Position numbers and translations under genes: made by a program. From Dryococelus australis (taxonomy: Eukaryota > Arthropoda > Insecta > Phasmatodea > Phasmatidae): a stretch of 64,000 nt of DNA. The notes under the pieces are model-generated. The model was not told where the DNA came from, did not search any database, and was given only the letters and a program-made list of their open reading frames with translations. The DNA lies in contig CM056995.1 of NCBI GenBank assembly GCA_029891345.1, positions 82,089,895 to 82,153,894 on the forward strand. Reading direction: 5' to 3'. Positions within the stretch are counted from its first letter, which is position 1; each line of letters opens with the position of its first letter. Positions 1 to 64,000 of this stretch are shown here, one piece after another.

Positions 1-2145
1 ACATGTAACGTAGATCGTAACAGCGCTCTCTGACGTGTAGGTGAATGTAGTAATGTGACGACCGTCACAATAAATGTGTATCATTATTTAATCAAAGTAA
101 TTTTCAAAACTTCATCGACATAAATCTAACTTGGGCTTCGATCAGTCAGAATTCCTCGGGAGGACGTTACAGATTTTTTAACAGAACAGAAAGGGAGGTA
201 ACTGAAAAAGAGACTTGAACAACACGGAACCCACACCAGCCTTAGCTGGAATGGAAGTCGATCCCTGAGCAAGGCCTGCCAGTCGCAGACACTTCATTCG
301 CTCCTTGGTCCGGAGTTCTGTGCATTCTTCTCGTCCCACCTTTCAGGTGTCGCTGCAGTTCACTGCTCATCGCCTCTCGTAGTACACTAGAGGGGGGGGG
401 GGTGTTTTTTTTTTCGGAATGCTGATGAGTTCCTCGTGAAATGTAACATAAACTGGGCGCACAATTATTTGTGATGACTCGACAAATTACTGTTTGTTAT
501 TGATTGCTTCTCGGACTGAATGTTTCTTTTCGGTGTTTGTAAATCAGCTTGGCGCCTCCTTCGCTGGTGTGCGGTGAAATGCGAGTGTTGCAGACATGTC
601 TTCAACGCGGCAGCCAGTTCATGCCACGTTGCCTTTCGCAGTGCGGAAGTGATCCAGATTAAGCGAACATAAAAAAAAAATCTGTTGTAGTTGGCGGAAA
701 TCAAGCCCACATCCTCTGGGTGAAATGCAACAGTGCTACCAGCAACATCACGAAGGCGAAGGAGGAGGGCAAGAATCTTCCTTTCGCCAGTTAAACTGCG
801 TGGATTTGATCCCTTTGTGGTACGAATTTCATCTTCTGACGCAGGGAAGCTTGCATATAGATAGAGTAGTTCACGCGCGGGTCATCCCGTCGGCAGTCTT
901 TGAAGCCCTTGAAACAGGGTGGACGACGAAAATATCCAACGTTTCCTATTCCAGCGACCAGACACGTCAGTGGCAAACACACGATATCAGAATTATTTTG
1001 CTGTCGGAAATGATAATTCCTACCCGCAGACGTCAAGGGCGAGAAAGGGGGGTTGGTGGCAGCCCTTTAACTTAGCTAGGAAGTATTCCGAAACGTGGAA
1101 ATTACCAACACGCCCCGTCCCTTTGTTGCCACGCTAATTAATTCAAACTATGGTTCCACCGTAAGAATCTCTTCTCCCTTACCCCTTACCATGACCCCCC
1201 CTCCCCTTCTGCACCGTCTCACCCACCTTCCCCCGCTTCCCCCAAATGGGCGAGCCAGCCTCATTGTGTTTGAAGAATCGCCGACAGCTGTGTATTAACG
1301 AGGGCCAACTCCTAGTTAATGAAACTCTGGAATAATCGGGAGAGAAAAGGGGTAGATTGGGGAAGGAAAGGAGGTAGGTGGAGAAAGTGGAGCTAAGCAA
1401 CGCATGGAGAACCAACTCCGGTACGTGAGTTGCTAGTTCTGTTTGTTCTGGCGATAATACATATTCTCCACCCCAGTTGACCACGTGAACTGCATCTAGG
1501 CTGGCAGCGTAGTTATTTAGGAACGCACCCTACCACAAATCTCCAAAAAAAAAAAAAAAAAAAAAACTCGGCAAGGTTTGGTTACGATATCGTGGTTTCA
1601 TTCAAGTTCTTTCTAACGTTCACCAAGTCATGGGTTTGAATAACACTAACTGTATTTGAAAGACAGTTCAGTAGGCGCACGTCAGAACGTTGCATGAAAT
1701 TAACACATAGTAAACAACTTCCCCGAAAAACATTAATGTAGCCTCAATATTACATGTTCAATGGTGGACTCTTACTATCTCATACGAAATTATTTGGTGA
1801 GCCACGAAGAAGCGTTCATTATTGTGGAGATTACATGTATAACTTTGACTTGATAAGCTCTGGGTTTGGTTCCGAGTTAGTGCATCCGATTTTCCAAGCG
1901 ACTTTACTTTCATGTTTAAAGTCAAATGCTTTTGCATTTACTTACTATGCAGATTCTCCGTTTTCACTCCCTCGTCACGTTACTTTTTATAATCAGCGTC
2001 TCTGCTTAAATAAAAATATTGTTGCAGTAGACTGGTTGATTAAGATACACAATTTGGATTTATCTGGCTTCATCTGTAATAAGATGTCCGTGAGTGTACC
2101 ACATTTCGGCGTAGTATGTATGCCCCCCTCCCCCCAAATTCACAA
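1..2145. other. No recognised gene; AT-rich with short homopolymer tracts
   Basis: I see no protein family, RNA gene or repeat that I can name here. There is a G run near 391-400 followed by a T run, and a poly-A run near 1,544-1,565. Short open frames on both strands have no recognisable motif and overlap each other, as expected by chance. Confidence 0.5.
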
Positions 2146-2245
2146 CCGAGCGAGGTGGTGCAGTGGTAAATCTTTGGATTCATATTCGATAGGAATCGGG
2201 TTCGATTCCCTGTCCGCTTATCCTGATTTTCAGTTTTCCGAGTGA
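2146..2245 (+). repeat. tRNA-derived SINE head
   Basis: A tRNA-like RNA polymerase III promoter is visible. The A box reads TGGTGCAGTGG at 2,156-2,166 and the B box reads GGTTCGATTCC at 2,199-2,209, the latter a perfect match to GGTTCGANTCC. A non-tRNA body follows, with a short GAGT repeat at 2,241-2,255. The body segment at 2,262-2,292 recurs at 46,750-46,790, which shows this is an interspersed family rather than a tRNA gene. No convincing full cloverleaf or 3' CCA-type acceptor stem is seen, so a functional tRNA is unlikely. Confidence 0.75.
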
Positions 2246-2400
2246 GTGAGTGAGTGTAGAGATTTGGGCGGCTCTTAACAGCGAGGTTTTGGGAGCCGAT
2301 GAGGGTTATTGAAGTGTGAATGGAGCAGCGCCGGAATGAAAGGGCGGGGTAAACGGAAGATCCCTAAGAAAATTCGCCGAACAGCGGCATCGCCCGGCAC
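2246..2400 (+). repeat. SINE body joining two tRNA-like heads
   Basis: This non-tRNA segment contains CGGCTCTTAACAGCGAGG and GGAGCCGAT, which recur with a few changes at 46,751-46,782. It lies between a + strand tRNA-like head (2,146-2,245) and a - strand tRNA-like head (2,401-2,506). The arrangement is either two SINEs inserted tail to tail or a composite element. Confidence 0.5.
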
Positions 2401-2506
2401 GATTCTCACATGCGAAAATCCGGGAGTGACCCGGCTGGGGATTGAGCCCGGTTCGCCTTGGTGGGAGGCGAGCGCGCTAGCCGCTCAGACACCGCGGCCC
2501 CTCGGT
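2401..2506 (-). repeat. tRNA-derived SINE head, reverse orientation
   Basis: On the minus strand this starts with GGCCGCGGTGTCTGAGCGG (A-box-like) and carries the B-box-like GGGCTCAATCC. It aligns over its whole length with 9,491-9,596 at roughly 80 percent identity by eye, including the outer CCGAGGGGCCGCGGTG and the distal ACATGCRAAAATYCGGGAG on the plus strand. Two copies in one window make it an interspersed tRNA-derived SINE rather than a tRNA gene. Confidence 0.75.
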
Positions 2507-3395
2507 TTCCAAGGTTTCTCGAAATCACTACAGGCTAATGCAGGAATGATTCCTTATCATAGACCATCGCCATTTCTTTTCCCGTTCCTGCATGTCTGAA
2601 CAACTTACTCCGTTTCTAATGAACTCACTGTCGACGAGACATTAAGCTCTGAACTATCTGCCCCTCCCCTCACCACAAAATAATCTGTCTGGCGCTGTAA
2701 TTAGGTACCCGGTTCGTTTATGGTTCTTTGTATTATTGTATGGAACTTAACCATTCAAGGTGTATTACTCCGTAAAATGTGAAATTTATTTCAAGCTGTC
2801 TCCGTATACACACAAATTTGAAAAAACCGAAAAATTATTTCAATATTTTAACCCTAAACATTTTATTACCCTGTTATAAATTGATTTTTAGAAAAAAACA
2901 CTATGACAGGAAATTTATTTTAAATTTAGCTAATCACTGTGGTTATAGGGGCTTAAACATACTTTCCTGGAGCTATAAATGATACTTGCAAACTGAATTT
3001 CCCGAGCCTGCCTCCTGAGAGTCGTCTACGTAAATGCCTGTACATATTCGCCTGCTTACGAGCCAACTTGCGAAAAAGTTTGGCCTGCTGCATAATTATA
3101 TAATAAATGTAAACAATCAATGTGAGCATAGGAACATGTGATTGAGATCACGACTGAAAATAAGAAATATTTTAAATGCAAAATTTGCCTTTAAAAAGTT
3201 TTTAAAATGGTAAATACGATGAATATAAACTGAAAAAGCTCTCTTATAAATGTGGTCTTGAGCCATATATGCATAGATTGAAAGAAATATAAAAATCTCA
3301 TAACAAAATGTTTAATACACTAATGCAATTGTACGAGGGAATGCGGCTTCTTCGTTTGATGGTAATCGGAGCAGATTCAAGAACCCTGTATCATA
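2507..3395. other. No recognised feature
   Basis: AT-rich DNA with no recognised coding motif, RNA promoter or repeat matching elsewhere in the window. Confidence 0.5.
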
Positions 3396-3480
3396 GTTGC
3401 TTGATTAGCTCAGTGGTTACCTCACCCAATTTCTTTTCGGGGGGTTGTGACTTCAAATCACCACCCTCCCAATCGGATTT
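3396..3480 (+). repeat. tRNA-like SINE fragment
   Basis: An A box like that of tRNAs, TTAGCTCAGTGGTTA (3,405-3,419), is followed 27 bases later by a B-box-like GTGACTTCAAATCAC at 3,446-3,460. The spacing fits a tRNA-derived promoter. The D and T arms are degraded and the acceptor stem does not pair, so this is best read as a SINE or tRNA pseudogene. Confidence 0.55.
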
Positions 3481-3652
3481 TTAATTTTTTAAATGTTACC
3501 AAGTGTGATGTGAAAATGTAAAATTTATATAATTTAAATTTTTAAAACCGATTTTGTATTAAAATACATTTTCGATACATTAATTCGACTTTTTAAAAGT
3601 TTTGCCATTCTTTCAACACTAGACAAGATAAATTTAAGTACAATAATTCTAA

Positions 3653-4747
3653 TCTATACATAGTATAAAACAAAGTCGCCCGGCAGCGTGTGTCTGTGTA
3701 ATCAGGTAAGGCTTCTAAACTACTTTATGAATATTTTGATGTGATTTTCACCACCATTTAGAGAATTTATTGAGGAAGGTTTAAGTATATGATGCATTAG
3801 TATTTAATGTTATGATAGTAGAGAAATGTGGACGTTTTCTAATAAAGTCGGAAAAAAAGCCTCTTTTTGGGTGCTTACATGGCTTACGCTGACTAAATCA
3901 TTAGAGATACGCCAAATTCAAGTAGTACAGAATTGTAGATCTCAAAAAGGTCTACAAAAAAGGTTCGCGACAGCATATGTTTCTATCTTTTAAGGTGGCC
4001 AACAGTTACCATATTTGTCTTTTTAAATAATAGGGGTTCACTTGCGAAGAGTTTTTGAACACAATATTAATTCTATGTTTGTTACCTTAAGCATTTATGG
4101 CCGGTTGCACCAATATCTTCTCCGATCCCAAATCGAATGATCCTAGTTCCGAATCGGGATTCAGTTTGATCTTGGTTCCAATGTAAAAGTGCTGTACAAA
4201 CGAAACTTCGTAATTCTGGATCTCCGATTCGTCAATCTTGGTTCCAAAGTGAGAGATCGAGATTAAATATGAGAAAAATTTTGCTATTGGTTGGTAATAT
4301 ATGACGTCATTCAAGTAGGCGTATTTTTCAATATAGATAGAACTAGATGTGCTTTTTTTTTATCTGTTTTAAGTGAATTATTGTTGTACGAATTTTACTG
4401 ATTAATATTCAAGTGCATATAATGTTGTTTTAATTTCCCAACAAAACAGTCGGACGTAGTTCTATCTGTTGACATATTTTCAAACTACATTTGTCGACGA
4501 TGGCTGCAGATCTCGGATCGAGATTTCGAACCTCCAATTTCGGTGGTTCGAAATGAATTTTATCTCGATATCCAGTTCAGGTCTGAAATCGAATGGTGCG
4601 ACAGTTTTGTGTCGATCTTAAATTCGATCTCGGATCGAGTTTCAAACCACAATGGTGCAACCGGGTATTAGTGTATATACTTACTGTAAACCTAAACAAT
4701 GGCCTATTTGTAAATGTCACCTGAACAAGGCCGGGGCGGGTCGCTAG
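3653..4747 (+). mobile_element. Non-autonomous Helitron-like element, interrupted
   Basis: The left end begins TCTATACATAGTATAAAACA after an A. The right end finishes GCCGGGGCGGGTCGCTAG and is followed by T. This matches the Helitron pattern of 5' TC, 3' CTRR and insertion between A and T. The internal text (a stretch on opening of the form AAAGTCGCC, later GAATTTATTGAGGAAGGTTTA) resembles the start of short Helitron-type repeats widespread in arthropods, a resemblance recalled rather than searched. There is no Rep-helicase coding region. A separate TIR element (4,098-4,667) is inserted inside it. Confidence 0.6.
4098..4667. mobile_element. Harbinger-like MITE nested in the Helitron-like element
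   Basis: The left end is TGGCCGGTTGCACCA and the reverse complement of the right end is TACCCGGTTGCACCA, giving terminal inverted repeats of about 15 bp with weaker inverted similarity beyond (CGATCTCGGATCGAG motifs). The element is flanked on both sides by TTA (4,095-4,097 and 4,668-4,670), the TWA target duplication of PIF/Harbinger transposons. It is 570 bp long and has no credible coding frame, so it is non-autonomous. Confidence 0.8.
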
Positions 4748-4852
4748 TTTTTATAAATGCATCGATTCCTAGATGTGTGATCGTTTTACGAATGATTTTA
4801 CAAGGTCAGCCAGCTGCCGGGCCCACGAGTGCGGTGTGGTAAAGGTGGCTGG

Positions 4853-5306
4853 AGGCAGGGGTCGAAGGGTGAAGGGGGTTGGTCGATGCCTTTCTAGACG
4901 GATTGGCATTGTATTGCGGGGAAGGGGGTCATGGTCGTGTGTTTAGAGGAAGGCATGCCATGGCGGATGAATAGGGGGTAGGGGGGTCCATGGTCTTGGG
5001 TTGTAAGTGAGTGTGTGGGTTGCTTTGAGTGTGTTGGAACGAGGGTGGGGTTGGATGTATTGATACTTTCAATATAACTCCCGACGATGTTTTGGGTAGT
5101 GATATAAATCGCTTTAATTGTTAGATACTTTATAGAAAAAAATGGGTTTGAGGGTGTGTAGGAGAAGGGGCAGTGGGAGAGTGGGATAAGGTGGGGCGAC
5201 GAGATTGTATAGTGGTTGAGGAGCGGGTGATGGGTGTTGGTAAGGTGGGGTAATGTTAATGAGTTTTCAATATTAGGGAGGGGGTGTTGTAGTAGAGGAA
5301 TACCTC
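4853..5306 (-). repeat. C-rich interspersed repeat, copy 1
   Basis: Read on the minus strand, this aligns with 63,340-63,830 on the plus strand. Shared blocks include CCCCACCTTACCAACACCC, AACAATTAAAGCGATTTATA (AATAATTAAAACGATTTATA in the other copy), a GAAAGTATCA block and a CCATGACC block, all in the same order and spacing. The long minus-strand open frame here (4,894-5,343) is rich in P, T, H, L and S because of the C-rich composition. It has no recognisable domain and is not conserved as a frame in the other copy, so I do not call a gene. No terminal repeats were found. Confidence 0.75.
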
Positions 5307-6540
5307 TTAAATTATGACATTGGGTTATATAATCGATATTCATATCACGACCTTATATGCCTTGAAAGGACGAGTCCAATGATATATAACACTCAATACT
5401 TGTGCCCTAAAAATGTTTAATGATAAAAATAAATTTAAATTTAGAAAATATTTTTTAATTAAATTTATTTTATTACCTCCGGAAAAATTACTACTTGTAA
5501 TGCTTTGGAAATAGAAATATAGTATTTGAACAAGTCTAAGAGAGCTACATATCTTCGGATTATCTGAGCGCATCCTCAAAATTCATCCTCTACGCTTAGG
5601 GTTTTATACGTTATATATAGCGAGGTGAAAAATTAGCTCTCGCCTTATAATGTTATCGAGTTGTTATCAACTAAAGTAATTCGTCACAATTAGTCAAACA
5701 AAAATCTTATGTAAGAGTGTATTCTACAGAATATATGAACTTTTTCGCTTGAATCGTCAAAATGACGAATAAAAACTGTGTTTTAAATCAATTTTTCGTA
5801 TTTATTTTTAGATTTAACTCTACATTTTTGCATAGAGTATTTCATGTCGAAATTAAATGTTTGAGCACAACTGATTACCTTTGACATAAACTAAGTGTTT
5901 GTAACAGCTTTTATGACATAAAAAAGTTGTAAAAATGAAATGTTCTAACACCCGTTCTCTACGGCACCACTTCAAGAACTTATGTACATAAAATAAACAG
6001 ACGAACTAATTTGATACTAATGTGCCTTCAAATGAAAAATTGGCCTTAAATAATTACATTCGTCAAAATAAGAATTCGAGTGTTTACAGTATTTTAACAT
6101 GAATCATGATTTTGGTTAAAATTTTCTACAGAATTAGATAAATTTACTTATGCTCCTTATTTTAAAAATCTCATTAACCCAAAAAAACGTGTTTTGGATA
6201 AGATATTAAATTACAGAAGTGTTTTTTTTGCCGCCATTACGAAGAAATGCTTTGTTTTATAAAAAAAATATTTACTTATAAGTATTTTGTCAGTATTTCA
6301 ATTTAAATTAATTGAGAAGATAAAAACATCAAACGAAAAGTTGTATAAAATACGTAAATTCGCAAAGAAAATTCACGGATGTAAGCACATGACGCAGGCC
6401 TGATTATTTCTTAAACTTTATATGAAATTTTTGGTATCCTCGTCTTTTGATTGCCTCGATCAACAGGTTAATGAGCCAGTAGATAAACAAGTCTACCTTG
6501 GCTTGGTTGCATCGTCATGTGGTAATACAAACTAAGGGTA
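5307..6540. other. No recognised feature; strongly AT-rich
   Basis: AT-rich DNA with many A and T runs. No motif-bearing open frame, SINE promoter or inverted repeat was recognised. Confidence 0.5.
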
Positions 6541-6817
6541 GTCCACTCCATGGAGGTATTAGTCTATGAAGTGGAAGCCGAGACACGAAAGTGAAGCCGA
6601 TAATGAAAGACAAGGACAGGGCTAGTAGTGGCAAAAGGGTGCATGTTTTACATTGCTTACTATGTAACTTTTGCCACTCATAATATGGCGGCTGACGTAA
6701 ACAATCGGTCTGCACATGCGCAGTTGAAAGAAGCAGACAAGGCATCGGCTTCGCTTGATAAACGTGGAGAAGATAGGCTGTTGCCACTCCATCATCTATT
6801 ACCTCCATGGTCCACTC
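6541..6817. mobile_element. hAT-type MITE with 8-bp target site duplication
   Basis: An exact 8-bp direct repeat GTCCACTC at 6,541-6,548 and 6,810-6,817 flanks a 261-bp element. The element starts CATGGAGGTATTAGTCTATG, and its reverse-complemented right end starts CATGGAGGTAATAGATGATG. Eight-base duplications and ends beginning CA fit hAT elements. The interior has a GC-rich stretch with ATATGGCGGCTGACG near 6,682. Open frames on both strands span the TIRs and are palindrome artefacts; the element is non-coding. Confidence 0.8.
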
Positions 6818-8020
6818 GCGACTTCTTTGCTCTTCCATAACTTCCGTGTGTGAACTTGTAACTTATTGGTGACAACTAATCAGTGCGAAATTCCGTGCAG
6901 GACAATTTAAAATGTAAATACGTCTAGTTTTTTTTTTCCGAATTTCACCCTGTCCTACATCGCAAGTGCAGTAAAATTATTAAAATAAAATATATAACTA
7001 GTGAGAGGCGTGTGCGTGAAGTGAGGGACAAATCACGAGAGATGACAGGTCGTCCCTGGTGAAATATAACTCGTGTCGGCGATCTGTTGGACAACTGCTA
7101 CCCGCCCTCCAGGTCACTCTCCTGTTAAGCCCGCGTAAGTTTCGTCGTCCCTCTGCTCTGTCATCCACGGCAATGATGCATTACAGGAAAAATTATGGCA
7201 ACAGAAGCGGCAATGATTTATGCACTTCGCGCGCTATTTATTGGTACTGAACATTTCAGTAGACTGCAGGTCTAAATACAGGACAAGTCTACAGTTCTAC
7301 AGGACCAAATACTGAGATGGATCCTTACAGCAGGTCGTGGCCGATCTTCGCCGTTCTTACTTGCCCGAGACATTTATTCCGTCTCGCGTAGTAACCTTGC
7401 TGCTCACGAGCCTACCTTCCTAAAAACTACAAGTCGGAAAATAATTATTATACTTATTTATTATACTATTATTATACAGTACTTATTATACGGCCTGGCT
7501 ATTGTCACTGACAGATGTGAAATGCCAGCTGTAACCAATTAACGTATTATGCCGAGTATACTACTTCACGTAGAGGGAAATCGTTGTCTGTAATGTGGAA
7601 GGTCAGAAGATAGCACCAACAAAGAAAGCGTCGCTCCTATGGAGTACTAGCGGTTGCTTGTGCCATGAACCATAATACACTCTTAAGTTTATTACGTCGT
7701 GTAAGTTATTATACGAAATTCGTAAATATTTCTCAAAATAATATTTTTTTGTGCCGTAGCACCTTAAACGAACAATTAATGTGTAAGCTAAATGGTTAAA
7801 TGTATTTCAGGGTTTCTTGAGGCCTACTGCTGGACCGATGATTGTCTACGGCCAGTCGCCAACATAACTGGTCTGGTGATAAGATGAAACATATCTCAGC
7901 ACATGACTATATGAATTGCTGTTTCACAAGGAACCTAAACAGTTTTCTTAAAACAATGTGCAGGTTTATGTAGTACAGTCAGTAAGTTCGTGAACGCCAT
8001 GGTACATGCCCCAGTAATTT
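6818..8020. other. No recognised gene
   Basis: Mixed-composition DNA. A CGCGTAAGT donor-like sequence at 7,133-7,140 follows a slightly GC-richer stretch, but no coding motif supports an exon. There is an imperfect TTAT/ATTA-rich patch at 7,440-7,490. Confidence 0.4.
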
Positions 8021-8023
8021 GGT

Positions 8024-8126
8024 TGGGTCAACGTAGGCCCAAAGTTTGGTTCTACCGTTCAGCCAAAGTCGGCATATTGTGTTAGGCCAACCCCGAAATC
8101 TCACCCAGGCCTACGTTTGCCAACAT
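8024..8126. repeat. Inverted repeat able to form a long hairpin
   Basis: The left arm GTTGGGTCAACGTAGGCC and the reverse complement of the right arm, GTTGGCAAACGTAGGCC, match over about 17 bases with three differences, separated by a loop of about 65 bases. It may be a small foldback element or the remnant of a MITE. No target duplication is apparent. Confidence 0.45.
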
Positions 8127-8451
8127 GACTTTTATGTTGGATTCCAACTGAAATACAAAATTCGCCTAACATAACGTTATGTTTATGATGCACACTTTTA
8201 AGTGTAGTGTGTTTTTCTTTCAGAAAGGCATTCACACAGTCTTTCACTAATCAAATATTTACTTACATGTTTAGACGTTGGATATGTGTTGGCAAGAAGT
8301 GTTATTGTATAAAAATTACCAACCAAGAAACAACGTTCCGCCAGTATTGGTTTCCAATGTTTAAAATAAATGTTACCTGCTAACTGAAAATAGAAGAAAA
8401 TCATTGTGTTAACCCTAACATACTGTTATTTACATAATAACCGGAAAATTG

Positions 8452-8526
8452 CCTTGGCGAAAGTTGGGTTCGAAACCACGACTTCTCGATTATCAGCCCG
8501 AGGGACTATCCACTAAACCGCTGTGA
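8452..8526 (-). repeat. tRNA-like SINE fragment or tRNA pseudogene
   Basis: On the minus strand an A-box-like CGGTTTAGTGGATAG is followed by a loop region containing GGCTGATAATC and a B box GTGGTTTCGAACCC. Spacing is tRNA-like. The acceptor stem does not form, so a functional tRNA gene is not supported. A tRNA-derived SINE head is the likeliest reading. Confidence 0.6.
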
Positions 8527-9490
8527 CTTCTTACGATCTGAATGGCAATAAGCACATGCCATAAATTGCAGTTCAATATACTGCTGTATATTTCTTAATT
8601 TAGGTAAGTCATATTTTATTACTTTGAATCTGAATTTAAAAGCTACTTGTTACAACAGTATATATTCCAACTATAACCAATAAACAACCAACAGCAGACA
8701 CTTTATTTTTAAAGGATCTCTGCGCTAAAAAAAAAACCTGAAAAATTAAAAAATTATAATGAATTATATATGTTTTTATTTAGACAATATTAATAATATC
8801 CTGTGTCAACATAAGTTTGCAAAACGAAATTTTGTCCTAACCTAACAAAAAGTACCCATCACGAACTGTTCGATCTCTTAAAATTTTCATGGTAACAAAT
8901 CTTCGTTGGCATTTTCCATTAGATCAGTGTTGTATTAATGTGTATGCCCCAAGGCCAAGTTATAGCCAACCTTCCCAACAAAGTGACAGATTATCGTTAA
9001 TGGTGTTCAATAAAAGCGCCCTTAAAATACAAAACGTGAACGGGCAGGAAATGGGAACATGAACCGTGACTTTGGCCTCAGGTCTCTCAGATCTTATTTT
9101 AGGAAAGGAATGCAGAAGAAGGTAACTAACTGTCACTCCGCAATAGCCTTCTCTCATCTCCCCCACCCCCCAAATTTTCCAAAACAAATCAGCTCGCTTA
9201 CACTGATCATGTGGGAGCAATGAAAGGGATGTGGGTCGCACTTAAAGTAGATTTATCCGTAAAATTTTGTATTTATGAGATTTTTCTCTGAAAGTCAATT
9301 TTAGAAGGCGTGTCAAAATTTGTTGAAATATCATAAACCTATACTCATTCATTATTTTAATTGAGTTTCTTCAACTTAAAAAGTTAACTGGTTCGTTACT
9401 GTTGCAATGTTGCACGCGCAAAATTCACAATATTCTTGATGAAATCTATGAAAGTCGTCGAATATATGTACAGTAATATGTGGGAAACTA
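8527..9490. other. No recognised feature
   Basis: AT-rich DNA with no recognised coding motif and no repeat matched elsewhere in the window. Confidence 0.45.
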
Positions 9491-9596
9491 GATTCCCACA
9501 TGCAAAAATTCGGGAGCGACCCCGCCGGGAATCGAGCCCGGTTCGCATAGGTGGAGGGAGAGTAATCTGACCGCTTGACCACCGCGGCCCCTCGGT
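9491..9596 (-). repeat. tRNA-derived SINE, reverse orientation
   Basis: This is a second copy of the module at 2,401-2,506. On the minus strand it reads GGGGCCGCGGTGGTCAAGCGG (A-box-like), then B box GGGCTCGATTCCC, then a tail containing CGAATTTTTGCATGTGGGAA. B-box conservation is better here than in the first copy. It overlaps minus-strand open frames, which are accidental. Confidence 0.75.
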
Positions 9597-10235
9597 CTGG
9601 TAGGGACTCTCCAAAGTTTGTCACGTCAGTTGAGTGCCGAGCCGAGAGTATGCTGAATGTTTATGTTGGCAAGGAACTGAGTGGTCAAAGCCACCTTGAT
9701 TGACGTGTTGCATGTCTCCAAGTCGTTGGCTGGTGTCGCCGACACGGTGCGAAGTTTGTTGTTCGTCGCGAAGACCGGCCCGTTCTCGGATCCGAGTAAC
9801 ATATGACGGCGCGGCCAAGGAGTCTGGTTCTACAAGAGTGATGGAGGGATGTAGGGGTAGAGTGGGGAAGGGATGATCAGGCTAACCCCCTCCCCCCGCA
9901 ACCCCTGCGGGAGACAAGAGGTGGCTGAATGCGTGGAATACTTCTTATTGAACTAATTTGAGCAGAAGCAACCCCGCATCCGGCGACCATCCTTCTCCCC
10001 CCCCCCCTCCTCAACTCCCTCACACCCTGCGGACCTCTTCCCTATGCTGCTTCTTCTGTTTGCCAAGTACAGAAAAAAAAAAGTTGTTTCCCGCCTTCTA
10101 CATCCGAACATCCAAGCTCTCCGTACCGACGAATGGATATTTATACGGAGAAAAGCGCGGAGATAAGTACCCCGCTGCTTTGGTCTAATGTGCGGTAGAA
10201 ATATTCGTAATCTTAATTTATTGCTTATGTAGCGG
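9597..10235. other. No recognised gene; G- and C-rich patches
   Basis: Contains C-rich tracts at 9,886-9,900 and 9,995-10,010 and a short hairpin CCCGCAACCCCTGCGGG near 9,895. The open frames in both directions are driven by composition and show no domain. Confidence 0.4.
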
Positions 10236-10520
10236 TAGGGACGTGTGGTGAACTGTTGCACGGTAAGCTGGCGTTAGCTCTGTGCTGTACCCTGTTGCTT
10301 GCTAGTTTACACTTCCACCACTAAAACGTAGTTCGGCAGGTGACGCCACAGGACGTGTGTGATGGGTTCACTGCCTGCTCGTTGTGAATGGTTGAAATAC
10401 GTCCAGTTTCCCTCGACTCCACATTAGTTATTGGCTCCTACTGCGTGCACCGAGAATGCACAGAAGTGGGTAAGCACCAGCTTACCTAGCAACAGTTCAC
10501 CACACGCCATTGCGTAGCGG
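10228..10520. mobile_element. hAT-like MITE with long terminal inverted repeats
   Basis: The left arm CGTGTGGTGAACTGTTGCAC from 10,242 and the reverse complement of the right arm ending at 10,506 agree over about 34 bases; both continue GGTAAGCTGG after two mismatches. The flanks TGTAGCGG (10,228-10,235) and CGTAGCGG (10,513-10,520) match at 7 of 8 bases, an 8-bp hAT-style duplication. The right terminus read inward, CAATGGCGTGTGG, resembles hAT ends of the CAGTGGCG type. No coding capacity. Confidence 0.7.
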
Positions 10521-11303
10521 GCCTTCTGAGTACTGAAGATCGCACTCTACAGCATGCCTGGAATGCGGTTGGTAAACCGCTTGGGGAAGACCACTTCCTC
10601 TGTGGCCAGCCGACAACGAACTCGCGACCTGTCGCCTAGAAGGGGAATTTAGTTTTGTGCCATTTGAGGCAGAATAGGAAAGCAGGATTTTATCGCTTAT
10701 ATGGATATAGATTTATTATCTATAATTTAAAAAAACGCGATTTCCGTGGTGAAAATCGTTGAATGTGTAACACGGTGAATATTGGATATAACACATGACA
10801 TTTTTTTATTATTTTCTTATTTATTTAATTTCAAGATGTAATTTTATTTAACTTGTGTTTTTCTTCCTTCGCACAGTAATTATGTAATTTAGTCTGTAGA
10901 TTAACTTATAAGGTAATTATTATGATTTATTTTGTTTTACAACATATGTATAGGTCTGTCCAGTTTGCTGTATTTGTAATGTATTTAGAAGGCCCTTGTT
11001 TCTAAGCAGTTGTTGATTTGTTGCCATATAAACTAAGTGGCGTAAAGATAAATGTTTGCTTCTAGCACTCTCGCAATTGATTGTTTTACTAAGGCGTTCT
11101 TAATGAAGCTTTTTGAATGAGATTTTAGCCATCTTGGTTTCCAACGGCAGGACACTGACCCGCGTGGGTTCAGTCTGAAGGAATTATAATTTGATTTTAA
11201 GGTAATTTTCTGAGCCCGCAATGTCCTCATCTGAATATTTCTATACGAAGATATACCAAGAGAACTATGTCTGTAATCCTGTATGAGATAGTATTTGAAA
11301 TTA
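10521..11303. other. No recognised feature
   Basis: AT-rich DNA. The minus-strand open frame at 11,033-11,353 overlaps the edge of a repeat and has no domain. Confidence 0.4.
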
Positions 11304-11515
11304 CACTGTAAAAACTTTCTGGTAAACTTCCTAAGGTCTAATGGAAGTTTCAAACCAAATACAGTGTATGGAAATAGTACTAAGTATCTAAGCTGAAAAC
11401 ATGGGAATATTTAGCATCACCGCTATGAAGTTGGGAACTTCCTTCCCATTTGACGCTTTCCTGAGCAACTGTAGGAACGTTACCATGGATGAATGGGAAA
11501 ATATTGTACCATTCG
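11304..11515 (+). repeat. Interspersed repeat with a CACTGTAAAAA end, copy 1
   Basis: This aligns with the reverse complement of 16,517-16,728. Shared blocks in order are ACACTGTA followed by an A-rich run, TTTCTGGTRAACTTCC, TGGAAGTTT, TATGGAAATA, GAACTTCC and GTAGGAACGTTACCATGG. No coding frame is shared. Its one clear end resembles the CACTSTAAA termini of other elements in this window, so it is probably a non-autonomous DNA transposon. Confidence 0.65.
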
Positions 11516-14422
11516 CACTTTGTCACTGTACGTATACACCGATATGATAAATTTAGCGATAATTTCTTAGTTTACACAAACAGTTTCTACAGTAAAGCGC
11601 CCTTTTCATACTCAAGATGAAACTACTTAGCTGTTATTAATATTGATCCTGAAACAATTAGAAATGTAATGAATTACACAAACTTTAATGCTGGCGTGGA
11701 AATTTGTTTACTGCTACTCTAAGTACGAAACTGTTCTGTAAAGTTTCCTCTACACACCTTTCTCGGTTCAATAGTATGACCGTAATTATTGAGATGGTTA
11801 TCGATTTGAACTTATGAATAAACAGTTTCGATTTAGTAGGTCGTGTGTGGACACACTTTGTGCTGGCTGGAAGCTTATGCCGAATCATATAATTCTCAGG
11901 AGAAATGTAAACATTTACTTTCCAAATAAATTGAGTATTTTTATTAAAGCAAACCCCTTAAAGCTTCCTAGTTTTAATGGAAAATGATAAAATATTTTTA
12001 TATGTACATTTTATTTAATTCAAAGATAATGAAGAGCCCGGATTGCATACTAACAAGGCCTGATTTCAATTTGCTCCTATTGGACAGGCAGGCTTGCTGT
12101 TAGTGTCTGGTAGACTGGTCATTGCTGAAGGTCGTAGATAATGAAGCATACAAAAAGAATAAACGAACGACCCCAAAATGTATAAAAATTCCAAGAACTA
12201 TTTTTTAAATTTACCTGCTGACATGCTAGCTAATCCAACACACAAAATTGTTGTCCCCCTCGAATATTACAGTACCCTTGATATTCTGGATATAGCACCA
12301 AAAATCTCGTGCATATAAAGTCGTGTAAATATAAAGCAAAAACGAATGCGATTTGTTGGCATTCGTGGTCTAAGGTAGCTCAAAAGTTGCAGAGTTTAAG
12401 GGGGTGTGTTAGATATGTGCCGAGTTCTATTTCTGCTGATTTATGTTGATAATATTATAGATGTGGTCGAATTATCTCATGTAAAAGTCATTTAACAAAT
12501 TAGAATCAATAACATTTTTTTAATATTTGATAAAATTATGTTTTTGTGTTTTTTTTTTTTTTAGAAAAAGCTTAATAAAAATCACAACTGCCTATAGGTG
12601 AACGAAAAAAAATGTTCGGTTCAGATGAGATATAAACTCTGCCAAGAAACAAACATTTTATATGTAGGAAGTTGTAACAGTTACATACATATTGTTTAAC
12701 AGTCATTGTATGAGACAGCTTTATATTTGCCAAAGACTACATTATTCAAATGAGTATTTTCTTATTTTTATTTTAGTATAGTTAGTCACTGGCCTTTGTT
12801 TTTGGCACTCTGCCATGTTTTTAGAAAACGAAACAGATGACAAATTGTTTTTCTATGTGACCAGTAACCAACATTTAGCGTGCAATCAAACACTACGCCA
12901 ACAACGATATAGCAGCGGCATTCTTTTAACCTCCACCGCGTTCACGTAGCTTAGCCATGCTATTTATTTTATGTTCATGCACCTTGCTTTTGCACTTTCA
13001 CTTCTATCTCATCAGTAACGACTCAGAAAGGTGGGAATGTACAAGAAGGCTTTGATTTATTTGTTCAAGCCATTTTGGCGGCAATGTTAGAGTTGATGTT
13101 TCTTTTAACGGAAGACATCTTGAAGTGATATTTGTCCACAAAAGCGAGCGTCAAGTAAACAACAATATTTCGTGTTATTACGCGACCAATTAACGAAAGG
13201 AAAGAAACAGAATTGTGTAATTACAGTCAAATCACCAAGGAAAATTCGACCGGGGATTCGAGTGACAAATATAGGCCTGATTTGGAGGAAAATTCTGGTA
13301 TTTTAATTTTACCCGACTTCCGATGATGCAGGTTATAGGGTATACCTACCAACTAATGCCTGCAAAAAATTTGTATTGGTTGGGAAAAGCAATGAAAAGT
13401 AAGATTAGAAATTTTGATCTGGAGCTATAGTTTTTTCTTTTCTTTCTTTTTTATTTTTTTATTTTTTTTCAGAATTTTCTAAAGCATATTCCTTGGCTTA
13501 TTAACACAACTGGTAACAAAATTGTCTCTGAATGCCGGATGCCACCCCAAAAAATTTTCCCGCTTTGTGTTGGTACCTTATCTCCCCGAGATATCGCTGG
13601 GTTGCACAGAACTGTAATTGGGTCAGCATTACCCCGGACAGGATATCAGAGGAAAAGGCTCTTTTTATGCCGTCGACGAATTCCTCTCCTTATTTTCTGA
13701 AACATAATAGTTTTTATTGCTAGGACTAAGTTAACACAAAAGCTCCTTTATTTAATTTCGCTTCCGCAAAGAAAATTAGCGTGGTTGTACTTGTTAAATA
13801 AAAACAAATTATCGCCCACTGCAAATGAACTTTGTTTCATTAAAAAAAGTCTAATGCTATTTTTTTGCCAACAAAGCTTCCTCTTACTACATATAAAATA
13901 GGCTGCTATAAAATGTAATCAAATTCCTTTTTTTTCCTCCCCCCAAAAAAATCTCTTATGAAGCCGAGGAGGGAGAAAAAAGGAACGTGCACGGTTTTTT
14001 TAAAAATGTCTCGCGCGTACGGAGTTCGCCACTTTGTGGCTTCGCCCCTCTTGTCGTTCGAGCAGGAAGGTTCTGAGAAGGGCGAGGGGGGGAGGGGGCG
14101 AGGGAGGTTTGCTTTGTTCTAACTGCTGAACGTGAAAATAAGGTTGGAACCATGTGTACAAAGTATACAGCTTCGGGATACATTGCGTCTACAACACGTC
14201 GCTTTCAGGCACCGCCAGGGACGAAAAATATGATTAATTTGTTCCCCGAAGGTAAAGGAGTCTGCTACAGATTTTTTTTTTTTTTTGTTTCTGGCACGTG
14301 CTCCCGTCCCATCTGTGTGAAGTTGTTAGTCGAATACGGAACTTACGATCGTCCTGGTTCTCTCTTATACATGTTTTTCAGATGAAGGTAAAAAGAAGGC
14401 AAGACACACTGCCTATCGAATA
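11516..14422. other. No recognised gene; GC-rich patch at 13,960-14,150
   Basis: The stretch is AT-rich with T runs near 12,550 and 13,440-13,470. At 13,960-14,150 there is a purine-rich, locally GC-rich segment with an open minus-strand frame (13,956-14,183), but I see no domain in it. Nothing else is supported. Confidence 0.4.
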
Positions 14423-14858
14423 TAGTCTAATTGAGGTTTCTTTACACTTTTTTAATCAAACGTTTGAAAAATCACCCCAACGTGTTTAGTTGTTTGCTAT
14501 ATATGCCATATATTACAAGAGTTTTATACTTCTCTTAACATATCAACATATACCTATCTTAATGTTTGGTCAAATTTAACTTTTACTTACAGTCTATTTA
14601 TAGATAGTATCTTTTTCTATAACTAAAGTGAACAAAAATAAGCAGAAAATAGGTGCGACGGTAATACTTGGTAAAAAAAAATAGTTCTTACGTATGCATG
14701 ATATTATTACAACCGAGTGCGCATGAATGTGGTACACTGTCCCTTTGGTGCAATTTTCATAGACTGATTTAAGCTATATTTGCATGACGCGGAGGAATAT
14801 GTTGGAATTATAAATTTAACAAGGCTTAAGAAAAGTTGGAACAACCTTGAATGGACTA
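14423..14858 (+). mobile_element. TA-flanked MITE, TAGTC family, copy 1
   Basis: Begins TAGTCTAATTGAGGTTTCTT and ends with the inverse of TAGTCCATTCAAGGTTGTTCC, with TA on both sides, as in Tc1/mariner insertions. Length 436 bp. It aligns with 62,400-62,795 (same orientation) and with the reverse complement of 43,230-43,654. Shared internal blocks include TTGAAAAATCACCCC, TTTTATACTT, and near the right end GAGGCGGAGGAATA (here GACGCGGAGGAATA). Confidence 0.8.
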
Positions 14859-15885
14859 TATTACTGTTTAGGCGCTCCTTCATGCTTTCATCCAATTCAT
14901 TTATTATGTTATAGCATACAGTTAAGAGTGACCACGGTCGGTAAGAAAATAATTTGGATTTGAATTTTTTCTTCCATAACATGAATAACTCTCATGGGTG
15001 CAATTGAAATGATGAGGCTGCCGCAAGAGCTTTCGAAGTCTGCCAATGAGTTATTTTCCTGAATTGTGTTGATTTTCTTTCAATTTGTTTGCACAGAAAT
15101 GGTAAATGCAACAAGACAGTTCAGTTACAGTGGGATCCAAGCATCGTCGTTAACGACCCTTATGGTTATCATTTCTCAAATATATCAAGGGATGTACAGT
15201 ATAAAACCAACTAACGATCCAGCTTTCTCCCCACATAAGGTAAAATACAAACAATCACGATAATTTAGGTCAAAGCCGTTATGAATACGCATTCGTTAAA
15301 AGGAAGACGCACGAGAAACCATTAAAAGGAAATGCAAAATGCGATACCTATATAAATTGTAGTCGCTTCAGAAAAAATTAATTTTGAAGTATAAAGGACT
15401 ATCCTGAACTTCAGGTACAAACTTTGCGAGAAAATTTTTTATTTAAAATGGGGTAAAAAATACGATCTTACCAATGAGCGAAAACCAATGCTTGTTATGG
15501 GAGAGACGCCGTTGGATCCTGGGAATTAAAAACAATTATTTGCAAAATATCAGCAATTTCGTGACAAGAAACAACAGATTCATGAGCATTGTTAGCATGA
15601 TTTGATAGATACTCTTAGTGAACAGTTACGGGTTTAAACCTCGCCCATCATTAGGAAAGAAAGGGGTGGTCATGTTACTAACCTTCAAAACTGTACTGCC
15701 CTGAGGTGTTCATCGATTATTATGACGTAATAGTAGTGAGTACATTAATAGGACGCGAAAAGTTGTCTTGATTTAACATGCCGAGGCGAACGGTTCTCAA
15801 GGAAATATGCAACGTTTTACAGGGTATGCCAGGTCTATGAAATTACTAGCAAATTTACCACATTTGTGTGTGTGTGTGTATACAC
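14859..15885. other. No recognised gene
   Basis: AT-rich. A B-box-like GGGTTTAAACCTCGCCC occurs near 15,631-15,647 but no A box stands at a suitable distance, so I do not call a SINE. Confidence 0.4.
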
Positions 15886-16487
15886 ATATTGCTGTGGTCG
15901 CCACCGGCAAGGGTTGCCAGGCTTCGCTAACGCTAGGTGCAGCGCGACCTTGGCAGCCAGCCCGACAAGTTATGGCAATAGCGGGGGAAATGTATTCAAA
16001 CAAGATCGGTCTCGATCGTATATAAGGAAAGGACAATGGTGACTCGCAGCCATCTTGCTCCAGCCCCACCGGAGGCCCTGCCGGATCGCTGCCAGAAGGA
16101 GGACCGCCATACCGTGTGGTCCTGTGGTCATCGCCAGACTGTCGCCGTCGAGAGAGCCTCCGCGCAGCCGTTATCGTACCCCAGGATAAATATGCTTCCC
16201 GTTTGGGCGAAATAGGTTGCGTGAGGCGAAAGGATACGCGAAGGCCAGCATTCCTTATGAGCAAGAGCGCTTTAAGCCTGCTTATTTAACTCCTTATTCT
16301 AACATCCGTGTATGACAGTTAATCTCTTGAGTATTGCCTTGATTAAGCTGCACCTTGCGCGGCGGTGATTGTATTGATTTAGTATCAAATAAATTGGTGT
16401 TTTGTACCTAGGAGTGCTTTACTTCTGTCTAAGCATTACCCTCTTTGAGTGTGTGGCCACTTCCCTCTGGAAGGGTCACAGCAATAT
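15886..16487 (+). mobile_element. Possible solo LTR or TIR element with promoter and poly(A) signals
   Basis: The segment is bounded by an inverted repeat, ATATTGCTGTG at 15,886-15,896 and CACAGCAATAT at 16,477-16,487. Inside are a TATA box TATATAAGG (16,019-16,027), a GC-rich transcribed-looking region, and AATAAA (16,388-16,393) followed by a GT-rich stretch. The order TATA, then poly(A), within TGTG...CACA boundaries would suit a solo LTR. However, a direct 4-6 bp target duplication is not evident, and the flanks are inverted rather than direct. A host promoter is also possible. Confidence 0.35.
16019..16027 (+). promoter_or_regulatory. TATA box candidate
   Basis: TATATAAGG directly precedes a sharp rise in GC content starting about 25 bases downstream. 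It is the best plus-strand TATA match seen in a non-microsatellite context. No transcript evidence is available. Confidence 0.35.
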
Positions 16488-16516
16488 ACATATCATACAT
16501 AAAGGGAAAGCTCATA

Positions 16517-16728
16517 AGGTAAAGTTATTTCCCCACACCCATGGTAACGTTCCTACATTTTCTCTGGAAACAATCAATTGAGTAGGGAAGTTCACAACGT
16601 TCTATAGCAGTGTCACAAAACGTTGGTACATTTGCAGCCTGATATGTGGTAATATTTCCATATAATGTATAGGTTAAAAACTTCCAATAGAGTTTCGGAA
16701 GTTCACCAGAAATTTTTTTTGTACAGTG
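16517..16728 (-). repeat. Interspersed repeat with a CACTGTAC end, copy 2
   Basis: Reverse-oriented partner of 11,304-11,515. The plus strand ends GTACAGTG at 16,728 (CACTGTAC on the minus strand) and starts near the CCCATGGTAACGTTCCTAC block. A minus-strand open frame covers part of it but is not preserved in the other copy. Confidence 0.65.
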
Positions 16729-16869
16729 TATGCACACCTTTCGAATGTTGTTACCCACTAGTTGTTCACAGACGGCAGATATATAACCAGTCTAACTCTA
16801 TTCACAAATGTGTTGTCTCTTAATTAAGTAGTTTCTGACGTTTGAAATACGAATACTTTATATTCTTAG

Positions 16870-17700
16870 CTCTCAAGTGCGTGTCTCTCGCGTAATAATC
16901 GCGTTACGTCACGTGTCGCATAATGTTCTCCAACGCAGAGTTCTCCATACCGAAACAGCTGACACAATGTGTGCACCTGGAGTACAGGATAACACTGTAC
17001 ATGTGCGTCATGCGCTTATGCGTGATCAGCTCGCCGACTTGTATCACAGCATTTTGCCGATCCTCCACCACCGTGCAGGCAGGGGTTGGCTGATGAGATG
17101 GCCAGGGTAGTATAGGGGCTGTTCCACATGAGGGCCTCATTAAACTAAGGACTTTCTTCTGTCCCGGGGTGCCTGCAGGATATTCTAATTGGACAGAGGC
17201 GAGGGCGGGTTCGCCCCCGTCCGGGCTAAAGAGACGAAGCGTGGGGTGGGTACGGTATGGTTGAGGGGTAGAGGTAAGGGTGGTAGGTATTATCATTTCA
17301 TTTGGGTGCGCGCACGTGTTTACACTGCCTGTGCTCGTGATTATCCACACCTAGGCGCCCTCGCAGTGGCTCAATTAGTGCTGGCCGGGGCAGGGGGCCT
17401 TAACCCTACCTACAAACCCCCTCCCCCTTCCCCGCGACAGCCCTGTACGTGTTACCGGTTAAACACTTCCTACTCGCAACCCGCTACGAGGCTCCATCGA
17501 CTGGACCACGGAGGCTGGGAACACTCTTAAGGTTTCCGTCCTCCCGCCTGCTGCTCTGTTTCGAGCGTTCCGGGCGTCGAAGCGCACGAGCTCTAAGGTC
17601 GACTCTTACGCGTTCAACACTTGTCTCATCGCCCCCACGCGCAAGGCGCTCAACTGGCACGCAGTCCCCCAGTCGGCGACTTACCTGAACGTGACTTAGA
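16870..17700. other. GC-rich, CpG-rich island; possible promoter or exon region
   Basis: CG dinucleotides are frequent and GC content is clearly above the flanks. On the minus strand GTTCAGGTAAGT near 17,680-17,695 is a perfect-looking 5' splice donor preceded by an open frame. No protein domain can be recognised in any frame, and the long open frames on both strands are expected from the composition. Confidence 0.3.
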
Positions 17701-17916
17701 ACGGTGACCCTATATTTTATTGACACGCTATCAATTATAAAAGTATAATGCGTGTCAAAAGAGAACGCTAAAAATGTTCAGTATAAATAATTTAGCATCT
17801 AAAACTGTTTATGAAGACACTCGTTTTAACACACTCTCACGCCCATACATATGATCCTCTGGAGTTGAAATGATGACTTGCGTTTTCGGATCACTTGTTT
17901 TCTATAGGCTGTTCAC

Positions 17917-18321
17917 GATAAAGTGAGCACTTTTGAAATCAACCTTAGAAAAAAGTTACTCCCCCTTAATATATTTTAACTGGCACACTGAGTGACATTC
18001 ATCCAGTAAAGTTGGTAACGATGGACAAAAAGTAGTTCCATGTTTTAACGTCGAATAAAGTGTGTTAGGTAACTATTTGTGATAACTTGAATTATTTATT
18101 TAGCTACTTGTTTTCAAATTCATCGAAGTGTAGAAATGAACACATTTGAAAAATATTTACTTTCCTAATATTTTTACAGTTTCGCTTGACCGACGCATGA
18201 CTAAAGTGATGAAGCTCACAACAATGTTAATTTTACATCATAAGGCGGAAGAACACACAACGTGCTTCCAATTTGATCTTTAGCAGGGCTTTCAAAAGTG
18301 CTTATTTTACAGTGAACGGTC
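17917..18321 (+). mobile_element. TA-flanked MITE, GGCTGTTCAC family, copy 1
   Basis: The left end is GGCTGTTCACGATAAAGTGA and the reverse complement of the right end is GACCGTTCACTGTAAAATAA; both continue GCACTTTTGAAA, giving terminal inverted repeats of about 32 bp. TATA stands immediately outside both ends, consistent with TA duplication by a Tc1/mariner-type transposase. Internal blocks (GTTAGGTAACTATTTGTGATA; TTTCRCTTGACCGACGCATGA) recur at 42,556 and, reversed, at 47,475. Length 405 bp, non-coding. Confidence 0.85.
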
Positions 18322-19268
18322 TATATCAAAACTTTGCAACGCATTTCACGCGCCAGGCAGGCGGAGCTTTAAGGTGGAGCACTAGTTACAGTTTTGTTAG
18401 CTGATCTCGATGAAATTTTGTACACTACTTTGCTAAGCTATTTTTATTGTGTATACCAGATTTTTTAATTTTTTATTTTTTAAATTTTAGTAGAGATATT
18501 TAACAATCAATTTCATTAATCTGTCGCTTTATAATACGAGACTTGTTGAAAATATGTGTACGAGGTTTTGATCATGTGAATATACAACCTTCTGCTTTGT
18601 TGTGATGAAATTTGGTTTACGTAAGTAAAATATTTCTGTTATTAAATAATATTTATTTGCACCTCTGCATAAGGTCAATGTGCAGACCTCGGAGAAATTA
18701 TCCACTATACATTATACAAAACTAGGATACAGATAAAACTAGGATATGCTACTTTCCAAGTCATTATGTTAGCAATGTATGGCTAGAAAACACCTTTACA
18801 ACATCCGATAAAGCGAAATTAATTGTATAAAAAAGCGTCAAATTTTCACTGGCGATGAGTGCAGGGTCGTAGGGAATTGTTTCCCACTCCGTATATACAC
18901 TGTGTCCCACTGTAATAACTACGGCATATATAGAAGAAACAATAACCAGCATTTTTATTGCTGCCACACTTCAATGCCGTGTCCGAAATGGCCAAACTAA
19001 GAGTATTAAGAAGCATAAAATTGGTCGTTTTAAAGACAATTCTCTTTAGATTTCAGTACTCTCTCTCGTCCACGCAGTGCTGCTGCAGAAGATTGCAGCG
19101 GCGAGTCTTGGAACTTCTTGCAGGTGTGGGCAGAAGAGTTCATGGCGATGGAGGAGGGAAAACACTTAGGCAGTTCGTTACCTCTCCTTCCGACGAGCTT
19201 GCTGTCTGGAAGCGAATGTTACCTACCTGTTTGTGGGTTTCTGCTCTGCTAGTTCGCGAGCCAGACTG
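18322..19268. other. No recognised feature
   Basis: AT-rich DNA apart from a slightly GC-richer patch at 19,070-19,260. No coding motif is recognised. Confidence 0.4.
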
Positions 19269-19766
19269 ATGCTGGAATCACAATAACGCGACGGATGCGA
19301 TACGAAGGCCGCGTTAATGTGCACACTGGATTTTACCGCCTCGCGATCAACATTAAATTTTTTTTATAAATGGTTTCTTTTACGATGGTCATTTATGTTT
19401 CCATTATTTTCTTATTTTGCAATCCTTTAAAAAAAAATATTTCAATATCCGGTGGTACTTTGAGTGTGAAAATATGGCTGTAATTACATCTAGGCATTAA
19501 AATACGTTGTTTTGCTTATTAATGCAGTAAATAATAGAGAACGTAAAACTTTAGCACCAAAAATATGGCGGGATAGACAGATTTACAGACCTGTCGCGCT
19601 CACGACGCGAATAAATTAGAAATATTTTCTATTCGGAAATCTTGTCGCGCAGGTCAGTTTCGTCGCGTTGACATCACAGAAGTCTCGATCCTGATTTGCT
19701 GGAAAATGATTTTATTCGCGTCGCGCCCATCGCGTCCCGTCTGTCACGCTATTGTGTTTCCAGCAT
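19269..19766. mobile_element. MITE-like element with about 40-bp inverted repeats
   Basis: The left end reads ATGCTGGAATCACAATAACG and the reverse complement of the right end reads ATGCTGGAAACACAATAGCG. Similarity continues through CGCGACGGATGCGA versus TGACAGACGGGACGCGATG. Arms are GC- and CpG-rich while the centre is AT-rich. Total length 498 bp, with no coding capacity. I could not find a convincing target duplication, so the superfamily is unknown. Confidence 0.65.
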
Positions 19767-22700
19767 AACACGCTGTGTTCTGCCTACTAAGATGAGCAGT
19801 CTCGGCGCTCTGTTTTGCCAGACTCGGATCATTTACATGGGCTTGCAATAAGATAAAGTACTACAAAATGTTATTTATGAAAATGTACATTGCTCATTTC
19901 ATTTGAAAGAGCTTAGATCTTAGGTATTTTTTAATGTTTTTCAAAATATACAAACACAAATCCGTACATACTATCTTATTAGCACTTTTTTTTTGTTATG
20001 GAAGCATAGATTTAGTAAAAGGACTAGCGCAACATTGAGATTTACATCCCGTGGTTACGTAAAGGTTACCTAAAATTGGCAGAACGATGTGATTTTAATT
20101 TAATTATTTTAGTAAAGCCCAAATAACTTGATTGCCAATTATTTGATAAAGTCATGAGTCACCCCGGTAGTGTAGTGGGTTCCCAGCCATCACTGGTTCA
20201 ACTTTCTCTAGATGTTGGCTAGTGTGGTCATAAGGAGGACTCCAAAAATTACTGACTCAAGAGAATGAATGAAAAGAAAAGTTAAAACTAATTCGTCCCC
20301 AAAAATATTTAGTTTACAAACATTTATATGTGCATTACATTTTTTTTTTAAATTGCAAAACTAATTATGGTTTCTAGTCATTGTCTAGCCTGTTGTAATG
20401 AAACTTACAGTTTGATTAAACTAGTAAATGCATGCATTACAGATATATATATTATTTATGTGGAGATTAATATAATACACAAATCTAATAAACATTAATC
20501 ATAACTCCAAAAAGCAGTGAGAAAAGTATGTAGACAACACGTTATGCTACCATATTGTACAGAAATACAAAGTATATTCAGGACAGAAGAAGTTATGTGT
20601 GAAAAGTGAAATCATTTGTTTTATTATATTATTTATTTTCACTTTTGATGCTGTGTCACTGTACACCTGTTGAATTAAGGTTTTTTAAACTGAGGAAACG
20701 ATTACGTTGAAGATAAGAAAATGGTTTTGTACAGTAAAATTAATAGTTTTCTATCTGTGCAACCAATTATTTTGTTCCTGAAACATACTATATTTTGTTC
20801 GTTTTTGGCTGTCCCAAACACGTAAAATTTGGTTGGTGCAAATGAAGATTTTTATGGGTGTCCATAAACTACAGATTCGGTCATAAATTTAAGATCCAAT
20901 AAGACAGGGTTCCGAACCTATAGTCATTGCTATTTAATGCTGTGTCTTGGCAAACACGATCATCGTACAATTTTTGGTGATTTACTTAATTTTATTGTTA
21001 TAGAAAGTTCAGTGCATGGCACGTACGTAGATATGAAGAAATGTCAAGTTATGCAGATCTTTTGATTTAAATCGTTTCATTGGTATTGTTTTTGACACTG
21101 TTAAGCACCAATAAATACACTAGCAAACACTTCAATACTTCTAATAGTAAGAAAAATTACAAATGAACTGTCGAGCTGTAAATTCGAAGGTCATCAAATG
21201 ACTCTGTTGTACTACAGCCAACCAAATACATGTCAGTACTGCACCAAGCTGGTTTTGCTGTCGCGAAAACTTCTATAACAATGGATACATATGATTGTTA
21301 CCTAACAGTATACTTATTAAATTTAAACAAAATATTTGACTACCATAATATTTATAGTTTTGACCGTAACGAAACTAATTACCTGAATGTAAATGTAAAA
21401 TAGTTGTGTATGTATCCATAAATGCATTTAAATGATGCTGGAACAGTTAGATAATTATTATACCCAACAAGTCATGTTTAAATGTTTTGCTTGGAGGGAA
21501 TAAATTCACATATCTGGAGAAACGTCAGATTGTTCGAGAGAACAAAATATTGTTGAGTGTAAAATTGTTTTCAAGCAAATTTATTACAACTTGCAGCTAA
21601 ACCTTTTTATCGGCGGATGCTTGTATAAATTCATACAGTGTGGCTTTTTTAAGAAATAGAAATTCCATTTCTTTTGTCTTTCTATGTGTAGAACTTTTTG
21701 TTGCCAGAACAGTTTATGGTGTGCTGTAGTGATCAGTCAATGCCACAGTTTATTTTGATTATAAACTATACGTATTTATTACTCCGCATGATAGCATTTA
21801 TGGCAGTCACGAAATTAATATATACCCATCCTCAATAATGTTTTTCCAGCAGTAATTCATGTGTTCAAATAAACATACGTACGTATCTGTGAGTATAAAG
21901 TGTTATTTAGTAACACAATAGATTTGCAGATAAAAAATGTTGATTGAGGATTTTGTCAAAAATATTGTATTAAATATAAATGATTTTATACAAATATCTA
22001 GCGTATTCATCAAAAATTGAACTAAAGAAAGTAGAATGTTTTCAGTTTTTTTTTTTTTTTTTTGGCATCAAGTAAAAACTACTGAGCAGATTTTCCAAAA
22101 TCGCTGTGAGTGTGGTAGCCTAAGTCTTAAACCAATACTTAGGTATGCAGCATCCTACTTCCAAAGGAAGATGAGAAGTAAAAATGAAATTTTTTATATG
22201 AAGTTTTGCTTCCCAGCACGTATTTTTATGGGCATGTCTTTGTTGTATTAGCTTAATGTTACAATACTGTTTCCTTATGTTAGTGGATTAATGGCAAAGT
22301 GTAAATAATCATGCAAAGTCAGAAATGAGCTCAGCAGCGTGAGTTAGAACAATATGTTTTTTTAATACCAGGTTGCTGTACATAACTTGACGGGGCAATC
22401 ACAGTAATTCCGACGAGCGAAGCCATAGTTTATTTATTTATTCATTTATATTTATTTTAATTAATTAGAATATTTATTTCTGTTAATCTATTATTATTTA
22501 TTTATTTATTTCCATTTTAATTTTTTTTCATTCTATTTATTTATTTCTGTTATGCCAAAAACAATAAAACAAATACCTGTCGGGCTTGGTTTTGGGTAAA
22601 AGTTGTATTTAATTTCAATCTACCTGATTCATTGACAAATCCAAATTCCGAGGTGGCAAAATCGTGGGCAACAAATTTATTTTCTATCTTCCAAATGCCA

Positions 22701-25244
22701 ACATCTATAGAAACCTGATTTTCGCCAAAAGTTCCAAGCAGCCTTGGTTTAGATGAGCTACGTGTACACCGAAGTTTTCTTTGATTATTGACCACCTGTC
22801 CTTGAGAGAATATTTTGCGGAATGTGACTCATTCAATCTGAATTTGGTTACTCTGTTTATAGACGTCTTTGGTTCGCGGGCACGCACCCTAGACATGGAA
22901 CCGATAAAACCATCTAGTAGGGAACGTTGTTCTGAGCTAGAATATTTTTAAATACATATGGCAGAAATTATTTTTGCAAAAATAAAGTGCCCCTGCCAAT
23001 ATCAACGGCGTATTCATTTTCGAGAGTGCGAATCCGCGGTTAACTACTGCCAATGAAATAACCATTTTCTCCATTGTTCTAACGTTTACGTTGTAGCCTT
23101 GAAACGTAAAGAGAGTTGTCAGTTTTCACTAAGGACTCAAAAGTAGTTTAATTTCCTCGGCTGAAACTTCCGCAAATACGTGGATGTACTTATTGGTATT
23201 ATATATTGGTTTGTACTTCTTCCCTGGTCAAAACTATTTAGTTAGATCTTGCACTATTTAATTGGTTGATATTTATAATTGTGCAATTTTTTTGCATACT
23301 CATACATTATGGCGTACGTTCATACAGTGTTAAATGTTTCATTGTAACACAATGCACTTTCATTTAAACTAAGTTGTATATCGGCAAAATTTTGATTGCA
23401 TCGGATATATATATATATATAAAATAACAGTAATTTTGTATTTGTTTCTTTGTAACTTGATGTGCTGTTATAAAAATGACAAATTGTAATAGAGCTTGTA
23501 GTTTGTATCATTACAGCTCTGTGTCATTAACGAGTTTCTTGATTAAAAATAGATGTTTAATTTAAAAGAAATAAAACAACTTAGTTAAATTTGGTAACTA
23601 ACTTACAATACTGCGTAACTGGTAAAGGAACAGATGAGAATTTGAGGAAACCATCGCTATCCATGCATACTAATTTTGCAAATTTTTTAAACACTTAAAT
23701 GCGATATACGCATTCTCTTAATATCTATACTTAAAGTATGTGATCGGAGATCATATAATATGTGTGTATGCATATGTTTACATTGTCCCATTTGCACACT
23801 TTTTTCATGGCATAGAAAGTCCTTGCAATCTGGGTGCCAAGAGAGCGTTTGCCGACTGCTTGCATAATTTTTAATACAATGTGGTTTTTTTTACACAGTG
23901 GAAGCATTTGGCGGCCGGCACATATAGCTTCGGACGGCCCCCATCGCTAATTGGCTGAGAGCGACAGACCCTAAGGTCTTCACGCCCAGGAAAAACAGGA
24001 AAACCTTAATGTGATAGAAGTTCTATAAAGGAAAGGACTGAACAACCATTTGTGTGAAAGGGACATACACTCACGATTACAGTTAGAATATTTATTGGGC
24101 CTCTTTTTCATTTCACTTATTTGGTTGTCCATTTTACTGTATTTTTTAAAAAATATTCTTTTAATTTAGCTTGTATATAGTTCATTTTACTGTTACTATA
24201 AATCTTTTTTAATTTTAAAGTGAACTTTAGTTCTTTATTTAAATTTGCCTTTATGACAAGCCCTATTGTTCGCTCCCAATTTACATCCAACTATACGAGC
24301 GTATTCATTGCCTCCCGTAGAGTCGAGTATAGACATAGTAGGCCTGCCTCTCTCACCGCTATAGTTGCGACCCCTGAGATAAAGGTACGGTAAGCAGAGG
24401 AAAAACAGAAACTACTTTACATAAACCGAAAAGTGAGTGATTAGAGCTCGCTATTAGAAAAAAATGAATATATATTATAATTAATAAATATACCATTGTA
24501 ACTAACATAATAATGTAAATCAAATCAATTCGAGATTAATATATAAATAATATAAATTTCATCTACCCTGATACAAAAGGTACAACAAAAGTTGATTTCA
24601 AAAGTGTTCCATTAAAAGCGAACAGCGAACTGTACGTACGTTTCGCATGAGGACGTGAGTAAAGAAGGCGGCAGTTGCGCGCTTGTTGCCTGGGTGGGCG
24701 GCCAAGCAGTAATGGCGGGGCGGGAGTGACCCTTCACTCTTCTTGATGCCCTTCTCTGCACCTTTTCCAGTTCTCGCACCTCCACCTCCACATACGGGTC
24801 CCAAATTGCTGCAGCATGGATACAAGTACATTATGACCATTATTTATGTTTTTTCTAAGTATGAATTTTCTATACCTACTAAACATAAAACAGCTAAAAA
24901 TATAGTATATGGTTATTATATCTTTATTTATTTATATTTATATGATAATAAATCATTTATATTATAATATTTATTCTATGAATTTATAAATTATTAATTA
25001 AATAATAATAGCTGAATTAAATTCAATTATTAAAAAACCAGTCTGCCTGTGTTTGAAACCAATAAAATACAACAAACATTTAATAATTAAAGTGTTCTAA
25101 TTCTGATTAAACTCAATTTTACTTGTACATTTTCTCTTTATTACGTATATTGTTTGTTTTGTAGTTAATGTGAAATAAAAATGGTAAGAACAGTGTTGTG
25201 TAGTAAGAAATAGTTCACACTTATAATGCTAATAAACTGAGTTC

Positions 25245-25248
<4 letters not shown>
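19767..25248. other. Long AT-rich stretch without recognised genes
   Basis: Contains a weak tRNA-like fragment at 20,158-20,230 (GGTAGTGTAGTGGGTT then CTGGTTCAACTTTCTC), ATTT-rich low complexity at 22,430-22,550, a short AT microsatellite at 23,404-23,421, and a small GC-rich patch at 24,640-24,800. No protein family was recognised in any frame. Confidence 0.45.
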
Positions 25249-25329
<81 letters not shown>

Positions 25330-25340
25330 CACACACACAC
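25249..25340. repeat. Compound (TA)n(CA)n microsatellite
   Basis: About 28 uninterrupted TA units are followed by about 17 CA units with one interruption near 25,329. The minus-strand frame through it encodes only alternating Y/I and V/C and is an artefact. Confidence 0.98.
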
Positions 25341-27610
25341 TTAAAGCTTTTAACATCGCTAGACTTTTTCCTTTGGTATGAAGATAGATTTATTTTCTAT
25401 TTTCTTTAAACAAAACACGCTCAAAGAATTTGTATTTGATCTAAATAATGTAGTATTACAATTAACAAAAACATATAAAGAAACATTCTAATAACAGGAA
25501 ACCTCTATGTATCTGTAATACTCTCTTTGAACTAAACCTATATTGTATTACTGAAAATCAAACATCTCCAAGAAATGTTTTTTCCTTTCTATACAGAAAT
25601 CGTTGTATGAATTTTTATAATACATTATTTTCATACTACTAGTTTATTGACAGGACGATTATGGAAATTAGTCTCAATGGTAATAAATTCAATGATATTC
25701 AGATATTTGTGAAGAAAATTTTAGTAAATTTCTCAGCATCGACAGCGTGCAATTGTAGGAAATTTTATAGTGCCATACATGGGGCAAGTAGGTCCAAATA
25801 TCACAGTTAATTAAATTCATCTATAATTATTGGGAATTTAGATACTTTAATTTAAAGCCATTAAAATAAACAAATTATTACAAACTGTGCTGTTCAAATG
25901 CCACCAAGTCAAATCTGCCCATGTGTGCCTATACTTAATTACATTCATAACAGCAGTTAGAAAGTCTCTTAAATTATGAACGAATATTAATTCGGAATAC
26001 AATAGTGTGTGGGTAAAAAATAAAACTGATTATTGAATATTATTTGATTATATGTTGCCTTCACGATTAAGCAATATTCTGGAGTAGTTATATTAGTGTA
26101 TCGAAGCCCACCAATTTTAATATCTTTCACAGTACTGTACATAACTTCTTCTTCTTCTTCACCTAAATCGTTCAAAGACACTTTGCCTTGGGCTTAAGAG
26201 TCGGAGGGACTCAGTTGGTCTTATATGTCACCAATGTTAACTTGCGCCATAAATTACAAGAAAACTATACATTTTTCCGAGGTGGCATTTGTTCTGCATG
26301 AAAAAGAAAAATGAAATCATTGTTACTGTTATTAAAAACAGCAAATTTTTCTTTATGAAAAACAAAATGTTACTGTTACAATATTTCACAAACTCGAATT
26401 TTGCACATACATATTATTTTCCTATGTAAACTGGTATGCTTGGCTAAAAACTAAGAAAAAAAATGCATACTTCCTCAGATAATTATACAACATATCAAAT
26501 ATTGCCTTCGCTGTATAAATAATATGATTACTTTTAAAATATATCGAAAAAAAACTTTTGTAAATGATTATATTTCAGAAATGAATTCATAGATAGACCT
26601 GTTTTGCACTGGGGCATTTGGCAGTTAGAAGGATTGAAGGATGATTAACGACCTTCTCGGACTATCCACTATCTCTTCGGAGCATCTGCACTCTCCACAG
26701 CTTGTCTGTTAGAAGCAGTGGATCGGCTCGAACATTCTACCTATGAAGCGAGAGTTGTATTTGCAGTTACTTTCGGGAAGTATTATCTCGATCATGGATA
26801 TTACTCTTTCGCGATAAAAAATGGGTAGGCACAGTACGAAAGGCAATGGAAAATGTTAGCAAATTAGTGCAAGACCAAGAAAAAGGAAAATGAAGCACTT
26901 AAAAGAACACAGCTGTAAAAAAAGGTAACTACTAATATTACGAACATAATATAGTTCATCTCATGTTATGTTCCCAGATTCTTACAGCTACTGCTGTCGA
27001 AATATTTGTTAATCACAACTGAATAACATGGCACTTGAAATAAGGAAACGGTTGCTGATTGCCATGTGAAGTAATTGTGGTATCCCTGAATCGAAAATCG
27101 TCTCTTTTTCATCAGCGGAAAACAAATGCCGCTTAGTGAAATTAATAAATTGCGAAAGAATTTTGGAATAAACTTCATGTTGTATGTATTTCGAAATAAT
27201 CTTTCACAGCATCGTATTATTTACAGATTTACTCCATTCTATATAAAATTTATCATAAATTTAACTGTTTATCTTAATGTTGGTGCAGTGAAAACGAACA
27301 GCCAGCCATGTTGCTTCTGTCAGGTATAATTTTTCGTGTGCGCGTGCTTTATTTAATTCCCTGTCAGATGTGAAAAGATTTAAAATTTTGTGCGTATTTT
27401 TATTACAATGCTGTGACCAGAAAACACTAAATGAAATAATAATCTGTATAACTTTATTTGGAACACATTGAAATACTCGGTCAATGTCGCTTCCGCCCTA
27501 CATAGACACATAGTCACATTTAATGTTTCGTTTATTTGCAAATTTTTATACAGTACTTTACATTCATGAGATTCCACCAGCGATATGGCAAAATGTGGAA
27601 CCTGTAAGTG
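25341..27610. other. No recognised feature; AT-rich
   Basis: No coding motif, SINE promoter or matched repeat recognised. Only short chance open frames occur. Confidence 0.45.
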
Positions 27611-27616
27611 TGTGTG

Positions 27617-27666
<50 letters not shown>
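27611..27666. repeat. Compound (GT)n(GA)n microsatellite
   Basis: An imperfect GT tract runs directly into about 14 GA units. Confidence 0.95.
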
Positions 27667-27669
<3 letters not shown>

Positions 27670-27886
27670 TAACACTGCATGTGCATCAACTTTTTAATTA
27701 ATGCTGTTATATAAATAGACGCATTACTACTTTGAATAATTTACGAATAATTCGACAATTACATACTATTAATTTTTCTATAAACAATTTTATTTTAAAT
27801 CAATCAAATCTTGCGAATTGAACCGTTACCACCGTGACAAGAAGGCGTGACAACCTCTTCTTACCAAGCCAGTGACGTCACGGCTA

Positions 27887-27977
27887 GGGGGCCATAGACA
27901 TAGGTACCTGTTTGCTAGTTTACTGGTGTTTATGTACAATATGGCCATAAACATAGCTACCTGTTTGCTAGTTTACA
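27887..27977 (+). repeat. Imperfect direct duplication
   Basis: A 36-base segment, GGCCATAGACATAGGTACCT followed by GTTTGCTAGTTTAC, is repeated 53 bases downstream with two differences. The two copies are separated by a spacer containing TGGTGTTTATGTACAATAT. Its function is unknown. Confidence 0.85.
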
Positions 27978-29300
27978 GCGTAGAGTGTATCTACGGTGTA
28001 CATCGGCATGTGATATGTTGTGCTTTGTTTGTAAGCGTTCAGTATAAGTGGAATTCTCTACGGTGTGCAAGCTTACGATCCTCAGCACAGAATAAAAAAT
28101 TAATGTAATGTATATTCTATGTCCTCAGTGTCTTGAAAAGTATCCGAACGGGCCGTAAGTTTACGGTTTTAAATTTCCTAACGATTAAGAAAAAAAACAA
28201 ATAATTTGTAGAGGAAAACAATCCCGTCCCTCTAGGAAGTGTCAAGAGTATGTTGATATTTATCAACTTAACATACAGTATAAATAGTTCTGTATAAAAT
28301 ATAACTTCTGTGTAAGAATCTAGTTCAGTACTACCAAACATTTGCAATAAAATACTTTATTCTGAAGAACTATAAAATCAAGTTTAAATGTTCAGTTAAT
28401 CCATTGCCTTACTATTTAAAATATCGTGTACCATACGTCTGAGATAAATTCATGTGAGTAGGGGCATGTTTTCTTACACAAGATTTCATAAGTCGACTTA
28501 TTTTTAATTTTTTCACCTAAACATTAATATTGAAAGGGTAAAATTTAAGCAAATTACGTAAATCCTCTTGTTATTTTTAATGACGACATTAAAATTAAAA
28601 ATTAAACAATGTGTTACGATACAGCAAAAAAAAGTTGGCATAATCAGTTATATGTGCGTTTTATGCTTTTTTGGAAAAAAAATAGTTTGCAAGATTATAT
28701 AAATATAATCCATTTTGGCTTAGTGCGACTATATAAAACTACTTTTTTGAGACAATGTATTTTAGGAAATAGATGTTAGCTGATTTTATTTCACGTTATA
28801 ATGTACCAATGTGTTTTCAAACATTTTCAACTTTTCGACATTGATCAGGAGAATAATTGTTCGTCTTCAATGGCAAAGTGTCCATATATCCTCCTACACT
28901 AATTTCCGTCTTCCTCTTGCTTACAACCTTGGCAATAGAGCACAATGAAATAAAGCCTTTTAAAACTTTCAAGAACACAAGGACTAATTGTAAAATAATG
29001 TTACAATTTATCTCTCTATAAATTAAGAGGGTATACCAAGTTCGTTAAGGGATGACGGTCTTAATCAAATAAAATAATTAATTATAATTTACTTATTTAA
29101 TTTACACTAACTACAGTAAAATTCTCTGAACTCAAATTCTCACAATAAATTGAAATCACTTACTGTTCACAATTGACACCAATTAATACAATTCCTAATT
29201 ACGATAAATAAATCAATGAAATTAAATAATTAAAGATCAGTCCCAATAGACAGTGTATCAGCCTATTCAATTATTTTATAATTTATGCGTCCATATTTGG
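27978..29300. other. No recognised feature
   Basis: AT-rich DNA without recognised coding motifs or repeats. Confidence 0.45.
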
Positions 29301-29880
29301 CAGTTTGAATATTTACAATAAAATTAGTATTACACTTCCATTCAGTCCCACCTCAGTTCAGTCCATGTCCAGCCAGTCGCAATGTTCTAGAGTCCTCCAA
29401 GCGCCCTCACGCACAGTAGGTTTCGCACTTCGATTTCATACCCTCTCGTTCATTCGAGCCACGAACACCTCACTCGCCGTCGTCCCGCAATCTCCAGTCG
29501 TCGTCCACACTCCACTTCGCTCGCGCACACTCGTCTAGAAGGCCTCTACAAAGATTGCCGGCCGCTTGGTTGCGGCAGTATATATAGTGTCTTAGGCCGC
29601 CTCCTAGAATCTTCCCTAACTCGCGTGATGTGTCGCGTAGGGCTGAGGCTCCAGCCAGTCTCACCAGGACATCCTTGCGTCAACGCCAAACGTATAGGAA
29701 ACTCTAGCAGGCGAGAGAAGTTCTGTGGCGCCAGCAAGTCCCGCCGCTGTTGGCATTCACGGGGTAACTCCCGCGGGGGGGGGGGGGGGTCAGGAGGCCG
29801 CGGTATCGTTCCAAGAAGAGGGGAGGGCGAGGTGGATCTCCAATTACGGCGCGGGGCAGCTGAGTCGCCGCCAGCTGCAG
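29301..29880 (-). promoter_or_regulatory. GC-rich minus-strand promoter or solo-LTR candidate
   Basis: The minus strand shows a TATATATA box at 29,579-29,586. Downstream comes a GC-rich leader rich in GAGCGAAG/GACGACG-type words, then an abrupt change to AT-rich DNA with AATAAA-type signals below about 29,330. This is the layout of an LTR (U3-R-U5) or of a promoter with a 5' UTR. A 15-base G run at 29,777-29,791 lies upstream. I could not identify TG...CA ends with a target duplication, nor any protein, so both options stay open. Confidence 0.3.
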
Positions 29881-30678
29881 CAAGTAACAATAATTTACCC
29901 TATGTATAGTGTTTCCATTTAAATTTAATGGTGAGAGGGAGTGTTTTTTCAAAAACAATGTGTATGAGGTATCTGTGTATTGAAATTATTCCTTTTAGTG
30001 TAGTTATACATTTATTAGGCATTTACTTAGCACAGTCTGATGACCAAGCATTTTTGTAGAAATTTGTGAATTTTGGAAACGTCAACACATTTTAGAATTT
30101 TGACGAAAACTTGTATACATAAAATGTTAACCAACGACGTGTGTATATATTATATATGTAGGTATATTTAAATGTATATGTATAAATGTGTGTCATTACT
30201 GCCAGCACCTGTATTTCTATTAATCTATAGCTACGTACCTATGGACTTAATTTATATTAAATAAAACATAATTAAAATACGGCAGTTCACGAAATATTAG
30301 CCGCAGTTTAATAGGCTAAACGGGAAGTTTCAGCCATTATGTGCCGTTAAAATCAAACAACTTTTATTACTAGAAAAAAATGCAAATACTGTTTTCTTTT
30401 AAAAGTAGGCACTCATTGCTCGAATAAATACATTCCTAAAATTTCAAACAATTTTTTTAATGAATTTAGAAGTGATCGTAGATGTTCTTCTTTGGATGGA
30501 AATTGTTGTTTTATGTGAGAGAACGTTACTGGGAGCAGTTTATGAACAAATGCAAAATGCTTTCAATGGGCCATACAGTTAGAGCTACAAATATTGTTGT
30601 GCTATTTAAATTATGTATGAAGCATACTGCTTCCTATTGCACGTTTCTATTCACCTGCACGGTACGTCGTATTCCATG
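29881..30678. other. No recognised feature
   Basis: AT-rich DNA. The plus-strand frame at 30,482-30,709 has no recognised domain. Confidence 0.4.
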
Positions 30679-30717
30679 GAAGACTACGCTCGCGCGCCGT
30701 ATTTTGTAGTCTTCGAC
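30679..30717. repeat. Short hairpin upstream of the Mutator-like pseudogene
   Basis: GAAGACTAC and GTAGTCTTC form a perfect 9-base inverted repeat around a GC-rich loop. It is followed by TGACGTCA at 30,721-30,728, a CRE-like palindrome. It stands about 115 bases upstream of the first recognisable coding sequence of the Mutator-like element and could be part of its promoter or terminus. Confidence 0.4.
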
Positions 30718-30832
30718 CTGTGACGTCACACGGAGTTGTCAGGCTTTCTTGTCTCTGTGGTCTAGGTTGAACCATAGTAATATAACCTCTTATATAGCTC
30801 GGTTTATTATAATATTCATTTCTGAATTTCAG

Positions 30833-31558
30833 GACAAAGACAGAAGCGATTCAGAATGAAATATGTGAGGGTGACCATGCGCTAGACACCGTGTATAGTG
30901 TGTGCACGACAGCCGAAACAGACAATAACACATCTGAAGAAACTATCGTGTCACATAATATAAGTGTATCTAATAATGAAACATCAACTTAACAGAGTGA
31001 ACAATTAACTAGCACAATCTCCTATACTTTCCAGACACATGGGCGCCGAGCTGTCGATATTTCTCACTTTGTTAGCAGCCTTCAAGCACTTGACTCGCAT
31101 AGTCCAATAGGTTATGGTTTTCGAGATATGAGCTTTGTGTGTGAGAAGATATACGGACTGAGGAGCTGCTTTATTTTTAAATGCAAAATGTGCAATGTAG
31201 AACTTCCTGTAAATAACGAAAAATAAAGTCAAGAAATGGATATGAACAGGGGCGCAGTGTGCGGGACAATGTCTACTGGTGGAGGACATACACAACTTGA
31301 AGAGAGATGTCGGCTATGAATATACCAACTATGTCGGTCAAGACATTTCTTAGATATCATGACGATGTGTGTAATGGGTGGGAAGCTACTGTTCTCAATG
31401 AAATGAAGCTTGCCGCTGAAGAAGAAGCTCGTTTGGCTGTCGCTGCTGGTGATGTTGATAGAAACGGAGCACCAGTCATAACTGTCATCGCAGATGCAAG
31501 TTGGTCAAAACGTTCATGCAGAATTTCACTTGGCAATGAAAGAGTTCATGAAGGGTAG
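30833..31558 (+). pseudogene. Mutator-like transposase / YqaJ fusion, N-terminal half (broken)
   Basis: This encodes the N-terminal region and first half of the Mutator-like transposase domain found in many arthropod genomes in proteins that also carry a C-terminal YqaJ nuclease. Landmarks are GRRAVDISHF (about 31,040), FKCKMCNVE (about 31,180), STGGGHTQLEE (about 31,270), then the frame from 31,301 with KTFLRYHDDVCNGWE and DVDRNGAPVITVIADASWSK. Lesions are in-frame stops at 30,990-30,992 and 31,224-31,226 and a frameshift near 31,300. TTTCTGAATTTCAG just before 30,833 looks like a 3' splice site. Similarity is lost just after the KRSC residues near 31,520, and the protein resumes at 35,889. 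Family assignment is by motif recognition and was not searched. Confidence 0.75.
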
Positions 31559-31639
31559 TCGAGAAAAGCCGATGGGTGTTAGGAAACTAATCTGCCTGTT
31601 TTTATTTGTGGGTATTACGCGCGCGTGCGAGAGTGTGTG

Positions 31640-31735
31640 TTTGGATGGGTGGTTGGTCCTGTTGTTTTGATGCCTGACCTCGGAGGCAAAGGGTAACGGG
31701 TTCTATTCCTGACAGGGAATTTCTTTTTGTAATTG
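31640..31735 (+). repeat. tRNA-like SINE fragment
   Basis: A B-box-like GGGTTCTATTCCTGAC lies near 31,699-31,714. An upstream A-box-like region, GGTTGGTCCTGTTGTTTTGA, is weak. It is followed by a short non-tRNA tail. The call rests mainly on the B box. Confidence 0.4.
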
Positions 31736-32280
31736 GAAAATTTCCTTCCCTGGTTAATAACTGTGTGTTGTAATACACTTTTACCGCCATACCGCGGAAG
31801 GCACTGGCGAACGACAGCAGAATCTCCTTGCCGATAATATGTCCATTCCAAGGTGGCAACTTGTTATTAATCTGCCTTTCGCGCGCTTTGGAGAGAGAAT
31901 TGGTTGTGTATCCAGTCACCATTGCGTCCGCAATCTTGCTCAACACAGGTAACTTGATACGTTTTAGCCGCGACACAGAAACAATGAATTAAAGTATTAT
32001 GTGGCTACCAGAATTTTGCACGTGCATGCTCATATAGTACTGTATTACTATATATTATAGAACATTGAAGAAAGCAACCACTAAAATTAAAAAAATAACA
32101 CCAGTACTATTTTCTACCGCTATCGTAATGTGAGTTGGCTAGTCGGCCAGTGCCTTTGAGCTGGTCAATAGCGGCAATGTTTTTCTCAGTTACCTCCTTG
32201 GGATGGATACTGTTTAGTTGCCCGTGGCACGTATCAACGTTGTCTTCAATGTTCTTACCTGCCTTCGGGCAGTTAAAAAA

Positions 32281-32396
<116 letters not shown>

Positions 32397-33003
32397 TTTG
32401 CATATGCGAGCCCGTGCTGTGTGTGGTAAATGTGAAATTTTATATATAGAGTAAAACCCATTTTAATATTCTTGAAGATAACACTAATATTTCATGGTGC
32501 CACAATTTTTCCATAAAGGTTGATGTTTTCTTCTTGAATATAAAATTTAATAATCTCATTTACTGCATATAAGCATAACATCACAGTTTATCAAGTGTGT
32601 GACGAAATTCCTAACATTTCACTCTGTTTTGAATGTGAAGTGTGCACTTGAAAAATTATTTTGTGTCACATGAGTAACTATTTACACGTGGTAACAAGAA
32701 ACGAGACAAAGTCAATAACAATCACGTTTTTGCGAACACTTATATACAGATAACTAATTAATATTTAACACTCTTGTAGTTTTTCGTATTTTTCTAGCTT
32801 TTGTTCAGAAAATATTTTGAGCGAATTTAAGCTACAAAAGCCAAGTAAGTTCTTATTTGTACTGATACAGGATTAAATGAAAGTACTTTTTGGCTGAGTA
32901 CCTGCTGTGAATACACTATGCCAATTAATGCTCATGACGTTTTTCTGTATTTAATAATTTATCACCTTGAGAAATGTTATAACAGGTCTACTGCAGTAGG
33001 CTT

Positions 33004-33630
33004 CACTGTAAAAAAAATTGAGGTAAAATTCCCTTATGTGTAAGGGAAGCTAATTACCTCTACATGCAAGGTAAAATTACATGACAAGTTAAGTACTATT
33101 CCCCAATCGTACGGGAAAAGTACCTGACAAAAGTGGGGTAATCATCCCATACAAATAAGGGAATATTAACTATATTTTATAATAAAATTATAATAAAAAA
33201 TATCCTGGAGTATTTATACTGTTAACTTTTTATTACCTTCATCCTCAGGCGAATAGTAACCGAAACCTCAACTCTAAAATCCTAGACATTTGCTAATGGA
33301 TGGGCGCGAAGCATGGGCCTATATGGCAATAGGCCCATGCGCTATCCATTACACCATGACGACTACATGACACTATCAATTAATATTAGCGTGTTAAAGG
33401 ATTGTTTCATCAGCCCATCCCCCCATTTAGCTGCAAGAATGCTGAAGAGATGCAAGCGTCGTAAAGTAATTTTCCACTACCATGTATGGGATTTTCCACT
33501 ACCATGTACGTGAATTTTATACCAAAGTGCGGTAATTTTATCTTACCTGTAAGGGAAACTAAGTTTTCTCAACAAGTTTGCGAATATTACCTTACACTTG
33601 CCAGGTAATTTTCCCATTATTTGTACAGTG
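33004..33630. mobile_element. MITE-like element with CACTGTA ends
   Basis: The left end is CACTGTAAAAAAAATTGAGG and continues with GTAAAATTCCCTTA. The reverse complement of the right end is CACTGTACAAATAATGGGAA and continues with AATTACC. GTAAAATT/AATTTTAC and AAGGGAA/TTCCCTT words recur throughout. Inside are a 22-base tandem duplication (TTTTCCACTACCATGTA at 33,469 and 33,491) and a tRNA-like hairpin (33,294-33,351). No coding capacity and no clear target duplication. Confidence 0.6.
33294..33351 (-). repeat. Long hairpin, probably a tRNA-derived fragment
   Basis: GCATGGGCCTAT and ATAGGCCCATGC form a perfect 12-base stem around a 6-base loop. An outer stem TAATGGAT/ATCCATTA surrounds it. 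On the minus strand GGTGTAATGGATAGCGC looks like the 5' part of a tRNA (A box), but no B box follows, so this is a tRNA-like remnant. A small-RNA hairpin precursor is the alternative. Confidence 0.5.
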
Positions 33631-35888
33631 TTATACAGGCCTACCTGAGTGTATAATGCGTGGCTACAGACGTAAGAAGTAAATACGGATGAATTAACGG
33701 GGCTCATTGCATGAATACATGAAAACAATGGTAGTATAAATTGAAATACGTGAGTGTAAAAGTGAAGAATACATATATATGTGGTTTATTGCGTATTTAG
33801 CCGCACTGTGATGCCCATGCTAACTGCCAATTGTTTGATGATTATGTGAAATCAGAATTCCTAGGCGTCACAGTGCTTAAAAAAAATTATAGATTATTGT
33901 AATACCTTATCTTAGTGGATAAGGCACGATATATAATCACACAAATAGGCTATTTGGAAAATAAAACGAAATTGGTAGTATAGAAATCCTACAGAATTTA
34001 AGAAACGTACAGGCTAACTTGAACGGTGAAACATTTAGTAAAATTTACATTTTGAAAGACTTGAGGATGAACTTGTGTTTTTATGTCAGCGGACTACATT
34101 GCTAACCTAAAAGCTGCTGTAGCGCTGATGTAAACAAAAACGTCACACTTTATACTTAGTGCTTTTTTTTTTCTCGAGACAACACGTTATAGTTTAAAGT
34201 GTGTAGCCTACTGTGATTCAGAAATGACAAATTTAATTTAATTTTTCTTACCATATTGCTTTTCTGTTGTGCCTTTTATGTGACAATAATATCCAGGTAA
34301 CTGAACATTACAAGTAATAACCTTCCTTGTCATGCTGTTGTCCAGAATTTCGTTTACAGTTTCGCTAATTACTTGGAACTCTTTATTCTTGAATCTGTGT
34401 TTTAAGAGCATGGCAAAGTGAATGCCAAATTAAATCTTCGCAAATAATAATTATATTTTTTTAGAATAAAAATTGCCATTTTTTGTAAAATAATTGCTAG
34501 CAACATTTCACATTCCATGGCAAAATGCATCGAAACGTAATATTTTTTAGTGTGTGTTGCGCTTGATGCAGCTGAATATTCAAATTTACACTGTTATCTA
34601 TAATTTCAGACATAAAAACCCAGTAAATTTCTAGTCATTTATAATTTCTTGTGACTATGTAAATGTTTGATCCGTGAACGATTACGGACGTGACTGCTGA
34701 TCGGGAAACGTTTATTTTAAGACAATTTTGCGAATTGTTTTTAAAAACTAATTTTAAGTGCCGTCGTTTTTGTGCAGTAGGTATGTGATAGTTTTGGAAC
34801 ATACCTACAAATTTTTTATATCGCATATGTCCAGAAAATGATAGTGACTATGCATGCGAAAATTTTCAAAATCAATTTTACACAATTTTTCAGTATGACT
34901 AGATATAATGATTTATCGCGAAAGTCTTTCAGGTGAAGGAAGTCACCGAAAAATATGTTTTCATTTTAGACGAATCAAATAGGTTGAGTGTCAGGGAAGC
35001 AAAAGCCTCGTTGGGCAAGCCAGAAAAAAAGGAAACTATTTCTCGCGCGTACTGTAGCCAGTAAGGAAAGAAATGTCGCAGGCATGCGTATAGGACGGTG
35101 AGATCTATCATGATGTCCGACATTTTCGCGATAAATTACCATCTCTAGAATGGCGTAACTGTGGTTAGATCCCGCCTGTAGTTCATGCAACATTGTCGAA
35201 AAGAATTTACATCGAAGAAAAATATGCGTAACTTTCTGGCGTACGGTTTTGTATCCAAAGGTTTGCCATTGGCGAGTAGACAAAATGAAAGTTGAAATGT
35301 ACTCATAATTCAATCATTTGGGAGACATCTTGCATAAGTAATTTTTTATAAAATGTATTTGTGTGTCTGAATAACTGCCAGTATTAACGAAATTCAGTAA
35401 TTTAATTTTTAAGTGGATTTTCGTACCAAACTGATTACAAAATCATTGTTGAAACACGGTCAAAAATAGTTAATTAACACGTTATTATTAATTACAACTA
35501 ATACAATGAACTCTAATCTTAGCGCAAGTGTTAACTAAATTGATAAAGCCTCAACAAGAGTAACTATATTTGCAGCTTCCAGCCAAAAACTTTGCGCAAA
35601 TGGATTTTATGTTTGGAACGCAAACCGAAGTTATCGGTTGTAAACTCTCATTACTTCGACAGTTTCACACGATATGAGGGTACAATATGATACAGAAAAA
35701 CATTTCTATAAATTTACTGCATTATCATAAGCGCAAAACAATGTTATTAACCTTAATGTTTTCACTGATGAATATACATGGTTTTATTAGCATAACTTAA
35801 AATAATATATGCAAATATGAATTAAATTTTTACTTGCCTAATCAATGTTATTACTTTCTCGCTCACAAATACTTGTTCATATGGTTTT

Positions 35889-36971
35889 ACAGGCTGCGAT
35901 AGTAGGATTCTGAACTGAAAAAAGTACTTTTTTCGGCGTAAAAAACAAGTACCGTAAACCTGTTGCCGTGCTGCAGCATTAGGAAAAACTCCGAAGCCGC
36001 ACACATGCTTCAAGAACTGGGAGGAAAACCAAAGTTCATCAAGTATGGACGCCGCGCTAATTGTTGAAGGTTTCCGCCAGAGTGAAAAAATGTATGGTAT
36101 AAAATATACTAAACTAATTGCGGATGGCGACAGTAATGTGTACAAAAGAGTTTTGGACACGCATCCTTACGAAAATGTTACCGTCGAAAAAATTGAGTGC
36201 ACAAATCATCATCTGCGTAATTTCTGTAATAAATTCAAGGACAGTGCAACTACAAGATATAAACAGATTGATGACATTGTCACGAGAAAGAAACTTGGTG
36301 ACAATATTCTTCGATTCAGAACAGCTGTTGTCAAAGCTGTAGAACACAGGCGGCAAGAAGAACGGTCACTGCATGAAAAAGTTGACGAATTACGGAAAGA
36401 CATCTTGAACAGTACAGGCCATATAGTTGGCGATCATTCCCTCTGCTCGGGTAGAGTCTACTCTCGTAAGTCAGATGGTAGTGATAGTAATTATGTGCCA
36501 GAGCTCATTAAAAGTGGTCTGAGTGATAAGATATCTGGTGTAGTAAGACAGATGAGCAACCACAGCAGTAGTTTAACCTACAAGGTGTGCAACAACCATG
36601 CAGAACACTACAATTCGGCAGTAGCTAAATTTGTTGGTGGAAAGAGAATTAATTTTTCCACTAGACGATCTTACACTGGCAGATGCACAGGAGCAGTTGT
36701 AAAATACAATACGGGGATGTCACTGTATACGTTACATAAAACAATGTACAAAAAATGCCCGGGAAAATTATGTAAAAGTCTGGAATACAGACGCAGAACT
36801 AAAGTTGTAGCAAATAAGGCCAAAATAAAGGCAACAGTGAAGAGTGTCGTAAGCCGTTACTCCGCCGGCCGCTTTCAGATAACTTATATGGCACCAATGC
36901 AGAAAAACCGGATATGGATCCAGAGACTTGCAATAGAGAATGCAGAGAATTTCTTGACTCCTTGCAAATGA
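35889..36971 (+). pseudogene. Mutator-like transposase / YqaJ fusion, central part (broken)
   Basis: Family similarity resumes at AAIVGF (35,889), continues through KVLF and GVKNKY in shifted frames, then CCRAAALGKTPKPHTCFKNW (about 35,975-36,035), and joins the 308-codon frame beginning MDAALIVEGFRQSE (36,045). That frame has the conserved KLIADGDSNVY, ECTNHHLRN and NNHAEHYNSAVAKFVGGKR blocks of the Mutator-like domain. The ATG at 36,045 is internal, since homology runs upstream past it. Lesions are frameshifts near 35,905, 35,945 and 35,965. The frame ends at a stop at 36,969-36,971 before the YqaJ region. Confidence 0.85.
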
Positions 36972-37672
36972 CAAAGTGAGAAACAGAGAGTCGAAAGGGC
37001 AATCGTAATGCAAAGAGAAAGTGGGGAGTGGGTAGAGAGAAGACTAAAAATACTTACAGCATCACATTTCGGACGATAATGTAACATGAAGCCATACACA
37101 GTTGTGAATCTACACTAAAGAGTATATTATGCAGCAGAATCGATACCAAAGCAATGAAATATGGAATGTATAACGAAAAAATTTGCAAAGGAAGCGATGG
37201 AGCAAGAACTAAATTTAACAATTTTTGAATTTGGACTTTTTATTGATCCGGAGATTCCTTACTTCGGTGCCACCCCAGACGAGGTTGTAGGAGACGACGG
37301 AATTGTAGAAATTAATTGCCTATCGTCCGCTTCACGTATGACAACCAAAGAGGCAATACAGAAAAAGAAAATCATGGCATGGAATACTGATAAGTCAGGA
37401 AAAATCTTAAGCTTGAAAAGAAAAATCATGGTTTTCACCTACAAGTGCAAGGGTAATTACATGTTACTCGCAGAAAATATTGACTGTTCGGCCTCTGGAC
37501 ACAACTAGGAATAATAATTGAAAGAATAGAAGGAAATGATGAATTCTGGAACAAAAAATGATTCCAAAATTGGAAATTTTTTATAAAAACTGCCTACTTC
37601 TGGATTCCATTGATCCAAGGGTCACATGGTCAATGCCTATAGGAAACCCTGCATATATTACTGACAATCAGA
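36972..37672 (+). pseudogene. YqaJ-type nuclease domain of the Mutator-like fusion (broken)
   Basis: Downstream frames encode QRESGEWVERRLKILTASHFGR (about 37,010-37,076), then a stop (37,077-37,079). The frame at 37,161-37,508 has FGLFIDPEIPYFGATPDE and DDGIVEINC, and after more shifts ERIEGNDEFW and SMPIGNPAYI (to about 37,672). In the PD-(D/E)XK fold of YqaJ nucleases the E-x-K motif normally reads EIKC; here it is EINC, so the catalytic lysine is lost. With several stops and frameshifts this is a dead copy. Confidence 0.8.
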
Positions 37673-38264
37673 GAAAGAGTAGAACAATTAAGTAAGTTTC
37701 AAGAAGCTACATAGGAAGAATTTAATGTATTTCCAGATTGTAAAATGGAGTCACGATTTGTTTTCTTCAAGCATTGGAATAATGTCAAAATATTTTTACA
37801 GTTATGTATTGTGATAATTGTTCATATTATGCATTGTGATCTATGCATATTAATAATTTACATTACACATTAATTATTTTTAAAAAATGCGTGTTATGTT
37901 AATATTCAAATTGCATTTTCTAATGATTATTATATTATTTCAAATTTAAATTGTAATTTGTCTCTTATAAATGGAAGAATGTGCCACAAAAAATTAATCA
38001 GTCTTATATCCCAAATGTTATGCTTAATTCGTTTGTTGTTTCAGTATTGCTGATGTGATAGTTAATTCCTGAAAGAAAAAGTAGCTGAGTATTGCAAAAG
38101 TGATTGATACAAAAGTAAAATAATTTCGTTGAGAAGAATGGCCTTTTATCATGCATTATACCCATTATATGCATAGATGTTTTAGAATGTGAAAATATTT
38201 ATAATGTGAGATTTTGAACAACTTGTGTTAGCAAAGTTGGGATTTAAAAATTTTGGCCTATTAA
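37673..38264. other. AT-rich spacer, probably 3' flank of the Mutator-like copy
   Basis: No coding motif is recognised. The right terminus of the Mutator-like element should lie here or be lost, but I could not see an inverted partner for the left flank. Confidence 0.4.
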
Positions 38265-38776
38265 AAACCAATCTCCGCCACTGCTGGTCCCAAGCCTGGA
38301 GCCTCATCTTGCAAGTAATGAGGAAGTAGGCGGGGGAGGAGTAACACCTCGTAAAAAACCTGGGTCCATCTGGCTCCAGATGGAAGCAGTCTATAAGGGC
38401 CCCTGCCTAGGGTTACAGGTGAAACCCGGTCAACTGTCTCAAAGGCGGAAAGGAATGTCAGATTCCCAATGGCAGAGAGAGCGGAAGAGCCTAGTGGAGT
38501 AAACCACGAATAAAAATCAAAATTTCGGACTAACAATCCGATCTTATCTTGGAATTTATTTCTTATCCTGTACAATGTACAATTTCAGTTGCAGAATGGA
38601 AAGTCCACTGAAAGAAAGCACTACCCCAGGTGGTAACTCGGAAGAGGAATCCACCATTGCATTATGCAATGCATCGGGACTTAGGCTTCTGGGGAGTCCC
38701 AACATCTGCACTAAGGATGAGTCGAAGCATCCTTGGTATCCTTCCAAACTCAAGTTCTAGAATAAATTCTTTGCAG

Positions 38777-39560
38777 GTAATTTGAATGTAAATTCCTTAC
38801 TACAAACTGGTAAATAGAAATAACTTGAAATTATCTTAGATAAACATGAACTACAAATCCTAGCAGTACAAGAAACAAGATTTTTGGATGAAAATGTTAC
38901 ACACACCAAAACCCATATAATATTTAAGGGTAGACCAGCAATGACAATTATGAAAGGAATGCCACTACTTGGTACTGCCTTTTATGTTCATAAAAATGTA
39001 GTAGATAATGTAACAGAATTCAAACCTAGTTCAGAAAGAATATCTCTTCTCGCAATTAAATGCAAAAATAAACAGTATACCTTTGTTAATTGTCATGCAC
39101 CAATAAACGAAGACAACAAGAAAAATCCGAGTAAAGTAGAAGAATTCCGGGAACTTCTGGAAGAGGAAATATCCAAAATCTCAAAATTAATTGTGATACT
39201 ACGGGGGGATTTTAATGCACAAATAGGGAGAGAAAAATATTTTTGAAAAACATTAGGTGACTATCCAGTCTATAAAAGAACAAACAAATAGGTATGAGGC
39301 TAATTAATCTCCGTAAAATATTTCAATTGAAATTAATGTCGACTTTCTTCAGGAAATTACCAAGAAGAGCTAAAACATGGATATCTCATTATCCAATGTT
39401 AGGGGAGTTCCAGTTGAATCATATGGCTGTTTCTCAAAGAAATATTAAAGAAATTATTAATGTAAAAGTAATAAATAGATAATTTTACTCTGATCACTAC
39501 CTCTCTAACATTAAGCTCAACCTTCTCCCTCATAAAAATAAAAAAAGACAAAAATTAATT
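38777..39560 (+). pseudogene. LINE endonuclease domain (broken)
   Basis: Starts with a frame reading VNSLLQTGK, then stops at 38,815-38,817 and 38,821-38,823, then DKHELQILAVQETRFLDE, the AP-endonuclease N-terminal motif with its catalytic glutamate. GDFNAQIG follows at 39,205-39,228 (DxN motif), a stop at 39,244-39,246, LGEFQLNHMAVSQRN in another frame, and YSDHYLS near 39,490 (the catalytic SDH motif). All three catalytic landmarks are present but in different frames. Confidence 0.85.
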
Positions 39561-39659
39561 AAATACAACATAGAAAGACTCAACAGCACACAGGAAACAA
39601 TAAAATATTTTCAGGAAGAAATTTAAATAAATAAATCAGATAAATGGCATGAATTAACC

Positions 39660-40983
39660 AAAGAAATAAACAGTGCAGTAAAGAAGTTATTCGGGTCTGC
39701 GAAAATGAAAAAGAAAGTCTGGTGGAATGAAACTTGTGAAGAAATGTTAACAGAAAGAACAAAACTATGGAAAAAATGGAAATGCTCTGGAAAGAATGAA
39801 CACTTTGGTCAAATTAAGCAACAAAGAAAAGAAACAGCAAGAATAATAAAGGGTGTTACACGATCCTTCTTTAAAAGTCATGACTTTTTAACATACAAAA
39901 TAACTTTGTTAAAAATAACTCTCAGAATTTCTATCAGTTGTTTAAAAATAACCTAAGAGGCTATCAAGCGCTAGGTATTTGCTTCAGAGATGAAAGTGGT
40001 AAATTGGGTTTAACCAATACCGAGAATTGTACAATCCTAAGGAAGTACTTTGATCAACTTCTGAACTGTGAAGAACCAATCTACAGGTTAGAATTACCAG
40101 ATATCCATGAAAACTTAGAAACAGATCCACCACCTACTGTTGAAGAAATTGAAAAAAGCACCCCTAAAAAACAACAAAGCCAGTAGAGAAGACTCCATTA
40201 CAGCTGAACTAAAAAATGGTCTCAACCAAAAATCATCGATAAACATCAAATCATCTTTGAAGAAATCTGGAATACGGAAAAGATCCCGGAAGAATGGAAT
40301 GTGGCTCTTATACATTCTTTGCATAATAAAGGTAACAAGCAAGATGCCAATAACTATAGAGGTATATCCCTTTTGCCAGTGGCTTATAAGATATTCTCAA
40401 AAATATTACTAAACAGGGTAGAAGCAACACTTGACAGTCATTTGGGGAATATCAGAGTAGATTTAGAAAGGGCAGATCTGGCTCAGAACAGTCCGTCACA
40501 GACTCACGGACTTCAAAAACACAGCAGTAACATTTATAGATTTTAAAAAAGGCTTTTGATTCCATTGATAGAGAAACTGTATATAAAGTGATCCGAGAAT
40601 TTGGAGTTAAATCTAAATTAACAAATTTAATCCGTGAAACCCTCATAGACACTATATCAAAAGTAAAATTTCAGGGCGAAATATCTAAACCATTAAATAT
40701 AAATACAGGTGTATGGCAAGGTTATGGTTTGTCTCCACTACTCTTCAACTGCATCTTGGAGAAAATAGTAAGAATTTTGAATGAAAAACTAAAAGAACAC
40801 ACGCTATCACCAATAACACTGGGGAGAAAGAACAAGGTTGTTGAAATAAACTGTCTAACATTTGCAGACGATTTTGCCATACTTTCTGAAAACTTAACAA
40901 ACGCAGCAATACAAGTCAATCTCTTAGAAGAGATAGCCAACAAAACAGGTTTAAGAATTTCTGTAGGAAAACATAAATTATGA
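39660..40983 (+). pseudogene. LINE reverse transcriptase domain (broken)
   Basis: Frames in sequence show VWWNETCEEM (linker), KAPLKNNKASREDSITAEL (RT-0/1), ALIHSLHNKGNKQDANNYRGISLLPVAYKIFSKILLNR (RT-1/2, 40,301-40,425), a fragment around KAFDSIDRETVYK, TGVWQGYGLSPLLFN (RT-4), and TFADDFAILSE with the catalytic FADD at 40,861-40,872. A stop lies at 40,981-40,983. At least four frameshifts are needed to join the motifs. Confidence 0.9.
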
Positions 40984-41717
40984 CAAAATATAAAAATTGC
41001 TCCAGAAGTCCTTGCAACATATATTGGTCAGATAAAGAGAGTAAAAAGGTGCAAATATCTGGGGGAAATAATTCAGGAAAATGGTTTGGAAAAATTCGCG
41101 GTAGATGAAAGGATACGCAAGATGGACATAGCATATGGTATAACCAGGAATATATACAACAAAAAATGTTTATCTAAAAATATTAAAATACAGCACTACA
41201 TCACAGTTGTCAAACCGGAATGTCTTACGCAAGTGAATGACTAGTACTGAATTACAAGTTGCATAAATTAGAAGTACTAGAAAGAAGAATTATACGTAAA
41301 ATACTTGGTCCACTAAAAACTACAGAATTATGGAAATTAAGAAGTAATGATGAAATATATCGCAACATAGAAATCATAACAGAAACACTACGGAAGAGAC
41401 GATTGCTATTTTTTGAACATTTATATAGAATGGATGGCAACAGGTTAACCAAACGGATCTTCAAATATCTTTGGAACAAGAAATCAACAATAACCTGGAT
41501 TCAAGAAGTTAAGAAAAATTTGGAAAGAAACCATATAAGTGAAGAAAAAGTAACAGAGAGAGAAATTTTTAAGAAAAAAGTGTTAGAAATGGAAGGATTC
41601 CAAGGCAAGAAGGAAAAGAAAACAGGCTCGAAATGGTCCGAGGAGAGGAAAAAGATACATAGTGAGAAAGTGGAGGAGTGCTGGAGAAAGAAGGGACAAC
41701 AAAGGATGAAGCATTGA
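40984..41717 (+). pseudogene. LINE C-terminal region (broken)
   Basis: KRCKYLGEIIQENG (about 41,045) follows the reverse transcriptase. An open frame 41,259-41,714 then gives LEVLERRIIRKILGP, ETLRKRRLLFFEHLYRMD, LTKRIFKYLWNKK and a lysine/glutamate-rich tail ending in a WRKKGQQR-like segment. RRRL..F.HLYRM followed by LTKRIF is a recurring feature of insect endonuclease-reverse transcriptase proteins. This is the longest intact piece of the element. Confidence 0.8.
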
Positions 41718-41760
41718 AATTGGTTCGTGGTCCCTAGAAGACCCTAATGGAAAAATAAGA

Positions 41761-42555
41761 AGCAGGAGGTAAACCAAAAAAAGTTCAAGCTTTTCCTTAC
41801 TAAGTAAAACGTGACTACTAAAATTATTGCATTTGATTTTTTCCAATGTTCCTCTATCCCTCTCCCAAGCGCTTTATCAAAATGTAAAATAATGCGCGCT
41901 GTCACAAGTGTTTAACTGACCATTACAATGTTCCTAGATTTATTTATACAAGTACAAATTCAGCTCAAAAAAAGAAACACAATAAGTATTAAAACAAACA
42001 ATAACTACAAATTTATTTTAGACGTATATTGCATCATCTTTTTGAGACTTTTCATAATGAATATTGACTGTTTGTAAACCATTTATAAGGAAACTCCGTT
42101 TGGCGCACGTTCACAATTCGCTAAGTAATTTTTAACTGACATTCGCGTAACAAAACTACCCCACTCAAAGCGGGACCCAGGCGAGTTATTCATGCATGCT
42201 TAGTTACACGGGAACAGCCAGGATATTGGCCAAGAGAGAAGAGTTGATGTTTAAAGCGATAAGACGGCAGCTACCCTCCCACCCGCTGGTTTGACAGACA
42301 CTCATCCTCGATGGAGTGCATGCAAAATGGGCTTAGCAACAACCACGTACCTCACATCTTACAGCGAGAAAATCGCGTATTTTCGGCTAAATCCCTCCGA
42401 CTCTGAACCCGTACAGCAAGCAAAAATTCAAATTTCGAATACAAGAACGTCGGAAACGACGAATAACGTGGTTAAACACGGCAGCAAAACCCTCAATACT
42501 CGACAAAACCATAATTCCAAAACCCATTAAACTCAAAACCCATATATTTATGCCG
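41761..42555. other. No recognised gene
   Basis: LINE 3' flank followed by mixed-composition DNA. The short plus-strand frame at 42,291-42,530 has no domain. Confidence 0.4.
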
Positions 42556-42820
42556 AATAAAAGCGTTAGGTAACCATTTGTGATAACTTAAATTATTTAT
42601 TTCTTTTTTTGTTTTATTTATTAATATAAGTGAAAAAATTAGCCGATTTGTTAAATATTTATTTTTCTAATAATTTCGCAGTTTCACTTGACCGACGCAT
42701 GAGGAACGTTATGAGGCCCATGACAATTTTAACCTTATATAAGTCGGAAGAATACACAACGTGCATACAGGTAAATCTTAAGCAGGGCTTTCAAAAGTGC
42801 TCATATTACCGTGAATAGCC
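42556..42820 (+). mobile_element. TA-flanked MITE, GGCTGTTCAC family, copy 2 (5' truncated)
   Basis: Aligns with 18,054-18,321 from GAATAAA..GTTAGGTAAC onward, sharing TTTCACTTGACCGACGCATGA and GCAGGGCTTTCAAAAGTGCT. The right end, reverse-complemented, is GGCTATTCACGGTAATATGA followed by GCACTTTTGAAA, and TA follows it. The left third present in the other copies is missing, so the copy is truncated or the left part was replaced. Confidence 0.8.
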
Positions 42821-42896
42821 TATGAGTGAGACTTAATTAATTGTGACAGTGCCACATCGACAACGAGCACCTGTTTAAAATAATCGCGTCCAACGA

Positions 42897-43142
42897 TTGC
42901 TGTTCTACAAAAACTATGTGCAGTTGTTGCCGTCTTCGGGGACATGGAACTTTACCTGGGTGTGTGTGTCCCGTTGTACTACTTCTTCGGGCTGCTGCTG
43001 TTCGCCCTACAGCCGGTACTATGCTGGCGGCCCTACGGCCCGCTCTCTCCGCCGGCGCCATCCACCCTCCTGCTGTCTTTAAGAACTTCTGGGAGCATGC
43101 TAGCATTTGTGACATCACCGAGAGGTGCCTTCTACATTTCAT
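42897..43142 (+). CDS. Candidate host exon encoding a hydrophobic segment
   Basis: A GC-rich island in AT-rich DNA holds a plus-strand frame, VVAVFGDMELYLGVCVPLYY then a run of F, G and L residues (FFGLLLFALQPVLCW), and a proline-rich stretch ending at a stop at 43,142-43,144. Codon third positions are strongly G/C (CTG CTG CTG TTC GCC), unlike the chance frames nearby, and the hydrophobic run is long enough for one membrane segment. TATGTGCAG before the frame could be a splice acceptor. The protein is not recognised; alternative frames are also open because of the composition. Confidence 0.3.
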
Positions 43143-43229
43143 GAACGTTGAAAAACGTTCGAGAGCGCAACGCGGAAGAAATATAAGGGTTGACTAAATT
43201 TTCCCTATGGATTTCTTCAATTTTATGTG

Positions 43230-43654
43230 TAGTCCATGCACGGTTACTTCAGCCTTTTCTGAAGCCCTGCTATAGTTCTACTTCCAGTATATTCCTCCGC
43301 CTCGTGCAAACTAAGCGTAACTAATCCTAGAGAATTACACCAGGGGACAACGCACCACATTCGTGGGCACTAAGTGTAACAATATTTTGTATAAGGACTA
43401 TTTCTCACTAGGCGCTACCAACATAACTATTTTCTCCCTGATTTTTATCCAGATTATTTATAAAGAAGCATTATAATTTATAGATAAAATGTGAATATCA
43501 GTTCAATTTAACAGAAAACAAAGTAACTTTTATGAATACAAGTATAATACGCTTGTGATTGAGGGCGTATTTAGGAAATTACTAAACACGTCATACATGG
43601 GGAGATTTTTCAAGGGTTTGATTCAAAAAGGCCGAAGAAACCGTGAATGGACTA
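43230..43654 (-). mobile_element. TA-flanked MITE, TAGTC family, copy 2
   Basis: The left end TAGTCCATGCACGGTTACTT and the reverse complement of the right end TAGTCCATTCACGGTTTCTT match and extend through CGGCCTTTTTGAA-type sequence, about 35 bp of inverted repeat. TA follows the right end; the left flank is TG, a likely mutated TA. In reverse orientation it aligns with the copies at 14,423 and 62,400 (GAGGCGGAGGAATA; TTGAAAAATCTCCCC; ATCACAAGCGTATTATACTT). Confidence 0.85.
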
Positions 43655-44689
43655 TAATCTTAAAGCTTTAAAATTGTATCATGGTGTATTTAACTATTTA
43701 ATTGACTGGTTTTCTTCTAAATAACTTTTATACTATTTTATTGTTTTATTTTTGTTTTATGCTCGCCAAATTAGTCTTTTAATTATGTAGTTTGTGATAT
43801 TAATGGGGAAGTTTATAGGTAAAACAAAATATTTCTGACCCCAAATATAGTACAGGAAAGAGAAACACCTGTAAATAGCTTTTAGGGCACCGTCGCGAAG
43901 GTAATACAGATAAACCACTGTCATTCTTTAAAACTGAAATATAGGAATCAGCGCTATTAGTTTGTAGGGGTACTTTAATAAAACACAAATATTATATATA
44001 TTATATATAGTTACATTCAAATCTCGCCGTTTCTCTCAATAAATAGGGTCTTGGACAGAGTGCACCCATCCCTCTTACCAAATCCCATCTCAATAGACAT
44101 AGGTCGGAGAATTAAAGGGAAACTGACGGGATTCCTCCAGCACAAGTCTCTGATAGAACAGATGACAAAAATTTAGCCTACACGCCAGGGAAGAAGGGGA
44201 AATACTTATATTCTACCACTGAATTCCATTGTGGTATCTCACGCTACGTGGCCTCATGCCATTAATAATGTGTAAAAATCTCATAAAATCTACACAACAT
44301 TTTTCTACTTATTTCAGTTAGTTGGAGAATCCAGCACAGCAGTTGTAGCATCACAGGAGTACCGAACTTCGCGTTGTAGAAGTTGAACACAGGATGTAAA
44401 AAAACAGTTGCTACAGTCTCTAGGAGAACAACAAGTTTAAGGCCAAAATATCTCTTTTAATTTTAATCTGTAAAGTGATAAAAAGTTGATGTTTCGGACT
44501 CAACTTGCAAAGTGCACTGCCCATACCCGTTACCCCGCCACTTACAACTTAATCGTGAGGCCATGTTAATGCAGTAGTACTAGAGGTAGCAAGTGGTAAC
44601 GATGACTTTAAAATATTGTTGTTCGAACAAGAACCTCAATCATTCTTTCCTGTCAGTAGCATTCCGCGTAGCAGGTTGCGCCCAACATC
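43655..44689. other. No recognised feature
   Basis: AT-rich DNA with no recognised motif. Confidence 0.4.
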
Positions 44690-46292
44690 ACCACGTCAAG
44701 AATTCTGATGGTGTGTCACTCAACAACGAAGTTTGTATATGTAAGATGTTTAGTGCTTCTCCATGATCGAGTAGGTTCGTCATTCGTGCCCAGACAGAAC
44801 CTGAATCCGTCACATAGGATGATACATTGCCACACCTCGGCCGTTCATACCACTTGATAACATTATACATTATACAGTAGACCTCTCGGTCATTGTATTT
44901 TATATTTGATCGCAGTGCTCTTAGCTCGAAAGCCCTATCGCGCTTCGGCCTCCCAATAGGCGGAGAAGAGGAATCATGTCTTCTCACCGCAAGGAAACCA
45001 GGATTAATGCGACCGTTGGCCAGATCCTAAGCACAAACCTGGCACGTCCACACATCCTTGCCCCTTCTACCACAGGGGTTCTGAGACCCTCGCACTCAGA
45101 AACCAAGCGTGTGGTCTGGCCGGGGTTCTACCTATACCTCTAGCACCTCTCCAGGGCACAACCGGAGCAGGTTGCCGCTCACCGCCCGGTCTTTCCACGA
45201 GAGTGGGAATCTCTCCAGACAATCTCCAGCATACGGAGTTAACCACTACCAGCACGAGTCCAACCACAATGATCGGTCACCAGAGAGAACCTCCAGTGGA
45301 GCCAACCGATCGTCCCGTGCTACCACTTAATTTCCATGGCACTTGTGGGTTATTCATCACCGACTGCTCCGCCGATGGAGTGGCAGAGGAAATCCTTTCC
45401 ATGCAAAGTTGTTGAGAACACCTCCCCGGGCATCAGCCTTACACCCAATAAAGGGCTGGTCACACTCCACTCCCTAGGAGCCACATCCTACAAAGGCGGG
45501 GCCTTACGATGACTCAGAATGGCCACTACCCCGGGGGCCGAGCCACCAGGGAGCAGTCAGGGCCCCCTCCCCGGTGTCGCGGTTCACCTGAAATAGCAGT
45601 CCTTGCTCTGACATTGGAGAATTTTTATCATATATCGTCATTTAATCTCCAAAGTTTTTATCACTGCATCTGAGCCACTGCTCCCCTCGACCCCTGAGGG
45701 CCTTACGTGACCAATTCCCAGTTCGAGGGAGATACGTCGGCCACACTCCATTCCATGCCTTTGTACTTCTACACACATTGAAGTACTGATATTGGGCCCC
45801 AACGGCCTGGCTGCTAAGTGTTCTAACACCCCGCCAAGTGGTCGAGCCTAGGTACCATATACCGGGCCAACCATGACGGCAGATACCCATGGCCAGTCGC
45901 GAGGAAACTGGCAACCCATAGGGAACGAGCGGCGTAGCCCAATTTGCGGAATCAGGGGAGGCACGAGAAGCATTTGGTCGATTGAGTGGTAGAGAGGGTA
46001 TAAGAGATGCTTAATCCATCCTGGACGAGTCGTGTGCTGTGAAACTTGACTTAGCCAGTATAGCATGGACTGCCACACCACCTCGCATGCCAAGGACTTT
46101 CCTCCTAGGCCACTACACCCCACATGAATCCTGAAGAGTGCCTCACACTGGAGTCACACAACCCTACCCCCGCCACTCGATAACAGCAAAACTGCAAATG
46201 AAGTCGCGTTGTCGGAGTGCTAATGGAAGACGGCGCTAATTCTGCGGAGATCTTTCTGCAAGTTGACTCGCAGTACTGAGGTTGGAGTATGT
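44690..46292. other. Long GC-rich segment of unknown origin
   Basis: About 1.6 kb with base composition clearly richer in G and C than its surroundings, with sharp edges. Overlapping open frames occur on both strands (for example minus 44,688-44,987 and 45,848-46,123) but none contains a motif I recognise. It could be an old retroelement internal region or untranslated region, a transferred fragment, or exonic host DNA. No internal repeats, TIRs or LTRs were found. Confidence 0.35.
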
Positions 46293-46552
46293 GCACTCTA
46301 AAAAAGGTTTGTACGTTAACAAGAAATTCCTTGGAACCCAGTTGCCAAGAAAATCCTTTGTAAATCTACAAAGAGTTTTCTTCTAAAATCTGCAATAGCT
46401 GTATTTGTAATATTACAAATGATAGCCTTGTATTACAACTGACATTATTGGGTTCTTCTCGAAAACAAACGTGATGAATTAATAACAGAGAATCACCAAA
46501 AAATATATTTCAAAATATAATTTACGAAATAAAATGTTACACTTTACCAGCA

Positions 46553-46627
46553 CGTGGACTAGAACCCACACCCTTTATATTATTAGTAGGCTCCCTTAAC
46601 CATAACACCAACATGACTTATGAGCTT
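46553..46627 (-). repeat. tRNA-like SINE head
   Basis: On the minus strand, A-box-like GTTGGTGTTATGGTTAAGG is followed by B-box-like GTGGGTTCTAGTCCACGTG. The T arm is self-complementary (GTGGG/CCCAC-like pairing). A stable acceptor stem is absent, so it is called a SINE module or tRNA pseudogene. Confidence 0.6.
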
Positions 46628-46732
46628 TAATCTTATTTTTACTGTAAATATAGCTGCAATTATCCACAAAATAATATTTAAGTCACTAAGTTAAGAAGAA
46701 TAGGTACATTTATTTCATTTGAAGAGTTCAGT

Positions 46733-46792
46733 GGCTGAGTTAAGATATTTGAACGGCTCTTAGCAACGAGGTATTGAGAGCCGATTCAGGAG
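46733..46792 (+). repeat. SINE body fragment
   Basis: CGGCTCTTAGCAACGAGGTA and TTGAGAGCCGAT match the body at 2,262-2,298 (CGGCTCTTAACAGCGAGGTT, GGGAGCCGAT). It lacks its own + strand tRNA-like head here. Confidence 0.65.
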
Positions 46793-47172
46793 CTCTGTGC
46801 AGCTAGGAAATATAAACAGTTAATGAATAATACGGTCACATTTGATTAAAATTGTCGTTTTATTATTATTTGAGTTGTTTAAAGTGTTTTACGTTATTTA
46901 AAATTGCAATACATTTATTTTCGCACGCAACTACACTTTACATCACCCATAGTTTTTGTACAAACAACTATATGCGATTTTACGTTGCTGAGTGTCCGCC
47001 ATAATTTTGCTGAAGCTTGTGGAAACGAGTCAGTATAGTACAAACCTTAACTGAGGTTTATTTAAAAAAAAAACGGACGTTTGAAGTTTTACAAGAACAA
47101 TATTTGTATTGTTACAAGCATTTGTAAAATTACGAAGAATTTCTTAGTAAAAATTACAATATTTTTACAGTG

Positions 47173-47474
47173 TTGTCACTCGCCGTATGTTGTTACATGC
47201 CTAAGTGATGGAAAGACACTGTTGTTCGCACACGTCCGACGATGAAGCTGCAGGCAACACAGTACGATCGCTACTGTCCAGGTGGCGGTAAGTTAAAGAC
47301 TGGGCACCCTACCTCCCGCAGTCGTACCATTCACCCCTCTTTCAAACCATATATGTGTCGTATACGTCACCAAGGCATGCTAGCTGTTTACTGGCGTTTA
47401 CTACGCACACACGCAAACACACACCCATAGTGTTTTACTGCACATATTTTCGGCCTACAACCGTTCAAGTTATA
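47173..47474. other. No recognised feature
   Basis: Short intervening DNA with a CAC-rich patch near 47,405-47,428. The plus-strand frame at 47,242-47,430 shows no domain. Confidence 0.35.
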
Positions 47475-47894
47475 TGCTGTTCTCGGTAAAATTACCACTT
47501 TTGAAAGCCCTTATTTAGATCTACTTGTATACACATTGTGTATTCCTCTGCATTATGTAAATTTAACCTTGACGAGGGGCCTCATCACTTTATTCATGGG
47601 TCGGTCGAGTGAAACTGTGATATTATTAGAAAAGTAAATATGTTACAAAACTGCTCGTTTTTATTCTTCGATGCAATAAAAAATAACAGAAAGCGAAAGA
47701 AATACTTTAAGTTATCACAAATGACTACCTAACACTTTTTGTTCGACATTAAAATATGGAACTAATTTCCCTCCATCGTTATCAACTTTACTGGGCACAT
47801 GTCACTCAAGACGCCCGTTAAAATGTAAGCAGTTAGACACATTGACTTTATTCTAAGGTCGATTTCAAAATTTCTCACTTTATCATGAACAGCA
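47475..47894 (-). mobile_element. TA-flanked MITE, GGCTGTTCAC family, copy 3
   Basis: In reverse orientation this aligns end to end with 17,917-18,321. Ends on the two strands are TGCTGTTCTCGGTAAAATTA and TGCTGTTCATGATAAAGTGA, each continuing with CACTTTTGAAA or AATTTTGAAA. Internal GTTAGGTAGTCATTTGTGATA and TTTCACTCGACCGACCCATGA blocks match. TATA precedes the left end; the right flank TTTA has diverged. At 420 bp it is the longest copy. Confidence 0.85.
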
Positions 47895-48154
47895 TTTACC
47901 AAAGATTTAGAAGTTTTTACGCATCCGTTGCAATATCTCTTGTTAATATTCAACTCCGGGTCACATTTTTTTCCCAGTGAGTGTAAATCAAAAGCCAGAC
48001 ATCTGTAGAAGATCATAAAGCCGCTTGTACCCTGAATATGTCAGGTTATCATGAGTTAAGCGACATCCAAGTTGATGTTTCGGCAGGAGTTTGCAATATG
48101 TATGAAACCAGTTCAGCATGCAAGCGAAGTTTGATTTTCATTTTCGACTACAAG

Positions 48155-48207
48155 AATTCTAGTTATATATATATATATAAAACTAGAATTCAATATATAT
48201 ATGTATA

Positions 48208-48255
<48 letters not shown>

Positions 48256-48270
48256 TATATAATATATACA
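48155..48270. repeat. AT microsatellite with a flanking perfect palindrome
   Basis: GAATTCTAGTT (48,155-48,165) and AACTAGAATTC (48,181-48,191) are perfect reverse complements around a 15-base AT core, followed by a long imperfect AT/GT-interrupted dinucleotide tract. The palindrome could extrude as a cruciform. Confidence 0.9.
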
Positions 48271-50248
48271 CCTACGGCAGTAATGTATTCGTCGAAATAA
48301 TACGTACTACCGTGACCAGCGTAAGCTGTAAAAACTTTTTTGAAATTGACAGACATGCAAGAATGGATAGGCTTTTCGTGGTTAATTAAACACTTGAAAT
48401 GTTCTTCTTAGGATGCATTTCTTTGTCCATTTTGTGTCTCTTCGCCAGTTACAGAAATATCGCAATTCTTTAGAGTAGAAACCTGTAGACACGTTTTAAT
48501 ATTGTGGTATTTATCTGCATTTCTAGTACATGCACTGCTAACTGTTCTTCAAATGACCTATTACTCAAGGGTTTTGTGAAGAATGCGTGCTTAGGAAAAT
48601 TATATAGCTTATGTGTGGACAACTGGCACTAATGTGATGTCCAGTTCATCAAATACTTACAAAACACCGTTTTGAAACATGTAAACTTTATAATTACGCG
48701 TGCACAATACTTCATCGCAGGATACAGATACCTTGCTTGATTTTACTAAAAACAGAAAAAAAAATATCTTTACAGTTTATTACTACTAATATTTAACTGC
48801 TGGCGTAAGAGTTTTGAAACTTGTTCGTGATAACAGGTACTGCTATTGATCGTTATAATTAAATCAACGCTACCTAATTTTAGGTAACATAATTGGTTCA
48901 GCTTAAACTCGCATTGCACTGGAAAACCTATGCATATTAATTTATTTTTATGCGTGTAATTTAATGTTATAATGATTAGAAACACTGATAACTACAGTAA
49001 GCCCTGAAATTAAATTAAATTATATAGTAACATGAGGAATCCGCAAACAGTACAACTTATCTTCTCTTGAATTGCACTGTAAACATTACACATTGTTAAT
49101 ATTTACTTGGAATAACCACTTCAGATACATCACAAAGGCAATTCATATGAGGTCTAAATTTAAAAATATCGAATATTACAACCTCAACTTAGCTTAAGTG
49201 ACCTTTTATATTTACCCATTTTTACAATGGAAATTTTTAATTTACAAGATTAATATTTTTGTTAATTTACATATTGAAACGACATTTTAAAAAGGAATGT
49301 ATTTCTGATCTGCAAGAGACAACATAATTTGGGTAGAGATACATATTATTTCATATTAATGCTAAATATGAGCAAATATGCAAACTTTTCATATTTACTG
49401 TAATTCACAAAATACAATTTTACTTTGTTGTTAACCACAGTTTCCCGTTAAACACCTAGGCGGATATCAATGAAAACCTTATTTGTCATTGGCAGTGCAT
49501 AAATATATATGAAGAAAATCGACCAGTCCACTGAACGGAATCGGAAGGGGAGAAATAGTACTTCCGACACTATCGGCTTAGGAGGTTTAGTATTTTCTTT
49601 AAAGATACATTTACATGTATCTGATTGACATAACATGAGCACGAAGACACCCGAATGCTGTTAGAATCGATCAAAAGATACAACAGTTTGGAAGACTTTA
49701 ATATTGATCTTAATTTCTCCTTCCCTTTCTCTCTCTCTCTCTTTCTCTCCCTCTCTCTCCCTCGCTATCTCACTTGCCCTCTGTGCCGGAATGGAGTTGA
49801 AGTAGAGAACAGAAGAATGTCCGGATACGCCCGGAGCTGTTAACAACTTTGTATGTTGACTGCTCCACGATTAGTGAGGATGATACAAGGGCAACACTGG
49901 CGTGCGTAGCTTACCTATGGTCGCCTCTACAAGAAATGCGCTGATCTGGTTTGCACTCGTTCAATTGGAAAATTATGGAATATTCAATGGTGACCCTGTC
50001 ATTTCGTTCATTAGAAGTCTGCGGCAACATTTGTGAATGCAATCCTCCGTGGGACTTGCTTGTTGTATGCGCTGCGGTGTATAAAAGTAATGCTACGATT
50101 GCCTCCTTTATTTTAAATTTCATATAATTTCTTTCGGAGGGGTTTGTTCATTCCTCGAGGACACGTATGGTGAATCTTTTGCGTAACTTGTTTTCAAAAC
50201 ATTTATTTGGAAAACACTGGATAGACAGCATCATCGGTGGCCGTTGTA
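48271..50248. other. No recognised gene; CT-rich tract at 49,720-49,765
   Basis: AT-rich DNA with a (CT)n-rich low-complexity tract at about 49,720-49,765. The minus-strand frame there is an E/R-rich artefact of the tract. Nothing else is recognised. Confidence 0.45.
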
Positions 50249-50531
50249 CACTCTAAAATAGGAACAGTGAAAACTGCTCCAAATCTGCGGATTCTAATCC
50301 AGATCTGTTGAAAACAATTCGCTTGAATCAGTTAAATTCTACCGATCAATTTAGTTGCTGGTATTCACTGATTAATGAAGTGATTTTTTCTACTTATTTC
50401 TAATTCATTGGACTGTCTTGGCAGTAAACCCTCAGCGCATTCCACTGATCCATCAGTAGACAATAGCTCATTAACCGTAAATCCAGTAAAATAACTCTGC
50501 AGATTGAAACCACTGATTCAGATCTAGAGTG
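50249..50531. mobile_element. MITE with ACACTCTA ends, copy 1
   Basis: The left end is CACTCTAAAATAGGAACAGT and the reverse complement of the right end is ACACTCTAGATCTGAATCAG. The flanks CGTTGT and CGTTGC match at five of six bases, a possible target duplication. An internal CAGTGAAAACTGCTCCA block matches CAGTGAAAATTGCTCCA in the element at 62,221, so the two are related. Confidence 0.65.
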
Positions 50532-52065
50532 TCGTTGCGAAGTCGAGTTCACACGAAGACAAAGTCGAATTACTGAGCAACGATGTGGTGTTCAAAAGGT
50601 AAGGTGCCTAGTATATTCAGGAAAAGCCATCGCCTCCGTCTTTCTAATGCTTGAACGTAAGTAGAAAAAGCTAGATCAGTAAAATATCAAGAAGGATGGC
50701 TCCTCGACTGGTCCTATCGCAACCCATGATGAAATTTTTAATTTTCCTGTCGTGATTATTGTCTGTCGTTAACACCAAATACGTTTTCTAACGCTCCATA
50801 TATATATAACTATTATGATAAGTAGTGTGCCTGTTATCTATTGAAAACGGTAATTACTATGTTTAATTTTTGTGACATGGCTATAAATAAATAGTTCTTT
50901 TCATCTGTACTACAAGACAGTGTAGATATGTGGTCTCCGCTTCCTCTTTAAAGTTTTCTTAATATGACAATAGTCAAGCAAAAAAGAAAAAAAATCTGGG
51001 GAGAAATCTAACTTATTTAATGTTTGGCTTATGCTTTTGTATTACAACATTGTGGCCTATACACCGACATAAGCATACTACAAACTAGTTTAAGTCGCCT
51101 GCAAACCTCGGTATGTGAATTAGGCTGGAGTGTGTTTAGAACACGCAATTAGAAAACAAACTGCTGTGTGTTTTTACCGTATATTTCCTGATAAATGAAA
51201 ACACTTCAAAATAGCCACGCAAAATAAATGTTCAGATATCTTACGTATGAAAATCATTATTCCTGAACACAATATTACCAAAAATAGCATTTCCACGCTG
51301 TCATCTGCCAAAATGTGGTGATGAAAATGCGAAACTTACGGGCGACTGCACTAAGCTTTGCTAAAGGCTTTCATCACCACAGTAGTATGATCTGGTTCCT
51401 TGACTTGCAAGGGGATCGAGAATCGAAGCCGGAGCCGGGAAGCCGCCGCTGGGTCCTCCAAAAAGGCGCAGACCATGGAAGTTTTAGGGGGCGCAAACCA
51501 AAAATGTAATTCTAAAATTGAAAGACGAAATGATGTATTAACACTTGCCTAATATAAGGTTTTCAGTGTTATTACCATCCTGCCGGCTGCTGACAAACCA
51601 AGAGATACTCGCTTGACTCAAAGGCCAAATTCGTAAACACTGAAAATAATTGTTTTCTTCAAATGGCTCAAAATATATTTGAATATCCTGTATAACGGAG
51701 GGCCTCTCGCCTTATCAATAATAAATGAATTTTTAGGAGTCCTAGTTAAGTTTACTTCCTTAAACTGGAAACACATTTAGGATTTAAAAACACTCCCTAG
51801 AAGCTATTTCGATATTTTTTTTTTAATTGAAGAAAACTTTCTTATGCTTTCTCTTGCACTTGGGTTAATTTAATAATTTGGTACACACAGTTACGAAATC
51901 AAAAACCTTTTAACACCACCTGGCCAATTAAAATTTGTGTTGCACTCTAAAAAACAAAACCTGGAATGGCATCAACGTGAACAAAAAGCTGCTTGGAAGT
52001 TCAAAACTCTGAGTTCCAGAAATTTCTGGTTTCCACAGTACCAAAAGGCGTCTCATTTCTTCGCT
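50532..52065. other. No recognised gene; contains one repeat match
   Basis: AT-rich DNA apart from the repeat segment at 51,383-51,445, listed separately. Confidence 0.4.
51383..51445 (-). repeat. Repeat segment shared with 59,281-59,337
   Basis: The reverse complement carries GGCTCCGGCTTCGATTCTCG, then ATCCCCTTGCAAGTCAAGGA, then ACCAGATCATACTACT. The plus strand at 59,281-59,337 carries the same words with only a few differences. It is probably one end of the element described at 58,395-59,340. Confidence 0.75.
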
Positions 52066-53224
52066 TTATTCACAGGGTTTGTCGATTACCACATCATTGT
52101 CCAATGCTACAAGCTTGTCCCTTTCACACTGCATTATCAAAAATGCTTTCAAATTGTAATTTGTCATATTGGAGCGAAGCCTTGTTTTGATAAGTTTAAG
52201 CTTAGAAAAAGCTCTCTCGCAGTTTACTTGAGTTAATGGTATTGTAAGCCGATATTTGTAAACTTTACTTAGTTCAGTGTATAAAACACAGTACATATTG
52301 TAATTACATATCACTTTATGTACACAATCTATGCATTCCTTGAAAGGATCTTCCATTCTACATGTCCGTACTTCATTTTGTACAATTTATTCTGATGTTT
52401 CACTTTCTGAATCAGATTCCATGCCAGCATCCCTAGTATATTCTTCAGTCAGTGACGAGGATATCTGGGGCTAGTCCTGAACAAACGATTCTAGTTCTTC
52501 GATTAACCTGCCTTTGTCAATATTAGGTACCAAGTCTCATATTTTGTCAGATGCATTTGATGGTAGACCTTACTTAAGTTCAGAAAACCTCTTTGGATCA
52601 AACATGATAGATCTAGGTATAGGTTCTTGTGATCAGCAGATCTGTTCGCCATACTCTGATTAAGCTTGTCAACAATATTGAAAACTTTTGTTCTGAACTT
52701 ATCCTTTTCAGTTGCTGTTGTTTCTTCATCATCTGCCAACTCTCTTGCCATTTTCTTAATCTTCCTAAGTCCCTTGGATGGTAGTTCCAACTCCAGATAG
52801 AGATGTTATGCCTCCAGAGAAGGATTGCCTTCTATCTTCTCGTCCAGGAGTCTTGGCATTATAAACGGGAACATTTTGACAGCTCTAAAAACCTGATCGA
52901 ATTGGGACCTGGCCTCCTCCAATTCATATTGAGCAGTAGAAACAAACCTCTAAGCATGCCATAGTCCAGTTTCTTTGTTTGGAGAATGTACGAGAGAGGT
53001 GTCATGATTTTGAATATTAACATAAATACCATAGTCACCAGTATTATTTCAAATGAAAGAAACTTTTGGAGAAGTGCATTAGCCTCATTGCGTACTTTTG
53101 GAATGAAGTCTTGAGAGTTGCCAATCGTATGTATAGTCACAACTAGTTCTACGAACACGGTTTCTTGATGAGATGTGTTGTCAATGTCTTCACTGCCAAT
53201 CCTGATCTTCATAGCTGTCCCCAC
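52066..53224 (-). pseudogene. hAT transposase, C-terminal region (ZMYM1-like group), broken
   Basis: Read from 53,224 down, the frames give NEANALLQKFLSFEIILVTM, KLDYGMLRGL, then after a frameshift near 52,870 FIMPRLLDEK, KVFNIVDKLNQSMANRSADH, YLDLSCLIQRGFLNLSKVYH, and finally LYTELSKVYKYRLTIPLTQV with CERAFSKLKLIKTRLRSNM. The last block is the C-terminal dimerisation motif of hAT transposases. The text resembles the insect zinc-finger MYM-type/hAT hybrids. There is a stop near 52,798 and a further frameshift near 52,500. The N-terminal zinc-finger region and catalytic core upstream were not found. Confidence 0.85.
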
Positions 53225-54139
53225 TATGGCTTTTTGGGTTTCTATTGGTCAAATGTTAATGCCCCTAGTAAATTTGTGTTTTATGTAATTAGTAGTGTGG
53301 AATTATACCACTTTCCGAGATTTTTTTATTTTAGAAAAGTTTGTTTTCTTAGGAATTACCCAGTTTTCTACATATTTATTTTGTTTATGTACATGTCCGT
53401 ATTGTTTTTGAACTTTTTCAGTGTATTTTAATACTGTGGAATGTTATTGTTTACATTTGGGAAACAGTGCATTTGAACATTAATTTGCGTGTTATGTTTG
53501 CGCTAACTACCAAACATTTTCGATGATTTATTACAGAAACAACTGAATGAAAACTGTAATAGATTCCTTTGTAGGTAGTCGCATACTCTTTACACACCCA
53601 AAGGTCTACATAGCAGTACTGATTAACTTTGCAAATATTATCATTTCTCTACATACTGAGTTTGCAAGTAATTTTAATTTCAATGAGTGGAGAGTTGTTG
53701 TGTAACACTTCAATATTTATGACTTTATAATGATTATTATAAGTCTTTAAATTTGATTTAAATGCCAAACTTTAATGCAATGTATAAGATGTTTAGCGTA
53801 TGTTCAATGTAATATGTGAAACTTATTTATTTTGACAGTTGTGTTGTATAAGCTATGTAAGTCTAATTATTATCTATGGTTCCTTTGTATGAGTATTTGT
53901 CTTTGTAACAAGCACTACCTTTTGTTTTCTCAAAAGAATCAGGCAACACTTGCCAGTCTATCACATTTTATTTTATTTTATTTTCGAACAATAGTCTGAT
54001 AGAACAAAAAACTTATTCATTCTAATTTGGAATCAGTGAAAGGCCAGTTCAGAAAAGAAGTCAGTCCTTACAATTAAATATTTACGACGGAGATACATAT
54101 TTATTGACGCACTATTGAAATTCTGAGCCTATATATGTT
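53225..54139. other. No recognised feature
   Basis: AT-rich DNA with an (ATTTT)n patch near 53,968-53,984. The missing 5' part of the hAT gene would be expected here but was not recognised. Confidence 0.4.
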
Positions 54140-54490
54140 TAAAAGAAGAAGTAATTCGACATAAGATGTACGATGAGCCCGGAAGGAAGGACGGCCCAGT
54201 AAAGGAGGACTTCTGGATTTTCAACTTTGCACCAAGGACGACGCAGTGTCTGGTGTTCGGAGAGCCAATTCTGCGAGAGTAGGACTAGTAGCTGCGGATT
54301 CTGGCGAGGTTCCGATTCTGCACCCACCTCCGCTGTTCCGGCCCGCAGAGGACGAGTTCGCTGAGCAACACCCGGAGATGTGCTGTCCATGGTGAGCGGG
54401 AGAGCTGTTCCTGGGTACTACACCAGTGAAGGATGACTCCACAACATCGACAGAGTTGCGGTTATTTTCCGCTATCAACACAGATAAGTC
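54140..54490 (-). other. GC-rich island with two overlapping minus-strand frames
   Basis: A locally GC-rich segment gives two overlapping open frames on the minus strand (54,221-54,481 and 54,139-54,390). The first is serine/alanine/glycine-rich with SSPAHHGQHISGCC and SPESAATSPTLAEL. It looks exon-like in composition but I recognise no family and see no clear splice signals. Confidence 0.25.
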
Positions 54491-57400
54491 ATATTTTTGT
54501 TCAAGCTAATGTAAGTGTATTTATGACACCAGAACTAGTAAAATCAAATGTTGGTAAATCGGTTGATGTGCAGTGTGCAGGCTGTTGTTGCTTGTAATTT
54601 TGAGAATTAGTATAGTATAATATTTCGTAACTGAAGTTCTGCAAGGGTACCATACGGTTTGAGATTGGTTTGTTTGATCAGTATTAAAATAAAAGTAATT
54701 TTATTAGTTTCTATTGATTTACTTGATTTAAGACTTCTGTGTTTGTTTATTAGAATTAATTATCCAATTGTTTCTAACTACAGAGGAAGTGAGATTTGGA
54801 TGAATACATCGATTTTTTTTAGCGTGGCAGCATAACAGTTCAGCCGAGGTATATCATTAATATAACCTATGAGACTCACTCACATATACAACGCTATTTT
54901 ATCAATGAATTACACATTCATATCTTATATTAAATATATCAGAAATAATATTTTATATGCAATAAGATTGGCCGTAATATTGTAACACATATTATAGGTG
55001 TTACAGTATTAATTTGAACTCCCAAACGTGTGGCTATAAACTCTCCGCACATTGTGTCATTTAACACATAACAGTTGAGTACAGCATTTGGTGGCAAGAA
55101 TAATTCTTCTCCAGCCAGTGAATCAAAAGTAAATTCTGTGTGCTAAACACTATGTACTGACATCACACACCAGACAATTTAATTTCAGCAGTAGAGATGT
55201 CATCAGGTTGTCTACAGTTGGCAAGTCAGTGTATATATTCTAGAGTGTGAACCAGCTGTCGAGTGAGGGTTACCATCAAAACCAATCGAAGGTAGTAGCA
55301 ACATTTCCCCCTACCCACTATACTCACAATTGTTTACACAATTGTGGACAAAACTTTCAAACAATAATATTTCACTCCTGAGAGTCATCGTTTCATTTCA
55401 GTGGTATTTACTATAATTTTTTATACAAACAAATAAAGGCTTTTTTTTAATTTTACTTCCTCATATTTACTCCGTGAAGTATTCAGTATTTTAACTTTGT
55501 GCATACACCTATAGTATTAACTTAAATTAGGTGTTTTTCAATTAATTATTTTGCCACATTCTGCAATGCAGGTGTCACTATAGTGATATGCACACAATTT
55601 CTTTTGACCTGTTAGCCTATTTACAGTTTTGTTTGCGGTGACCACAGTATTGGAGGAAGTACTTGCAAATCCCATTACAATTACAAGTGCCACGAATTTG
55701 AACAGAAAATTCGTTAAAATCATTACCAATGTGGATTATTTTCAGTTCAGCTGCTTTTGATTTCTGCAACATATTTTCCAGTCTTCTCTTCATGAAGCAG
55801 TTCATATGAAAATCTGTGATAAAATTTATTGTAAAAAGCATGTAGTCGAGTTCGTTTTTAGAAATGACTTGTTCTAGATGATCTAACGTTATAAAAATTA
55901 TTGGATTCCTGTCAATTTGGAAATAAGCTTTGTTATTGAAAGTGAATAACAAGATTATCTGTGCTTAATTCATGCAAAACTTGAGAGGTGAAGTAAAATT
56001 AGCTTACTGGCTTGAGTACATATTAGTACATAGTATGTACTATCAAATATGTTGGTCAATTGAATTTTTTTATCCTAGCACCAGTTGTACTGCATAAATT
56101 TCATTATTGGAAAGGGGGGGGGGGGTGAAAAATGGTTGATTAAAATGTTTAAAGATTGCCGTCCAGCTATGCTATGAAATACTCTCCTTAATACAGTAGA
56201 CCTTATTTGCAATTTGTGTAGTATTTAAATTATTTATCTCATCTATAATATCTCAAATGTCACTTAAGTGGCATACCAGAGGCGATGGTACATTTTCATA
56301 TTTGGTATAGGAGTACCATTGTGTTGTTTATAGCTGTAAGCATTTTTCAATAATTGTTACTGCTTCTTCTATGGATTATCTACGCTAGCCAAGAAAATGT
56401 ATGTCTTAAGTGGGAAGTTGTGTCCCAATGCATGTATGTACTATATGAATACACCATGTGTGGTGGTCAAAGTAATGATCAAACGTAATAGTTCTACGAA
56501 ATTTATTTGAGTTACTCTCCATAGGCATTGGAATAGTTTTCTAAGAAGTAACGTGACCTGAATTTGTCAAGTAAAATAATGACGTATTTGATATTTTACT
56601 ATGGAACGACACTTACTAAAATCCTAAATTACCAAATCGCAACCTTCCTGAACAAGTGACTTAATATCATCCGATCTGAGCGCTACTACTGTTAAAATAC
56701 TATTGTAGTAAACGGTAACTACGAACACAGTCTCACTGTGTGTTATATTTTTGGGTGTGTATGTTTCTTTTTACATAAATACGTACGAATAAAAATTTAA
56801 AAGGAGTGAGGTGAGCAGTTTACCATAATTTATAAAAACCTGCTAAATGATGAAGTGATCAATTAGTGTCTATGAAACGAGCATTCGGAAATGAGCGGGA
56901 GGAGGAGACGATACTCTTGCCCCTTCTGTACTTGATTGTGCCCCTTCAGTACAGTTACAAATTTGACAGTATGTCCATTTCAATTAAAATTTCCCCCAAT
57001 TCCGAGTTGCTCTGTAGGCCCTACTACAAAGATGCTTTAGGTTTTGTTGATGAAAAGGCACTACATATTGCCAAACTACAGAATAGTCCTTTGTGTATAA
57101 TTCTTGGTTACAGCCCCCAAAATTTCATAACTGGTCTACTCACATTATGAAGAAGTGACTGAGGTTTGAACTGTTTGTTACTTATGGTTGAAGCATGGCT
57201 GCCAGTGGGTTAACCATAGCTGCCTGTGTTTCACTTGAGGCAGTGTAGTGGTGGCATAACTGCATAACAAAACTGATTTATATGTGTAAAGGTGCACTCG
57301 CAACCATCCGTCGCACTCGTCAGGCGGTCACATGATCTTCGACCAATCGCAGGGCAACGTTTTTTTTATCCGTCAAATATATCTTGGACCGACGGATGGG

Positions 57401-58233
57401 CCACCTCCTTCTGACTAGCTTCTGTAGACCCGAATACGCACTTTGAAATAAAATGTAACGCGCTGGATATGTGTTTATTTATCTTGGTGGTAAATTCAGG
57501 AAATTAAAACTTAAACAGTAATTCAACTTATATATTTATCACGTAAAAATTTATTTCCCAAAATGTTTCTCTCATGAAAATGTATTTCCAACCAAAATAT
57601 ACCTTCTGCGAAAGAAGAAAGCAGAACATAAACCATATTTGTTAGGAATAGAAACTTTTGAACAATTTATTTTGTTGCTAATTTAATGATAATAGCTTCA
57701 AAAAGCAGTAAGTTAATACTTCGGCAACTTATTATTAGATATTACTGCCTATAGAGCTAATAAAAGCAACAATGTTAAATCACTAACTGTAATAGAACTA
57801 TTTTTAATTAATCTAGCATTAATAAAACACAGATAAGTTGTGGCAATTTCGCTATCCAAAAAAATTTTTGGTTATATTCATTCCCGAATTTTTTGGCATA
57901 AATTTAAGTTTTGTGACTGTTTAGCATTCCGTTCTCTTACTTATAATTGATTAACATATGCCCTTCGTAACTTGTAACATGTAAGTATGTGTCCAGTAAC
58001 ATGATTCTGTTACAATTGATTGTCCTTGTTTCAAGTGACAATATTTATGCTTTAATTAAATTTTTTAATACGGCATAGTAATATAAATATGCAACTATTA
58101 TATTACATCCGGCAAAACAACACGTTTTTATACTACGAGACGACAACTGCACTTAAATCGCGCATATCGAGCCATGTAAATTTGAATTGCCCATGTATTC
58201 GTCTGTTCAAGCCGCTAGGGGCGCTGTTGTAGC
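54491..58233. other. No recognised gene; AT-rich
   Basis: Contains a minus-strand frame at 55,617-55,952 with a cysteine-rich end (CNCNGICKYFLQYCGH) whose family I do not recognise, and a G run near 56,117-56,126. CCGCTAGGGGCGCTG near 58,212 resembles an insulator-protein (CTCF) site with one base missing. Nothing else is supported. Confidence 0.35.
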
Positions 58234-58394
58234 GTGTCTCGCATGTTGACAATGTTAAAACGCTTCAGTTTCCCATATTGTCCTTCTACTATATTTGGTA
58301 GTAGTCTGTACTGTATTATGCTTGCTGACTTTTATGCATCTTTCTCGAATCTTGGTTTTCAAGGTTACAGGTCAGTTGCTATTATAGGCCATTA

Positions 58395-59340
58395 TCTTCC
58401 AAGATGGTGGATGGGCGATGTTTACCAAGATGGTGGTCATCTACAAAGATGGCGGTCGCCTACCAAGATGGTGGTCTCCAGTAATGTATAAACAAATGAC
58501 GAACGAAAACACAAATATGCTGGCCTCCAGTAGCATGTAAACAAATGGCGAACAAAAAAATCAAGATCGCGGAATGGATATAGGTGAGGGAGATTCGAAC
58601 AGAGGTGGCGTGGGGGGAGACCTCAGGAAATGTAAGTTTTCAAATTAAATATTTTCAAAGGAAATTTTTTTAGGAAAAAAGGGGAATTCCGAGGGGAAAA
58701 AGGGGAAAATGGCCACCGGAGTTAAAGACATTTTAATTAATTAATTTTTTAACAATTATTTAAATTTTTTAACGATTTTTTTAATTAAATTTTTCTGTAA
58801 GAAATTTATTTTTTACATTTTTTAATTGGTTTTTATTTTTTTGTGAATTTTTTGTGATTTTTTTTAGATTTTCTTGAATTTTCGCATTTTCAAAGTCAAA
58901 GGTCAAGGTCAAAGTTCATAGGTCAGTCCTGATCCCGGTCAACTGGTTCGGAGTCACTGATCGCAGTCACCGCAGTCGCTGATCCCTGTCAGCATTTCAA
59001 AAAAAAAAAAAGGTCATTTCTGAGAATCCTTTTAATCATTTTTAAAATAATTTTTTTATAATTTTTAATAATTTTTAATAATAAATCTTTTCGGCTTTTT
59101 TCGAATACTTAGAATTTTTTGAAGAGTTTTTGGAATTTTTTTTAGGGTTTTTTTTAGTGGGTTTTGGGAACAAAGGTCCTCGGATCAAGGTCGATGTCAA
59201 GGTCAAAGGTCACACGGATCGGGTGAAAGGTCACTGACATCCAATATCGCGGACGGTGACGTAGCAACATGGTGGCTCCCCCAGCTCCGGCTCCGATCCC
59301 TGATCCCCTTGCAAGTCAAGGAACCAAATCATACTACTCA
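58395..59340 (+). repeat. Repeat element with AAGATGG tandem motifs and AGGTCA cluster
   Basis: Four AAGATGGYGG motifs occur at 58,401, 58,428, 58,446 and 58,465, followed by a direct duplication of about 50 bases (CTCCAGTA...AAACAAATG). After an AT-rich T-run stretch come seven exact AGGTCA words (58,900; 58,906; 58,920; 59,011; 59,200; 59,207; 59,228), then a GC-rich end (CAGCTCCGGCTCCGATCC, then AAGTCAAGGAACC) shared with 51,383-51,445. The shared end shows it is interspersed. No coding capacity, TIRs or poly(A) tail were recognised, so its class is unknown. Confidence 0.6.
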
Positions 59341-62220
59341 CAACAACTACACGCAGCATGAAGAACTATGGTCCGTAGACCCATTTTTATGACGTAGAGT
59401 TATCCAAGTTTAACTTCAACCTATATATAAACAATTTCATCAATGTTGTATGCAAAACTTTTACTCAGGTTTTTGCTGTCCTCATAATACTGTCCGGGAT
59501 GCTAGTATTTAAGTAGGACAGCATATTCGGACCAAACAATTAATTGTCTTGGGATTAGAGACGATATCGTATTGTATGCACTCTTATAGCCCCTTCCTTC
59601 TGTGGTTCGGACATGACAAAAGAGCAATTCAACTGTGTAGTAAGTGTTCAACAATCATTTCCAGACGTATAATCGAACTTGGCGTCGTTTGTCTGGCCTC
59701 GAGAACAACACAGACTGTATTTTAACGAAAACATTTCGAGTTGCGACTTAGCGATACGAAAACAAAGCCGAACTGGTCTTGTACATCCTGACAGCGTTAC
59801 TCCGGTGCCGGGGGCGACACCATCGACAGTGGTTGCCGCGATGTGGCGGGAAATTTTAACTAGTTCAAACGGACCCATGGCCCAAACATCGTTCGTTGTT
59901 TACCGTGTGACTCTACAGAATCAGCTTTGGGGGTTGTGTTTGTTCAACCGTTGCGTTAGCTGCACTGTTAAGAAAATTTTCCGTAATTTTAAAAGAATGT
60001 GATAACAAAAATTCTTAGAACTGTCCCTAAGATTATAAGTACGTTTCTTTTTGCTTTTGTTGTGCAGGTGATTTGACTGATTATAAGTAAGGAAGTTGAA
60101 AAAAGGTAAAAGTTTTTAATTCTGGAGCGAGATCTGAATACGAAACAAAAGTCCTGGAGCCTGTGAATCTGACCACCCACCTACAACCTTGTTCATAGGC
60201 GGGGGGATGTAAATAATTAATGTCTAGAAATCTGAAATGCGTAAGATAATGTCGGAGATTGAAAATGGTAAATTCATGAACATCAGTTAAAGATCAAATA
60301 CAAACAAAATTCATAGAAACTAAATAAACTGACAAATAAACGTTTACTGTTTACACCATTTCGAATAGTTAATCGATTATTTTAGCGGTCTGAAAACGAT
60401 TGGGGTGGCAGGGGTACCGACATAGCCCCATGCCTGGATCGAGAATGGGGTGCCACATGAAAACTACTCTCCCAAACTGCAGTCGAGGTGTATTGAACAC
60501 TGCCTCCAAAATGCGAGTCAGTTCTGCTGCCGCCATGACCAGAAACGCTTGACGCAAAATACCGTACGTCGAAGTAAAAATCTTATAAAGCTGGCAATTA
60601 GAATATTATATACAGGCCCATTATTTCTTACGCGCTCCCACTTAAATTCGTGGAGGGCGGACACACTTTGTGGTGCCTATAGATTAAATTCACTCGAAGC
60701 GGGGGGGGGGGGGGGGGGAATATATATGCATTTGCCAGCGATAACTCTGAGCAGCTCTCGACAACCATTGACCTTGCCGCACGGTTCGCGTTTATCTGTC
60801 TCTCTCTCTCTCTCTGTATCTCTCTCTCTCTTTCTCTCCAGGATCAGATATACCGGGGTCAGTCGTGCCCCAAAACTCTCCCGATCTTTTCGCCGCGTCT
60901 ATTCAATATTTTCTTTCCCGTTGTTTTTAATTAACCACTTCGTCCTCGGTTCCCACCACCCCCGCACTCTTCCACTACCCCCCTCGCGCATTTCCCTTGC
61001 CTCAGCTCCGGGGCTCTCGTTTTACGATGGCTCTGTGTAAATGAACCGGAGCAGCGGAGCACTTGATTCCTACGGCCAGGGCACACACTGCCGCTCGCGC
61101 TGCCTAATCAAACGCAGTCCAGTTTTAAGTAGACCTAACAGTGGAGAGGCAATGTTTATTTTAAGCCTTTTTATATGTGGTGGGGGTGGAGGTAGGTAGG
61201 AGCACAGTTTTACAGGGCGAAATGCAATGAAAGGGCTGTGCGCGGAAGAGAGAAAGAAGAGAGGGCTCCGCTGGGATGGTTCGGCTTTTTTTTTTGTCCA
61301 GGGGAAAAGGGGGGTTATAATTTTACTTGCGGACGGGAAAGAGGCGGAATGATACGCGAGTAAGAGAGCACGTGGAGGGGAACTATTTAATTGACCACTG
61401 GCTTAAAAAAATAAACAAGCTCATATCGCAGCCTGATGAAGTATACGGAGGGTGAAAACACTCGGCCGAGAATTTTTTTTGCCAAGAGTGTACTCCGACT
61501 CAGGAGGCGGACAATATTCCACCCTGCTATACGGAACTTACTTACTGGGTGCCCGTATAATTAGGCTGGAGGGAAAGGCGGGGGTTAAATGTTTATGCAA
61601 ATTAATATTTTTTAATTATTTTTTATTTTCCTTTGGAGCCTCCTTTTGTTACTAGAGCTGTGTAAGCCCCTTTTACGAGCACTGTGCCCTTTTTGACTAG
61701 TCATTTCTTGAAGCGCTATACTCGGGGTTAATAGACTAAGTACTTAATAAGTTACACTAAAGATAGGCTAGTCTGTTTACTGAGACGGGAAATACTATTT
61801 ACATGTCAATCATTCTCATCAATTTCACTTTATAAATGAAAATAATGTGGAATTATTACATTGGGATACCTGTTGAAAATGTAGACTATATATATAATAT
61901 AAATTAATATTTCAATTTTATTTAACATTAACTGTTCCAGCAGCCAACACATTTTACAATAATAATGGATACTATACATGGCGAAGATTAGGCCTATATG
62001 CATGTTAAATAGTATACGAGCATTGTCATCACTTCAATAAAAAAGCTGCAATTAATCACACTACACAAAGTAGTTGTACACTGGTCTAAAAAAAACCAGT
62101 TCACAAGTACTTTTTACCATAGCGTCCGTGAAAGTCACATTAAAAAAAAACTCTGTATATGTAACTCCAAAATAGAAGTACAATAGCGGCAGTTTATGAT
62201 AGCTTGTAATGAGAAAGAAC
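59341..62220. other. No recognised gene; GC-rich and low-complexity patches
   Basis: A GC-rich stretch at 60,420-61,050 includes a G run (60,700-60,718) and a CT tract (60,798-60,838). The 196-codon plus-strand frame across it (60,450-61,040) contains poly-G and SLSLS runs from those tracts and no domain, so I do not call it a gene. A GC-rich purine-heavy patch lies at 61,160-61,380. The rest is AT-rich. Confidence 0.4.
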
Positions 62221-62387
62221 TACACTCTAAATTCGAATCAGGTGAAAAATCACTGATTCGCAGTGAAAATTGCTCCACATAGAATCGGTGAAATTTTTCA
62301 CGTCACTAGTTCAACCAGCGTAATTTTTCCACTGAAACAATCAGTGTTTTTTCCTTCTGATTATAAGTGATACGAATTTAGAGTGTA
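62221..62387. mobile_element. Short MITE with TACACTCTAAATTCG ends and AAC duplication
   Basis: The left end TACACTCTAAATTCGAATCA and the reverse complement of the right end TACACTCTAAATTCGTATCA are almost identical. AAC stands outside both ends (62,218-62,220 and 62,388-62,390). The 167-bp element is nearly palindromic overall with repeated CACTGATT/AATCAGTG words. It is related to the element at 50,249. Confidence 0.85.
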
Positions 62388-62399
62388 AACTGCTGTGTA

Positions 62400-62795
62400 T
62401 AATCTATCCGGCAACTTTGCGTTTTTCGAGTCAAAGCTATGAAAAATCACTCCATATATATGGCGTTTGATGGTTTCCTAACTACGTCATGTATCACAAG
62501 CGTTTTATACTTTCTTTATTCAAGTATCTTATTTATAGTTAAATTAAACCTCTACTTGCATTTTATTTTGAAATTATAATAAATATGAATGACAGCAGGG
62601 AGAATATATGTGTGCTGGTAACGCCTTAGCAAGGAAAATTTATCATGCAAAATATTACTAAAATGAGCGCGGACAAATGCAGTGCGTTGTACTTCTGACT
62701 TGGTTAAGCGTTGTTTGCATGAGGCGGAGGAATAGTCTGTAATGCAGATCATTAGCAGGGCTTCAGGAAAGTTGGAAGAAACCATGAATAGACTG
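62400..62795 (+). mobile_element. TA-flanked MITE, TAGTC family, copy 3
   Basis: Aligns with the other two family members: GAGTCAAAGCTATGAAAAATC, ATCACAAGCGTTTTATACTT, GCATGAGGCGGAGGAATAGT, GGAAGAAACCATGAATAGAC. The left end TAATCTATCCGG is more diverged than in the other copies. TA precedes the left end. It begins only 12 bases after the short MITE that ends at 62,387. Length about 396 bp. Confidence 0.8.
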
Positions 62796-63339
62796 AATGT
62801 GCATGTGCATGCGTGTGTGTACTTCGTGCGATTGTACTTCAGACAGATCTCTTTAATGCAGAATTGTATGCAAAAGTAGTAGGATTATGTTCCTTCTGGC
62901 ACAGGGATCATGCATCGGGGGAGCCACCAGCCACCTCGCTTGTCGAGGCGGTCTGGTGCGGCCGACGCTTGGGAATTTACCGTTTTCCCCTCAAAATGGC
63001 CCGTTATCAGCTTTACAAAAAGTCTGTTTTGTCCCTAAACTTTCTCCTTATCTCCCCCCCCCCCAACAACGACTAAATTTCCAAAGATTTGTGAAAAAAG
63101 TGCTTGCTCCTCAATGTGGCTGAGGTATCCTGAAAATCAGCCACAATGAGGAATCTGTGTTGATATAACAAAATAATTTTAAAATATTTTTTAAAATTGA
63201 TGTTTAAATATGTTTTTCATAATTTAAACAGTTAAATATGTTATATGTCACCGGACTCGTCATTTCAAGACGCATACATTCGTGATGTCATAACGATTAT
63301 GAAACCCAATGTCAGGACAAACATATTGTTATGATCCTA
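62796..63339. other. No recognised feature
   Basis: Mixed composition with a C run near 63,055-63,064. The open frames at 62,813-63,123 show no domain. Confidence 0.4.
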
Positions 63340-63830
63340 CCCCCCTCCACCAAAACGCAAGTGCAGTACCTACCGTCACCCCACCTTACCAACACCCCTC
63401 ACCAGTACCTTAATCTCTTCCAAACTCGTCGCCCAACCATACCTCCTCCTCCATTACACCTCCTTTTACGACCATCCTTCAAACCAATTTTATTTTCATA
63501 AACCATCTAATAATTAAAACGATTTATATAACTGCCCTAAGCATCGTCAGAAATTTTATGTTGAAAGTATCAGTATATACGGCTCCACAACCCCTCCCCT
63601 CCCCCAAAGATACTCCTACCTCCCCGCACACCTTACATCCTGTGACTGTGATAAACCCCCGCCTCGCCCTCTAATTGCCCTGTTGTCATCACAAGGCAAT
63701 GGCCACCCCTCCTTCCCCCTTCCAAGAAATGTAATCTTCTAAACACACAACCATGACCACCCCACCGAATCCCAACCGTTTCGAAAAGTCCTCCTTCACC
63801 CCCCCCTCTTTCTGCTGCCCAGTACCACTT
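63340..63830 (+). repeat. C-rich interspersed repeat, copy 2
   Basis: Plus-strand partner of the minus-strand repeat at 4,853-5,306, sharing ordered blocks CACCCCACCTTACCAACACC, CTCGTCGCCCAACC, TCTAATAATTAAAACGATTT, ATCGTCAGAAATTTTATGTT, GAAAGTATCAGTATA and ACAACCATGACCACCCC. The central AT-rich block is better conserved than the C-rich arms. No open frame is shared between copies. Confidence 0.75.
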
Positions 63831-64000
63831 CACACACTGCTCCTGCGAATGGCCAGCCTTGTCAAAAATCGTAAAGAATCGATGCATTTATAAATGATTA
63901 AAATTATTTTCATTTAAATTTATCATATCTTACATTTAAAACATTCCGAAATATTTAAAGAAAATGCTGTTTAAAGTATCGAAAATGTACTTTTAATGCA

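Follow-up and report, generated by a model that had tools for sequence, protein, structure and literature searches.

A decayed transposon of Dryococelus australis, very probably of the Kolobok superfamily, with a putative spliceosomal intron in its transposase–nuclease gene

The locus and its features

The DNA analysed is a 64,000-nucleotide stretch of the Dryococelus australis genome (assembly GCA_029891345.1, contig CM056995.1, positions 82,089,895 to 82,153,894 of the forward strand; hereafter the window). It contains a transposon copy whose transposase and nuclease coding sequence lies in two pieces separated by 4.3 kb (Table 1). The hexamer TTTCAG, which resembles a splice acceptor, stands immediately before the upstream exon both here and in a sister copy (L026), and a perfect (TA)50 microsatellite occupies positions 32283–32382 of the intervening DNA. 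No other element gene was recognized among ten open reading frames (ORFs) of the flanks, the intron and the downstream insert, where the reverse transcriptase of the insert is the sole match above the Pfam cut-off.

Table 1. Features of the transposon copy, in positions of the window.
Feature	Position	Strand	Evidence
Whole transposon copy, from terminal inverted repeat to terminal inverted repeat, with later insertions nested inside	26198..42403	+	left start in 34 and right end in 37 of 39 other scored places
Left terminal inverted repeat GAGTCGGAGGGACTCAG, with TTAA before it at 26,194–26,197	26198..26214	+	15 of 17 positions match the right end
Right terminal inverted repeat, followed by TGAA	42387..42403	-	TTAA at 14 of the 20 right ends fetched from sister copies
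Upstream transposase exon (PF20700 positions 1–164), with stops and a frameshift	30833..31516	+	Pfam, translation
Scar of a 38-bp deletion (length counted by eye) between TACAG repeats; exon end and 5' splice site lost	31517..31521	+	alignment with 10 sister copies
Putative intron without donor, with acceptor TTTTACAG; the 4.3 kb of intervening DNA	31517..35892	+	recurs in sister copies
Element of 627 bp inside the intron, with ends CACTGTA...TACAGTG	33004..33630	.	not covered by the other places scored
Downstream exon with the rest of the transposase (PF20700 positions 175–352) and the nuclease, frames broken	35893..37505	+	Pfam, tblastn, translation
YqaJ (lambda-exonuclease type) domain, limits approximate	37026..37358	+	Pfam, tblastn
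Later insertion, non-LTR retrotransposon with AAACCAA flanks	38272..41770	+	absent from L021, L026 and L030; reverse transcriptase PF00078 (E = 3.9e-19)

Domain content of the two halves

Pfam profile searches assign the N-terminal piece to positions 1–164 of the 357 of PF20700 (E = 4.2e-33), the C-terminal piece to positions 175–352 of the same profile (E = 5.4e-42) and the piece behind it to positions 1–126 of the 150 of the YqaJ domain PF09588 (E = 6.8e-11). This bears out the order of transposase then nuclease that a first-pass annotation had read from the letters alone, as well as its view that the halves are collinear, with no protein segment overlapping or duplicated between them. A gap at the break is also real; it amounts to ten profile positions (165–174), where about seven residues had been estimated. 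A 25-residue stretch at the break has no Pfam match. When the three pieces were compared with the window by tblastn (E up to 0.01), they were located solely at 30,828–31,555 and 35,893–37,505, and the DNA between them gave no match to the transposase, as had been claimed.

The limits of the halves differ slightly from those first given. The upstream exon sequence ends at about 31,516, not 31,558: the last 42 coding bases of the earlier reading, i.e. the residues CRISLGNERVHEG (31,517–31,558), appear to be intron DNA read as protein, because the same stretch sits downstream of the donor in sister copies. The C-terminal half starts at 35,893 rather than 35,889, directly after the acceptor. Stops and frameshifts are present in both halves, and a motif of the nuclease reads EINC in the window vs EIKC in the sister copy L030 (EIK to EIN). 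Transposase and nuclease were probably encoded in a single ORF, whose frames are now broken in the window.

A transposase joined to such a nuclease had been regarded as unusual. The arrangement is in fact common in this genome: among 28 YqaJ copies fetched with their flanks, of 150 listed, 25 match the C-terminal transposase piece upstream of the nuclease (in L009, L016 and L028 the match is limited to the part beyond the Pfam domain), and three (L013, L014 and L015) have no such match. It is also in print for KolobokE elements (PMC9587614, in its available part).

A putative intron at a conserved position

Much of the intervening DNA is shared with related copies. Among the 40 of 6,116 candidates scored with the intron as query, it recurs whole or in part in all 39 other places; the main pieces are 85–90% identical and a few smaller ones 71–84%. 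The 5' part of the intron is also held by 15 of these places, and the remainder are without some or all of it. L026 aligns along the whole 9.5 kb fetched (window 27,258–41,953, with gaps), intervening DNA included, at 85–90% identity, and L021 and L030 align over parts. In ten close copies (nine fetched donors and L026) the intron DNA adjoins the end of the exon; the donor begins with GT in nine of them and is exactly GTAAGT in six. The acceptor, which is intact in the window, lies in the same place in L017, L025, L026, L030, L037–L042 and L044. The residues missing at the break in the window would be explained by the tabulated deletion, since it took the exon end and the donor. One segment stands apart: positions 33,004–33,630 are covered by no other scored place (one overlaps by 3 bases), while the stretches on either side abut in 21 places, which indicates an insert private to the window copy. 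The copy L021 is without the equivalent of window positions 27,598–33,799, upstream exon included. Matches at other places (C14:33747453 and C2:261509302) break off and restart at these points too, so that L021 may be an amplified deletion derivative.

The break recurs at one position across the genome (3.4 Gb in 646 contigs). A scan with PF20700, in which 114 of 3,179 candidates were scored, listed 126 matches: 36 start at profile positions 174–177, 11 end at 176–178 and 64 run through 165–186. We read the break in 12 copies, i.e. eight with both sides close together and four from the YqaJ set (L017, L025, L026 and L034); some other same-copy pairs from the scan were not fetched, L031 was not read at the break, and L029, with no recognizable GT–AG junction there, was not counted. 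The intervening lengths are 69, 84, 93, 93, 93, 98, 99, 133, 306, 324, 1,653 and 3,633 bp. GT stands at the start in 11 of the 12 (GA in L026) and AG at the end in ten (L034 and L043 differ), always in phase 0, after G[V/T/A] and before [A/G]x[I/V]. By this position and these splice sites, the gap reads as a spliceosomal intron.

Five copies (L010, L012, L020, L023 and L035) have no gap at the break. In an unrooted tree of 23 copies and the window, restricted to copies with more than 250 aligned residues, intron-bearing copies (the window group with L034; L017 with L025) fall on both sides of the intronless L010, L012, L020 and L035; the placement of L023 has a support of only 0.27. This topology faintly suggests an old intron that was lost more than once.

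The first-pass annotation was right that the halves belong to one gene rather than to two juxtaposed copies; its notion of a gene split by a later event does not hold, as the 4.3 kb, except for 627 bp, is the intron of sister copies. Collinear halves with about ten residues missing are what a 4.3-kb foreign insertion into one transposase gene would leave, and the window copy does carry other inserts, yet such an event is very improbable here: the same DNA adjoins the exon end in all ten close copies, in distant copies a short intron interrupts the gene at this very codon boundary, the private part amounts to 627 bp among the places scored, and the missing residues have their own explanation in the deletion. 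The shared intron refutes a foreign insertion for all but 33,004–33,630. Copies of this family are numerous, so that two different ones might lie in tandem by chance; the absence of overlapping or duplicated protein segments, and L026, in which order and intron sequence agree with the window throughout the 9.5 kb fetched, refute this and make its probability next to negligible.

Ends, size and flanks of the element

A search for terminal inverted repeats within the window alone gave no clear ends, which were found with the aid of sister copies. On the left, matches start at window positions 26,191–26,198 in 34 of the 39 other places that were scored (for two, the start belongs to a second piece); on the right, they end at 42,402–42,408 in 37 of 39. 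These ends are inverted repeats of the form GAGTCGGAGGGA..., and the termini GA...TC have the 5'-RR and YY-3' pattern. TTAA flanks 31 of the 40 ends fetched, i.e. 17 of 20 on the left, where no end was located in L088, and 14 of 20 on the right. The next base outward is C at 13 of 19 left and 11 of 20 right ends. In six copies with paired ends, TTAA stands on both sides in four, ATAA and TTAA in one, and TTAA and TGAA in the window; no direct repeat longer than 5 bp occurs within 15 bp outside the TTAA. The TTAA is a putative target duplication; it would then not belong to the terminal repeat itself.

The window copy measures 16.2 kb, or 12.1 kb without the inserts at 33,004–33,630 and 38,272–41,770. 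Two further blocks (28,998–29,888 and 30,396–30,602) are absent from L026, the one copy comparable there, and without them too the length would be 11.0 kb. Five other copies with both ends are 11.5, 10.8, 8.5, 8.4 and 6.6 kb long, by the coordinates of their end matches.

Several repeats lie around the element. A 1.3-kb repeat at 44873–46171 has very many copies in the genome (39,013 candidates at first look; 39 other scored places match within it, at 82–89% identity), and it swamped the first query for the right end. Another repeat (window 42540–42800), just outside the right end, occurs again at 47,472–47,759 and, in inverted orientation, immediately beyond the right end of another copy (C1:312675820–312676083). 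L072 and L100, on contigs C2 and C17, share the flank TGGGTGGCTCTTAA, one at its left end and the other at its right end; these are perhaps two insertions, in opposite directions, into the same TTAA of a repeat.

Decay

Between the window, L021, L026 and L030, the two exon stretches differ by 7–13% and the intron by 9–11%. In the transposase stretch, first codon positions are the most changed in all six pairs (30/24/19 for the window vs L021); in the shorter nuclease stretch, where numbers are small, third positions are highest in four of the six pairs and tied highest in one. These close copies thus have no consistent excess of third-position changes, a pattern that we read, by inspection of the counts rather than a statistical test, as mostly neutral decay after a burst. 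The window copy is an ordinary fossil transposon.

Family assignment

We consider it very probable that the window copy is a dead transposon of the Kolobok superfamily, most likely of the KolobokE lineage, with a transposase–nuclease gene interrupted by a spliceosomal intron. KolobokE is favoured over Mutator because of the TTAA flanks, the GA...TC termini and the lambda-exonuclease-type nuclease behind the transposase. As described in the available part of PMC9587614, KolobokE elements have (i) a lambda-exonuclease-like PD-(D/E)xK nuclease downstream of the transposase, (ii) TTAA flanks, as a target duplication, (iii) RR...YY termini, (iv) a C/DxxH motif and (v) a CCHC zinc finger downstream of the first D; in almost all Kolobok, a zinc finger also lies between C/DxxH and the final E. 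The nuclease, the termini and the C/DxxH motif recur in the window copy, TTAA at most of the ends fetched (the right flank of the window copy, TGAA, counts against the assignment), and the CCHC pattern in other copies of this genome. In the window translation, the C/DxxH motif is represented by CTNH, the first residues of CTNHHLRNFCNKFKD; it lies between the second D and the E (both residues assigned by eye). The CCHC pattern, also recognized by eye, is seen as the CxxC in NKYCATC of the close copy L030 and in full, as CxxC...HxC, in L010 and L012, which are more distant; one cysteine is lost in the window. The long transposase intron is a difference, as that part of the source mentions no spliceosomal intron in KolobokE. 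The likeness is to the published description of the lineage.

Other known systems resemble the element in fewer respects. Kolobok of Xenopus (PMC6004289, in its available part) shares the TTAA flanks, the purine-start termini and the size (full-length elements of 6.8–13.9 kb). According to the same source, Kolobok transposases usually carry a THAP domain; here Pfam gave no THAP match in the pieces or in ten further ORFs, a point against Kolobok, although the first exon was likewise not located. The word THAP is not used in PMC9587614, nor the word YqaJ in PMC6004289. ISL2EU is likewise a DNA transposon with a YqaJ exonuclease, but its nuclease has an ORF of its own and its transposase belongs to the PIF/Harbinger type (PMC4482050, in its available part), whereas the downstream exon of the window has PF20700 followed by PF09588 and no Harbinger match in Pfam. 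For relatives in viral contigs, two stretches matched a pattern and neither was confirmed.

No match to PF10551, which we take to be the accession of the MULE transposase domain, was listed at E up to 10, with filters that drop most matches above 0.1. This is one of several observations that make a true Mutator-like element (MULE) with an acquired nuclease unlikely. MULEs have 8–11-bp target duplications (PMC6446971, in its available part), and none of the six paired copies has one; TTAA stands instead at most of the ends fetched. The words 'intron' and 'nuclease' are absent from the main text of two MULE papers (PMC6446971 and PMC13359780), and a nuclease domain is present here. What a MULE has in its favour is the missing THAP domain, the domain name and the C/DxxH motif, which, in the available part of PMC9587614, is common to MuDR and Kolobok. 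The label 'Mutator-like' in the first-pass annotation is Pfam's name for the domain and survives as such; the flanks, ends and nuclease point to Kolobok, and within it to KolobokE as described in PMC9587614.

Proposed history and implications

For this Kolobok element we propose the following history, which builds on the domains, the position of the intron and its recurrence in sister copies, the element ends and the TTAA flanks, all read from DNA sequence. The element, about 11–12 kb without its later inserts, carries a gene for a DDE transposase with a lambda-exonuclease-type nuclease behind it. In a working ancestor, the intron, which lies between ...SGV and AAIVGF..., would have been spliced out, and the resulting fused protein would have cut the element at its terminal repeats and inserted it at TTAA; the nuclease may have trimmed DNA ends in the course of excision or repair. 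Later the window copy lost 38 bp with the 5' splice site, accumulated stops and frameshifts, and gained the 627-bp element inside the intron and the retrotransposon downstream.

The intron could also have been a control device, as with the retained intron of the P element: from unspliced transcripts the only product would be a shortened half of the transposase that has neither the later catalytic residues nor the nuclease, and in the window subfamily the intron may have grown to about 3.6 kb with possible regulatory DNA inside. We regard such a role as quite improbable.

Two points may be new, namely that a long intron sits at a conserved position and that the element is reassigned to Kolobok: searches of open-licence PubMed Central turned up no article describing an intron in this lineage and none that treats PF20700 with YqaJ as Kolobok. 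An apparently broken gene is explained here as one with an intron. The analysis also suggests that proteins annotated by Pfam as 'Mutator-like transposase' with YqaJ can belong to Kolobok elements. With intron lengths from 69 bp to 3.6 kb at a single codon boundary, and no intron in other branches, the family lends itself to the study of how introns are lost or grow within a transposon.
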